Source: a virus. From it: 43,274 nt of DNA. This document shows positions 1-43,274 of the stretch, piece after piece. The notes beneath the pieces were generated by a model. That model did no database searches, was not told where the DNA came from, and worked only from the letters and a program-made list of their open reading frames with translations. A program made the position numbers and the translations under genes. Position 1 is the stretch's first letter. Each line of letters starts with the position of its first letter. Where the stretch lies: positions 1-43,274 of IMG/VR virus record IMGVR_UViG_3300010885_025206. One strand, 5' to 3'.

Positions 1-1
1 C

Positions 2-1234
2 AATCAGGCCGACGACCTGAAGACCTCCCTCGACTTCGAGGAGCGGATCGCCGCCAAGGAAGCCGAGCTGCGTGCGGTGGTCGAGAAGGCCGCTCCCGCC
101 CCGGCCCCCGTCGCCGAAGTGGCCGCCAAGGTCGAGGATAAGAAGGTCGAGATTCGTTCGATCCAGCCTCACCACACCACCCTGCGGGCGTTCAATGACG
201 GCCCCGAGGCTGTCGAGAGTGCCTATCGCTGCGGTCGCTGGCTCCGAGCCCATATCTTCAAGAACGCCGACGACCTCCGCTGGTGCAAGGATCACGGCGT
301 CGAGAGCCGTGCGATGGGCGAGAACAGCAACTCGTCTGGTGGCGCTCTGGTGCCGGAAGAGTTTGCGGCCCGCGTGATTCGTCTCGTCGAAAACTACGGC
401 ACCTTCGCGGCGAGCAACGTCGAGAAGGTCACGATGACCCGCGACACCCTCGTGATCCCCAAGCGGGTTACTGGCACTTCGGCCTACTTTGTGGGCGAAG
501 GCACCGCGGTGAGCGAGAGCGAGCCGACCTACGCGAACGTGCAGCTCATCGCGAAGAAGCTGGCCGTCGGAACTCGGATGTCGAGCGAGATCGTCGAAGA
601 CGCTCTCGTGTCGATCGCTGACGCAGTGGCGCTTGAGTTCAGCACCTCGCTGGCGCTCAAGCAGGATATGTGCGGCTGGCTCGGTGACGGCACCTCCAGC
701 TTCGGCGGAATCCACGGCGTGGTGCCGAAGATCAACGACGGCACGCACACCGCGTCCGTCCAGACCGCCGGCACGGGTGCAACGGGCTTTGAAAGCCTGA
801 CCGTCACCGACTTCATCAAGCTCATCGGCAAGATGCCGCTGTATGCTCGCCAGGGTGCAGCGTTCTACATCTCGCCGGCCGGCTTCGCGGCCTCGATGGC
901 TCGCCTCCGCTACGCGGCTGGCGGCAACACGGTGGAGTCCGTCGGTGGCGGCGTGAACGAGCAGTTCCTCGGCTACCCGGTGAACCTCGTCCACGTCATG
1001 GACGGCCAGCTCGGTTCCGATCCGAGCAAGGTGAAGGTGCTGTTCGCGAACCTGGGCCTGTCGAGCATCTACGCTCGTCGCCGGGACTTCTCGGTCAAGC
1101 TGTACGACCAAGTGTACGCAACGACCGACCAGCTCCTTCTCCAGGGCTCACTTCGCTTCGACATTAACCACCACTCGCTGGGCGACAACACGACCGCTGG
1201 CCCTGTGATTGCCCTCAAGACCGCGGCCTCGTGA
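2..1234 (+). CDS. HK97-fold major capsid protein (5' partial)
   Basis: Main shell protein of the icosahedral head. The frame is open from the first bases of the window, so the true start lies upstream and about 410 residues are visible. The first part is charged and Ala/Pro-rich, with a helical run (ADDLKTSLDFEERIAAKE) that fits the cleaved delta/scaffolding domain of HK97-type capsid proteins. The core follows: GGALVPEEFAARVIRLVENYG, then a GTSAYFVGEGTAVSESEP segment and a VGTRMSSEIVEDA spine helix, all typical of the Phage_capsid family. The gene begins the late cluster; portal and protease are expected upstream, outside the window. The assignment is secure; whether the N-terminus is proteolysed cannot be seen here. 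Confidence 0.93.
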   Translation, partial: NQADDLKTSLDFEERIAAKEAELRAVVEKAAPAPAPVAEVAAKVEDKKVEIRSIQPHHTTLRAFNDGPEAVESAYRCGRWLRAHIFKNADDLRWCKDHGVESRAMGENSNSSGGALVPEEFAARVIRLVENYGTFAASNVEKVTMTRDTLVIPKRVTGTSAYFVGEGTAVSESEPTYANVQLIAKKLAVGTRMSSEIVEDALVSIADAVALEFSTSLALKQDMCGWLGDGTSSFGGIHGVVPKINDGTHTASVQTAGTGATGFESLTVTDFIKLIGKMPLYARQGAAFYISPAGFAASMARLRYAAGGNTVESVGGGVNEQFLGYPVNLVHVMDGQLGSDPSKVKVLFANLGLSSIYARRRDFSVKLYDQVYATTDQLLLQGSLRFDINHHSLGDNTTAGPVIALKTAAS

Positions 1235-1274
1235 GCCTAACAACCAAAACCTCAAGGAAAGGAACCCCTAGACC

Positions 1275-1697
1275 ATGATCCACGCCCAGAATGTAAAGGT
1301 TGTGGCCTCCGTCCCGGCTTCGGTCGGCACGAGTGCCGTGACCCTGACGATCGACTCGCTCGGCTACGACTACGCCAGCGTGTCTGTCATGCGTGCCAGC
1401 AACGCCTCGACGGCGTTCGCCAGCGTCCTGAAGATCGAAGAGTCGGATGACAACTCGTCCTACGCGAACGTCACCGGCTTCGTCGGTGGCACCGACTTCG
1501 CGATCCCGGCCGTGACCGACACCGCGTCGGCCGCCATCGTGAAGCTCGATGTCGACACGAAGGCTCGGAAGCGATACCTCAAGGTCACGGCGACCCCCGC
1601 GGTCAGCGTGAACACTGTCGTGTCGGCTCGGCTGTCCCGTGGCGATGCCCCGACGACTGCTGCCGAGGCTGGTTGCATCGGTTGGATTCGAGGCTGA
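1275..1697 (+). CDS. Small virion protein after the capsid gene (possible head decoration)
   Basis: This 140-residue protein is rich in Ala, Val, Ser and Thr and is predicted by eye to be mostly beta-strand, with no Cys until the C-terminal GCIGWIRG. It lies 40 nt after the capsid gene, with a purine-rich ribosome site (AAGGAAAGGAA) upstream of ATG. In HK97/lambda-like phages this position often holds a head decoration or stabilising protein, and the repeated small beta-strands fit that role. I do not recognise the family from sequence, so function is inferred from position and composition only. It is co-directional with the rest of the head cluster. Confidence 0.6.
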   Translation: MIHAQNVKVVASVPASVGTSAVTLTIDSLGYDYASVSVMRASNASTAFASVLKIEESDDNSSYANVTGFVGGTDFAIPAVTDTASAAIVKLDVDTKARKRYLKVTATPAVSVNTVVSARLSRGDAPTTAAEAGCIGWIRG

Positions 1698-1734
1698 TTC
1701 CCGAACTGCGGGACGGCCACGACGGCCGACAAAG

Positions 1735-1769
1735 GCGCATGGATGCGCGCCCGCTCCATATTAGGAGCG
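1735..1769 (+). promoter_or_regulatory. Two leader hairpins in front of the glycosyltransferase gene
   Basis: Positions 1735-1748 read GCGC-ATGGAT-GCGC, a 4-bp stem presenting GGA in a six-base loop. Positions 1752-1769 read CGCTCC-ATATTA-GGAGCG, a 6-bp stem whose 3' arm contains the Shine-Dalgarno sequence GGAGCG of the ATG at 1774. The second hairpin could sequester the ribosome site; the first resembles a CsrA-type GGA loop. Both are seen in sequence; regulation is inference. Confidence 0.4.
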
Positions 1770-1773
1770 ATCC

Positions 1774-2502
1774 ATGCTGATTCGTGTCGGTAACGTCGAA
1801 GCGGAAATCAAAGTCGCGGCGGTGATGAGCACCCCGCGACTTGGGTTCACTGACAATTTCTTCTGTGTCTCGTCGGCCCTGGCCCCACACGGCATCAGCC
1901 CCATCAAGGTGACTGGTGCTTACTGGGGCCAGTGTCTTCAGCGGGCGATGGAACAGGTCATCGACGACAACGATGTCATCCTGACCATCGATTACGACAC
2001 GGTCTTCAGCTCGAAGACGGTCGAGGCGTTGCTGGCGTTGCTGCTCCACTCTGGCTACGACGCCATCGCGCCGCTCCAGACCAAGCGGGAGGCCAATGCG
2101 GTCATGTTCGCCCTGGCGGGAAGTGACGTGGATGCGAAGACAACCGTGGACGGCGACTTCTTTCAGAAGGTAGTCCAGCCGGTCGAGACGGCCCACTTCG
2201 GACTGACGTTCCTGCGAACAGCGGCTCTCAAGAAGATGAAGAAGCCTTGGTTCATTGCCAAGGCGAATGCCGACGGCGAGTGGTCTGGCGGGCATACCGA
2301 CGAGGATATCGGCTTCTGGAAAAGCTGGGCCGCGTGCGGGAACAAGCTGGGGCTGGCAACGCACGTCAGCGTCGGCCACGCCGAGCTGATGGTCACATGG
2401 CCCTCGCGGAAGGCCGAGGGCGGCAAGGTGCAGCAGCACACGACGGAGTATTGGAACAGCGGCCAGAAGGCACCAGAAGACGCCTGGGGGCAAGTCAATT
2501 GA
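1774..2502 (+). CDS. GT-A fold glycosyltransferase-like protein in the head cluster
   Basis: A 242-residue protein resembling small GT-A (family 2-like) glycosyltransferases, which move a sugar from a nucleotide donor. The N-terminal beta-strand KVAAVMSTPRLG is followed by a DYDTVF motif at residues 73-78, placed after hydrophobic strand DVILTI as the metal/nucleotide-binding DxD would be. A second acidic motif TDEDIGFW near residue 176 and a later VGH could complete metal and acceptor binding. The gene lies between capsid and connector genes, with its Shine-Dalgarno in a hairpin, and its stop overlaps the next gene's TTG start. Position suggests modification of a virion component, but the acceptor is unknown. 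A nucleotidyltransferase-like role is less likely. Confidence 0.72.
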   Translation: MLIRVGNVEAEIKVAAVMSTPRLGFTDNFFCVSSALAPHGISPIKVTGAYWGQCLQRAMEQVIDDNDVILTIDYDTVFSSKTVEALLALLLHSGYDAIAPLQTKREANAVMFALAGSDVDAKTTVDGDFFQKVVQPVETAHFGLTFLRTAALKKMKKPWFIAKANADGEWSGGHTDEDIGFWKSWAACGNKLGLATHVSVGHAELMVTWPSRKAEGGKVQQHTTEYWNSGQKAPEDAWGQVN

Positions 2503-2690
2503 GAATCCGCATCCTCCAGAGCTTCGACTGCTACGAGAAGGGGCAAGTCTTCGACGACTGGTCTCCTGGGATGTGCGACATCCTTATTCGGCGAGGGCTG
2601 ATTCAGGAGGTCGAGACGGCCGAGGCCGCGCCGGTGGCCGTCGAGCGGGCTGACATGACAACCAAGACGGTACAGAAGAAGAGGCGATAA
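2499..2690 (+). CDS. Small head-cluster protein, TTG start
   Basis: This 63-residue protein (MRIRILQSFDCYEKGQVF...) starts at TTG 2499, whose TTGA overlaps the stop of the glycosyltransferase gene; GGGGGCAAG upstream is a plausible ribosome site. Its pattern, a short beta-strand, a K/R-G-x-x-F turn, then ILIRRGLIQEVE, is the one seen in small uncharacterised proteins just upstream of connectors in many siphophages. The C-terminus is basic (VQKKRR). It ends in TAATG overlapping the connector gene, so the three genes are probably translationally coupled. Function is unknown. Confidence 0.6.
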   Translation: MRIRILQSFDCYEKGQVFDDWSPGMCDILIRRGLIQEVETAEAAPVAVERADMTTKTVQKKRR

Positions 2691-3328
2691 TGGACACGAT
2701 TATCTTCGGCACGCCGCAGAACCCGACGCCGACGATCACGCCGTATCGCAGTCTTCGGCGAATCACGTCGCCGGCCGTGGAGCCGGTCAGTCTGTCCGTC
2801 GCCAAGCAGCACTGCCGCGTCGATACGGACGCCGACGATCTCTACATCCAGTCGCTGATCGCGGTCGCGAGGCAGTATGTAGAGGACGTTCTGGATATCA
2901 CGATCTGCACGACCGTCTGGGAGGTCAAGTACGATCTGTTTCCGGTCTGGGCGATCATCCTGCCCCGGCTGCCGATGCTGGATCGTGCGGTGACTGTGAC
3001 CTACCGCACTGGCGATGGCACCTACGGCACGCTCTCGAGCGCCACTGACTTCCAGATCGACGCTAGCGTCCTCCCCGGCCGCATCTACCCGCAGTGGGCT
3101 CGCTCGTGGCCGGCGACTCGAGGCGACGAGAACTCGGTGACGGTGCGGTATTCGGCGGGCTACGGCGACGACGGGCAGTCCGCGCCGCCCGTGGTCAAGC
3201 ACTTGATCCTTCTTTTGACGGCCCATTTTTATGACACGCGGCAGCCCGCTGTCACCGGGGCACCCCAGTCGGTGCCGCAGACGTTCGAGACGCTACTCGC
3301 CGCCGCCAGCCAGGGGGTCTACCGATGA
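2690..3328 (+). CDS. gp6-like head-tail connector protein
   Basis: A 212-residue adaptor expected to bind under the portal ring and begin the neck. The helical segment around residues 33-65 (VSLSVAKQHCRVDTDADDLYIQSLIAVARQYVEDVLDI) is the hallmark of the gp6-like/phiE125 gp8 family. It is followed by a beta region and a C-terminal helix (VVKHLILLLTAHFYDTR) that ends in the usual His-Phe-Tyr-Asp stretch. ATG overlaps the previous stop (TAATG), and its own stop overlaps the next ATG (ATGA), placing it in the coupled head-tail operon. Confidence 0.85.
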   Translation: MDTIIFGTPQNPTPTITPYRSLRRITSPAVEPVSLSVAKQHCRVDTDADDLYIQSLIAVARQYVEDVLDITICTTVWEVKYDLFPVWAIILPRLPMLDRAVTVTYRTGDGTYGTLSSATDFQIDASVLPGRIYPQWARSWPATRGDENSVTVRYSAGYGDDGQSAPPVVKHLILLLTAHFYDTRQPAVTGAPQSVPQTFETLLAAASQGVYR

Positions 3329-3654
3329 CCGTTCGCGCCCGCATCGACATCGACGCCGTATACCACGATGTCGACGAAACGACGCTGACTATCGGCAACT
3401 TGTCCGAGCATCTCTCCCCTGCCCTGACGACGGCGCAGACGATCAATGGCAGCGTCGGCACGGCTGCGGTGCAGATCGTCGGTGCCACGCCCCTTTCGAC
3501 GCTGGTCGTGAAGAACACAGGCGCGGGCGTCCTGCGGCTGGCCGGCAGCATCAACGTCTCCGCCGGCCGGCTGGCAGTCCTGCCGGTGACGGCGACGATC
3601 ACGGTATCGGCCCCCTCTGGATCAGGCACCTACACCGCACTATGGATGGGGTGA
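3325..3654 (+). CDS. Unassigned neck or virion protein
   Basis: A 109-residue protein with an ATGA overlap to the connector gene. It is Thr/Val/Ala-rich and appears all-beta (QIVGATPLSTLVVKNTGAG, LPVTATITVSAP), like an Ig-type or jelly-roll virion accessory protein. Charge is concentrated in the first 35 residues. I do not recognise the family. It sits between connector and head-closure genes, so a structural role in neck or head surface is a reasonable inference but not proven. Confidence 0.5.
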   Translation: MTVRARIDIDAVYHDVDETTLTIGNLSEHLSPALTTAQTINGSVGTAAVQIVGATPLSTLVVKNTGAGVLRLAGSINVSAGRLAVLPVTATITVSAPSGSGTYTALWMG

Positions 3655-3657
3655 TCG

Positions 3658-3978
3658 ATGATCAACTCAGGCACCATGCGGGAGCGGGTGACGATCCAGA
3701 GGCCAGTGGATCAGCAGAGCGCGTTCGGCGAGACGACTCTGACCTGGGAGGACGAGGCCACGGTCTACGCCAGCGTCATGGGCGTTAGGGCAGCCGACTA
3801 CTTCGCAGCCCAGCAGGCCGGAGCATTGGTCACCCACCGCATTCGCATCCGATTCTTCCCCGGCATCACGCACCAGCATCGCCTTATGTGGCGCGGCCGC
3901 GTGATGGAGATATCCAGCGTGCTTGAGCGAGAGGCTCGCTCGATCCATGAGATACTGGCGAGGGAGGAGGCGACATGA
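3658..3978 (+). CDS. Head-tail adaptor / head closure protein
   Basis: A 106-residue protein of the SPP1 gp16 / Phage_H_T_join type, which closes the portal channel and provides the surface for tail docking. The N-terminal MRERVTIQRP...G(E)TTLTWEDEATVYASV segment is diagnostic: a strand RVTIQR, a loop, then W-x-x-x-A-x-V-(W/Y)-A. The C-terminal MWRGRVMEISSVLEREARSIHEILAREE matches the family's closing strand-turn-strand. Length is normal for the family. It is coupled to the next gene through an ATGA overlap. Confidence 0.83.
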   Translation: MINSGTMRERVTIQRPVDQQSAFGETTLTWEDEATVYASVMGVRAADYFAAQQAGALVTHRIRIRFFPGITHQHRLMWRGRVMEISSVLEREARSIHEILAREEAT

Positions 3979-4712
3979 TTACGCAAGGACAGGGATCGCC
4001 CAGAACATTCGGCGGCCAGACGGGCAAGTCGCTCGCCGAAGGCTTCGTCACGGTCAAGACGGCTGGCATCCGCGAGCTGGCGGAGGAGTTGCAGGCGATT
4101 GCCGCCAAGATGGGCGAGCCGAAAGCTCTTGAGGATGCGGTAAAAAAGGCCGCCGAGCATATTAGGCGTGGGTATCGAGCCAAGGTTGGAAACGCCACAG
4201 GCAATCTCAAGAAGTCGGTCAGGATCAAGACGAAAACCTACGACGCCGCCGCGGTCGCTATCGTCGGCCCGTGGCAGACTGGCACAGGAAGCGCTACAGA
4301 AAAAGACGGTTCGGGCAACCACGCATGGCTCGTCGAATGGGGCACCGACCGCCGTAAGCCTGGGACGAAGGGGCGTCGGACGTACCTCAACGTCCATCAG
4401 TTGATCAACGGGAAGATGCGACGGCACTCGTCGGCGAACAATCAGCAGTTCGCAAATATGTCGAGAGGCTACTACTTTCTGATGGGCAGCATCAAAGAAG
4501 CAACGCGGCAGGCCCGCATGGGCAAGGGATACCCGCACGACTTCGGGTACACCAACGGGAAGATGCACCCGATCACGCTCCACCCAGGCGATACCTACCC
4601 GGCGATGCCAGCGAAGCACGCGATGCAAAAAACCATTGACGAGCAGCAGGGGGCCGTATTCAACACGCTGAAGGCCGCCATCGAAAACACGCTGGCGAGG
4701 CTCACGCAATGA
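3975..4712 (+). CDS. HK97 gp10-like neck / tail completion protein
   Basis: A 245-residue protein matching the HK97-gp10 family in architecture: N-terminal helix GIRELAEELQAIAAKMG, a second helix with AAEHIRRGYRAKVGNATGNLKKSVRIK, then a WLVEWGTDRRK segment. Members act in head-tail joining or tail completion. It is longer than the usual 110-150 residues because of a C-terminal extension with a His- and aromatic-rich stretch (PHDFGYTNGKMHPITLHPGDTYPAMPAKHAM). The order head closure, gp10-like, tail terminator is the standard siphophage order, which supports the call. ATG overlaps the previous stop. Confidence 0.8.
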   Translation: MITQGQGSPRTFGGQTGKSLAEGFVTVKTAGIRELAEELQAIAAKMGEPKALEDAVKKAAEHIRRGYRAKVGNATGNLKKSVRIKTKTYDAAAVAIVGPWQTGTGSATEKDGSGNHAWLVEWGTDRRKPGTKGRRTYLNVHQLINGKMRRHSSANNQQFANMSRGYYFLMGSIKEATRQARMGKGYPHDFGYTNGKMHPITLHPGDTYPAMPAKHAMQKTIDEQQGAVFNTLKAAIENTLARLTQ

Positions 4713-5134
4713 TCATCTCGCCCGAAAAGCACGTTTTTCAGAGGCTTGTCACCACCCCCGCGGTGGCGAGGCTTGTGGGCTTTCAAGTGTTTCCGATTGC
4801 CGTACCAAAGACCGCCGTGCTGCCATTTTGCGTCTATAAGCGGAATAACATTACTAGAGACTCCAGCCTTGTCGGGCCTCTCTATCAGCCTGTTGTTCAT
4901 CTTCAGATCGCCTCCTGGGCTCTCTACTACGACGCGGCACGCGAGCTTGCAGACGAGGTGAGAATTGCTTTGGATGGACGCACCGGCACCCTCGCGGGCA
5001 GTACAATTAGTGATATACGGCTCGTTTCGGAAACGGATGACTATCTAGACCCGGCAGCCGTGGGAGCCCAGCTCCCTCCCGCATACGAGGTACGACAACT
5101 ATTTCAGATTCGGTGGTCAGAGGCCACTGAATAA
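4709..5134 (+). CDS. Tail terminator (DUF3168-like)
   Basis: A 141-residue protein of the gp17/gpU-like tail terminator type, which caps the tail tube and joins it to the neck. The pattern TPAVARLVGFQVFPIAVPKTAVLPFCVYKRN near the N-terminus, then VVHLQIASWALYYDAARELADEVRIAL and a late RQLFQIRW strand, is that of DUF3168 proteins. ATG overlaps the previous stop (ATGA). It precedes the tail tube genes, as expected. Moderately divergent but consistent in length and order. Confidence 0.75.
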   Translation: MIISPEKHVFQRLVTTPAVARLVGFQVFPIAVPKTAVLPFCVYKRNNITRDSSLVGPLYQPVVHLQIASWALYYDAARELADEVRIALDGRTGTLAGSTISDIRLVSETDDYLDPAAVGAQLPPAYEVRQLFQIRWSEATE

Positions 5135-5158
5135 GACTCTAGCGCAAGGAGGCGCACT

Positions 5159-5488
5159 ATGGCCGGTACTGCTGCAATGGGCGTGTCGATGACCTACGCG
5201 GGCACGACGCTCACGATCACGAGTTTCAATGTCAACGACACGATCGACAACGCTGACGGTTCGCACCTCGGCATCGCTCCAGGCGGCCGCCGCGAGTACG
5301 TCCCGACTTTCGTTCAGCGAGAAATCTCCTGCGACTACATCGGCGCGACGGTTGTCTCGGCCCAGACCGGATCGATCTCGATCAGCGGCCCTGTCTCGTT
5401 CACGGGCGGCGCAACGCTTCAGTCTTCGACTGTCAGCGGAGCCCTCGGCGACCTTATCAAGGGCAGTGCGACTTGGCGGGTGGCCTAA
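5159..5488 (+). CDS. Small tail-tube-like protein, first copy
   Basis: A 109-residue beta-rich protein (MAGTAAMGVSMTYAGTTLTITSFNV...) preceded by AAGGAGG. It shares its start (MAG..A.G....) and ending pattern (SGxLxxGSxxW/F) with the next gene, and the two look like distant relatives. Place, size and beta composition suggest a tail tube or tube-associated protein. Which of the two forms the main tube cannot be decided from sequence. It could also be a minor tail or head protein. Confidence 0.55.
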   Translation: MAGTAAMGVSMTYAGTTLTITSFNVNDTIDNADGSHLGIAPGGRREYVPTFVQREISCDYIGATVVSAQTGSISISGPVSFTGGATLQSSTVSGALGDLIKGSATWRVA

Positions 5489-5508
5489 CGCTCTGGAGGT
5501 GACCCGAC

Positions 5509-5874
5509 ATGGCCGGGGCCACCGCAAACGGCGCGACGTTCTCCTTCTTGGGCTTCAGCGGCACGCTGACCGGCATCTCCGTGGAGATGCCCACGGCCGA
5601 GGTCACGAACATGACCGGCGTTGGTGCTGGCCGCGGATACACAGTTATGGTGCCGACCGGAGAACAATCCGGCGGCACCATAACTGTGGACTTCCTGACC
5701 ATCAACGCCGACCCCTGGGCGTTTGTGAAGCTGGCTGGCATCCTGACGTTCACGTCGCCGGGATACAGCATCAGCCGCCGCGTGATATGCGAATCAGCAA
5801 CTGTGTCTGCACAGTCTGGCGAGTTGGTTCGCGGTTCTCTCAAGTTTCTTATGACTGACTACACAGGCGCATAG
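5509..5874 (+). CDS. Probable major tail tube protein, second copy
   Basis: A 121-residue beta-rich protein (MAGATANGATFSFLGFSGTLTGISVEMP...). Its order immediately before the frameshifted tail chaperones is where siphophages keep the major tail protein. The closing segment SGELVRGSLKFLMTDYTG fits the last strands of tube proteins. The middle of the gene encodes TVMVPTGEQSGGTITVDF through an almost perfect 49-nt inverted repeat (5640-5688), which is unusual inside a coding sequence. GGAGGT at 5495-5500 is a good ribosome site. Family assignment rests mainly on context. Confidence 0.6.
   Translation: MAGATANGATFSFLGFSGTLTGISVEMPTAEVTNMTGVGAGRGYTVMVPTGEQSGGTITVDFLTINADPWAFVKLAGILTFTSPGYSISRRVICESATVSAQSGELVRGSLKFLMTDYTGA
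5640..5688 (+). repeat. Long perfect hairpin inside the tail-tube gene
   Basis: CACAGTTATGGTGCC (5640-5654) is the exact reverse complement of 5674-5688. Inside it, G5655 pairs with C5673 and CCGG (5657-5660) pairs with CCGG (5669-5672) after one unpaired A, leaving loop AGAACAAT. The whole is a 20-bp stem with one bulge, far longer than other coding-sequence hairpins in the window. No function is known to me. Confidence 0.85.
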
Positions 5875-5919
5875 TCGGCAGGATGCCGCACCGCACGCAC
5901 TTTTTTGGAGCAGATCGAA

Positions 5920-6291
5920 ATGGCACTTGATCGTAAAAGCATCCTGGCTGTCGATGACGTTCGCAAGGAGAAGTTCGCCGTTCCCGAGTGGAAAGGTGAC
6001 GTGTTTCTTCGTGTTCTCACCGGCACCGACCGCGATCGTTTCGAGGAGTCCTACGCTGACCAGAAGATGAAGGCGTTTCGCATTCGTTTCCTCCTGCTCG
6101 CCTTGTGCGACGAGGACGGCGAGCGGCTCTTCAGCGACGACGAGGCTGACGTTCTGGGGAAGAAGTCGTCGGTCGTGATCAATCGACTGTTCGAGGCCGG
6201 CTGGAAGCTGAACGCCTTCACGCAGGAGGCCGTGGATGGCCTGGGGGAAGATTCGCCCGCCGCCCCGAGCGACGTTTCTACTTCCGCCTAG
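5920..6291 (+). CDS. Tail assembly chaperone, G-like (upstream partner)
   Basis: A 123-residue soluble protein starting at ATG 5920 with GGAG at 5907-5910. An in-frame TTG at 5905 is possible but lies on the ribosome site. Composition is acidic and helical, with VFLRVLTGTDRDRFEESYADQK and ...AFRIRFLLLALCDEDGERLFSDDEADVLGKKS, which is the typical GpG-like tail chaperone pattern (TDRDRFE..., LL.L.LCDEDG..LFSD.D...L). These proteins bind the tape measure during tail assembly and are not kept in the virion. It precedes a shorter T-like frame, with a candidate -1 slip site near its end. Confidence 0.82.
   Translation: MALDRKSILAVDDVRKEKFAVPEWKGDVFLRVLTGTDRDRFEESYADQKMKAFRIRFLLLALCDEDGERLFSDDEADVLGKKSSVVINRLFEAGWKLNAFTQEAVDGLGEDSPAAPSDVSTSA
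6243..6249 (+). promoter_or_regulatory. Candidate -1 ribosomal frameshift site (G-GT type)
   Basis: The run GGGGGAA is read G-GGG-GAA in the upstream chaperone frame. Slipping back one base gives a continuous frame GRFARRPERRFYFRLAATLGMSV... into the downstream gene. FYFRLAATLGMSVKKLL reads as genuine T-domain sequence although it lies upstream of that gene's ATG at 6306. The A-site codon re-pairs imperfectly, so the exact slip point is uncertain. Confidence 0.55.
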
Positions 6292-6305
6292 CCGCAACTC
6301 TGGGG

Positions 6306-6566
6306 ATGAGCGTTAAAAAGCTGTTGCAGGAGGTTGACAGCAAGGAGATCGCCGAGTGGTACGCATTCGATCAGCGATGGCCGCTGCCTGACCCTTGGGG
6401 CCAGACGGCGCGACTGTGCCGGGTGATCATGGCGTCGTCTGGGAATTACAAGAAGCACGACATCCCAGACGAGGCCGCGTTCATCCCAACTGTCGTCAAG
6501 CCAGAGCAATCGCAGCAGCAGTTGATGGCCGAGCTGATGAAACTGAACACGCCAATCCAGGGATGA
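6306..6566 (+). CDS. Tail assembly chaperone, T-like domain (made as a frameshift fusion)
   Basis: An 86-residue stretch read in the -1 frame relative to the upstream chaperone. MSVKKLLQEVDSKEIAEWYAFDQRWPLPDPWG matches the T-like/DUF4035 pattern (GMTVxELLxxxSxxELxEWxAFxxxxP). The same frame stays open upstream to about 6234 and encodes the first helix of that domain (FYFRLAATL), so the natural product is probably a G-T fusion of about 215 residues, with ATG 6306 only an internal methionine or a secondary start. The T domain recruits tail tube subunits to the tape measure. It lies 4 nt before the tape measure gene, the canonical order. Confidence 0.72.
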   Translation: MSVKKLLQEVDSKEIAEWYAFDQRWPLPDPWGQTARLCRVIMASSGNYKKHDIPDEAAFIPTVVKPEQSQQQLMAELMKLNTPIQG

Positions 6567-6570
6567 ATCG

Positions 6571-9500
6571 ATGGCAAGCGGCTACCTCGGCAAAATCAGC
6601 GCTGTCGTCTCAGCGAACACGGCTGACTTTCAGAGCAAGCTCAACGCTGCCGCGAAAGATGTCCAGAAGTTCGCGAGCAGTATGCAGGGATCGCTGACCA
6701 GCGCCCAAGCGGGCTCATCGTCTGCGCTTCGTGGCATATACACCGATGCGCAGAAGCTCGAGCGGGCGCTGACGGCGATCTCGACGAGGAAGCTGTCGTT
6801 TCGCGGGTTTGCCGACAAAGACATCAATACCGCCGTGGGGCGGATGCAGGCTCTGTATTCCGCGACGGAGCAGATAAACAAGCCACTCGCGGCTGCCGCG
6901 AAAGCCTTCGGAAAACTCCCAGCGGAGATTCAAGGGGCTTTCCTGCCAGCGTTGATATCGTCGCAGAAGGCCGCCGAGTCGCTCGCAGACGAGATCAATC
7001 GAACCGGGAAAGTCAGCGAGCAGCGATTTGACGCTGTTGCCGCGAAGATCGACCGCACGACCGCGGCGATGTCTAGGCTCAAGGAGGCGTCTTCGCTCGT
7101 TGCGGGGCTTTCGACAGGCAGAGAGCTGGCTTTTCAGCGGCCAGAAATGGTCGCCGAAACGAGGCGATCGGCATCGATTCAGTCTGACATCGGCAAGCTG
7201 CCGCCCGAGTCAATTAGAGGCTATGCAGAGCTTGTCTCGCAGCAACGCGCGGCTGCGGTCGAGACCGAGCGGCTTGCTTCTGCTCTTGAGAAGGCAAAGC
7301 TGTCGCGAAACGGCGATGTGGCGGCGGCGACTGCCGCGTACAAAGCTCAGATCGCTGCGCAGAGGCAGTTGAATGACGAGATAGAACGCCGAATCCAAAC
7401 GGAAGCTGACGCGAGCAGGAGAGCAGCCGCCGCGGCTGACGCCGAGATCGCCACCCTCATCAGGCGGGAGCAGGCCGCGAAGGCGGCAGAGCAGGCAAGA
7501 CTCGCCCAGGCACAGAGTGTCGCCGACGGTGAGATCGCCACTCTTATCAGAGTCAATCAGGCAGCCAAGGCAGCGGAGCAGGAAAGGCTGGCTCTGGCGC
7601 AGAGAGTGGCCGACGGCGAGATCGCCACGCTCATCAGGAGAGAGCAGGCAGCAAAGGCAGCGGAGCAGGCAAGAATCGCCCAGGCACAGAGTGTCGCCGA
7701 CGGTGAGATCGCTACTCTCATCAGGAGAGAACAGGCGGCAAAGGCCGCGGAGCAGGCGAGACTTGCGCAGTCGCAGAATGTCGCAGACGGCGAGATCGCC
7801 ACGCTCATCAGGAGAGAGCAGGCAGCAAAGGCTGCCGAACAGGAGCGTCTTGCTCAGTCGCAAAAGGCCGCTGACGGCGAGATCGCGAACCTAATCAGGG
7901 TCAATCAAGCTGCAAAGGCGGCAGAGCAGGAGCGTCTGGCCCTGGCCGAGAGGGTGGCCGACGGCGAGATCGCCACTCTTATACGAAGGGCACAGGCAGA
8001 AAAGGCCGCCGAGCTTGGCGGAACGACGGGCCTTACGCTGGGCATGGACATCGAGGCTCCTGCTCGACAGCTTGGCGTGCTTCAGAACAGCATCACGTCG
8101 CTCAAGAGCGTCATCGACACGCTCCCCGAGCCGCTTCGGGTTAGGTTCGTCCCGGCCATTCGCGAGGCCGAGGCGGAGTTCATGCGTCTGAATTCGGCTG
8201 CGGTTCCCATTGCCGGCGAAATCGAAGCAGCGCGACAGCGTCTCGTTCGCCTGACGCAAGATGCCTCGCGGGCGTCGGCGGCGATGAACTTCGCGCAGTC
8301 GTTCGGCGGCGAAGGAGTCACTGGGATTAGGCTGGGCCTTGATCAGCGTGCCCTTCAAGGAGAAGTTGCGGCGTTAACGGCATTGCAGGGTGCTCTCGGT
8401 AGGACGCAAGCGGAGGCGCGCGGCCCCGCAGTGGCTGCGTTTAATGCGCTGCGAAACGCAATCGCAGAGGCGATGGCAGCAGGAACTCGAGATGAGCCAG
8501 CGACAAGACAGCGAATTGATCGATTGCGTGCCGCCGCTGTTAACGCAACGTCTCAAGCCGGTGGCGGCAGCGTCAACCGCATCCGTCGCGATATGCAACG
8601 TGCCGGCGACGTTGGACGCGGTGGTTTCGACAATCTGTCGCTCGCTGCTAATCAAGCCGCATTCGCGATCGACGACTTCATGTCTTCAACCGGCGGCATC
8701 GATCAGAAGCTGCGGGCCGTCAGCAACAACGTGACGCAGCTTGCCTTTGTTTTGGGCGGCACAACGGGGCTATTCGTCGGCCTTGGGGCGGTCTTGGCCG
8801 GTCAAGTAGCCGTGGGCCTTGTCAGGTTCGCAAACAACGGGCGTTCGGCAGAAGACCAAACCAAGGCGCTCAACGACTCCCTGGCCCGCCAGAAAAGTCT
8901 TGTTGAAGAACTCGCACAGGCGTTTAGGTCTCTGGGAGACGCCGTGTCCCGAAGCACGCTCTCCGCGGGCGGTGATTCTGGCAGGCAGTTCGGGCAAGGC
9001 GTGTCCGATATCCGCAGGAAGCAAAGAGAGCTTCGCGAGGGGCGTGTTGCTGCAACGGACGTGGGCTTCCAGACGAACGCCGCGAACATATCCCGAGACA
9101 GGAAGCAGCTTGAGACAGAAACAGACCAAGGGGTTCGCATCGGCCTGTCGCGGCGAATTCAACAGGCCGAGGCAATCAACCGGGATTTGCCGAGGGTTCT
9201 TGCGAACCGTCCGCCGCAGCTTCCCGCCGCCCCGAATATCGGCGTAAGGTCTGGTACGGGCGAGATAAACGGAGCGGGCCAGCTTCGCGAAGTGTTGTTT
9301 CAGGAAGTTCTTAGGAACATCCCACAGACTCGTAGAACAACGACCGGCCGCGAGGCCGTTCCTCAAGAAGAGCGAGAGCGCCGCGCTAGAGAAATGACGG
9401 CAGGGGTCGATGACTCGTATTCGTCGCAGCGAGATGTCATTGAGAAACTTATCGGCCAGTTGCAGCCGCAGGCCGACAGGGGAGAGTACGGCTTCGGCGA

Positions 9501-11595
9501 GACCGTTCGCAGACTCCAGTCGCTCCTAGACCAGCTTGAATCGCCGTTCCAGAAGGCCATTGACGACATGGCCCTGAAGGTTGCGTCTGCGTCAGAAGAG
9601 GCCGCGCGATTCATTCGCGAGTCTCAAGAAGATGTTGCCGACGCGATTAGCCGCGGCGTCCCAGGGGCTGCAAGGTTCCAGCAAGAGCTTGACTCGCTTG
9701 CCTCAGACTTGACGGAAGCGAATGCAAAACTCGCGCGGTCGGTTGAGATGGCGGCAGAGACGAGCGATCCAGCGCAGCGAGAAGCCTTGGCGAAGGACGC
9801 CGAGAAGCAAGTTGCCGCAGTCCGCATCAAGCAGGCCGAAACGGAATCAAGAGCCAGGGAAGTGCGTCTTGGTCGGTCGATGGGCGGCGAGCGGCTCACT
9901 CAAGCGACGGCATCGCTCGAGGGCAACGAGCGGTTCAGGAACGAACGCGCGGGCCTAATCGCGAGAGGCCGCGCGGCGGCCGACGCAGAGCTTGTGGCAC
10001 GCCGGAACGTGGAGAGGAGCGCAGCAAGCGTCGGTGATAGGCAGCAGCAACTTAGGGACGCCAGGGCAGAGCTGCAAAAAGTTATGGATGCCGGCGGCGA
10101 CACAGCGGCTGCCGACGCTGCCGTCGAAAAGGCCGAAGCAGACCTGAGAGCCGCAGAGGCCGCAAGCAGCGCCGCTGGAGCTAGCCTTGAGCTTTCCCAG
10201 AAAGCCTCCGAGGCCGCCGCCGCCTTGGCCGAGGCCGCCGCTGGCATCGAGGCCGCACTGACCCGCATTCGCAAAATCGGCGATTCGGCGTTGCAGCGAT
10301 CCGAGCAGGGCGCGGATGCAGCGCAGCGGGCGTTCGAGGAGAACCCACTGCGTGCCGGCGGCCGCGAGGCACGGGACGCGGCAGAGGAGCGGTTGATCAA
10401 CGACCGAGCAGCGGTCGGAATCGCCCAGGCAGACGTGGACAATCGTCGTCGCGCGATTCGGCAGAGCCCGTTTATGCGGCCGGTCAACCGCGAACTCGAG
10501 GAGATTAATCAACGCCGTCAAGAACTTGAGGCAAAAGACAGGATCGGCGGCGGTCTCAATCAGGCAGAGAGCGCGGAGCTGGATGCCGCGACAAAGCGAG
10601 AGATCGAGCTGATCCGGCAGCGTGAAATGATAACCACCCGGCTGACGGAGGCCGAACGCAAGCAGCTTGACGCCATCAACAACGGCATCTTGGCTCGCGA
10701 GAAGGAGCTTGAAAAGGGTCGTCAGCGAGCCGCCGAAGACCCGACTTTCAAGCGGCGCATGGATGCCACGAATCAAATCATCGCCGACAGCGAGCGGCAG
10801 GCGGCAGAGGCCGAGCAGCGGTACATCAATAACCCCAACGAGAAGAACCGACGCGAGCGAGACGAGGCCGATGCACGGCTCCGCAGCGACCGCCAGCGCG
10901 CCCAGGAGTTGCAGGACAATCTGGACAATCGGCGAAAAGAGATTGATAAAGACCCGGCCGTCGCGGCTAACAACAGATCGATCGCGGCGAATGACAGGCG
11001 TTTGGCTGATCTAGCCGAAAAGGAGGCCAAGGGGGGGCTAACCGGCCTAGAGATAGCAGAGAGAGATCGCATTCAGGAAGAGAACCGCAGGATGCGCGGC
11101 GAGAACGAGGGTGCCATAGACGCCGGCACCCGCGACGAACGAAAGGCCATCGACGACGAGCGGATCGCCCAGAACCAACGAGACCGCGCCCTCCGCGGGC
11201 GCGACCTCGGCCTGACCGACCGCGAGCGGTTCCGCAAGGAATACACCGAAGGCGCAGGGGCCGACATCAACGAACGCGCCGCCCAAATGAGAGCGGCCGG
11301 CGAAGACCCGAACAAGTTCCTCCGACAAGCATTCCGAAATCAGATGGAATCCGTCGCCCCCATGCTCAAGGGATTCCAAGACGAGCGGCAGACCGCCATG
11401 CTCCAAGGCCCGTCCCGAGCTGCCCTCAACGTCTCCGACGTATCCACGAGCCAGGGTGCCAGCGAACTCACTCGCCTCATTCGAGGCGACGACTCGGCGA
11501 AGGACGTGAATTTGGCAGAGCTGAAGAAGCAGTCGGGATACCTTGAGGACATTAGGAACGACCTCAAGGCCAACAACCCAGGAGTCCTCCTCTAA
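6571..11595 (+). CDS. Tape measure protein
   Basis: The 1674-residue protein sets tail length and probably helps DNA entry. Nearly the whole chain is Ala/Glu/Arg/Gln-rich helix. A TM-like stretch occurs near residues 720-750 (FVLGGTTGLFVGLGAVLAG), as is usual in tape measures. Residues 289-480 hold seven copies of a 29-residue repeat (ADGEIATLIRREQAAKAAEQ...), and the region after residue 1120 is long charged coiled coil. By the usual relation of about 0.15 nm per residue, the tail would be near 250 nm (inference). It follows the chaperone pair directly, and its TAATG stop overlaps the next start. Confidence 0.93.
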   Translation: MASGYLGKISAVVSANTADFQSKLNAAAKDVQKFASSMQGSLTSAQAGSSSALRGIYTDAQKLERALTAISTRKLSFRGFADKDINTAVGRMQALYSATEQINKPLAAAAKAFGKLPAEIQGAFLPALISSQKAAESLADEINRTGKVSEQRFDAVAAKIDRTTAAMSRLKEASSLVAGLSTGRELAFQRPEMVAETRRSASIQSDIGKLPPESIRGYAELVSQQRAAAVETERLASALEKAKLSRNGDVAAATAAYKAQIAAQRQLNDEIERRIQTEADASRRAAAAADAEIATLIRREQAAKAAEQARLAQAQSVADGEIATLIRVNQAAKAAEQERLALAQRVADGEIATLIRREQAAKAAEQARIAQAQSVADGEIATLIRREQAAKAAEQARLAQSQNVADGEIATLIRREQAAKAAEQERLAQSQKAADGEIANLIRVNQAAKAAEQERLALAERVADGEIATLIRRAQAEKAAELGGTTGLTLGMDIEAPARQLGVLQNSITSLKSVIDTLPEPLRVRFVPAIREAEAEFMRLNSAAVPIAGEIEAARQRLVRLTQDASRASAAMNFAQSFGGEGVTGIRLGLDQRALQGEVAALTALQGALGRTQAEARGPAVAAFNALRNAIAEAMAAGTRDEPATRQRIDRLRAAAVNATSQAGGGSVNRIRRDMQRAGDVGRGGFDNLSLAANQAAFAIDDFMSSTGGIDQKLRAVSNNVTQLAFVLGGTTGLFVGLGAVLAGQVAVGLVRFANNGRSAEDQTKALNDSLARQKSLVEELAQAFRSLGDAVSRSTLSAGGDSGRQFGQGVSDIRRKQRELREGRVAATDVGFQTNAANISRDRKQLETETDQGVRIGLSRRIQQAEAINRDLPRVLANRPPQLPAAPNIGVRSGTGEINGAGQLREVLFQEVLRNIPQTRRTTTGREAVPQEERERRAREMTAGVDDSYSSQRDVIEKLIGQLQPQADRGEYGFGETVRRLQSLLDQLESPFQKAIDDMALKVASASEEAARFIRESQEDVADAISRGVPGAARFQQELDSLASDLTEANAKLARSVEMAAETSDPAQREALAKDAEKQVAAVRIKQAETESRAREVRLGRSMGGERLTQATASLEGNERFRNERAGLIARGRAAADAELVARRNVERSAASVGDRQQQLRDARAELQKVMDAGGDTAAADAAVEKAEADLRAAEAASSAAGASLELSQKASEAAAALAEAAAGIEAALTRIRKIGDSALQRSEQGADAAQRAFEENPLRAGGREARDAAEERLINDRAAVGIAQADVDNRRRAIRQSPFMRPVNRELEEINQRRQELEAKDRIGGGLNQAESAELDAATKREIELIRQREMITTRLTEAERKQLDAINNGILAREKELEKGRQRAAEDPTFKRRMDATNQIIADSERQAAEAEQRYINNPNEKNRRERDEADARLRSDRQRAQELQDNLDNRRKEIDKDPAVAANNRSIAANDRRLADLAEKEAKGGLTGLEIAERDRIQEENRRMRGENEGAIDAGTRDERKAIDDERIAQNQRDRALRGRDLGLTDRERFRKEYTEGAGADINERAAQMRAAGEDPNKFLRQAFRNQMESVAPMLKGFQDERQTAMLQGPSRAALNVSDVSTSQGASELTRLIRGDDSAKDVNLAELKKQSGYLEDIRNDLKANNPGVLL
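7435..8015 (+). repeat. Seven tandem 87-nt repeats in the tape measure gene
   Basis: Units start at 7435, 7522, 7609, 7696, 7783, 7870 and 7957 (last one incomplete), each 87 nt or 29 residues with consensus ADGEIATLIRREQAAKAAEQ followed by (A/E)RLAQAQSV. Two versions alternate irregularly: RREQ with AQ(A/S)Q and RVNQ with LALA. The exact multiple of three and high nucleotide identity point to recent expansion by unequal crossing over. Confidence 0.95.
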
Positions 11596-12689
11596 TGCCC
11601 AAGATGGTTACCGAACTCGCGCAGGGCAAATCCTTCAGCCGCAGCGCGGAAGGCGGCTCGCTGGCCGATCAGGCAACGCGAACGTGGAAGATTCTCCTTA
11701 ACTCGCCAGACGAGGCGTTCATCATCTCGCAGGCCGTCGGCGTCAACATCGGCGACCCGCTTGGGTCGGCTAACCCGATCCCGTGCGTCAGCCTGGATGT
11801 CAAGGCAGACGGCGAGAGCCGCATGGTGCGGATCGTCACGGCTCAATATCGGACGACCGCAGGCATCGGCGGCACAGACCCCGGGCGGCAACCACCGACT
11901 CAGCGGCCCGCGCTCTATTCGATGACTACGTCGCTGACAGAGATCGCAGCGTGGGGCGGAGCGCCTGTGTCGGGCGGCGTGTCTGGCTCATGGATTCCAG
12001 CGGTCAACCCAGTCGGCGATCTCGTTGACGGCGTGACGCGGCTTGAGCCGGTCGTGAACATCAACATCGACCAGTATTCCTATAGCGACATGAGCCAGTT
12101 GCTCGCCTACTGCGGCTATGTGAACAGTGACGCATTCAACTTCAGCAATCTCTCAGTCGGGATTCACTGCTGTATGCTGCAAAGTATTTCCTCGAGCGCC
12201 GTGGTCGAGCAGTTCGGCGACACGACGTTTCGCGGGTTCAAGGTGACATTCTGCTTTGCCGTGCGAGCGCACTGGACGATCACGCGAGATGGTTTTCAGG
12301 CAATCGGATGGGACATGGCCGTGCCGCAGACTGGGTTTAATATCATTAACTACGGCCTGTCGTCTCCAGATCAAGTTGACATCGAATCCCTGACTCTTCA
12401 GCATGACGAGAGCGGAAAAGTTCAGCTTAACAGTGAAGGAACTCCACAAACATACGCTTTTGGAACTCAAACCAAAAGAACAAGGGCGATGGTTACGGTT
12501 CCCGCAAGCCAAGGCGGATGGACTCAGAGGCCATCCGCGCAGCCCGTGGCGCTCAATGACGACGGCACCCCGCGGAACACGCGAGCATTTCCGATATCCC
12601 AGAAGGTTTTGATCAACCGCATCTGCATCCAGCCAGAGATGGCGTTCGGAAGCAACTTCTCCAACTTCGGCATTCGGTGGTTCTCCTAA
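11595..12689 (+). CDS. Tail protein after the tape measure (possible distal tail protein)
   Basis: A 364-residue protein whose ATG overlaps the tape measure stop. It is mixed beta with many aromatic residues and no signal peptide or TM. The position directly after the tape measure is normally held by the distal tail protein, which forms the first baseplate ring; length fits, but no Dit motif is recognisable to me. Several Cys residues occur in the middle (YCGY, HCCML). The gene is joined to the following 11-residue-repeat protein by TAATG overlap, so they are likely made together. Structural assignment is good, exact role uncertain. Confidence 0.6.
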   Translation: MPKMVTELAQGKSFSRSAEGGSLADQATRTWKILLNSPDEAFIISQAVGVNIGDPLGSANPIPCVSLDVKADGESRMVRIVTAQYRTTAGIGGTDPGRQPPTQRPALYSMTTSLTEIAAWGGAPVSGGVSGSWIPAVNPVGDLVDGVTRLEPVVNINIDQYSYSDMSQLLAYCGYVNSDAFNFSNLSVGIHCCMLQSISSSAVVEQFGDTTFRGFKVTFCFAVRAHWTITRDGFQAIGWDMAVPQTGFNIINYGLSSPDQVDIESLTLQHDESGKVQLNSEGTPQTYAFGTQTKRTRAMVTVPASQGGWTQRPSAQPVALNDDGTPRNTRAFPISQKVLINRICIQPEMAFGSNFSNFGIRWFS

Positions 12690-13594
12690 TGCCTGACGGC
12701 AAATACCTTATCGGAGAGAGTCTCCGCGAGAAGCTGAAAAGCACGATCGCGAAGGTGGAGTCCATCCCTTTCGGTGGGCCGATAAGCCGCATTCCGACTG
12801 CGCTGGAAGACGGCGGCACTAGCTTTTCGCCAAAAGTCTTCCGCGTCTGCACGGCCACCGGCGCATGGCCCATCGATTCCTCCAAGAGCGTGAAGTTCTA
12901 CGGCATCACCAGCACGCCAAACACCGTCAGCGTCCTGAACAAGCTCGTCAGCCTGCCGTCTCCGCAGAGCACTGCGACCAGCCGCATCGTCAACATCGCC
13001 AAAGACGGCACCCAGTGGTATCTCGTCTCGTTCCAGATGTCGTCGAAGACGGCGATCATGGCAACGGCCACGCGGGACATCACTTACATAGGCGCGGCTA
13101 ATCCACAAACAATAACATTCATTAGCTCCGCAGATACTAAGACCATAAACTTCGCTGGCGCAGGTGAGGAAAGGACGATAACGCACGTCAGTTCGATCAC
13201 GGAGTTGTCACTCACGCACGTCAGTTCGGTCACAGAGAAGTCCCTAACGTATGTGTCGTCTGTTTCCGAGGTCGATATTATTGCAAGCGTCAGCGCCTAT
13301 CTAAATACCTCTAACTGTAGCATCACAGTCAATACCGCTAGGACAAAAATCAAGACGGCAAACGACCCGCAGACGACGACGTTCAAGGTCGCCAACAACC
13401 CGCAGACGACGACGTTCAAGGTCGCCAACGACCCCACGACGACGACTTTCAGGACTGCGGGGGCGTTGCAGACCGCGACGATCGTGTCGCTGGCGAACAC
13501 GCAATCCGCGACGATTCTGGCCTCGGCCAAAACGGAGACCGCAACGATAATGACAGGAACTTACACGGCCACCTTCATATCTCTGGAGATTTGA
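12689..13594 (+). CDS. Tail protein with tandem 11-residue repeats (probable beta-solenoid)
   Basis: The 301-residue protein starts at ATG 12689, overlapping the previous stop; a GTG at 12677 would be too far inside the upstream gene. Residues 1-130 are a globular domain. From residue 131 the chain is made of 11-residue units: six in a first block (ITYIGAANPQT, ITFISSADTKT, ... LTYVSSVSEVD) and six in a second (IKTANDPQTTT, FKVANNPQTTT, ...). Alternating hydrophobic-Thr strands with a turn per unit suggest a beta-helix or beta-roll. The protein follows the putative distal tail protein, so it may form a tail-tip spike or fibre. I do not recognise a family. Confidence 0.6.
   Translation: MPDGKYLIGESLREKLKSTIAKVESIPFGGPISRIPTALEDGGTSFSPKVFRVCTATGAWPIDSSKSVKFYGITSTPNTVSVLNKLVSLPSPQSTATSRIVNIAKDGTQWYLVSFQMSSKTAIMATATRDITYIGAANPQTITFISSADTKTINFAGAGEERTITHVSSITELSLTHVSSVTEKSLTYVSSVSEVDIIASVSAYLNTSNCSITVNTARTKIKTANDPQTTTFKVANNPQTTTFKVANDPTTTTFRTAGALQTATIVSLANTQSATILASAKTETATIMTGTYTATFISLEI
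13079..13580 (+). repeat. 33-nt repeats encoding 11-residue units
   Basis: Block one is 13079-13276 (six units), block two runs from 13349 to about 13580 (six units plus a partial). The three units 13349-13447 are close to identical at nucleotide level (repeated CCGCAGACGACGACGTTCAA), indicating recent duplication, while block one is more diverged. Confidence 0.9.
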
Positions 13595-13595
13595 C

Positions 13596-14159
13596 ATGGC
13601 GTGTCCTTGCTGCGACCCCGGCTGGCTATGTGTTGACTGTTGTTGTCCAAACGGTAGTACACCACCCAGCTCTATTACACTCGCGTTCAGTAATCTTCGT
13701 TATTGCGATCAAAATGACGTTGGCGGTGAATTCTCAGGCGGAAGACTGTACGCACCGCCAGACCTTTTTCGATTTGCCACCATTGAAGGGTCTTACTCCC
13801 TGAAGCAAGACGTATACGGGCCGTTCAAGCGACTTGAGCCGAGAACAAATCGATTGATTGAAGGCGCAATTGCTGGCAACTGCGTGAACTACAGTTACTC
13901 CCAGGGCGTCAGCATCAGGATGACCGCTGGCCGCTGGCCGCCAACGCTGGGCACATTCTACTGGTTCTTTTTTTCCGGCGGCGACATGAGCATGGAGGGC
14001 GTCTTCTTGGGTGATTATGACATTTGTTCCAACGTAGGGCGGCGGTTTGATATTCGGGCGGCCTTTGAGCTACTCCGAAATGGCTCTGCAATAAAAGTAA
14101 CTGGCGCTGGCAGGCAGTGGAGCGTTTACGCCTGCGTTGACGTAACCATCAGCAAATAG
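13596..14159 (+). CDS. Tail protein with a cysteine-cluster N-terminus
   Basis: A 187-residue protein that begins MACPCCDPGWLCVDCCCPNG, eight Cys in the first 18 residues, then an ordinary beta-rich chain with few further Cys (YCDQND, GNCVNY, DICSN, YACVD). The cluster resembles a metal-binding or disulfide knot. It sits within the tail-tip genes, one base after the previous stop, so I infer a virion protein. No family recognised. A second cysteine-rich protein follows directly, which suggests that the two form a unit. Confidence 0.55.
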   Translation: MACPCCDPGWLCVDCCCPNGSTPPSSITLAFSNLRYCDQNDVGGEFSGGRLYAPPDLFRFATIEGSYSLKQDVYGPFKRLEPRTNRLIEGAIAGNCVNYSYSQGVSIRMTAGRWPPTLGTFYWFFFSGGDMSMEGVFLGDYDICSNVGRRFDIRAAFELLRNGSAIKVTGAGRQWSVYACVDVTISK

Positions 14160-14176
14160 TTACTGGATACCATAAA

Positions 14177-14419
14177 ATGCCTTGCTATAAAGCGGACGAA
14201 TTACCGATCGGTGGTGGCAGCGTCATTCACGGCAAAACCGATGGCTCGCGGTATTCAACCCAGCAGGAATGCGAAGGCAAGTGCGGTCAGTCTGGCGCGT
14301 GCTGTAGCAACAGGGTCATTTGCAGGCAAACCAGGCCGTGCGCTTGCAGCGGAAGCGGCGAAGTATTTTTAGGACAAGGAGTGCCTTGCGCACCAAACCC
14401 ATGCAATCCCCTGCCATAG
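14177..14419 (+). CDS. Small cysteine-rich protein with a planctomycete-type motif
   Basis: An 80-residue protein with ten Cys. The C-terminal part (GACCSNRVICRQT...CSGSGEVFLGQGVPCAPNPC) matches a pattern I associate with repeated modules in Planctomycetes secreted proteins (GACC-x(5)-C-x-x-T-x(3)-C-x(4)-G-x-F/Y-x-G-x-G-x-x-C-x-x-x-x-C). There is no clear signal peptide. It may be an exposed disulfide-stabilised tail-tip module, or a host-derived piece. Its end overlaps the next gene by 19 nt. Motif recognition is from memory, not from a database search. Confidence 0.55.
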   Translation: MPCYKADELPIGGGSVIHGKTDGSRYSTQQECEGKCGQSGACCSNRVICRQTRPCACSGSGEVFLGQGVPCAPNPCNPLP

Positions 14420-14862
14420 TCAAATGTCACAGAATGCACCTTGAATCCCGCTGCGAGGAGCGCGGCTACTCTCTTGACGAGGTTATGCCGTGCGTTGTGT
14501 CGCAAGACGGAGACCTGTGGACGATAGATACGAGCCACGCCGCATTCCCTCTTAGCTCAAGGTTGCCGCCCAAGGAAAGCGACTTCAGCGAGCTGGTCAG
14601 GATGGCGAACGGCCCAGGCGCGGAGCTGAAAAAGCTCCTGGCGGGGTGGCCTTTTAGAATCACAGCAACCGACACATGCCCCTGCAATGCGATGGCGCAT
14701 CAGATGAACGCCTGGGGCTGCGATGAATGCGAGCTTCGCATGGACGAGATCGTGGCTCACCTTAGAGTCCAGGCGGAAAAACGCGGCCTGCCGTTTCTGG
14801 ACGCTGCTGGCAGATTCCTAGTAAATCGTGCTATCAAGAATGCACGCAAGAACCAGCATTGA
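14401..14862 (+). CDS. Conserved phage-type protein with CxC...WGxxxC motif
   Basis: A 153-residue protein read from ATG 14401; ATG 14434 is an alternative, and a longer reading frame upstream runs through the previous gene. After HLESRCEERGYSLDEVMPCVVSQDGDLWTID it has TCPCNAMAHQMNAWGCDECELRMDEIVAHLRVQAEKRGLPFLDAAGRFLVNRAI. The CxC...M..WG...C pattern occurs, from memory, in uncharacterised proteins of many phages near the tail-tip region and could bind metal. Function unknown. Ribosome site AAGGAG at 14376-14381 is rather far from ATG 14401. Confidence 0.6.
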   Translation: MQSPAIVKCHRMHLESRCEERGYSLDEVMPCVVSQDGDLWTIDTSHAAFPLSSRLPPKESDFSELVRMANGPGAELKKLLAGWPFRITATDTCPCNAMAHQMNAWGCDECELRMDEIVAHLRVQAEKRGLPFLDAAGRFLVNRAIKNARKNQH

Positions 14863-14894
14863 CCCCCACAGACTACTAAGAGAGACTGTAGGCC

Positions 14895-15113
14895 ATGCCG
14901 AAACCACCAAAAGACTTCGTCTTCTCCGATGACGACGACGAACAGGTCGAGGGGGGCGGCATTCCAGACGACGACGGGTGGATTCACCTCAAGGAGAAGC
15001 CGGATGGACTTGGCAGCGGAGATTCTGGAAAGCGCAAAGCCGTCGCCAGCAAACCAAAGCTGGTTCCAAGGTCTGTCAAGCGAGCATCAAGACGCCGTTC
15101 TGGCGGTGCGTGA
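14895..15113 (+). CDS. Short acidic-to-basic protein, doubtful second half
   Basis: A possible 72-residue protein. The first 38 residues (MPKPPKDFVFSDDDDEQVEGGGIPDDDGWIHLKEKPDG) look like real acidic protein. The rest (SGKRKAVASKPKLVPRSVKRASRRRSGGA) overlaps the next gene in another frame and may only be forced by it. Either two overlapping genes exist, or a frameshift joins the acidic head to the downstream protein. Function unknown. Confidence 0.4.
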   Translation: MPKPPKDFVFSDDDDEQVEGGGIPDDDGWIHLKEKPDGLGSGDSGKRKAVASKPKLVPRSVKRASRRRSGGA

Positions 15114-15249
15114 TCAGTGGCGAAAGACCTCCGGCTCGACCGGCGTCTCGGCCAGCCAGATGGCGAAGACGATCGTCGAGAAGCTCACGGCACGCGGTTA
15201 CACACCCTCCAAATGGCGACAGGTGCAAAGATGGCTGACGCAGGGCTGA
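15004..15249 (+). CDS. Small helical protein, possible DNA-binding domain
   Basis: 81 residues from ATG 15004, with GGAGAAG just upstream. MDLAAEILESAKPSPANQSWFQGLSSEHQDAVLAVRDQW is followed by helices (VSASQMAKTIVEKLTARGYTPSKWRQVQRWLTQG) that resemble a helix-turn-helix pattern. Its end overlaps the metallophosphoesterase start by 19 nt, so the two are probably coupled. It overlaps the previous small frame by 110 nt. No family name can be given; a small HTH or terminase-small-like fold is possible. Confidence 0.6.
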   Translation: MDLAAEILESAKPSPANQSWFQGLSSEHQDAVLAVRDQWRKTSGSTGVSASQMAKTIVEKLTARGYTPSKWRQVQRWLTQG

Positions 15250-16406
15250 CAGGCGACATCCTCTCGGCCGCGGCAGCCGCCGCCACGCCGAAGCCGGCCG
15301 CCGACGCGGAACAAGTATCGCAGCGGCGCGAGGGCGACGTGCTCGAGGCGCGTTCGACGAGCCGGCGAATCAAGACGGTCGAAGACCTCCTTCAGCACAT
15401 CGAAGCTGATATGCGGGCCTACGATGTAGCTGCATCTGAAGCGACCAAATGGGAAGTCGCGACGGCCGGCGACGATGGCGAGCCGACCGTGACCGAGCTG
15501 CACCGCGTGTGGGTGCGTCTCAAGCCCAAGGCTGGCCCAGGTATCAGAGAAGCTGTCGAGGCGATGATCGCGGGTGCCAATCTGCCCAGGACGAAGCAGA
15601 AAGCAATCAAGAAGAAAGATCGAGGCGACCTCTGGCAAGTTCTGGTAATCGCGGATGCCCATATTGGTAGGTACTGCTGGTCAAAATCGACTGGTGATTC
15701 TGACTTCGACGTGAACATCGCCGAGACGATCATCCGAGAAACAACGGACGAGCTAATCGACATCGGCGACTCCTACAAGCCAGCGAAACGGACGATCCTG
15801 TTCCTCGGCGACCTCTTCAACTCCGACGGCCCAGCGGGAGCGACGACGGCAGGGACTCCCCAGGACAACGACGGGCGAATTCAGAAAGTCTGGAACACGG
15901 GGTGCAGCGCTCTGATCGGGGTTGTCGAGCGTGCTTCTCGAACAGCTCAGACCGACGTGCTCGTCGTTCCAGGCAATCACGACGAAATGCTGTCGACCGC
16001 GTTTCGCCGAATCCTGTGCGAGCGGTTCCGCAACGATGAGCGAGTGGCGGTGTCGAATGACTACACCCGCCGGCAGTACGTCTCATGGGGCGGGACGCTA
16101 CTGGGTGCAACACACGGGGATCGCGCACGAAAGCGACTTCCAGCACTGATGGCGATCGAGGCATCGAAGCAGTGGGCTGAGTGCTGGTATCGGGAATACC
16201 ACACGGGCCATCTGCACGGGCAGGCCGCCGAGAAGATGATCGCATCAGAGGACTCTGTAACCCTGCGGACTGCCCCCAGCATCGCCCCTGCCGACGAGTG
16301 GCACGCGGCCAGTGGCTACCTGGGCTCTCGGCGAGGCATGGAAACCTTCATCTACCTCCCCGAGGGTGGCCTCACCGCCATGCACGTCGCGGGGCCGACA
16401 AAATGA
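15231..16406 (+). CDS. Calcineurin-like metallophosphoesterase
   Basis: A 391-residue protein from ATG 15231 (AGGTG 7 nt upstream); an ATG at 15213 is possible. All metallophosphoesterase motifs are present: IADAHIG (D142, H144), FLGDLFN, VVPGNHDE, GATHGD and TGHLHGQ, giving the two-metal centre. The first 120 residues are Ala-rich and charged. Such enzymes hydrolyse phosphodiesters or phosphomonoesters, and phage versions can act on DNA, RNA or nucleotides; substrate unknown. It is followed in ATGA overlap by dCMP deaminase and dNMP kinase, which suggests a role in nucleotide or DNA metabolism. Confidence 0.88.
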   Translation: MADAGLTGDILSAAAAAATPKPAADAEQVSQRREGDVLEARSTSRRIKTVEDLLQHIEADMRAYDVAASEATKWEVATAGDDGEPTVTELHRVWVRLKPKAGPGIREAVEAMIAGANLPRTKQKAIKKKDRGDLWQVLVIADAHIGRYCWSKSTGDSDFDVNIAETIIRETTDELIDIGDSYKPAKRTILFLGDLFNSDGPAGATTAGTPQDNDGRIQKVWNTGCSALIGVVERASRTAQTDVLVVPGNHDEMLSTAFRRILCERFRNDERVAVSNDYTRRQYVSWGGTLLGATHGDRARKRLPALMAIEASKQWAECWYREYHTGHLHGQAAEKMIASEDSVTLRTAPSIAPADEWHAASGYLGSRRGMETFIYLPEGGLTAMHVAGPTK

Positions 16407-16882
16407 CCGACATCGACTACCTCCGAGAAGCCTGCCGCTATGCCGTCCAGCACTCTCACGACAAAGACACTCAGAACGGGGCCGTGCTCGTGACGAGCCG
16501 CCAGACCGTCTACGCCGCCAACTGCGTCCCGCCTGGGGTGGCCCGCCCCTCGCACCGGCTCGAGCGGCCGTTCAAGTACGACTTCATTGAGCACGCCGAG
16601 AGGGCGGCGATCTACAAGGCCGCCGCGGCGGGTGCGGCGACGGCCGGCGGGACACTCTACTGCCCCTGGTTCGCCTGCACTGACTGTGCCAGGGCGATCG
16701 TCATGGCGGGCATCAAGGAAGTCGTCGGCCTGATCGCCCTCCGCAACGCCACGCCTGGGCGATGGCTGCTCAAGGTGGAGCTTGCTGAAAAGATTCTGGC
16801 CGAGGCGTGCGTGAGCCAGAGACTCTTGGCAGACACGGTGGGGGTCACGGTTCGTTTCGACGGGAGGGATTTCTCATGCTGA
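16403..16882 (+). CDS. dCMP deaminase-like zinc enzyme
   Basis: A 159-residue protein of the cytidine/deoxycytidylate deaminase family. It has the zinc signature HAE at 64-66 and PWFACTDC with Cys 92 and Cys 95, where the usual Pro-Cys-x-x-Cys is replaced by P-x-x-x-C-x-x-C. The SHDKDTQNGAVLV and ERPFKYDFIEHAER segments match dCMP deaminases. The reaction is dCMP to dUMP, feeding dTMP synthesis or a modified-base pathway. The start overlaps the metallophosphoesterase stop, and the end overlaps the dNMP kinase start, forming a three-gene set. No thymidylate synthase is in the window. Confidence 0.85.
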   Translation: MTDIDYLREACRYAVQHSHDKDTQNGAVLVTSRQTVYAANCVPPGVARPSHRLERPFKYDFIEHAERAAIYKAAAAGAATAGGTLYCPWFACTDCARAIVMAGIKEVVGLIALRNATPGRWLLKVELAEKILAEACVSQRLLADTVGVTVRFDGRDFSC

Positions 16883-17418
16883 TTGGACTCTGCGGGCCGG
16901 CTGGGGCAGGAAAGAACACTGTGGCAGAATTCCTTCTGGATTCCGACGGCGGCGCGCTCGTGCAGATGGCATTCGCCGACCCGCTCTACGAGTGTCTTTC
17001 GACAATTACTGGTCTGCCGATCGCCAGACTCAAGGATCGCGACGTGAAAGAGGCCATCATCCCGTGGCTCGGAAAGTCGCCCAGGCAGATGCTCCAGACG
17101 CTCGGCACCGAGTGGGGGCGCGGCACCATTCATCCAGAAATCTGGATTCGCATCACGATGGAACGAGCAAAGCCTGAGATGGCCGTCGGGCGCGGCGTCG
17201 TCATCACCGACGTGCGGTTCGACAACGAGGCCCAGGCAGTCATCGACGCGGGCGGCGAGGTGTGGCGGGTAGCCCGACCGGGCTGGCGGTGCCTTGCCGA
17301 CGAGGCCGCTGCCCACCAGAGCGAGGCGGGGGTGAGCGACCACATGATCGCCAGAACCATCGACAACTCCGGCTCTCTGGATGACCTCAGACGCCAGCTC
17401 TTCGCTGCTACAATTTAG
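16876..17418 (+). CDS. Deoxynucleoside monophosphate kinase
   Basis: A 180-residue protein of the T4 gp1-like dNMP kinase type, which phosphorylates dNMPs to dNDPs. The P-loop GPAGAGKNT starts at residue 6. FADPLYECLSTITGLP, then LGKSPRQMLQTLGTEWGRG and VVITDVRFDNEAQAVIDAGGEVWRV, are typical family segments. GGGAGGG at 16862-16868 serves ATG 16876. It follows the dCMP deaminase with 7 nt overlap. The pair could supply dNTPs from degraded host DNA. Confidence 0.85.
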   Translation: MLIGLCGPAGAGKNTVAEFLLDSDGGALVQMAFADPLYECLSTITGLPIARLKDRDVKEAIIPWLGKSPRQMLQTLGTEWGRGTIHPEIWIRITMERAKPEMAVGRGVVITDVRFDNEAQAVIDAGGEVWRVARPGWRCLADEAAAHQSEAGVSDHMIARTIDNSGSLDDLRRQLFAATI

Positions 17419-17419
17419 A

Positions 17420-17436
17420 ATAGGCTACCGGCCTAT
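17420..17436 (+). terminator. Weak hairpin after the dNMP kinase gene
   Basis: ATAGGC (17420-17425) and GCCTAT (17431-17436) form a 6-bp stem with loop TACCG, followed by CTTTCG. The T-run is short, so this is at best a weak intrinsic terminator between the nucleotide-metabolism genes and the membrane protein gene. Confidence 0.35.
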
Positions 17437-17459
17437 CTTTCGTCGTCGCGGAGTCGCAG

Positions 17460-17768
17460 ATGAGCAGCGAATCTTTCGTGGAGGCCGCGTTCCGCGTGGC
17501 CGAGCGTTTCGGAGTGCCCCTTGTCCTCTTGGCCGTCGCCATCTGGTTCATGCGAGAGGCCGCGGTGACGCTCCACGGCACGGTTGTAGTGCCAATTGTG
17601 AAGTCTCACACCGAGTTTCTGGACTCAACTCGAGAGACTCTGGACGAGATCGGCAAGACCCAGTTCAAGCAGGCGGAAACCCTCCAGGCGATTGCGACCG
17701 ACCAGCGAGAGATCAAGCAGGCGGTTGTTAAGAAGTCGGGCCAGTTTGGCGAATCGGCCACGAACTGA
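17460..17768 (+). CDS. Small membrane protein with C-terminal coiled coil (holin candidate)
   Basis: A 102-residue protein with one hydrophobic helix (FGVPLVLLAVAIWFM, residues about 17-31) and a polar helical tail (FLDSTRETLDEIGKTQFKQAETLQAIATDQREIKQAV). No signal peptidase site. Single-TM small phage proteins with a cytoplasmic coiled coil can be holins, but nothing decides it. It lies between the nucleotide-metabolism genes and the adhesion genes, where lysis genes can be found; no endolysin adjoins it. Treated as membrane protein of unknown function. Confidence 0.6.
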   Translation: MSSESFVEAAFRVAERFGVPLVLLAVAIWFMREAAVTLHGTVVVPIVKSHTEFLDSTRETLDEIGKTQFKQAETLQAIATDQREIKQAVVKKSGQFGESATN

Positions 17769-17776
17769 GGTGAAAA

Positions 17777-18142
17777 TTGCCTGATTTCACGCTGCTCCCA
17801 GGTGAATTAAATTTGCGAGCGGTTCGCGGAGATGAATGGAATATTTCCATTTCGCTCCAGCGGAATGTTTCAGGCTATTCCTGGGAAAGCTACATCTATC
17901 AAAGCGACACGACCACTGAGGGCGGTGGCGCTGGCTCCTTGAGCGGCGTCGGCACTACGATCACGCAGCCGACCATCGGCATACCAGACCCGACGACGGG
18001 GTCGATGGTGATCGGACTCTCTGAGGCGCAGACCAAGCTGCTGTCGCCGACGCAGACATACCGCTGGTATCTCCGCTGGATTGCCCCCGGCGAGATCACC
18101 CGAACAATCATTAGCGGCAGCGTCACGGCGGTGGCCCCATGA
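17777..18142 (+). CDS. Baseplate/fibre N-terminal adaptor protein, copy 1
   Basis: A 121-residue protein starting at TTG 17777 (GAGGTGAAAA upstream). The start MPDFTLLPGELNLRAVRGDEWNISI is paralogous to that of the protein at 30082 (FSLLPGTMNLAFKKSGDFSTLI), and both end in a strand before a fibre gene in ATGA overlap. The fold should be a small beta-sandwich, of the sort found in N-terminal parts of baseplate upper proteins; that relation is a guess from pattern. It probably docks the giant fibre that follows. Confidence 0.6.
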   Translation: MPDFTLLPGELNLRAVRGDEWNISISLQRNVSGYSWESYIYQSDTTTEGGGAGSLSGVGTTITQPTIGIPDPTTGSMVIGLSEAQTKLLSPTQTYRWYLRWIAPGEITRTIISGSVTAVAP

Positions 18143-21100
18143 GCGAAATCAGCGTTGTCGTCGTCGGCTCGACGAGCATCAACAGCGTCGTGGGTAACGG
18201 CGACACGGTCAACGTCAATGTCGGAGCCCAAGGCGGCGGCGGCGGCGGTGCGGCGGCGACGATCGAGGCTGGAACGGTCACGACGATCGACGCGACCCAG
18301 ACGGCGACCGTCACGAACGTCGGCTCGGCATTCGCCGCGAAATTCAATTTCTCGCTGCCTCGCGGGGCCACTGGCCTGACGGGGCCGGCGACTTCGCTGT
18401 CGATCGGCAGCGTCAGCACTGGAACGTCAGCGGCCGTCAGCATCACGGGATCGGCACCGTCCCAGTCGCTCTCGTTTGTGCTGCCGGCGGGGCCGGCGAA
18501 CTCGCTGTCGATCGGTAGCGTGAGCACTGGCACAACGGCTGCCGTGAGCATCACGGGGGCAGCTCCGTCTCAATCGCTTTCATTCGTGCTGCCGCAGGGG
18601 CCGGTGGGGCCAGCGAACTCGCTGTCGATTGGCAGCGTCACCACAGGCGCGACGGCGGCCGTCAGCATTACGGGATCGGCACCGTCTCAGTCGCTCTCGT
18701 TTGTGCTTCAGCCAGGAGCAACTGGCCCATCGAACTCGCTGTCGATTGGTAGCGTCACCACGGGTGCCACGGCAGCCGTGAGTATCACGGGATCGGCCCC
18801 GTCTCAGTCGCTCTCGTTTGTGCTGCCGCAGGGGCCGGCGGGGCCGGTATCGTCGCTCAAGATCGGCACGGTTATCACTGGGCCTGACGCCGCGGCGACG
18901 ATCACCGGCACGGCACCGACGCAGACGCTGAATCTGGTGCTGCCTCAAGGAGCAACTGGAATCCAAGGGCCGCAGGGAGACGTGGGGCCGGCGGGGCCGG
19001 CGAACTCACTGAGCGTTGCAGGAGTCACGACGGGGACGACCGCTGCCGTGACCATCACGGGCGCAGCTCCGTCTCAGCAGATTTCGTTCGTCATCCCGCA
19101 GGGGCCGCAGGGGCCGGGTGGCCCGTTCACGACGGTACAAGTCGGAACGGTGGCAACTGGCTCCGCTGGCTCGTCTGCGAAGATCGACACGGTGGCGAGC
19201 GGCGGCACGGTGACGTTGAACTTCACCATCCCTCGTGGAGCGGACGGAACCGCGAACCTCGCCGACGAGACCCCCCAGCCGCTCGGCGTAGCGCGGGGTG
19301 GTTCAGCTCTCACGGCGTCCAGAGCCGACCACGTCCATCCGGTGCCTGTGATTGCCTACGGCAATCTGACGGGCGTGCCAGCCACCTTCGCTCCCTCCAC
19401 GCATTCGCACGCCGTAAGCGACGTGATCGGATTACAGTCGGCGTTGGACTTAAAGCAGCCGGCTGGCACCTATGTGACGCTTGACGGCTCTGGAAAAATC
19501 TCGAGCAGCCTCCTCCCGAGCTATGTCGACGACATCGTCGAAGCGGCAACATTCTCCGCGCTGGCTTCCATAACTGGCGAGAGCGGAAAGCTCTACGTCA
19601 CTGTCGACACTCGCAAGCTCTACAGATGGAGCGGGTCGGCCTACGTCGAAATCGCCAGCAGCCCAGGCTCAACCGACGCGGTGATCGAAGGCACGACGAA
19701 CCTCTACTTCACGTCGGCTCGGGCGGCTGCGGCGGCTCCCGTCCAGAGCGTCAACGGCAAGACAGGTGCCGTCACGATTGAGGCTGGCGGGATAGCTTGG
19801 TCAACCGCGCCGACGGCGACAACGGCGGTCACAAAGGCCGGTGCTCTCAGCTACGACTCAGACTACGTCTACGTCGCCAACGACGTGAACCAGTGGCGGC
19901 GGGCTGCGATCGAAGACTGGACGACTCCGACGATCTCGATCTCGGTGCAGCCGGCTGATCAGACGGCAGTGGCTGGTGCTGCTACGTTCATCGTCACGGC
20001 ATCAGCCACTGAGAGCGCAGAACTGCTCTATCAGTGGCAGCGTCAGGCTGGTGGTGTTGGCGCTTGGTCGAACATCGCAACTGGGCTGTCGGCCACTCTA
20101 TCTCTTGACTCGCTTTCATACGCCGCCAACAACGGCGACAAGTACCGCGTCGTGATTTCGACAGGCTCGTCTGGCACGGGCGGCTCGGCAGTCGGCGGTT
20201 GGTTCCCGGCCGTGGCCGTCGAGCTGACTCCGACGGCCACGCTCACGAGCGGCGAGGCCACGCTGACGATAGCGGCGGCGATCTCGATTGTGACTCAGCC
20301 GCAGAGCGTGTCCCTGACTAACGGCACATCAGCTAGCTTCGCCGTCTCTGCCACGACCCCTGGGACGAGCCTGACCTACCAGTGGCAATCGTCTCCAGAC
20401 GGAACGAATTGGACGAGTGTGAGCGGAGCCACGTCGGCAAGCTTCTCGCTGAGTGCGGTCACCGAGACCGGCAACAGTGGTCGGCGATACCGCTGCATCG
20501 TGTCGTCAAGCGGCTACCCTGACGTAACGAGTAATGCGGCCACGCTGAACGTGGCACCAATCAGCGTGACGACGCAGCCAGCCAGCCAGACAGGCCAGCC
20601 GGTTGCTGGCACGACGCCGAACTACTCTGCCTCCTTTTCGTCTGCCGCAACGTCTCCCGCGGGGGCACCGACGATTCAGTGGGAAGTCTCAAGCGACGGC
20701 GCGAACTTCTCGGACTTGAGCGGGCAGACAAACTCGTCGCTGAACTTGACTGGACTCACGAGCAGCGACTCTGGAAAGCGATACAGAGCGAAGTTCGAGA
20801 AGAGCGGCTGGAGCACTGTTCGGTCGAGTGCGGCCACCCTGACCGTGCCTGCGGACACAATCACGGTCACGCAGCAACCGAGCAACACAACTGCCGCTTC
20901 GTCCGCGTACTCGACTCGTACATTTACGCTTCCATCGGGGTCTTGGAGCAGCGTGTCGGTCGCGAACGATAAGTGGTTCGCAACGCCAGCCGACGCGAGT
21001 GCTGGCGATTACCTAGCAACAAGTGACGACGGCGTGACGTGGGCCTCCCGGCTGGATGTACTTCCACACGCTGGCGTGTGGTCGCGAGTAGTGCATGGAA

Positions 21101-24100
21101 ACGGAGTTTATCTAACGGTTCTTCCAAGGTCAGCTACGATCGTTTCCGCGAAAAGCACTGACGGGATTAACTGGACAAGCACCACGTCGTCTCTTGCGTC
21201 ATCTTCATCGGTGACTTCCGATCTCTATTTCGTTGAAAGCGGAGGAGGGTGGTTCTTTGCTTACCAAGGCGCAGGCCGCATCCTATTCTCGCGCAATGGG
21301 AATTCTTGGACTTCCGTATCGGCAACAACGTCTTCCACCGTTCCAGAGATATGCGTTTCAAGCGACGGATCGAAAATTCTACTGACTGGTGCCAACTTTG
21401 ATGCGATTTATGAAGTAACGAACGCTGGCGTGGGGTCGCCGTCAGGAACGGGCATCTTTGCTTCCACGCTTACTCATGCCGTGCATGACGGAAGGCGATT
21501 CGTCATCGTAGGGCCAGCGGCAAGCGGTTTCGGTAGCGTAATTTACGCGCAGCGACCGGACGGATCGTGGGACTTCGGCGGTGTTAATTTAGAGATTAGC
21601 CGAATAGCGTTCCGCGACGGAAGATATGCAGCCTTGACGGCGACTGGAATCGCGAGCAGCAACGATGGGCTGAATTGGGTTCTTCGCCAATCTGGCGGAG
21701 CCGCGCAGCAGGCCGACACAATCACGGCGGTCGACGGTGGCTTCATGGCGAACGGAAGAAGCTCTGCGGGCGTGCCAGTCTTCTACACCAGTCTTGACGG
21801 CCTCACTTGGACAAGCAGGGGAAGCTCGCTGCCTCAGTTCACGACAGAGAGACAGGTCGTCGGCAACAAGGCGATCAAGTATGCCAAGTCGAGCAGCGGA
21901 TTCATCCTAAACGGATCGGCTGCTGTCATTGACTTTGGAGGCGTGCTATCAGCGACGTTCTCATCGTCTGCGACGACTCCCTTTGGAGTCCCGTCTATCC
22001 AATGGCAAAAATCCCTCGACGCGGGGGCGACTTGGTCAACTATCGCTGGGGCAACATCTCCGTCGCTCTCTTTTAGGCCGATGTTTGGCGATAACGGGTC
22101 AAGATACCGCGCTGTATTCTCAAAGTCTGGCTTCAGCACGGTGAATAGTGCTTCTGCGACACTCACAGCGAGCGTCCCCTCGTCTGTCCTGGCGATTACT
22201 TCGCAGCCTTCAGCAGCCGTCGCCTCCTTGACTGGAGAAGCCACTTTTTCGATTACGGCGACCGCCACGCTTGGTTCCGCGATTTTCTACCAGTGGCAAC
22301 GAGCCGCGTCTGGGTCGAGCGTTTACGCTGACATACCAACTGCCACGAGCGCAACGCTGACCCTCACGGGCCTCACAACCCCTGCCGACAACGGCTCTCG
22401 ATATCGCTGCGTCGTGTCCGCGACCGGCGGCGCGACGACGACGACGAGCAACGCCGTGTCCCTTACCGTCCCCGCGCCCTTCATCACCATCTCGCAGCAG
22501 CCCTCGGCGACGAGGGTCGCGATCAACGGCGTGGCATCGCTTACCGTGGTCGCTTCTGTCACGAAAAGCGCAACGCTTTCATACCAGTGGGAGCGAAAGA
22601 GGTACGGAGTCGGCGACTTCGCGACCGTTGCCGGCGAGACATCGTCAACCCTGTCCTTGACCGGCCTGACGGCAGACAACGACTCGGATGTTTATCGGGT
22701 AGCTGTATCCGCGACTGGCGGTGCAGCCGCTCTATATTCAAGCGAATCCGCGATTGTGTATCCGAAGCTGACTGTCGGCAGATTGCCGGAAACCACAAAT
22801 ACATCTTCCGGTCAGGCATTGCTTGATATTTCCGCTGCCGCAAGCGCAGGCGTTACGGTCTCATATCAATGGCAGAAACGCGAGAATGGGGCAAGCGATT
22901 TCGCAGACATCGCCGGGAAGACATCGTTTCAGTTGACGCTCACGGGGCTGACAAACCAAAACGACAACGGAGACGCCTACCGCGTCGTGGTTTCTGGAAC
23001 TGGCGGAGCAGCGAGCGTCACCAGCAACGCGACGGCGCTGATCGTACCGCTGCCCGTGATCGCCATCGTACAGCAGCCAGCCCCCCAGACTGCCAACGGT
23101 GGTGCAGCATCCTTTTCGGTTATGGCCTCTGCTTCGGCAGTGGCACTGCTTTCTTATCAATGGCAGCGATCGGCTTATGGCGTCAGCGACTTCGTCACCG
23201 TAAGCGGTGCCACAAGTAACACGCTGTCGCTGTCGGGTCTCACGAACGCCTTGAACAACGGCGACCTATATCGCGTTGTAATCTCAGCCACTGGTGGAGC
23301 AACGAGTGTCACGAGCGCGGCCGTGGCTGTTCTGGTGCCCGTTCCAGTAATAACGATTACTTCGCAGCCCTCAAGCCAAGTCGCGGTGGGTGGTTCTGCT
23401 ACCTTTACCGCTACTGCCGTAGCCACCTTCACCCCAACGGTCTCGTATCAGTGGCAGCGACGGGCAGCGGGCGTTGGTAGCTTTGCAAACATACCAGGAG
23501 CCACGAGTTCAACACTCGCGCTGACCGGGCTGACAAACGCCACGAACAACGGCGACTTGTATCAGGTCGTTGCCTCTGCCTCGGGGGCAGCGACTAGCGT
23601 CACCAGCGGTGCGGCTACGCTCACCGTAGCCTCTCCGGTCATCACCATTGTGTCACAACCGTCTAGTCGCACTGCAAACGTCTCTGGCGAAGCGACTTTC
23701 GGCGTCTCTGCGTCCGTTACGGGTGGTGCGACAATTTCATATCAGTGGCAAAAGCAAGAGTCTGGCGCTGGCCCGTTCGTGGCTGTCTCCGGTGCCACCA
23801 GTGCGAGCCTCGACTTGGTTGGGCTAACTTACGCCAACGACAACGGAGACGTATACCGGGTTGTCCTTTCGTCAACAGACGGCGCGGTCTCGGTTACGAG
23901 TCTTTCTGCCGCACTGAGCGTTCCTGTTCCCGCAATCACTGTTCAGAGCAACAGCCCCGCGGACGCTTCGGTCGCCGAGGGGGGCACGGCGACTTTGGTT
24001 GTGTCTTCTTCAGTCACGGGCGGCTCTGTGCTGTCATATCAATGGCAAAAGCAGGAGTCTGGGGCGGGGGCTTTCGTGGATGTATCCAATGGCGGGAGCA

Positions 24101-27057
24101 TATCCGGCGCAACGAGTGCCAGCCTGTCGATCTACCCCGCATCCCCCAGCGACAACGGAGACAAATTCCGCTGCATTGTCTCTGCGACTGGCGGGGCAGC
24201 GAGCGTAACGTCGCGGGCGGCGTCGTTGACGGTGATCTCCTTGCCTGTTATCGCAATCACTTCGCAACCCACCAGCCAGCAGGCGGCTAGCAATGCGGCT
24301 ACGTTCGCCGCAACCGCCACCGTGACCGGCGGGGCCACTTTGTCATATCAGTGGCAGAAGCAAGAGTCGGGCGCAGGCCCGTTCTCGGACGTGACCGGCG
24401 CGACATCCAGAACCCTGCCGCTAACGGGGCTCTCGTCCGCGAGCGATGACGGCGACTGGTATCGCGTGGTCGTCTCGGCAACAGGTGGCGCAGCATCCGT
24501 CACTAGCCAAGCAGCGAAGCTGTCGTTCGCAGTGGTGCCGGTAATCGTGATAACGAGTCAGCCGTCTTCGCAATCGTCCGTCGGAGGCTCCGCAACATTC
24601 TCTGTGGCCGCAAGCGTGACCGGAGGGGCGACTCTCTCATACCAATGGCGGAAGCGAGAGTCGGGCAGCGTGACTTCCACAGACGTGCCCGGCGCGACGG
24701 GCGCTACGCTTGCCCTGACGGGTTTAAGCCCCGTGTTTGATACAGGAGACGCTTACAGCGTGATAGTGTCGGCGACAGGAGGGGCGGCGGCAGCGTATAG
24801 CAATGAAGCAACCCTCACCGTCTTGCCCACGCCTTACGTTGAGTTCATCTCGCACCCGGCGTCTGTTTTTGCCTCTAGCGGGACGGCGAGATTTTCTGTC
24901 CTTACAAGAACGGTCGGCTCTTCATCGCTGGCGTGGCAATGGCAAAAACAAGAGTCTGGCGCTGGGCCTTTCATAGACATTCCAGGCTCTAATTCGCCCG
25001 ACCTCTTCCTGTCAGGGCTATCGGCAGTCACAGACAACGGCGACGTTTATAGGGTTGTGATTTCGGGTACAAACGGCTTGATCGGCGCGACGAGCTTTTC
25101 CGCAACCCTGACCGTGCCACTGCCGGCCATCACGGTGCTGTCCGATCCGAAAAGTGTATTGACCTACAGCGGCACTGCGGCCCTTTCTGTTACGGCGACC
25201 ATCTCGTATGGCTCGCTCCGGTATCAGTGGAGAAAACGGGAGGGCGGGTCAAGCACGTTTACTGACGTTGCCGGAGCGACCGCCAGCGTTTTGAGCCTGA
25301 CCGGGCTGACGCCAGCCGCCGATAATGGCGACGAATACTGTGTCGTCGTCTCGTCAGCAGATGGTTCCGGCGTCAGCGTGACGAGCGGGATCGCAGTATT
25401 GAATGTTCCGTCAGCGGACATAAATATCACAGAGCAGCCTCAAGATTTCTTGTCTCTTACTGGCTCGGCTGTTTTCTCAACTAACGCAACTTCCTCGAAT
25501 CTCGCGACCGTTTTTTACCAGTGGCAAGTTAAGAAGCCTGGATCGTCGTTGTTCGCCGACATTCCCTCTGCAACGAGTCGGACGCTCTCGCTGTCAGGAC
25601 TCACTGCGTCAGTGAACGATCAAGACGCTTATCGGGCAGCGATCTCCGCAAGCGGAGCGCCCACCGTTTTCAGCAGAACAGCCACACTCAACGTCCCCAG
25701 CCCGTCGCTGAGTATCACATACCAGCCGACGATTCAAACGTCTCTGTATGGTGCAGCTACTTTTCTCGTATCGGCCACAACGTCGCCTTTCTCTGCTCTC
25801 TCGTATCAGTGGCAGAAGCAGACGAAAGGTGTTGGAAGCTTCGTCGACTTGCCAGGAAGAGCATCCGCGACTCTGTCTCTGAATAACTTGAAATATGCGA
25901 GCGACAACGGCGACGTGTATAGGGTTGTTGTGACGGCAACGTCTGGCCTCTCGGGCTCCACGTTCTCGACATCGCTCACGAGCGCTCCTGCTCCGCTGTC
26001 CGTACCCGACGAATCCGGTCAGGTCTGGGCATGGGGCGGCAACAACGCGCAGGGGCAGCTTGGAAGCGGCACATACAACATCGTCCCGCCGCCGCCGCCG
26101 TCGGGGCTGATATCGTTTTCCTCAATTCGATTCTCGAGTATCGCTGCCGGTAGGTATCATTCGCTAGCGATCACAACAACTGGACGCTTGATGGCCTGGG
26201 GGCTCAACGGTTATGGGCAGCTTGGCCTCGGCTCGCGAGATAACAAGAACTCCCCATTCTTCGTCGGTTCGGCCTCAAATTGGACTTCTGTTTCTGCTGG
26301 CGACTACCACTCCGCGGGAATTGCTGGGGGCGCTCTTTATTCTTGGGGAGTTGATTTGCAGGGAGCGCCGGATACCCCTCGAAGGATAGGGTCGGCAAGC
26401 AATTGGGTTGCTGTCGCCTGCGGAGGGTTTACGATCTTCGCAATCAACTCGGCTGGTGAACTTTGGGGTCTCGGCGAATACAACAATTTCGGCCAAGTCG
26501 GTGACGGAACGACTAACCCTACAGAAACCCTTGTGAGAATTGGTTCGGCAACGAATTGGTCAAAAGTTTTTGCTGGAGGCGACAATTCTTTTGCCATAAC
26601 GACGACCGGCCAGCTATGGGGCTGGGGCTACAACGCCTCTGGCGCAGTCGGTGACGGGACAATCTCGCCCAGAACCTCACCCGTCCGAATCGGAACATCA
26701 AGCGACTGGGTCGGAGGTTCGTCGCGTAACGCAATTTCATATGCGATCACATCTGGCGGCGGCCTTTGGGGGTGGGGCGGTGGCAGTTACGGGATTGGCG
26801 ACGGGACGACCGACCCCCGAGTCATTCCGACGCAGATCGGACTCGGTAAAACTTGGTCAAGCGTTTCCGTCAGCGGCGAGTGCGCCTTCGCGACCACGGC
26901 AGAAGGCGAGCTGTGGGGCTGGGGCAGCAACAGGAGCGCTCAAATTGGTGGAAACTCGGTCTCGGTTGTGCTGTCGCCGACTCGGATCGGCCCGCAGATA
27001 AATTGGGCAAGCGTAAGTGCAGGCACAGACTTCGTTGCTGCCCTTACGGCATGGTAA
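18139..27057 (+). CDS. Giant modular tail fibre: Ig-like array with nested Asp-box propeller and C-terminal RCC1 propeller
   Basis: 2972 residues. Residues 1-85: start region with a Gly run. 86-330: six 39-residue units ending in collagen-like Gly-Pro triplets (QGPAGPVS). About 375-560: classic fibre segments (HSHAVSDVIGLQSALDLKQ, SVNGKTGAVTI). From 598 to about 2617: 17 Ig-like domains with the QWQ core (YQWQ or close variants). The fourth is split by a roughly 350-residue domain (about 920-1270) carrying five Asp-box motifs such as STDGINW and SLDGLTW. From 2627 to the end: seven RCC1 blades (WGxNxxGQLG, WGWGYNASGAVGDGT...). The architecture resembles an extended adhesin with carbohydrate- or protein-binding tips. 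ATGA overlap to the adaptor gene. Confidence 0.9.
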   Translation: MSEISVVVVGSTSINSVVGNGDTVNVNVGAQGGGGGGAAATIEAGTVTTIDATQTATVTNVGSAFAAKFNFSLPRGATGLTGPATSLSIGSVSTGTSAAVSITGSAPSQSLSFVLPAGPANSLSIGSVSTGTTAAVSITGAAPSQSLSFVLPQGPVGPANSLSIGSVTTGATAAVSITGSAPSQSLSFVLQPGATGPSNSLSIGSVTTGATAAVSITGSAPSQSLSFVLPQGPAGPVSSLKIGTVITGPDAAATITGTAPTQTLNLVLPQGATGIQGPQGDVGPAGPANSLSVAGVTTGTTAAVTITGAAPSQQISFVIPQGPQGPGGPFTTVQVGTVATGSAGSSAKIDTVASGGTVTLNFTIPRGADGTANLADETPQPLGVARGGSALTASRADHVHPVPVIAYGNLTGVPATFAPSTHSHAVSDVIGLQSALDLKQPAGTYVTLDGSGKISSSLLPSYVDDIVEAATFSALASITGESGKLYVTVDTRKLYRWSGSAYVEIASSPGSTDAVIEGTTNLYFTSARAAAAAPVQSVNGKTGAVTIEAGGIAWSTAPTATTAVTKAGALSYDSDYVYVANDVNQWRRAAIEDWTTPTISISVQPADQTAVAGAATFIVTASATESAELLYQWQRQAGGVGAWSNIATGLSATLSLDSLSYAANNGDKYRVVISTGSSGTGGSAVGGWFPAVAVELTPTATLTSGEATLTIAAAISIVTQPQSVSLTNGTSASFAVSATTPGTSLTYQWQSSPDGTNWTSVSGATSASFSLSAVTETGNSGRRYRCIVSSSGYPDVTSNAATLNVAPISVTTQPASQTGQPVAGTTPNYSASFSSAATSPAGAPTIQWEVSSDGANFSDLSGQTNSSLNLTGLTSSDSGKRYRAKFEKSGWSTVRSSAATLTVPADTITVTQQPSNTTAASSAYSTRTFTLPSGSWSSVSVANDKWFATPADASAGDYLATSDDGVTWASRLDVLPHAGVWSRVVHGNGVYLTVLPRSATIVSAKSTDGINWTSTTSSLASSSSVTSDLYFVESGGGWFFAYQGAGRILFSRNGNSWTSVSATTSSTVPEICVSSDGSKILLTGANFDAIYEVTNAGVGSPSGTGIFASTLTHAVHDGRRFVIVGPAASGFGSVIYAQRPDGSWDFGGVNLEISRIAFRDGRYAALTATGIASSNDGLNWVLRQSGGAAQQADTITAVDGGFMANGRSSAGVPVFYTSLDGLTWTSRGSSLPQFTTERQVVGNKAIKYAKSSSGFILNGSAAVIDFGGVLSATFSSSATTPFGVPSIQWQKSLDAGATWSTIAGATSPSLSFRPMFGDNGSRYRAVFSKSGFSTVNSASATLTASVPSSVLAITSQPSAAVASLTGEATFSITATATLGSAIFYQWQRAASGSSVYADIPTATSATLTLTGLTTPADNGSRYRCVVSATGGATTTTSNAVSLTVPAPFITISQQPSATRVAINGVASLTVVASVTKSATLSYQWERKRYGVGDFATVAGETSSTLSLTGLTADNDSDVYRVAVSATGGAAALYSSESAIVYPKLTVGRLPETTNTSSGQALLDISAAASAGVTVSYQWQKRENGASDFADIAGKTSFQLTLTGLTNQNDNGDAYRVVVSGTGGAASVTSNATALIVPLPVIAIVQQPAPQTANGGAASFSVMASASAVALLSYQWQRSAYGVSDFVTVSGATSNTLSLSGLTNALNNGDLYRVVISATGGATSVTSAAVAVLVPVPVITITSQPSSQVAVGGSATFTATAVATFTPTVSYQWQRRAAGVGSFANIPGATSSTLALTGLTNATNNGDLYQVVASASGAATSVTSGAATLTVASPVITIVSQPSSRTANVSGEATFGVSASVTGGATISYQWQKQESGAGPFVAVSGATSASLDLVGLTYANDNGDVYRVVLSSTDGAVSVTSLSAALSVPVPAITVQSNSPADASVAEGGTATLVVSSSVTGGSVLSYQWQKQESGAGAFVDVSNGGSISGATSASLSIYPASPSDNGDKFRCIVSATGGAASVTSRAASLTVISLPVIAITSQPTSQQAASNAATFAATATVTGGATLSYQWQKQESGAGPFSDVTGATSRTLPLTGLSSASDDGDWYRVVVSATGGAASVTSQAAKLSFAVVPVIVITSQPSSQSSVGGSATFSVAASVTGGATLSYQWRKRESGSVTSTDVPGATGATLALTGLSPVFDTGDAYSVIVSATGGAAAAYSNEATLTVLPTPYVEFISHPASVFASSGTARFSVLTRTVGSSSLAWQWQKQESGAGPFIDIPGSNSPDLFLSGLSAVTDNGDVYRVVISGTNGLIGATSFSATLTVPLPAITVLSDPKSVLTYSGTAALSVTATISYGSLRYQWRKREGGSSTFTDVAGATASVLSLTGLTPAADNGDEYCVVVSSADGSGVSVTSGIAVLNVPSADINITEQPQDFLSLTGSAVFSTNATSSNLATVFYQWQVKKPGSSLFADIPSATSRTLSLSGLTASVNDQDAYRAAISASGAPTVFSRTATLNVPSPSLSITYQPTIQTSLYGAATFLVSATTSPFSALSYQWQKQTKGVGSFVDLPGRASATLSLNNLKYASDNGDVYRVVVTATSGLSGSTFSTSLTSAPAPLSVPDESGQVWAWGGNNAQGQLGSGTYNIVPPPPPSGLISFSSIRFSSIAAGRYHSLAITTTGRLMAWGLNGYGQLGLGSRDNKNSPFFVGSASNWTSVSAGDYHSAGIAGGALYSWGVDLQGAPDTPRRIGSASNWVAVACGGFTIFAINSAGELWGLGEYNNFGQVGDGTTNPTETLVRIGSATNWSKVFAGGDNSFAITTTGQLWGWGYNASGAVGDGTISPRTSPVRIGTSSDWVGGSSRNAISYAITSGGGLWGWGGGSYGIGDGTTDPRVIPTQIGLGKTWSSVSVSGECAFATTAEGELWGWGSNRSAQIGGNSVSVVLSPTRIGPQINWASVSAGTDFVAALTAW
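18394..19110 (+). repeat. 117-nt repeats in the fibre N-terminal region
   Basis: Unit starts at 18394, 18502, 18619, 18736, 18853 and 19006. Spacing is 108, 117, 117, 117 and 153 nt. Each encodes about 39 residues, SLSIGSVTTGTTAAVSITG and APSQSLSFVLPQGP. Copies 2-4 are nearly identical in nucleotides, so homologous recombination could change the copy number. Confidence 0.9.
19930..25990 (+). repeat. Array of 17 Ig-like domain repeats
   Basis: Each unit of about 80-95 residues has I-x-I-x-x-Q-P, a (T/S)F or related strand, YQWQ, ATSxTLSLTGL, DNGDxYRVV and a final strand. Units in 23640-25100 share long nucleotide stretches (TATCAATGGCAAAAGCAGGA and variants), suggesting recent duplication. 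One unit is interrupted by the Asp-box domain (about 20911-21943). Confidence 0.9.
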
Positions 27058-27066
27058 AACATAACA

Positions 27067-27363
27067 ATGCCAAAGATCATCAAAATAAAACGCTCGAACG
27101 TCGCAGGCTCGACGCCGACTCTCAGTTACGGCGAACTGGCCTACAACGCGGCAGACAACAAGCTGTTCGCGGGTAACGCCGCTAACAGGCCAGCCGTCGT
27201 CGGTGCCGGCGGTTCTGGCGGCTCTGCGAACATCGTCGAGGTCGCTGTGGCGGGGTCTCTGCCTGCTGTCGGTGCCAGCAACACCATTTATATCCTCACG
27301 GATTTTGGACGTGCGCTTCGCTGGGACACAGCGAACAGCGTCTATGTCGAGATCGGTAACTAG
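27067..27363 (+). CDS. Short fibre-associated protein, family A
   Basis: A 98-residue protein: MPKIIKIKRSNVAGSTPTLSYGELAYNAADNKLFAGNAANRPAV, then IVEVAVAGSLPAVGASNTIYILTDFGRALRWDTANSVYVEIGN. The first half is a pattern common at fibre N-termini (K(I/L)KR...G..P...L..GE(L/V)A.N..D..L..G). The second half (LPAVG...IYILTD...RWD...YVEIG) is shared with proteins at 31409 and with part of 18139. No Shine-Dalgarno is evident; it follows the giant fibre by 9 nt and may depend on its translation. Confidence 0.7.
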   Translation: MPKIIKIKRSNVAGSTPTLSYGELAYNAADNKLFAGNAANRPAVVGAGGSGGSANIVEVAVAGSLPAVGASNTIYILTDFGRALRWDTANSVYVEIGN

Positions 27364-27371
27364 AGGTAATC

Positions 27372-28742
27372 ATGCCACTGAGCTTCCCAAGCAACCCATC
27401 AGTTGGGGCACTGTCAACGCAAAACTCGCGAGAGTACCGCTACGCGGGAAACAATGTGTGGGAACTCGTCGCCGCGAGCGGTGGCGGCGGAGTAGTCGCT
27501 GCCGCGACGGTTTTCGCATTCCCCGCGACGGGGAGTAGCGGAGTGATTTATCTGGCAACGGACACGTCTCGCGCCTACCAATGGCAGGGTGCTTACCTTG
27601 AGTTGGGCGTGAGCGGTGGTAGTGCTGGTGGAGACGGCACAGACACAGTGCTTCAAGCATTGTTCACGCCAGCCGCGCCGACCAGCGTGACTGTGGCAGG
27701 CGGCAACGCACAAGCGACCGTTTCGTGGACGGCACCTACAGTCGTGCTTTCGGCAGTGCCGATTACGGACTATGTCGTTCAGTTCAGCAGCAACTCGGGC
27801 TCGTCGTGGACGACCTTCAGCGACGGGACTTCAACCAGCACTACTGCGACGGTGACGGGTCTGACCAACGGTACGGCGTATGTGTTCCGCGTGGCCGCAG
27901 CGAACAGCCTCGGGCAGGGTGCGTTTTCGTCTGCGAGCAGTGCCGTGACTCCTGCCTCGGGCGACATCATCCAGACGACTTCTGGTCTGTTTGCACGGTA
28001 TGACGCCTCAGAATCCAGCACGCTCTATGGGGCGGTTTCTGGCGGATCAGTCGCGTCGGCGGACAGCGTCGTGAAACGCTGGGAAGACCGATCGGGGAAC
28101 GGTCGGCACGCCACGCTGCGAGCGGATGCAATCAATGCGGCCTACACAGGCCCGACTCTTCGATCGTCTTTCCAGAATGGCCGTTCAGTTCTTCAGTTCG
28201 GCGTCGATGGAGGCGGGCTGATCGGACTCGGCCTTGACGGCGTCGATGGAATGGGCCTGACATCGACCGGCGGCACGATATTCATCGTCGCCAAAGTAGA
28301 CGCGAACAATTATGGCACGCTGATTGCAAAGACGCAGGGTTTGTATACTGGCTGGAGATGGCAAGTAAGGCACGACTACGCTGCGCTTTTTGTATGGCAG
28401 CAAAATAATACATATTTCTCTCAACTCAGCCCTTCGTCGGCCTACAACAACACGTTTGCCGTCATAGCTATGTCTATACCTAGCGGCAACCTTCCATCGT
28501 CTGCGATGTATGTCAACGGCACGGCAGTAGGCTTGACATACTACTCAGAGGACGGTGGGACGTTGACGCCCGCATCTGGAAGCGACCGTTTTACTATTGG
28601 CTACGCAAACCTCGGCTCGCAGTCAACCGACCAGCGGTGGAAGGGCTATATCTGCGAGGTCGCGTTGTATGACCAGCAGATTTCGTCCACCGCAATCGGG
28701 CAGATCAGCACGTTTTTGAAGACTAAATGGGGTATCGCCTAA
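27372..28742 (+). CDS. Tail fibre protein with FN3 and lectin-like (LamG-type) domains
   Basis: A 456-residue protein. N-terminus MPLSFPSNPSVG...REYRYAGNNVWELV is a fibre start pattern (tandem strand with W-E-L). An RALRWD-like segment (SRAYQWQGAYLELG) follows. Residues about 101-195 are an FN3 domain (APTSVTVAGGNAQATVSWTAP...TGLTNGTAYVFRVAA). From 200 the domain DGLFARYDAS...VVKRWEDRSGNGRHAT ... MYVNGTAVG is a concanavalin/LamG-like lectin fold, often found in Planctomycetes and phage adhesins. ATG has GAGGT upstream. Likely receptor or polysaccharide contact; no catalytic motif seen. Confidence 0.78.
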   Translation: MPLSFPSNPSVGALSTQNSREYRYAGNNVWELVAASGGGGVVAAATVFAFPATGSSGVIYLATDTSRAYQWQGAYLELGVSGGSAGGDGTDTVLQALFTPAAPTSVTVAGGNAQATVSWTAPTVVLSAVPITDYVVQFSSNSGSSWTTFSDGTSTSTTATVTGLTNGTAYVFRVAAANSLGQGAFSSASSAVTPASGDIIQTTSGLFARYDASESSTLYGAVSGGSVASADSVVKRWEDRSGNGRHATLRADAINAAYTGPTLRSSFQNGRSVLQFGVDGGGLIGLGLDGVDGMGLTSTGGTIFIVAKVDANNYGTLIAKTQGLYTGWRWQVRHDYAALFVWQQNNTYFSQLSPSSAYNNTFAVIAMSIPSGNLPSSAMYVNGTAVGLTYYSEDGGTLTPASGSDRFTIGYANLGSQSTDQRWKGYICEVALYDQQISSTAIGQISTFLKTKWGIA

Positions 28743-29917
28743 TGCCGCTCTCTCCACCAGCATCTCCGACAGTCGGACAGACATACGCGGCCAACGGAAG
28801 GACGTGGTCGTGGACAGGATCAGCGTGGGAACTCGTCGCATCGGCCGGAGCCGCAGACTCCCGGTGGGATTTGTTCTTGCCCCCTGCACCGACCGGCCTC
28901 ACGGCGACCGGCGGCAACGCGCAGGCTTTACTGTCTTGGACTGCACCCACTGGCGTGATCGCGCAAGCACCGATCACCGACTACCGTGAGCAGTTTAGTA
29001 GCGACAACGGTGCAACGTGGACGACGTTCTCGGCGGCTGCATCGACCGCGACGAGCGCGACCGTCACGGGGCTGACGAACGGCACTGCGTATCGATTCCG
29101 CGTGGCGGCGGTCAACGGCGTAGGCACGGGTGCTTATACGGCGGCGAGTAGCAGCGTCACGCCTAGCGCTGGAACTCCACCCAATGCACCCACATCTCTC
29201 GCGGCCACCGCAGGCAACGCGCAGATCGCTTTGTCTTGGACGGCACCGTCTGCGCCCGGCACCTCTGCAATCACTGGATACACCGTCGAATACACGCCAT
29301 CGGGCGGCTCTGCCCAGACTGTGTCTACCGGCAGCACCGGCACTAGCTACACGCTGACGGGTTTAACTAACGGCACGGCGTATACCGTGCGAGTTGCGGG
29401 CGTGAGTGCGGCGGGTACTGGCACCTTCACGGCGGCGAGCAGCAGCGTCACGCCGAGTGCGGCGAGCCTTACAGTCAGTCCCTCTAGCGGCACCGCTGAT
29501 GTCGGGACAGCGTACTCATGGAGCGGCAGCGGAACAGCAGCAAGCCCGCTTCAAACCAGTGACGCGGCTGCCCCAAACGGAATTGATTGGGGTTGGGGAT
29601 ACGGCGCAAATACTTACCGTGTTTGGCAGTTTACTTGCGGGGTTTCTGGCACTCTTACAGTTGAGTTCGGCGGCAGAGAGAATGACGGCGCGGAAATCCC
29701 TGACATGGTGAGGTATGTGCGAAACGGCACTCTATCTACAGCATTTGTGGGCAGTCAGACATTTTTCGGCACACACGGAGCGCGCAGGACTATAAGTGTT
29801 ACCGCTGGAGATGTCATCAAATTGAGTTCAACGACAGGCACTTCGTACAGTTCAACAGCGGATTGGACTGCTTCCAGTACTAATTCAAAAGGAAAGTTCC
29901 GGCTCTGGATTTCATAG
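28742..29917 (+). CDS. Tail fibre protein with two FN3 domains
   Basis: The 391-residue protein starts at ATG 28742 in TAATG overlap with the previous gene. N-terminus MPLSPPASPTVGQTYAANGRTWSWTGSAWELV is paralogous to that of the preceding protein. Two FN3 domains follow (PPAPTGLTATGGNAQALLSW and APTSLAATAGNAQIALSW with TGLTNGTAYRFRVAA). The C-terminal 135 residues form a beta domain beginning LTVSPSSGTADVGTAYSW. The FN3 copies are close in nucleotide sequence to the neighbour's, consistent with duplication. Structural adhesin, receptor unknown. Confidence 0.75.
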   Translation: MPLSPPASPTVGQTYAANGRTWSWTGSAWELVASAGAADSRWDLFLPPAPTGLTATGGNAQALLSWTAPTGVIAQAPITDYREQFSSDNGATWTTFSAAASTATSATVTGLTNGTAYRFRVAAVNGVGTGAYTAASSSVTPSAGTPPNAPTSLAATAGNAQIALSWTAPSAPGTSAITGYTVEYTPSGGSAQTVSTGSTGTSYTLTGLTNGTAYTVRVAGVSAAGTGTFTAASSSVTPSAASLTVSPSSGTADVGTAYSWSGSGTAASPLQTSDAAAPNGIDWGWGYGANTYRVWQFTCGVSGTLTVEFGGRENDGAEIPDMVRYVRNGTLSTAFVGSQTFFGTHGARRTISVTAGDVIKLSSTTGTSYSSTADWTASSTNSKGKFRLWIS

Positions 29918-29920
29918 ACC

Positions 29921-30085
29921 ATGCGCAACATCCTCGAACTCTTCATCTGCTCAACCATCGGCAGCTACTGTCTCTGGCGGGCGGCGAGCGTATTGCCACG
30001 AGCCCTCGCAGAGGCTCAAGCGGTGGTTCGGATGGCGACTGATCGGCGGCGTGATATCGAGGCAATCGAAGAGGCAGCACAATGA
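29921..30085 (+). CDS. Small membrane-associated protein
   Basis: A 54-residue frame starting MRNILELFICSTIGSYCLWRAASVLPRALAEAQAVVRMATDRRR, with a hydrophobic N-terminal helix and a basic/acidic C-terminus (RRRDIEAIEEAAQ). ATG 29921 follows the previous stop by 3 nt, and the TGA overlaps the next ATG (ATGA), so it is packed as a real gene in the row. Could be a small membrane anchor or lysis protein; function unknown. Confidence 0.5.
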   Translation: MRNILELFICSTIGSYCLWRAASVLPRALAEAQAVVRMATDRRRDIEAIEEAAQ

Positions 30086-30405
30086 GCAACACATTCAGCC
30101 TGCTACCGGGCACAATGAATCTGGCGTTCAAGAAGTCAGGAGACTTCTCGACGCTCATCGACTTCAACGTCTCGCTGGCTTCCTACTCAGTCTCAGCCGC
30201 CGTGACGAGTCTCGTCACAGGAGCGACCGTGATGCCCTTCACGACGACCTTGGCTGACGCTGCCGCAGGGCAAGTCTCTGTGAGTCTCACCGACACGCAG
30301 ACCGCCTCGCTCGCGGCTGGCACATACGGATGGCAGCTTGACTGGACGGCTCCCGGCAGCGTGCAGCGAACGGCTTTGAGCGGCACTGTGGAGGTCTACG
30401 CATGA
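30082..30405 (+). CDS. Baseplate/fibre N-terminal adaptor protein, copy 2
   Basis: A 107-residue paralog of the protein at 17777: FSLLPGTMNLAFKKSGDF..., then TDTQTASLAAGTYGWQLDWTAPGSVQRTALSGTVEV aligned with SEAQTKLLSPTQTYRWYLRWIAPGEITRTIISGSVTA of copy 1. Same position in front of a second fibre gene and the same ATGA overlap. The second module lacks Ig array and propellers. Likely small beta-sandwich that docks the next protein. Confidence 0.65.
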   Translation: MSNTFSLLPGTMNLAFKKSGDFSTLIDFNVSLASYSVSAAVTSLVTGATVMPFTTTLADAAAGQVSVSLTDTQTASLAAGTYGWQLDWTAPGSVQRTALSGTVEVYA

Positions 30406-30689
30406 GCAGCATCACAGCGAGTGTTTCGTCGCAGCCGATTACGGCGACCGTCAGTGGCAGCGGCGTCATCTCCGCGAGCGTCGGCTCGTCGGTCGTCGAG
30501 GCAACGGCCGGAGGCGGCATCGGGCCGCAGGGGCCGCAGGGTGTTATTGGCCCTCCCGGCAATGCCCTGTCTGCGGCGAGTGACGTGCAGTTGAACAACG
30601 TCGCGGAAGGAGACTTGATTCGTTACTCGAACGGCAAGTGGCGCAACAAGCCAGAAGGCGATCTGATTTTGGATGGACAAAACTTTTAG
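30402..30689 (+). CDS. Short fibre protein with collagen-like triplets
   Basis: A 95-residue paralog of the beginning of the giant fibre: MSSITASVSSQPITATVSGSGVISASVGSSVVEA, then GIGPQGPQGVIGPPG and SDVQLNNVAEGDLIRYSNGKWRNKPEG. The Gly-x-Pro segment can trimerise. The end (QLNNV..GDLIRYSNGKWRNKPEG) is common in phage fibre proteins. Possibly a compact alternative fibre or a linker to the protein at 30699. Confidence 0.65.
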   Translation: MSSITASVSSQPITATVSGSGVISASVGSSVVEATAGGGIGPQGPQGVIGPPGNALSAASDVQLNNVAEGDLIRYSNGKWRNKPEGDLILDGQNF

Positions 30690-30698
30690 GAGTCAATC

Positions 30699-31406
30699 AT
30701 GGCAAATCGTCTTAGGCTGAAGCGTAGAGTATCGGGCAACGCTGGCGCACCAGCAACTCTTCTCAACGGCGAAGTCGCCGTGAATGAGGTCGATGGTGTG
30801 GTTTGGTATGGCAAGGGTCTAGGGCAGGACGGCAACGCCACAAGCGTGATCGCCATCGGCGGCGACGGGGTGTTCGCAACCAAGAGCTATGTCACCTCGG
30901 CTGTCGCGGCCGTTGACGTGTCTTCGCAACTCGCCAACTACTTGACCACGGCAAACGCCGCGACGACTTACCTGACGATCTCTTCTGCGAGCAGCACCTA
31001 TCTCACGCAGTCTTCTGCGAGCAGCACCTATGCGCCGCTGGCGTCTCCGACGTTCACGGGAATGCCTGCCTCTGTGACTCCAGCGGCCGGAGACAACTCG
31101 ACCAAGATCGCCACGACGGCTTTCGTGTCGGCGGCTGTGTCATCGCTGGTGAATGGGGCACCAGAAGCGTTAAACACACTGGCAGAACTGGCCTCCGCTT
31201 TGAACTCGGATGCCAGCTTCTCCACGACGATCTCGACAACCATCGGCGGCAAGCTTGCCAAGGCCTCGAACCTCAGCGACTTGACCGATGCGGCCACGGC
31301 TCGCACAAACCTCGGCCTCGGCTCGATGAGCCAGCAGAGTTCGAGCAACGTGAACATCACTGGCGGCTCCATCGACAATCTTGTTATCGATTCAGGAAGC
31401 TTCTGA
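30699..31406 (+). CDS. Tail fibre protein, family A with trimerisation repeats
   Basis: 235 residues. Starts MANRLRLKRRVSGNAGAPATLLNGEVAVNEVDGVVWYGKG, the same N-terminal pattern as the protein at 27067. Then S(A/S)STYLT repeats (SSASSTYLTQSSASSTYAPL) and the standard fibre segment DNSTKIATTAFVSAAVSSLVNGAPEALNTLAELASAL, ending in NLSDLTDAATARTNLGLGSM. These are recognised tail fibre modules. AGGAG at 30689-30693 precedes ATG. Confidence 0.8.
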   Translation: MANRLRLKRRVSGNAGAPATLLNGEVAVNEVDGVVWYGKGLGQDGNATSVIAIGGDGVFATKSYVTSAVAAVDVSSQLANYLTTANAATTYLTISSASSTYLTQSSASSTYAPLASPTFTGMPASVTPAAGDNSTKIATTAFVSAAVSSLVNGAPEALNTLAELASALNSDASFSTTISTTIGGKLAKASNLSDLTDAATARTNLGLGSMSQQSSSNVNITGGSIDNLVIDSGSF

Positions 31407-31408
31407 CA

Positions 31409-31918
31409 GTGGCAAACACAGTTCGCAACCTCTACAGCAACACGTCCGGAAATACTCCGGCATCGCTGGGAAATGGCGTTCTCGCCGTGAACCAAGCGGA
31501 CGGTCGGTTGTTCTTCCGCTCTGCGGCTGGGGTGGTGACGACGTTCTCGTCAATTGCCAGCTACGCAACCACGAGTTCGTTTCCCGCAGTCGGTCTGCCG
31601 AATGTGTTGTACCTCGCCTCCAACACGTCTAGGCTCCATCAATTCACAGACGGCGTCTACGTTGAAGTCGGCGTTTCCGGCGGGGGCGGCGGATCGTCAA
31701 GCTACACGCTGCCAGATGCCACCACCTCGTCTTTGGGCGGCGTGGTGGTTGGGGCGGGTCTGTCTGTGATTAGCGGCACTGTCTCTGCGAATGTCGTCAG
31801 CGTGGCGGGCCGCACTGGGACTGTGGCGATCTCAGCCTCCGATCTCGCAATTGGCACGCTCTCGCAGGCACGGCTCGACTTCGTTCCGATACATCCTTTT
31901 CTGCTGATGGGAGGCTGA
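31409..31918 (+). CDS. Tail fibre protein, family A, short
   Basis: A 169-residue protein starting at GTG 31409 (AGGAAG upstream). MANTVRNLYSNTSGNTPASLGNGVLAVNQADGRLFFRSAAG is another copy of the N-terminal fibre pattern, then SFPAVGLPNVLYLASNTSRLHQFTDGVYVEVGVSGG shared with 27067 and 27372, and VVSVAGRTGTVAISASDLAIG (the V.G(K/R)TG.V strand). Probably part of the second fibre set. Three bases after the previous stop. Confidence 0.75.
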   Translation: MANTVRNLYSNTSGNTPASLGNGVLAVNQADGRLFFRSAAGVVTTFSSIASYATTSSFPAVGLPNVLYLASNTSRLHQFTDGVYVEVGVSGGGGGSSSYTLPDATTSSLGGVVVGAGLSVISGTVSANVVSVAGRTGTVAISASDLAIGTLSQARLDFVPIHPFLLMGG

Positions 31919-31919
31919 G

Positions 31920-32249
31920 ATGCCGCAGACGCATAAAGTTCTTGGGCAATCAAATCCTTCCGCGACGACGCTATCGACCCTCTACACGGTGCCATCATCC
32001 ACGCAGGCTATCTGCTCGACCATCACGGTTTGCAACACAGCGAGCAGCGCGACGACATACCGGATCGCCGTGCGACCGGCCGGTGCATCGATCGCGACCT
32101 CGCAGTACCTCGCCTATGACGCTGCACTTCCTGCGAATGACACGGCAACCCTCACGCTCGGCATAACGCTGGCTGCGACGGATGTAGTCTCGGTCTACGC
32201 TGCGTCGGCGAACGTGGCGTTCTCGGCGTTTGGGGTCGAGATTACATGA
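31920..32249 (+). CDS. Small fibre-region structural protein
   Basis: A 109-residue all-beta protein (KVLGQSNPSATTLSTLYTVPSSTQAICSTITVCNTASSATTYRIAVRPAGA...AAANVAFSAFGVEIT), a pattern found in many phages in fibre regions: a jelly-roll or Ig-type small domain with ST(L/I)YTVP...(V/I)CN....T.(Y)RIAV. One base after the previous stop and in ATGA overlap with the next gene. Role unknown, probably virion. Confidence 0.65.
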   Translation: MPQTHKVLGQSNPSATTLSTLYTVPSSTQAICSTITVCNTASSATTYRIAVRPAGASIATSQYLAYDAALPANDTATLTLGITLAATDVVSVYAASANVAFSAFGVEIT

Positions 32250-33097
32250 CAATCGCTGCCGCATCATCGTCGCTGGTGAGTGCCTCGCGGCTGCGCTCTG
32301 GCGTTAGCGTGATTGCGCGAGTTCTCGTTGTTGGCGGCGGTGGTGGTGGCGGACATCAGGGCGGCGGTGGCGGTGCTGGCAACGTCATTGAGCAGGCCGT
32401 GCAGATTACGCTAGGGACGCCACTGTCGGTGCGAGTTGGCGCGGGTGGAGCAGGAACGACCGCCGTGGACACTCGCGCAGGCGGTGGTTCGTCCTCGCGA
32501 TTTGACGCGATACTCAGCAGCGGCGGCGGGGCAGGCGGCACACGCGGCGCGACGACTGCCAACAGCCTTATGGGGATCGGCATGACCGGCGCGAGCGGCG
32601 GTGGCGCACAAAGCACTTCAGCTATTGGCATCGGCATTGGCGGCGGCGGCAATGGAGGGGCTGGGACAGCCAGTAGCGGTCACGGCGGCGGTGGTGGTGC
32701 ATCTGCCAACGGCGCAAACGCTGCTGGGGCCGTCGGTGGTGCTGGTGGTGCTGGTGTCACCTCGGCAATTACTGGATTGCAATACGGCGGTGGTGGCGGC
32801 GGCGGCAGTAACAACACCAGCAACCTAGCGTCTGGCGGTGCTGGTGGCGGCGGTCGCGGCGGCAACTCCACAGTTGGAAACGTCGGCGTTGCCGGTAGCG
32901 CAAATACCGGCGGTGGCGGCGGCGGCAGTGCTAGCAATAACGCTGCGGGCAACGGCGGCAGCGGCGTCGTCGTTGTGCAGTACGACGCTCGGCTGCGAGT
33001 GACAGTCGGGGCTGGACTCACCACGTCCTCGTCTACCACGGGGAATCTGACTACTCTCACTATCACGGCTGGCACCGACACTGTGACGTTCAACTAA
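32246..33097 (+). CDS. Glycine-rich tail fibre adhesin domain
   Basis: 283 residues. RVLVVGGGGGGGHQGGGGGAGNVIEQ...(V)RVGAGGAG...GGGSSSRFD is the phage glycine-rich domain that forms the tip of several fibres. The central part has about ten poly-Gly runs separated by 5-20 residues, as in polyglycine-II sandwiches, ending with VVVVQYDARLRVTVGAGLTT. The final strand has Thr-rich repeats. Such domains determine receptor specificity in some phages; here the receptor is unknown. It follows the small protein in an ATGA overlap. Confidence 0.8.
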   Translation: MTIAAASSSLVSASRLRSGVSVIARVLVVGGGGGGGHQGGGGGAGNVIEQAVQITLGTPLSVRVGAGGAGTTAVDTRAGGGSSSRFDAILSSGGGAGGTRGATTANSLMGIGMTGASGGGAQSTSAIGIGIGGGGNGGAGTASSGHGGGGGASANGANAAGAVGGAGGAGVTSAITGLQYGGGGGGGSNNTSNLASGGAGGGGRGGNSTVGNVGVAGSANTGGGGGGSASNNAAGNGGSGVVVVQYDARLRVTVGAGLTTSSSTTGNLTTLTITAGTDTVTFN

Positions 33098-33098
33098 A

Positions 33099-33371
33099 AT
33101 GGCACACTACGCATTCCTCTCGAATGATGGCACGAACACAGTCACAGAAGTGATCGTCGGGCGGGACGAAAACGAGGGCGTCGACTGGGAGTCCCACTAC
33201 GCAGCCGTTCGTGGGCAGAGGTGCCTTCGGACTAGCTACAACGGAAACATTCGCGGCGTTTACGCCGCAATCGGCTACCGCTACTACGAGCCGCTTGACG
33301 TGTTCGTGCCGCCCTGCCCCGGCGAAGGATGGACGCTGGACGAGAAGACTGCGACATGGGTTCAAACTTGA
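33099..33371 (+). CDS. Conserved fibre-region protein of myophage/cyanophage type
   Basis: A 90-residue protein with the pattern MAHYAFL...NTVTEVIVGRDENEGVDWESHY...CLRTSYNGNIRGVYAAIGYRYYEPLDVFVPPCPGEGWTLDEKTATW. This is a known family seen in many aquatic phages (RTSYN(G)NIRxxYAxIGYxYDxxxDxFIPPxPxxxWxLDExTxxW). Function unknown, presumably structural. It ends with the small membrane frame overlapping its 3' end by 16 nt. Confidence 0.75.
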   Translation: MAHYAFLSNDGTNTVTEVIVGRDENEGVDWESHYAAVRGQRCLRTSYNGNIRGVYAAIGYRYYEPLDVFVPPCPGEGWTLDEKTATWVQT

Positions 33372-33484
33372 TATCGAAGCTATTAGCAGCCATAGCAATT
33401 GCCATAGCCGTAGTCGCACAGGCTCTCATGTTCGCTGCCGAGACCATCGGAGATATGTCTGATGAGTGGAACTCCGATTCCTAG
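33356..33484 (+). CDS. Very small membrane protein at the end of the late block
   Basis: A 42-residue frame: MGSNLISKLLAAIAIAIAVVAQALMFAAETIGDMSDEWNSDS. One hydrophobic helix (residues 9-26), polar tail. It overlaps the previous gene end and its TAG stop shares CTAG with the integrase stop on the other strand. A holin- or spanin-like role is possible but not shown. Confidence 0.45.
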   Translation: MGSNLISKLLAAIAIAIAVVAQALMFAAETIGDMSDEWNSDS

Positions 33485-34335
33485 ACCACCTTGGGAAGCA
33501 CGCTCGGGGCAGGCACGCCTGGGCTGACGATCCTGGGGTCTAGGTATTTCCTCGTGACCGCTGGGCTCGAGTGATCAAGCAGACGCTGGGCAGAGCCGCC
33601 GGCCGCCTCGTAGTAGGAGGCGGTCGTCTTCCTGACCTTGTGGAACTTGTCCTTGCGGCCGTGCGGCAGGCCGGCTCGTTTGAGGATGATCTTCAGCCGG
33701 TTGTAGACGTAGGTTGGGTGCCGATCCCACGGGATGGCGGTATCCTCTGGCCCGCGGGCAACAGCCAGGAGCGCATCGGCGCAGGCTACGCTAATGTCGC
33801 GGAAAATGTCCCGCCGACGCCCCTTGCGATCCTCCGCTCTGAAGATAACGCTGCAACCGCGAACGTCGCGGCACTTGAGGCCCATGATCGCGCCGATGCG
33901 TTCCCCCGTCGAGTAAGCGGTCAGGAGCATCGCGGGGAACACCAGCGAGCCAGAGAAGCCGCAGTAGCTGTACGGCTCCTGCCTCGCGGAGTCGATCACT
34001 CGCTGAAGCTCGTCCGTCATCCAGCACTCCGGCACCCGCTCGGGCACGATGATCCTGGGAGTCTGAGGCCACGTCTCGCACATTTTACGCCTCGAGCAGA
34101 ACCCCCAGATGGCGGTGACCTGGGCCTTATCCTTCGCGGCCGTCGCGGCCGACATCGTGCGAACACGGTGAGCCAAGAACCGCGCGACCGACAGCTCTTC
34201 TAAATCTGTGGTCTCAGGCGGTCGCCCGAGAACCTCCCCCCACGCACGAAGCGTGTAGCTGTAGAGGGTGATCGTGCGGTCGCTGACTCCCGTCAGCGGC
34301 GCGTAGAAATCGTGAAGCACTTGAAGCAATCGCAT
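33481..34335 (-). CDS. Tyrosine recombinase / phage integrase
   Basis: A 284-residue protein from ATG 34335 (minus strand; GGAGAG 9 nt upstream); a GTG at 34365 would add ten residues. The SAM-like N-terminal core-binding domain (LYSYTLRAWGEVLGRPPETTDLEELSVARFL...AAKDKAQVTAIWGF) is followed by the catalytic domain with YSTGERIGAIM (Arg I), KFHKVRKTTASYYEAAGG (His-x-x-Arg), LLDHSSPAVTRKYLDP (His/Trp position and Tyr nucleophile). The gene is transcribed opposite to the rest and tail-to-tail with the fibre block. It catalyses integration and, with a directionality factor, excision. All catalytic residues appear intact, so the element is probably temperate. No attP could be identified. Confidence 0.92.
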   Translation of the reverse strand: MRLLQVLHDFYAPLTGVSDRTITLYSYTLRAWGEVLGRPPETTDLEELSVARFLAHRVRTMSAATAAKDKAQVTAIWGFCSRRKMCETWPQTPRIIVPERVPECWMTDELQRVIDSARQEPYSYCGFSGSLVFPAMLLTAYSTGERIGAIMGLKCRDVRGCSVIFRAEDRKGRRRDIFRDISVACADALLAVARGPEDTAIPWDRHPTYVYNRLKIILKRAGLPHGRKDKFHKVRKTTASYYEAAGGSAQRLLDHSSPAVTRKYLDPRIVSPGVPAPSVLPKVV

Positions 34336-34389
34336 GGGGTGACTCTCCGTCAAAAGGAGTACCACGCCGATGCTTGAAGTCTAGGTGGG

Positions 34390-34413
34390 CGCGCCCCCCC
34401 TTGGTGGGGCGCG
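34390..34413. repeat. GC-rich hairpin between integrase and upstream gene
   Basis: CGCGCCCC (34390-34397) and GGGGCGCG (34406-34413) form a perfect 8-bp stem with loop CCCTTGGT. It lies between the end of the minus-strand gene at 34433 and the integrase start, where it could attenuate integrase expression; there is no T-run on either side. Confidence 0.5.
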
Positions 34414-34432
34414 GTGGACGAGTGGGTTCGGC

Positions 34433-34636
34433 CTATGTCGACTTTGCCTGCCTTGCCGGCGTGAAGATAAAAACTTTCCCCAGACGCGCGTCGGGCCATT
34501 TCGCGCCGATGTTTAACCTCCATTTCTTTTTCGCTTTCTTGATGGCAGACTCTTTGCTGTCGGCAGAAACGATCAATTCGTCAGCATCCATGCTCACGTC
34601 TCCCGTCCACTCGCATATCACCTTGAACCTCCGCAT
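34433..34636 (-). CDS. Small protein upstream of integrase
   Basis: A 67-residue minus-strand protein from ATG 34636, with an excellent GGAGGT ribosome site 7 nt upstream. MRRFKVICEWTGDVSMDADELIVSADSKESAIKKAKKKWRLNIGAKWPDARLGKVFIFTP is basic, alpha/beta, typical of small phage proteins, and unlike the longer reading frames it sits in. It forms a likely two-gene operon with the integrase (97 nt apart, same strand) and diverges from the HTH regulator. A role in lysogeny or excision is only suggested by position. Confidence 0.6.
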   Translation of the reverse strand: MRRFKVICEWTGDVSMDADELIVSADSKESAIKKAKKKWRLNIGAKWPDARLGKVFIFTPARQAKST

Positions 34637-34702
34637 CGGCAACCTCCATGTTTTTCGGACGGACTGCGTATTGCTGGCCGTTGACCGCCGGGGGTGGCGT
34701 TC

Positions 34703-34741
34703 CCACTTAAAATCCCCTATCCTCCACTTCGCGTCAAGTGG
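34703..34741. promoter_or_regulatory. Candidate operator: repeated CCACTT half-sites
   Basis: CCACTT occurs at 34703-34708 and 34724-34729, 21 bp apart or two helical turns, and its inverted copy AAGTGG at 34736-34741 makes a 6-bp inverted repeat with the second. All three lie in the 193-bp gap between divergently transcribed genes (minus-strand small gene/integrase and plus-strand HTH gene). No clear -35/-10 pair was found on either strand here. Confidence 0.45.
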
Positions 34742-34799
34742 GGAGCCGTGGCGTTTGGGCAAAATCGTCCTTCTGGGCGATCCCGAGGAATATGCTTCT

Positions 34800-34818
34800 C
34801 TGGCGGCTTGCCCGCCAG
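34800..34818 (+). promoter_or_regulatory. Leader hairpin of the tandem-HTH gene
   Basis: CTGGCGG-CTTGC-CCGCCAG is a perfect 7-bp stem just upstream of and touching the AGGAGA ribosome site (34817-34822) for ATG 34830. It could limit translation of the regulator. A perfect inverted repeat of this size also fits a protein-binding site. Confidence 0.4.
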
Positions 34819-34829
34819 GAGACCGAGAG

Positions 34830-35378
34830 ATGGCAAAGGCAAAAGCAAAGCAGATCGATCAGGCACTCGGAAGCTGGGAGGCGGCGTGTGTTTTAGGCGT
34901 CCACTGGACGACGCCGCACCGAATGGCCGAGAAGGGGCTCCTGACCACTCGCACCCTGGCATCCCCGGTCGTTAGCGACCCAGAGCGAGTCTTCACGGTG
35001 TACTCGCTCGCTGAGTGCGAGAAGGATTGGGAAGACTACGCCGAGAAACTCAAGCAGGGTGGCAGCGGCAAGCGGCCTCGAGCGGGTATCGACCTCCGGC
35101 CGCCGATGCTCAAGCTCCTCGCGGCGGTGAAAAATCAGATTGCGTTTGGTGACGCTATCAGCACAGGCGAGGCTGCCGAGATCATGGGCGTCCATTGGAC
35201 GTTTCCGACTCGACTAGCACAGCAAGGCGATCTCGTCGCCAGAATCCTCGTCAACACGAGGAACAACCGCAGCCGATGCTGGATTTTCTCGCGAGCCTCC
35301 TGCGAAGCCAACGCTTCCCTGGCCCGCCGTCTCCAAGAGGCAGGCAGGAAAAAAGGGCGGCATCGAAACCTCGCTTGA
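34830..35378 (+). CDS. Tandem helix-turn-helix regulator (two MerR/excisionase-like domains)
   Basis: A 182-residue protein from ATG 34830 (AGGAGA about 8 nt upstream). It contains two internal repeats of one HTH type: SWEAACVLGVHWTTPHRMAEKGLLTTRTL and STGEAAEIMGVHWTFPTRLAQQGDLVARIL, separated by an acidic linker region. Each resembles the DNA-binding domain of MerR/excisionase proteins (AA..(L/M)GVH..T..R(M/L)...G.L..R). C-terminus is basic (RRLQEAGRKKGRHRNLA). Positioned divergently to the integrase operon, so a repressor/excisionase role is likely. A longer upstream frame is not supported. Confidence 0.65.
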   Translation: MAKAKAKQIDQALGSWEAACVLGVHWTTPHRMAEKGLLTTRTLASPVVSDPERVFTVYSLAECEKDWEDYAEKLKQGGSGKRPRAGIDLRPPMLKLLAAVKNQIAFGDAISTGEAAEIMGVHWTFPTRLAQQGDLVARILVNTRNNRSRCWIFSRASCEANASLARRLQEAGRKKGRHRNLA

Positions 35379-35404
35379 CTGATCGTTGACTAGTAGCCTA
35401 TTAT
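35375..35404 (+). promoter_or_regulatory. Sigma70-type promoter for the early genes
   Basis: TTGACT (35375-35380), spacer of 18, TATTAT (35399-35404), close to the consensus. A second TTGACT at 35386-35391 is placed 11 bp after the first, one helical turn, and may be part of an operator. The start would fall near 35411, with a 20-nt leader carrying AAAGGAG and ATG 35432. The promoter overlaps the end of the HTH gene. Confidence 0.6.
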
Positions 35405-35431
35405 CCTGCCCACGCAAAGGAGTGCAGCAGG

Positions 35432-36823
35432 ATGCTCTGGGTACATCAGCAGGAAGCGATCGACTGGGCCGACGGCCGCCGCGACGTTCTGTTGTGGATC
35501 GGCATGGGGGCGGGCAAAACCCGCACCACGCTGGAAATAATCAAGCGGATGATGCTCGCTGGCAGCATTCGCCGCATTCTGGTCGGTTGCCCGAAGGCGG
35601 TGATTCCCGCCTGGGCGAAGCAGGCGGGAATGTGGATGCCTGAGATTCGCGTGCTCCTGCTTGACCGCGGCACCTCGGCCGACAAAGGCCGAATGCTGAT
35701 GGCAGCGATGGCCGACACATCGCCCGTGATCGTTGTCGGCAACTACGAATCGCTCTGGCGAATCAAGGAAGTTGAAAAGCTGTCCTGGGAATGCCTCGTG
35801 TGGGACGAGGTTCACAGGCTCAAGTCGCCGTCTGGCGCGGCCAGTAAGTGGGCGGCCAAGCTCTGCAAGAAAAACCCGACCGCGAAGCGGATCGGATTGA
35901 GCGGCACGCTCCTGGCTCAGTCGCCTCTCGACGCTTACGGAACGTGGCGGGCCGTCGAATCGCCGGAGTGCCCGACGTTCGGCACGACCTACACGCTCTT
36001 CAAGGCCACCTACGCCGTGGTGAATCCCGCGATCCCCGGCATGGTCATCGGCTGGCGAAACCGCGAGCAGTTCGCTGCCCGCGTGGCGGCGACGACATTC
36101 CAGCGGAAGAGCGAGGATGTCCTCGACCTCCCGCCGATCCATCACATTGAGGTGCCCGTGGAGATGACGGCCAAGGAGGCCAAAGTCTACACGCAGCTCG
36201 AGAGTGAATTCTGTGCGGAGGTCGATGGCGGCTACATCACGCCATCGAACGCGATGGTCGGCCTGCTGCGGATGCTCCAGGCCACCAGCGGCTTCATGCG
36301 ACTCGACGATACCGTCGCGGCGCGGCAGATCGACGAGACGCCGTCGAAGCGGGCCGCCTTCGCGGAGATGCTCGAGGATATGCCCGAGAACGAGCCGCTG
36401 GTCGTCTTCTGCCGGTTTCGGTCGGATATCGACAGTGTCCTGCACGTTTGCAACCAACTGGGTCGCACCGTGAGCGAGCTGTCGGGTAAAGTGGACTCCC
36501 TTGCCGCGTGGCAGGCCGGTGAGACCGCCGTACTGGTTGCTCAGATTCAGTCAGGCGGAATCGGAATTGATCTCACCAGGGCCGCCGTCGGCATCTTTTA
36601 CAGTCTCGGCCACTCGCTCTCCGAGTGGCTGCAAGCAATCGCCCGCCTCCATCGGCCTGGGCAGGAACGAAACACGCGGTTTTTCAGCCTAGTTGCTTAC
36701 CTACAGAATAAGACAACGGCAGACGGCCGCGTGTATGAAGCTCTCTCTAACAGAAAGGAAGTCATCGATGTCGTTTGCAATTCCTACCGGACAAGACACA
36801 ACGCCGCTCTCGAGCGCGCTTGA
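35432..36823 (+). CDS. SNF2-type superfamily 2 helicase/ATPase
   Basis: A 463-residue helicase. Walker A GMGAGKT at 24-30, DEVH at 125-128, motif III LSGTLL, motif V-like (QIQSGGIGIDLTRAA), motif VI QAIARLHRPGQ near residue 400. This is the small phage SNF2/Rad54-like form that acts in replication or recombination of phage DNA (branch migration or nucleoprotein remodelling). It follows the early promoter with AAAGGAG ribosome site. Its end overlaps the next gene by 56 nt. First gene of the plus-strand replication block. Confidence 0.9.
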   Translation: MLWVHQQEAIDWADGRRDVLLWIGMGAGKTRTTLEIIKRMMLAGSIRRILVGCPKAVIPAWAKQAGMWMPEIRVLLLDRGTSADKGRMLMAAMADTSPVIVVGNYESLWRIKEVEKLSWECLVWDEVHRLKSPSGAASKWAAKLCKKNPTAKRIGLSGTLLAQSPLDAYGTWRAVESPECPTFGTTYTLFKATYAVVNPAIPGMVIGWRNREQFAARVAATTFQRKSEDVLDLPPIHHIEVPVEMTAKEAKVYTQLESEFCAEVDGGYITPSNAMVGLLRMLQATSGFMRLDDTVAARQIDETPSKRAAFAEMLEDMPENEPLVVFCRFRSDIDSVLHVCNQLGRTVSELSGKVDSLAAWQAGETAVLVAQIQSGGIGIDLTRAAVGIFYSLGHSLSEWLQAIARLHRPGQERNTRFFSLVAYLQNKTTADGRVYEALSNRKEVIDVVCNSYRTRHNAALERA

Positions 36824-37220
36824 AAAGATCGCCCAGATCGACCGCGAAATCGACGTGGCCGAGCTGGTCGTGAAGGAACTCAAGAAGCGGCGAGAGTCGC
36901 TCGCAGAAATCGCCGTCGAGGAGATGACGGCTGGGAGGCTCGACGGAGTTCGAGTCGCTGGACGGAGTTGGCGGGTGGAGTGGGATCACTCCGTTTCCGC
37001 CACGGCTGACAACAAGGATGCGGTGTTGGCTGCGGCACGGGCGGCAGGGATGGAGAAGCAGCTCATTGGCGTCAACACGAGCCAACTGAAGTCTGTGCTC
37101 AAGGAGATGCACAAAGCCGCGGGAAAGGATGCCCGCGAGCCTTGGGCTGACGGCACGGCGTTCGCCGGCCTCGTGAGCGAGTACATCCGGCCTGTGCTGC
37201 GGCACGTCACGGTCGGCTGA
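36768..37220 (+). CDS. Early coiled-coil protein of unknown function
   Basis: A 150-residue protein from ATG 36768 (AAAGGAA upstream), overlapping the helicase end by 56 nt in another frame. N-terminal coiled coil (LSSALEKIAQIDREIDVAELVVKELKKRRESLAEIAVEEM), then a domain DGVRVAGRSWRVEWDHSVSATADNKDAVLAAARAAGMEKQLIGVNTSQLKSVLKEMHKAAG. Such proteins occur in phage replication clusters next to SNF2 helicases; function not known to me. Ends in VTVG followed by a strong hairpin. Confidence 0.65.
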   Translation: MSFAIPTGQDTTPLSSALEKIAQIDREIDVAELVVKELKKRRESLAEIAVEEMTAGRLDGVRVAGRSWRVEWDHSVSATADNKDAVLAAARAAGMEKQLIGVNTSQLKSVLKEMHKAAGKDAREPWADGTAFAGLVSEYIRPVLRHVTVG

Positions 37221-37227
37221 TGAAGTT

Positions 37228-37254
37228 GCCGCGCGGGCGCGTTGCCCGCGCGGC
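37228..37254. terminator. 11-bp perfect hairpin after the coiled-coil gene
   Basis: GCCGCGCGGGC (37228-37238) pairs with GCCCGCGCGGC (37244-37254) around loop GCGTT. Position between 37220 and the start at 37291 fits a transcription terminator or attenuator, but the following sequence (TGGTTGATGG) has no run of T, so factor-dependent termination or a regulatory role is possible. Confidence 0.55.
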
Positions 37255-37290
37255 TGGTTGATGGATCGATAAACGCTCTAGGAGAAACCC

Positions 37291-38073
37291 ATGAGCACAG
37301 CGATTTCGACGAGTTTGAAGGTGATCGATTACCCCGCGCTGTCGCCGACGAGTCGGCAGGCCAGGATCATCCAGGCGAACCTGGAGGGCGAGCCGATGAG
37401 GGAGCAGGACTTGATCCGCGTTCCCACGCCGGCCGGAGGTGGCACGGTCTGGAGCATTGACAACCAAGGCAACGTGGAGACGACCGAGGAGATCGTCGGT
37501 CTTCTCGTCGCCGAGGGCCGCCGCGGCACGCTGTGGCCGAAAGATGATCCGTCGGACATGCGTCCGGTGATCGTGACGCACGATCTGATCGTCGGCTACC
37601 GCGTCTCCGACGATCTCGGTGATTGCGATCCCAAGGCTCTGGAACGGTATCGCATCGGCGACAAAAAGTTCGACTGGGCGGCGCTCTCCACCGGCCCCGA
37701 GTTCGGATGGGGCAGTGGCAAGGGCGGCGGCCGTTCGCGGAAGGTCAAGGAAAGCCGCGTGCTCGCCGTCCTTCGCGATGGTGAGACGTGGCCGATCCTC
37801 GTGACCGTCGGGCCGGGGTCGCTGGCGAACTGGCTGCCGTTCAAGAAGCGGCTGCCGTCGTTCCTCTACGAGTGCGTCATCGGGCTGAAGCTCCAGAAAA
37901 TCAAGAACGCTGGCGGTCAGCCCTACTCGCAGATCGTTCCGCGCGTAGTTGGCACGATCAGTGAGGATCAGGGTGCGGTGGCCGAAGCGGTCTACCACAA
38001 GCCCCTGACGCAGATGTTCAGCGCGCCGCCCGCCGGGGCCACCGTGAACGCTGCCGACATCGGCGACGAGTAG
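37291..38073 (+). CDS. Early protein of unknown function (possible ssDNA-binding type)
   Basis: A 260-residue protein from ATG 37291 (AGGAGAAA upstream). It is mixed alpha/beta without cysteine pairs: VSDDLGDCDPKALERYRIGDKKFDWAALS...GWGSGKGGGRSRKVKESRVLAVLRDGETWPILVTVGPGSLANWLPFKKRLPSFLYECVIGLKLQKIKNAGGQPYSQIVPRVVG. The Gly/Arg/Lys linker and acidic C-terminal end (AADIGDE) recall OB-fold ssDNA-binding or annealing proteins in phage replication clusters, but the family is not recognised. Placed just before the prim-pol gene. Confidence 0.6.
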   Translation: MSTAISTSLKVIDYPALSPTSRQARIIQANLEGEPMREQDLIRVPTPAGGGTVWSIDNQGNVETTEEIVGLLVAEGRRGTLWPKDDPSDMRPVIVTHDLIVGYRVSDDLGDCDPKALERYRIGDKKFDWAALSTGPEFGWGSGKGGGRSRKVKESRVLAVLRDGETWPILVTVGPGSLANWLPFKKRLPSFLYECVIGLKLQKIKNAGGQPYSQIVPRVVGTISEDQGAVAEAVYHKPLTQMFSAPPAGATVNAADIGDE

Positions 38074-38288
38074 TTCTTTGCTGTCGGGCCGGCGACGAAA
38101 CCCGCCGGTCAACATCGTCCCAGCGGGCCGGCAGCCTATGCGTTGGCGTGGCTTTGTAACCCAGCGAAGTCGTCGCAGATCACCCGTGCATCTCTCACGG
38201 GCCTGTGATGGCGACATTAAACCCCGCGGGGCCGTCAGCAGTGGCGGCTCCGCGGGGGATTCTTTGCACACAACACAAGGAGGTTCCC
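38074..38288. promoter_or_regulatory. Structured 215-nt gap before the prim-pol gene (three inverted repeats)
   Basis: Three separate stem-loops occur: CCGGCG/CGCCGG (38089-38108), CCCGTG/CACGGG nested in ATCAC/GTGAT (38179-38209), and CCCCGCGG/CCGCGGGG (38222-38229 and 38250-38257) followed by GATTCTTT. The last resembles an intrinsic terminator. This is the longest gap in the early block and contains no supported gene; a reading frame upstream of GTG 38289 (from 38205) is not supported by composition. It could be a regulatory leader or a small RNA. Confidence 0.55.
38222..38264 (+). terminator. Terminator-like hairpin before the prim-pol gene
   Basis: CCCCGCGG (38222-38229) and CCGCGGGG (38250-38257) form an 8-bp stem, with GCC/GGC adding pairs further in after one mismatch, and GATTCTTT follows (38258-38265). 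The T stretch is short, so strength is uncertain. Confidence 0.5.
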
Positions 38289-40097
38289 GTGGCTTTCGAG
38301 TTCGATGGTGATGCCGTGTTCAAGGAGGGCGCGCTTGCGCAGTCGAAGGGATGCAAGATCGTCCGCGACTACGGCATCATGCCCGACGGGTCGTGCGCCT
38401 GCGGCAACCCCGATCACAAGATCGGCGGCGCGGCCCAGATGCAGTGCGGCAAGCACCCGCGAGGCAAGGCGTGGGGCGACCGAGCCGCTGCCGACGAAGA
38501 CACGCTGCTCGACTGGGTCGAGGAGGCGAAGGATACGGGGAAGCCTTTCAACATCGGCATCCTGCTCGGCCCCCGCAGCGGCGTCATCGACATGGAGTGG
38601 GATGACGAGAAAGCAAAGGCACACGCCGAGACGATGGGTCTGACGGAGATCGAGACGCCGACATACGTCTCAGGCCGCTCCGAGCACCGGCTGTTCAAGT
38701 GGGACGATCGCCTCTCCGGCTGCCCCGCGGTCGTGAAGCCCGGTGGCCTGGAGGTGCGGTTGGGCACGGGCGACTTGGACGCGCAGAGCGTGCTGCCGCC
38801 GAGCTGGCACTGGAGCGGCGTGCAGTATCGCTGGAAACCGGGTCTGTCGATGGACGACGTTGACTTCGCCCCGCTGCCCGACGTGCTCCTGCGGGCGATC
38901 GTCAACGACGTTGATATGAGCACGCGGGAGTCGGCCGGCGTGTCATCGCGGGCCGTGCTCCACGGCGACATTAAGGAGGGCGGCAGGCACCCGCACCTCT
39001 TGAGCTACGTCACCAGCAAGGTGTTCAGTCACGCGAGGTATCTCAGCGGCGCTGCCCAGGCCGATATGCTCATGGAGATTGAGCTGGTCAACGAGCGGCG
39101 ATGCAAGCCGCCGAAGACGCCGGCCCAGATTCGCACGCTCTTCTACTCGTGCGTCGAGTACCGCCGAAAGATGGAGGCTCGCGGCGACTCCATGCCCGAA
39201 ACCGAGGAGAGCTTGGCGGCCGTCGCCGACAAGATCGCCCAGGAGGAGGAAGAGGGCAAGCGGCAGCAGGCTCCCGTCAGCGGCTACGCCATGCACGGGC
39301 TCAAGTGGGCTGCGGTCGAGGGCTGGAAGGACGGCGAGTGGACTCCAGGCGACTGGAAGATTCGCGTCATCTGCTCCGACCCTGCCGAGATTATCCTGTG
39401 CGTCCCGCAGTGGAAGAACACGCCATGCAAGGGCGAGATCGCATTCTCGTTCGCTGAGTTTGAGTCGGCGAAGATGGTGGCGAAGAAGATATTCGAGTCA
39501 ACCCGCCGAGTGATCCTGCACGGCGACATCGGCGAGTGGCAGACCATCTGGCGAGGCCAGGACGGCAACAGCAAGCGGCCGAAGCTGACCGGCCTCTTCG
39601 AGAAGCTGTTCATCGAGAAGCAGAAGACCGACGACGTACACGTCGGCACGTCCAGCCTGCGGTATGCCACGCTGGCTGCCTATCTGCTCGAGACGCTGGC
39701 ACGCGCGAAGCCGGCCAGCGAGGACAAGCCCGAGCCCGAGCGGTCGGGCAGGCCCAGATGGGTGACCCCCGGCGAGATGTGGCTGGGCTGGGTGAAGACG
39801 TGGGAGGAGATCGGACGAGCCCACGACGTGGCAGCCGGGGAGCGGATTCGGATTAAGCGTCTGCTCTGCGACCGCATGAAGGCCCGCGACTTCAGGGAGG
39901 GCCGGCACACGTTCGGCACCACGAAAAGGAGCTACGTCGTGTTCACGCCAGAGTGGATCGCGGCCATCGAATCACTGGCCGAAGGGGGGGCTGAGAACTT
40001 GCCGCTTAATACGGGGGAGGCGGCCATCGAAAATGGTGAAAAACATCGCGCCGAGACGCGGATTCTGCGGATTGAGTCGGAAGTCATTGCTGGATAA
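38289..40097 (+). CDS. Bifunctional DNA primase/polymerase (prim-pol) N-terminal domain protein
   Basis: A 602-residue protein from GTG 38289 with a perfect AAGGAGG six bases upstream; ATG 38205 is unlikely. N-terminal zinc-type segment CACGN...MQCGKHPRGKAWGD (Cys 36, 38), then prim-pol motif ILLGPRSGVIDMEWDDE (Asp 101, Glu 103), YVSGRSEHRLFKWDD, and PGGLEVRLGTGDLDAQSVLPPSWHWSG, all typical of AEP prim-pol domains. Residues about 215-295 (LHGDIKEGGRHPHLLSYVTSKVFSHA...PKTPAQIRTLFYSCVEYR) look like a PriCT-type primase C-terminal domain. The last 300 residues show no ATPase motifs. Expected role: primer synthesis for phage replication, with separate helicases. Confidence 0.87.
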   Translation: MAFEFDGDAVFKEGALAQSKGCKIVRDYGIMPDGSCACGNPDHKIGGAAQMQCGKHPRGKAWGDRAAADEDTLLDWVEEAKDTGKPFNIGILLGPRSGVIDMEWDDEKAKAHAETMGLTEIETPTYVSGRSEHRLFKWDDRLSGCPAVVKPGGLEVRLGTGDLDAQSVLPPSWHWSGVQYRWKPGLSMDDVDFAPLPDVLLRAIVNDVDMSTRESAGVSSRAVLHGDIKEGGRHPHLLSYVTSKVFSHARYLSGAAQADMLMEIELVNERRCKPPKTPAQIRTLFYSCVEYRRKMEARGDSMPETEESLAAVADKIAQEEEEGKRQQAPVSGYAMHGLKWAAVEGWKDGEWTPGDWKIRVICSDPAEIILCVPQWKNTPCKGEIAFSFAEFESAKMVAKKIFESTRRVILHGDIGEWQTIWRGQDGNSKRPKLTGLFEKLFIEKQKTDDVHVGTSSLRYATLAAYLLETLARAKPASEDKPEPERSGRPRWVTPGEMWLGWVKTWEEIGRAHDVAAGERIRIKRLLCDRMKARDFREGRHTFGTTKRSYVVFTPEWIAAIESLAEGGAENLPLNTGEAAIENGEKHRAETRILRIESEVIAG

Positions 40098-40242
40098 GGA
40101 CTTAGGGTGTCCGCGAAATTTCGTAAAATCCGGGGAATCCACGTCCAGGCACCAAAAAGTTCAGACGTAAAGCGGTTTTTGTGGACGGAAAATCTAGGTT
40201 TACCCATCTTACGCCCCGCTAGTGGGGGATCAGGAGGATCAA
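40098..40242. promoter_or_regulatory. AT-richer 145-nt gap before the UvrD-type helicase gene
   Basis: Holds a perfect 10-bp palindrome CGAAATTTCG (40114-40123), an imperfect long stem (CGTCC at 40142-40146 and CAAAAA at 40153-40158 pair with TTTTTG and GGACG at 40176-40187) and finally GATC-AGGAG-GATC (40228-40240), where the ribosome site sits in a loop. Could be a promoter/operator or leader; no clear -35/-10 pair was found. Confidence 0.4.
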
Positions 40243-41934
40243 ATGGACGATTTGAAGGTTCTTCGGGCGGTCGGATCAGCCGGAACGGGCAAGACAAGGC
40301 TGATGATCAACACCGCCGAGAAGGCTCTGGCGAGGCCGGAGGTGGGCGGTAATCCGTTCGCCATCGGTTTCTCGTCCTTTACGCGGGCGGCCCGCAGCGA
40401 GGCTGCTGGGCGTGCTGCTGCGGCCTGGGGAATGCAGCAGTCGGAACTCGAGCGGCACGGCTGGTTCCGCACCGCCCACAGCGTGGCCTACCGGCAGCTC
40501 GGCATCCAGAAGGGCGAGGTCATTGGCGGCAGCAAGGCCGACGACAAGTGGATCAGCGAAGCCCTCGGCAGCGACGTGTCCTACTGCGTGGACGAGGACT
40601 CCGAGGGGGGCATCGGCATCTACACGGGCGACCCCATCGCCGCGGCGGCCCTCAACTACTGGTCGCTGGCGAGGAGCATGGTCGCCCCCCTGCGCGAGAT
40701 CGCCGAGGCCGCCTACGAGTGGGAGCCCGACGGCCCGACGGCCGAGGAGGTGATCCGTCGCATCGAGATGTACGAGTCGGCCAAGCGTCTGGACGGCCGA
40801 CTCGACTTCACCGATATGCTCGCCCGGTTCGTCGGGGTCGCCAACAACCCGGCCACCGGCCCCGAGATGGTCACGCCCGAGGGCGCGGTGCCGAACGAAG
40901 TCGTCGGCTGGATTTTCGACGAGGCGCAGGACGCCAGCCGCCTCCTCGACATGGCCTGCCGGCGGCTCGTGACCGGCGACTCCTGCCGATGGGCGTGGCT
41001 CGTCGGCGACCCGTTTCAGGTTCTTTACTCATGGGCCGGGGCGTCGAGCGAGTTCTTCATGGGCTGGAAGGTCGATCGGCAGGAGATCATGCCCAAGAGC
41101 TACCGCTGTGCGAAGCCGATCCTCCAGCTTGGCGAGGACTGCCTCCAGAGGCTCACCAAGGGGTACTGGAACCGCGGCGTCGAGGCCGCCGACCACGACG
41201 GCGAGATCATCGAAAGCGATAACTTCGAGGACGATCTGAGCGATCTGTCGCCGAAGGATGAGACGCTGGTCATCGCCAGGACAAATCGGCACGTCGGCAA
41301 GATCGCCACGATCCTTGACGATGTCGGTGTTCCGTTTCGGAAGATCAAGGCCAAGCAGGGAGCCTACAACCGCGATGCTGGCATGACGGGCCTGTGGAAG
41401 CTCCAGAACGGCCAGCCCGCCAGTGCCGAGGAGTGGACACAGGCCATTGAATTGCTACCGAGTGCGACAATCAGCAAGAAAGGCGACGGCCGCGACGAGA
41501 AGACGTGGCTGATTCGAGGGGCGAAAACACAGTGGAACCGGGGCGTGAAAGATCGCTACGACGCCCTCTTTCCCGAGGAGCTTGGCGATGTCGGGGCCAC
41601 CGACCACCTCCGCGAGAAGATCGCCGCCGGCACCTGGGGCGATCTGATCGACGGCGGGGCGACATGGTGCCGAGCCGCGAAGCAGTGGGGCATCGAAGCC
41701 GTCGCCAACCCGAAGATTCGCATCGGGACGGTGCATTCGGCCAAGGGGATGGAGGCCGACAACGTGATCATCCTGACCAGCGTCGGCCGCCGCATCCGCG
41801 AAGGCGAGGAACGCAGCGAAGACCGTCACGACGAGGAGCGGCGAATCGAGTACGTCGCCGTTACTCGAGCGCGAAAGAAGTTGATTGTGGCCCACGACCC
41901 CCGAGAGAAGTTCCGCATGGAGATGCCCATATGA
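40243..41934 (+). CDS. UvrD/PcrA-type superfamily 1 helicase
   Basis: A 563-residue protein from ATG 40243 (AGGAGG at 40232-40237). Walker A GSAGTGKT at 11-18, motif II FDEAQDAS (D226, E227), GDPFQVLYSWAGA, KSYRC, VHSAKGMEADNVII, YVAVTRARKKL: all SF1A helicase motifs in order. It is shorter than cellular UvrD (about 720) and lacks much of the 2B domain. Probably unwinds DNA in phage replication. Stop overlaps the next ATG. Confidence 0.9.
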   Translation: MDDLKVLRAVGSAGTGKTRLMINTAEKALARPEVGGNPFAIGFSSFTRAARSEAAGRAAAAWGMQQSELERHGWFRTAHSVAYRQLGIQKGEVIGGSKADDKWISEALGSDVSYCVDEDSEGGIGIYTGDPIAAAALNYWSLARSMVAPLREIAEAAYEWEPDGPTAEEVIRRIEMYESAKRLDGRLDFTDMLARFVGVANNPATGPEMVTPEGAVPNEVVGWIFDEAQDASRLLDMACRRLVTGDSCRWAWLVGDPFQVLYSWAGASSEFFMGWKVDRQEIMPKSYRCAKPILQLGEDCLQRLTKGYWNRGVEAADHDGEIIESDNFEDDLSDLSPKDETLVIARTNRHVGKIATILDDVGVPFRKIKAKQGAYNRDAGMTGLWKLQNGQPASAEEWTQAIELLPSATISKKGDGRDEKTWLIRGAKTQWNRGVKDRYDALFPEELGDVGATDHLREKIAAGTWGDLIDGGATWCRAAKQWGIEAVANPKIRIGTVHSAKGMEADNVIILTSVGRRIREGEERSEDRHDEERRIEYVAVTRARKKLIVAHDPREKFRMEMPI

Positions 41935-42407
41935 CCCTGCTATTCGACATTTCGCCAGATGAGCCGACCCGAAAACGCTCCCGCGCGCAACCGGCCGCGG
42001 CCCATCCAATTGAACCCGAGAAACCCAAAAAAGACCCTATTTATATAGGGGGAATTGCTCCACGAGCGATCCTGCCAATCGGCATGATCGATCACACCTA
42101 CGACTGCGCAGACGCCGCCTGCGGCACCCAACTCCACGACATCCTCTACGAGGACGGCGGCGAGTGGTATGTGTCGTGCGTCTTCTGTGGCACCGGCCAG
42201 TGGGTGCGAGCGATCAAGGGGCACTTGAAGCCGAGGGATCAGGAGTTCGTCCTGCGTGACGGTCGGTTCGCCGGCCTCACGCTACCAGAGGTGGAGAAGC
42301 AGCCGCGTGGCCTGGACTACCTAAAATGGGCAATCGACAACCACCCGCGACCGACGGTTCGCGAGATGTGCAAAAAACATCTGGACGCTACTGGCACCAC
42401 TCGTTAG
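41931..42407 (+). CDS. Zinc-ribbon plus DUF3820-like protein
   Basis: A 158-residue protein from ATG 41931 (ATGA overlap with the helicase). A basic/Pro-rich N-terminus (KRSRAQPAAAHPIEPEKPKKDP) leads to a likely zinc ribbon YDCADAACGTQLHDI...WYVSCVFCGTGQW (four Cys). The C-terminal FVLRDGRFAGLTLPEVEKQPRGLDYLKWAIDNHPRPTVREMC resembles DUF3820 (F.xGKxxGxxLxEVxxxxxxYLxWxxxN), common next to phage DNA-processing proteins such as exonucleases. Function not known. Confidence 0.65.
   Translation: MTLLFDISPDEPTRKRSRAQPAAAHPIEPEKPKKDPIYIGGIAPRAILPIGMIDHTYDCADAACGTQLHDILYEDGGEWYVSCVFCGTGQWVRAIKGHLKPRDQEFVLRDGRFAGLTLPEVEKQPRGLDYLKWAIDNHPRPTVREMCKKHLDATGTTR
42035..42050. repeat. Inverted repeat CCCTAT-TTAT-ATAGGG
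   Basis: A 6-bp inverted repeat with TTAT in the middle, AT-rich (TTTATATAGG) in otherwise GC-rich sequence inside the zinc-ribbon gene, preceded by an A-run (AAAAAAG). It might be a regulatory site or a promoter element for the downstream CsrA gene. Confidence 0.35.
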
Positions 42408-42424
42408 GCTACTGATCACCACAG

Positions 42425-42443
42425 CGGAAAGGATTCCCACATG
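42425..42443 (+). promoter_or_regulatory. csrA leader: GGA loop over the ribosome site
   Basis: GGAA (42426-42429), loop AGGA (42430-42433), TTCC (42434-42437), then CAC and ATG 42441. The only Shine-Dalgarno (AAAGGA) lies in this small hairpin with GGA in the loop, the way CsrA proteins recognise their RNA targets. Suggests autoregulation, not shown. Confidence 0.45.
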
Positions 42444-42629
42444 GCACTTTGCTTAACTCGTCGCCCCGGCCAGAAGCTCATTCTGGATCGGCCTCGCATC
42501 GAGATCACGGTCGAGTCTGTCGTAGGCAAGACGGTCAGGCTCGTCATCGACGCACCCAAGCACGTCAAGATCATCCGCGAGGAACTGATCTACCGCGCCC
42601 CTCCGAAAACGGAGGAGGCCGCGTCGTGA
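42441..42629 (+). CDS. csrA: CsrA/RsmA carbon storage regulator homolog
   Basis: A 62-residue protein matching CsrA along its full length: MALCLTRRPGQKLILD...IEITVESVVGKTVRLVIDAPKHVKIIREEL. Conserved elements include LTRRxGQKL, the GKxVRLVIDAPK stretch and the functional Arg (Arg 46, in KIIREE, equivalent to Arg 44 of E. coli CsrA). CsrA dimers bind GGA-containing hairpins in mRNA leaders and usually block translation. Here it is phage-encoded, located in the late part of the early cluster between a zinc-ribbon protein and small proteins. Host targets or phage genes are both possible. Confidence 0.92.
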   Translation: MALCLTRRPGQKLILDRPRIEITVESVVGKTVRLVIDAPKHVKIIREELIYRAPPKTEEAAS

Positions 42630-42679
42630 TCGACCGGCTTTCTGTTCTCGTTCGTTGTTTCATTCACGGAGGATTTCTG

Positions 42680-42922
42680 GTGGCAAAGAAAAAGCCCGAG
42701 TGCAGCGTTGAAAAGACGATCGCCGGTATCGCCCAGGCGGTTCACGACCTTCGCGAAGAAGGCGAATCGACCGACCGCATGGCCGTCGCGTTGACGAAGT
42801 CAGTCGCGGCCCTGACCGTTCGCCTCGAGAACGCCGAGAAGGCACTCAACAGCCTTCTCGACGAGGTCGAAGAGCTGCGGAAGCCGGCCCGCACATGGCT
42901 CGGCTATCTGCGAGGTGAGTGA
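42680..42922 (+). CDS. Small coiled-coil protein
   Basis: An 80-residue protein from GTG 42680 (GGAGGA at 42668-42673); an alternative GTG 42626 overlaps the csrA stop and would add 18 residues with a hydrophobic start (IDRLSVLVRCFIHGGFL). VAKKKPECSVEKTIAGIAQAVHDLREEGESTDRMAVALTKSVAALTVRLENAEKALNSLLDEVEELRKPAR is almost all helix with heptad pattern. Ends in TGATG, so its stop overlaps the next ATG. Function unknown. Confidence 0.6.
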   Translation: MAKKKPECSVEKTIAGIAQAVHDLREEGESTDRMAVALTKSVAALTVRLENAEKALNSLLDEVEELRKPARTWLGYLRGE

Positions 42923-43038
42923 TGACCCCAATCGAATCACACATGAGCCTCTGGCTTAACGTCACGACTCTGCTCGTGGCCGTCGGGGCGGTTTTTTACT
43001 TCAGCCTGCTTCCCTACATGACGGGGGATGACGAATGA
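42922..43038 (+). CDS. Very small membrane protein
   Basis: A 38-residue frame (MTPIESHMSLWLNVTTLLVAVGAVFYFSLLPYMTGDDE) with one hydrophobic helix of about 18 residues. It is packed between neighbours by TGATG and ATGA overlaps, which supports expression. Could anchor a partner protein or act in membrane energy disruption; nothing decides it. Confidence 0.5.
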   Translation: MTPIESHMSLWLNVTTLLVAVGAVFYFSLLPYMTGDDE

Positions 43039-43250
43039 AACCACCGTCCCCAATCGACATCGACGACGAGCGGTTTTCGCTGACCTGTCGCGACGAGGAG
43101 CATTCGACGCCGTATGTCGATGTCATGTTCGACACGCTCCCGCCGTGCGAAGGCGATCCCGACTACAGCGAAAACCCAGAAGCCCTGCGGAGAGTCGCCG
43201 CGTGGCTTGAGAAGGCGGCTGACTGGCTTGAGGAGAGGAAAGGGCAATGA
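43035..43250 (+). CDS. Small acidic early protein
   Basis: A 71-residue protein (MKPPSPIDIDDERFSLTCRDEEHSTPYVDVMFDTLPPCEGDPDYSENPEALRRVAAWLEKAADWLEERKGQ): an acidic first part and an amphipathic C-terminal helix with regular Trp/Leu (VAAWLEKAADWLEER), typical of small phage proteins that bind host enzymes. ATGA overlap with both neighbours. Function unknown. Confidence 0.55.
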   Translation: MKPPSPIDIDDERFSLTCRDEEHSTPYVDVMFDTLPPCEGDPDYSENPEALRRVAAWLEKAADWLEERKGQ

Positions 43251-43274
43251 CCACAGAGGCAGGGGGCATTATGG
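43247..43274 (+). CDS. Start of a further small gene (3' partial)
   Basis: ATG 43247 overlaps the previous TGA, giving MTTEAGGIM before the window ends. GGAAAGG at 43237-43243 is a usable ribosome site. Nothing can be said about the product. Confidence 0.45.

Follow-up and report, generated by a model that had tools for sequence, protein, structure and literature searches.

A clade-specific stem-loop, apparently under selection, within the coding sequence of a predicted phage tail-tube gene

RNA viruses are well known to carry conserved RNA structures within their reading frames. Functional elements in the coding sequences of these viruses are found by synonymous constraint, and combine a local synonymous dip with covarying base pairs in an intact reading frame. 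The hairpin described here, at positions 5640-5688 of a 43,274-base virus record (the window, i.e., the whole stretch of DNA analysed), is alike in these respects, but it lies in a structural gene of a tailed DNA phage, and its arms coincide with the two strands of a protein beta-hairpin, much of the pairing being given by the protein. It also resembles the ribosome-pausing coding stem-loops that stimulate frameshifting in E. coli dnaX and HIV gag-pol (PMC8861025), being a stable in-frame stem-loop with a core of similar size and a loop of unimportant sequence. In contrast to these, no slippery heptamer was seen at the right distance and there is no sign of a frameshift product (the synonymous rate is at or above average past codon 60), and its full stem, as present in the window, exceeds theirs in length. 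Stem-loops of 11-12 bp within a coding sequence can slow ribosomes 15-20 fold, stem length and loop outweighing stability, and a longer stem can abolish pausing (PMC8861025); a 21-bp stem therefore need not pause ribosomes. A report on Nematomorpha mitochondria (PMC6649704) describes inverted repeats in protein-coding genes too; those palindromes are numerous and up to 284 bp long, whereas the tube hairpin is a single, conserved, short element. No Rfam family scored above its gathering threshold for the hairpin. The best bacterial near-match to positions 5638-5690 was the DUF3800-IV RNA (RF02963), a simple long hairpin, with 26.5 bits against a gathering score of 60.7 (E = 0.13), most likely a chance similarity of simple hairpins. 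A limited literature search returned no report of a conserved coding-region RNA structure in a tail-tube gene.

The window contains capsid, connector, tail and replication genes. The gene that carries the hairpin (5509-5874, + strand, 121 aa) is flanked upstream by Tail_completion_gp17 (4709-5134) and downstream by a tail assembly chaperone gene (phrog_344). An AlphaFold2 (AF2) model of its product, built from 35 homologues, has a tube fold with moderate confidence (pLDDT 75, and 54-73 in the hairpin region). The best PDB matches of this model in Foldseek were phage tail proteins, including the tubes of Sf11, phage 812 and lambda gpV (probability 1.00, E 1e-3 to 1e-2), and BFVD returned a match named "tail tube protein" (E = 1.3e-4). 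The modelled fold and the place before the tail chaperone both identify the gene as one predicted to encode the tail-tube (major tail) protein, in agreement with the original prediction. No match to the protein was found among the INPHARED cultured phages (tblastn, E 0.01), and no relative in the genome collection. The start codon is preceded by a perfect Shine-Dalgarno sequence, GGAGGTGA (5495-5502, +), and a conserved CCCGAC spacer; the Shine-Dalgarno, which is kept in most close relatives and missing in L108 and L116, fits with high expression. An upstream gene of 109 aa (5159-5488, +) likewise starts with MAG and has a VPT motif, without such a hairpin; it has no family match and may be a tube-like paralogue.

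The hairpin, all on the + strand, was confirmed at the coordinates first proposed for it, with some correction of its dimensions. It had been described as a 20-bp stem with one bulge containing a 15-bp exact repeat; the bulge stands, the exact repeat is 16 bp, and the stem has 21 bp in total. The 5' outer arm CACAGTTATGGTGCCG (5640-5655, codons 44-49), delimited by folding and the inverted repeat, codes for much of strand E46-54 of the AF2 model and pairs over its whole length with the 3' outer arm CGGCACCATAACTGTG (5673-5688, codons 55-60), which contains a rare isoleucine codon, ATA. A bulged A (5656), with which the conserved ACC codon for Thr50 begins, separates the outer stem from 5 bp formed, according to the fold, by the inner arms CCGGA (5657-5661) and TCCGG (5668-5672). 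The loop proper is GAACAA (5662-5667, codons 52-53), which is variable beyond Glu52; the loop initially reported, AGAACAAT, takes in the closing A-U pair. The bulged A does not vary across 25 aligned hairpins, which is uninformative since Thr50 fixes A5656. The minimum free energy of the hairpin is -39.6 kcal/mol, a value that none of 200 dinucleotide shuffles reached (z = -11.5). The hairpin is the most stable of the 1365 coding windows of 72 nt and, of the perfect inverted repeats in the window whose arms lie within 60 nt, the longest. Inside a longer mRNA stretch its base-pair probability was 1.0 in 29 of 30 genes. Independent contigs from many metagenomes carry the hairpin, so it is no assembly artefact, a possibility that had been raised as a potential refutation.

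A good part of this symmetry comes with the protein. The arms code for the antiparallel strands E46-54 and E57-64 of a beta-hairpin in the AF2 model, and in the outer arms the facing codons are antiparallel and in register, third positions pairing with third positions: Val (GTN) lies opposite Thr (ACN), Pro (CCN) opposite Gly (GGN), and Met or Ile (ATN) opposite Ile (ATN). After the bulge the register is shifted and Gly faces Ser or Ala (NCN). As the genetic code makes the V/T, P/G and M/I codons complementary at positions 1 and 2, many pairs come with the protein, which strongly favours a hairpin; about two-thirds are protein-favoured, and only about one-third are free to test. The earlier view that the RNA symmetry is not forced by the protein is thus only in part correct; with positions 1 and 2 favoured, the wobble positions provide the fair test, and there pairing exceeds the synonymous expectation. 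More generally, beta-hairpins rich in Val, Thr, Pro and Gly yield RNA hairpins by the genetic code alone, and synonymous controls are needed. When synonymous codons were shuffled in the window's genome alone, the hairpin was 8th of 1365 (z = -3.5), the protein accounting for a good share of its pairing; given this modest rank, the case rests on the relatives, where it is strong.

Protein-based scans of IMG/VR gave 73 loci from one query alignment and more loci with three other queries, and the close set used below consists of 30 distinct genes, namely the window's gene and relatives at 59-83% amino-acid identity. Synonymous-codon shuffles that keep the protein and the codon usage gave a mean z of -3.8 at the hairpin in these 30 genes, and in 23 of them none of 200 shuffles reached its stability. 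Of the core pairs that depend on wobble bases, 95.6% were formed, whereas resampling of synonymous codons according to their usage in the clade predicts 48% (sd 3.5). Synonymous change at codons 46-58 was 0.41-0.47 of expectation, and near or above 1 on either side (column permutation, p = 0.0017). The value of 0.47 takes all neighbouring genes as its reference, in which two sequences differ on average at 44% of 4-fold codons, and is among the lowest of 916 windows in six genes. GTG48, ACC50 and GGC56, with usages of 0.33, 0.25 and 0.55 in the window, are unchanged in all 30 genes. ATA accounts for 9% of the Ile codons in the window, yet for 25 of the 29 Ile codons at position 58, and well-populated Ile columns elsewhere in the tube gene are mostly ATC. 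The median z of the synonymous shuffles was -3.6 at the hairpin and never below -1.8 in the four neighbouring genes scanned, the hairpin being the strongest conserved local structure in the tube gene and these four. The structure is thus very probably under selection at the nucleic-acid level, and the message of the tube gene itself, not only its protein, appears to be selected.

Several other candidate features were considered and rejected. An overlapping gene could produce synonymous constraint, and almost every relative has a largely open +3 frame, but the constraint is limited to codons 46-60. A masked internal start at Met47 was dismissed, some relatives having GCG, ATA, ATT or GTG instead. 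For a programmed -1 frameshift stimulator, the upstream codons vary, no slippery heptamer was seen by eye, and there is no synonymous constraint after codon 60. An intrinsic terminator would not fit the sequence that follows the stem, GACTTCCTGACC, which has no T run, and the hairpin is absent from the terminator scan. Of two further possible hairpins in the tube gene, that at codons 22-28 is mostly accounted for by common codons and conserved residues, and that at codons 31-37 failed in the register tested.

Compensatory changes across related phages, the check that the original prediction had put forward, were found at 6 of the 21 pairs, which have changes on both sides in 25 distinct aligned hairpins, on several branches. 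The covariation score was 0.127 against 0.065 in shuffled alignments (0 of 500 as high, in a control that leaves relatedness in), and at most 0.041 in slid registers, in which 31-61% was paired. Pair changes were mapped on a tree made without the hairpin codons. About four separate branches have a switch of pair 51.3/54.1 between C-G and A-T, in which the third base of the Gly51 codon tracks residue 54 (Ala or Ser). Pair 47.3/57.3 went from G-C to A-T in L083 and L086 (ATG..ACC to ATA..ACT), pair 44.3/60.3 from C-G to G-C in L046, pair 46.3/58.3 to G-C in L096, and pair 45.3/59.3 between C-G and G-C in both directions. There are exceptions: pair 49.3/55.3 is A-A in L108, and in seven close genes TTC46 with ATA58 makes a C-A mismatch, for which pairing in the RNA offers no explanation. 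Mismatches interrupt the outer stem in many relatives, and only about 14 bp are kept.

When 75 distinct genes were placed on a tree, those with the strong hairpin made up one large group that includes the window. At the edge of this group lie L148 (z = -5.0, with G-U pairs at changed residues) and L116, and L046, which adjoins it, also carries the hairpin (z = -3.5); L108, a close lineage (z = -0.8), and L150 are without it. Distant homologues keep the protein, and in most of them the pairing is absent (mean z -0.8); at 38-60% identity, z ranges from +1 to -2.8 in most of the other homologues, with the motif kept. Since the distant homologues and L108 keep the protein without the pairing, the hairpin is, on this comparison of sequences, a clade-specific coding-region RNA element that is dispensable for the protein. 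Relatives of this kind had been named beforehand as potential counter-evidence; those outside the clade and L108 limit the element to the clade and do not refute it. The core was found in 41 viral stretches, always in the same gene and at the same place, and in none of the bacterial genomes of the genome collection; it causes no length change either, and the suggestion that it is a leftover of a small mobile element is not supported. A set of tube genes at about 52% identity (L184-L192) has another protein motif, VMVPTGA..SPGSVTV, with z from -1.8 to -2.7, and one of them, L187, has by eye another outer stem, ACGGTCA/TGACCGT; this stem is possibly an independent version of the hairpin.

We tentatively favour the reading that this clade-specific stem-loop in the tail-tube coding sequence is selected and acts in the mRNA as a brake on elongation. 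That it acts as mRNA rather than as DNA is probable; that ribosome slowing is its main effect is plausible but rather doubtful. Selection would have tuned the third positions so that a quasi-palindrome given by the protein became a strong stem, with a core of some 14 bp and the bulge at codons 47-57. Ribosomes would meet this stem some 43-47 codons past a strong start site and slow down, which may space them, time the folding of tube subunits or shield a heavily used message, and the rare ATA codon could add to the slow-down. The comparative results lend real support to the idea of an RNA function, and the original proposal that the stem may control translation or mRNA processing is compatible with them. 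If translation control is true, the hairpin would be a natural, compact example of a phage tuning the output of an abundant tail protein. One might further speculate that the hairpin is dual-coded, the RNA arms coding for both beta strands and the stem slowing the ribosome as the beta-hairpin is made, so that the structure of the message would suit that of the protein, in aid of the folding or stoichiometry of an abundant tail protein throughout a clade of phages. We regard this as rather unlikely. Provided that the hairpin controls translation, the coinciding RNA and protein hairpins would also offer a clean test of mRNA structure aiding protein folding.

Tail-gene proteins are needed in very different amounts, and the duplex could instead set the levels of the tail-gene messages relative to one another, either through cleavage of an RNase III type or as a barrier to exonucleases. 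The 21 bp at -39.6 kcal/mol, the location among tail genes and a second conserved hairpin after the stop codon would all suit such a role in mRNA processing or stability, which we nonetheless think unlikely, as cleavage within the reading frame would destroy the tube message and the 14 bp or so kept in many relatives are short for RNase III. The stem-loop with its bulged A and 6-nt loop is also analogous in form to the operators of single-stranded RNA phages, which are bound by coat protein and regulate translation. A phage or host protein might bind it to the same end, though this analogy is weakened by Thr50, which fixes the bulged A, by a loop that is variable beyond Glu52, and by the distance from the ribosome-binding site (the hairpin begins 131 nt past the start codon); we hold such an operator to be quite improbable.

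Template switching by DNA polymerase can create stems and explain compensatory changes (PMC8794818), and with two-thirds or so of the pairs favoured by the protein, one arm might be copied from the other in a quasi-palindrome made by the protein, without any selection. Pairs maintained in this way should be perfect but drifting, whereas G-C persists at core pairs 48/56 and 49/55 in 30 of 30 and 29 of 30 genes. Unlike the core pairs, 4-fold sites outside the hairpin have a median of 5 changes each on the tree (range 0-10), the difference in parsimony changes between 4-fold sites inside and outside being modest (Mann-Whitney test, p = 0.025), and no such correction is seen where distant homologues have similar protein motifs. 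We thus consider a purely mutational origin very unlikely. A site acting as DNA, either a dyad bound by protein or a cruciform extruded for recombination, replication or packaging, likewise has a slim chance of being correct: the ATA kept even opposite C (seven sequences) hints at sequence recognition, but pairs switch among CG, GC and AT, which a sequence-specific site would not tolerate, and the inverted repeat has no second copy in the window and none was found elsewhere. Finally, a mere by-product of the complementary codon faces (V/T, P/G, M/I, G/S-A) of a conserved beta-hairpin and of shared ancestry, for which the unexceptional single-genome z (8th of 1365) might be cited, is hardly tenable, as synonymous shuffles retain the protein contribution and the mean z is still -3.8, wobble pairs reach 96% against 48%, and most distant homologues, although they share much of the motif, do not form this fold.

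Some further features of the region deserve mention. The Shine-Dalgarno and spacer of the tube gene, GGAGGTGACCCGAC (5495-5508, +), share GGTG-CC-GAC with the 5' arm of the hairpin and are kept, spacer included, in most close relatives; between the 3' arm and the ribosome-binding site only short complementarity was seen by eye. Directly past the tube stop codon, upstream of the chaperone gene, is a short hairpin, CGGCA-GGA-TGCCG (5876-5888, +), whose stem differs among relatives but stays paired (CGCGA/TCGCG in L095, AGGCA/TGCCT in L116) and whose AGGA/GGA loop is constant in close relatives; we take it to resemble a CsrA/Rsm-type GGA-loop site. Within the tail terminator gene, a second strong patch of synonymous constraint (4973-5038, +, observed/expected about 0.44) includes a nearly invariant stretch, ACAATTAGTGATATACGGCTC (5003-5023), which is AT-rich against a genome of 61% GC. 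No sigma-70 match was found in this patch, which may hold an internal promoter that serves the tail-tube genes. The chaperone ORF (5905-6291) contains CTG GGG GAA close to its end (6241-6252, +), beside a -1 frame ORF (6306-6566) that is matched in 29 aligned sequences; this arrangement looks like the usual G/GT-type frameshift.
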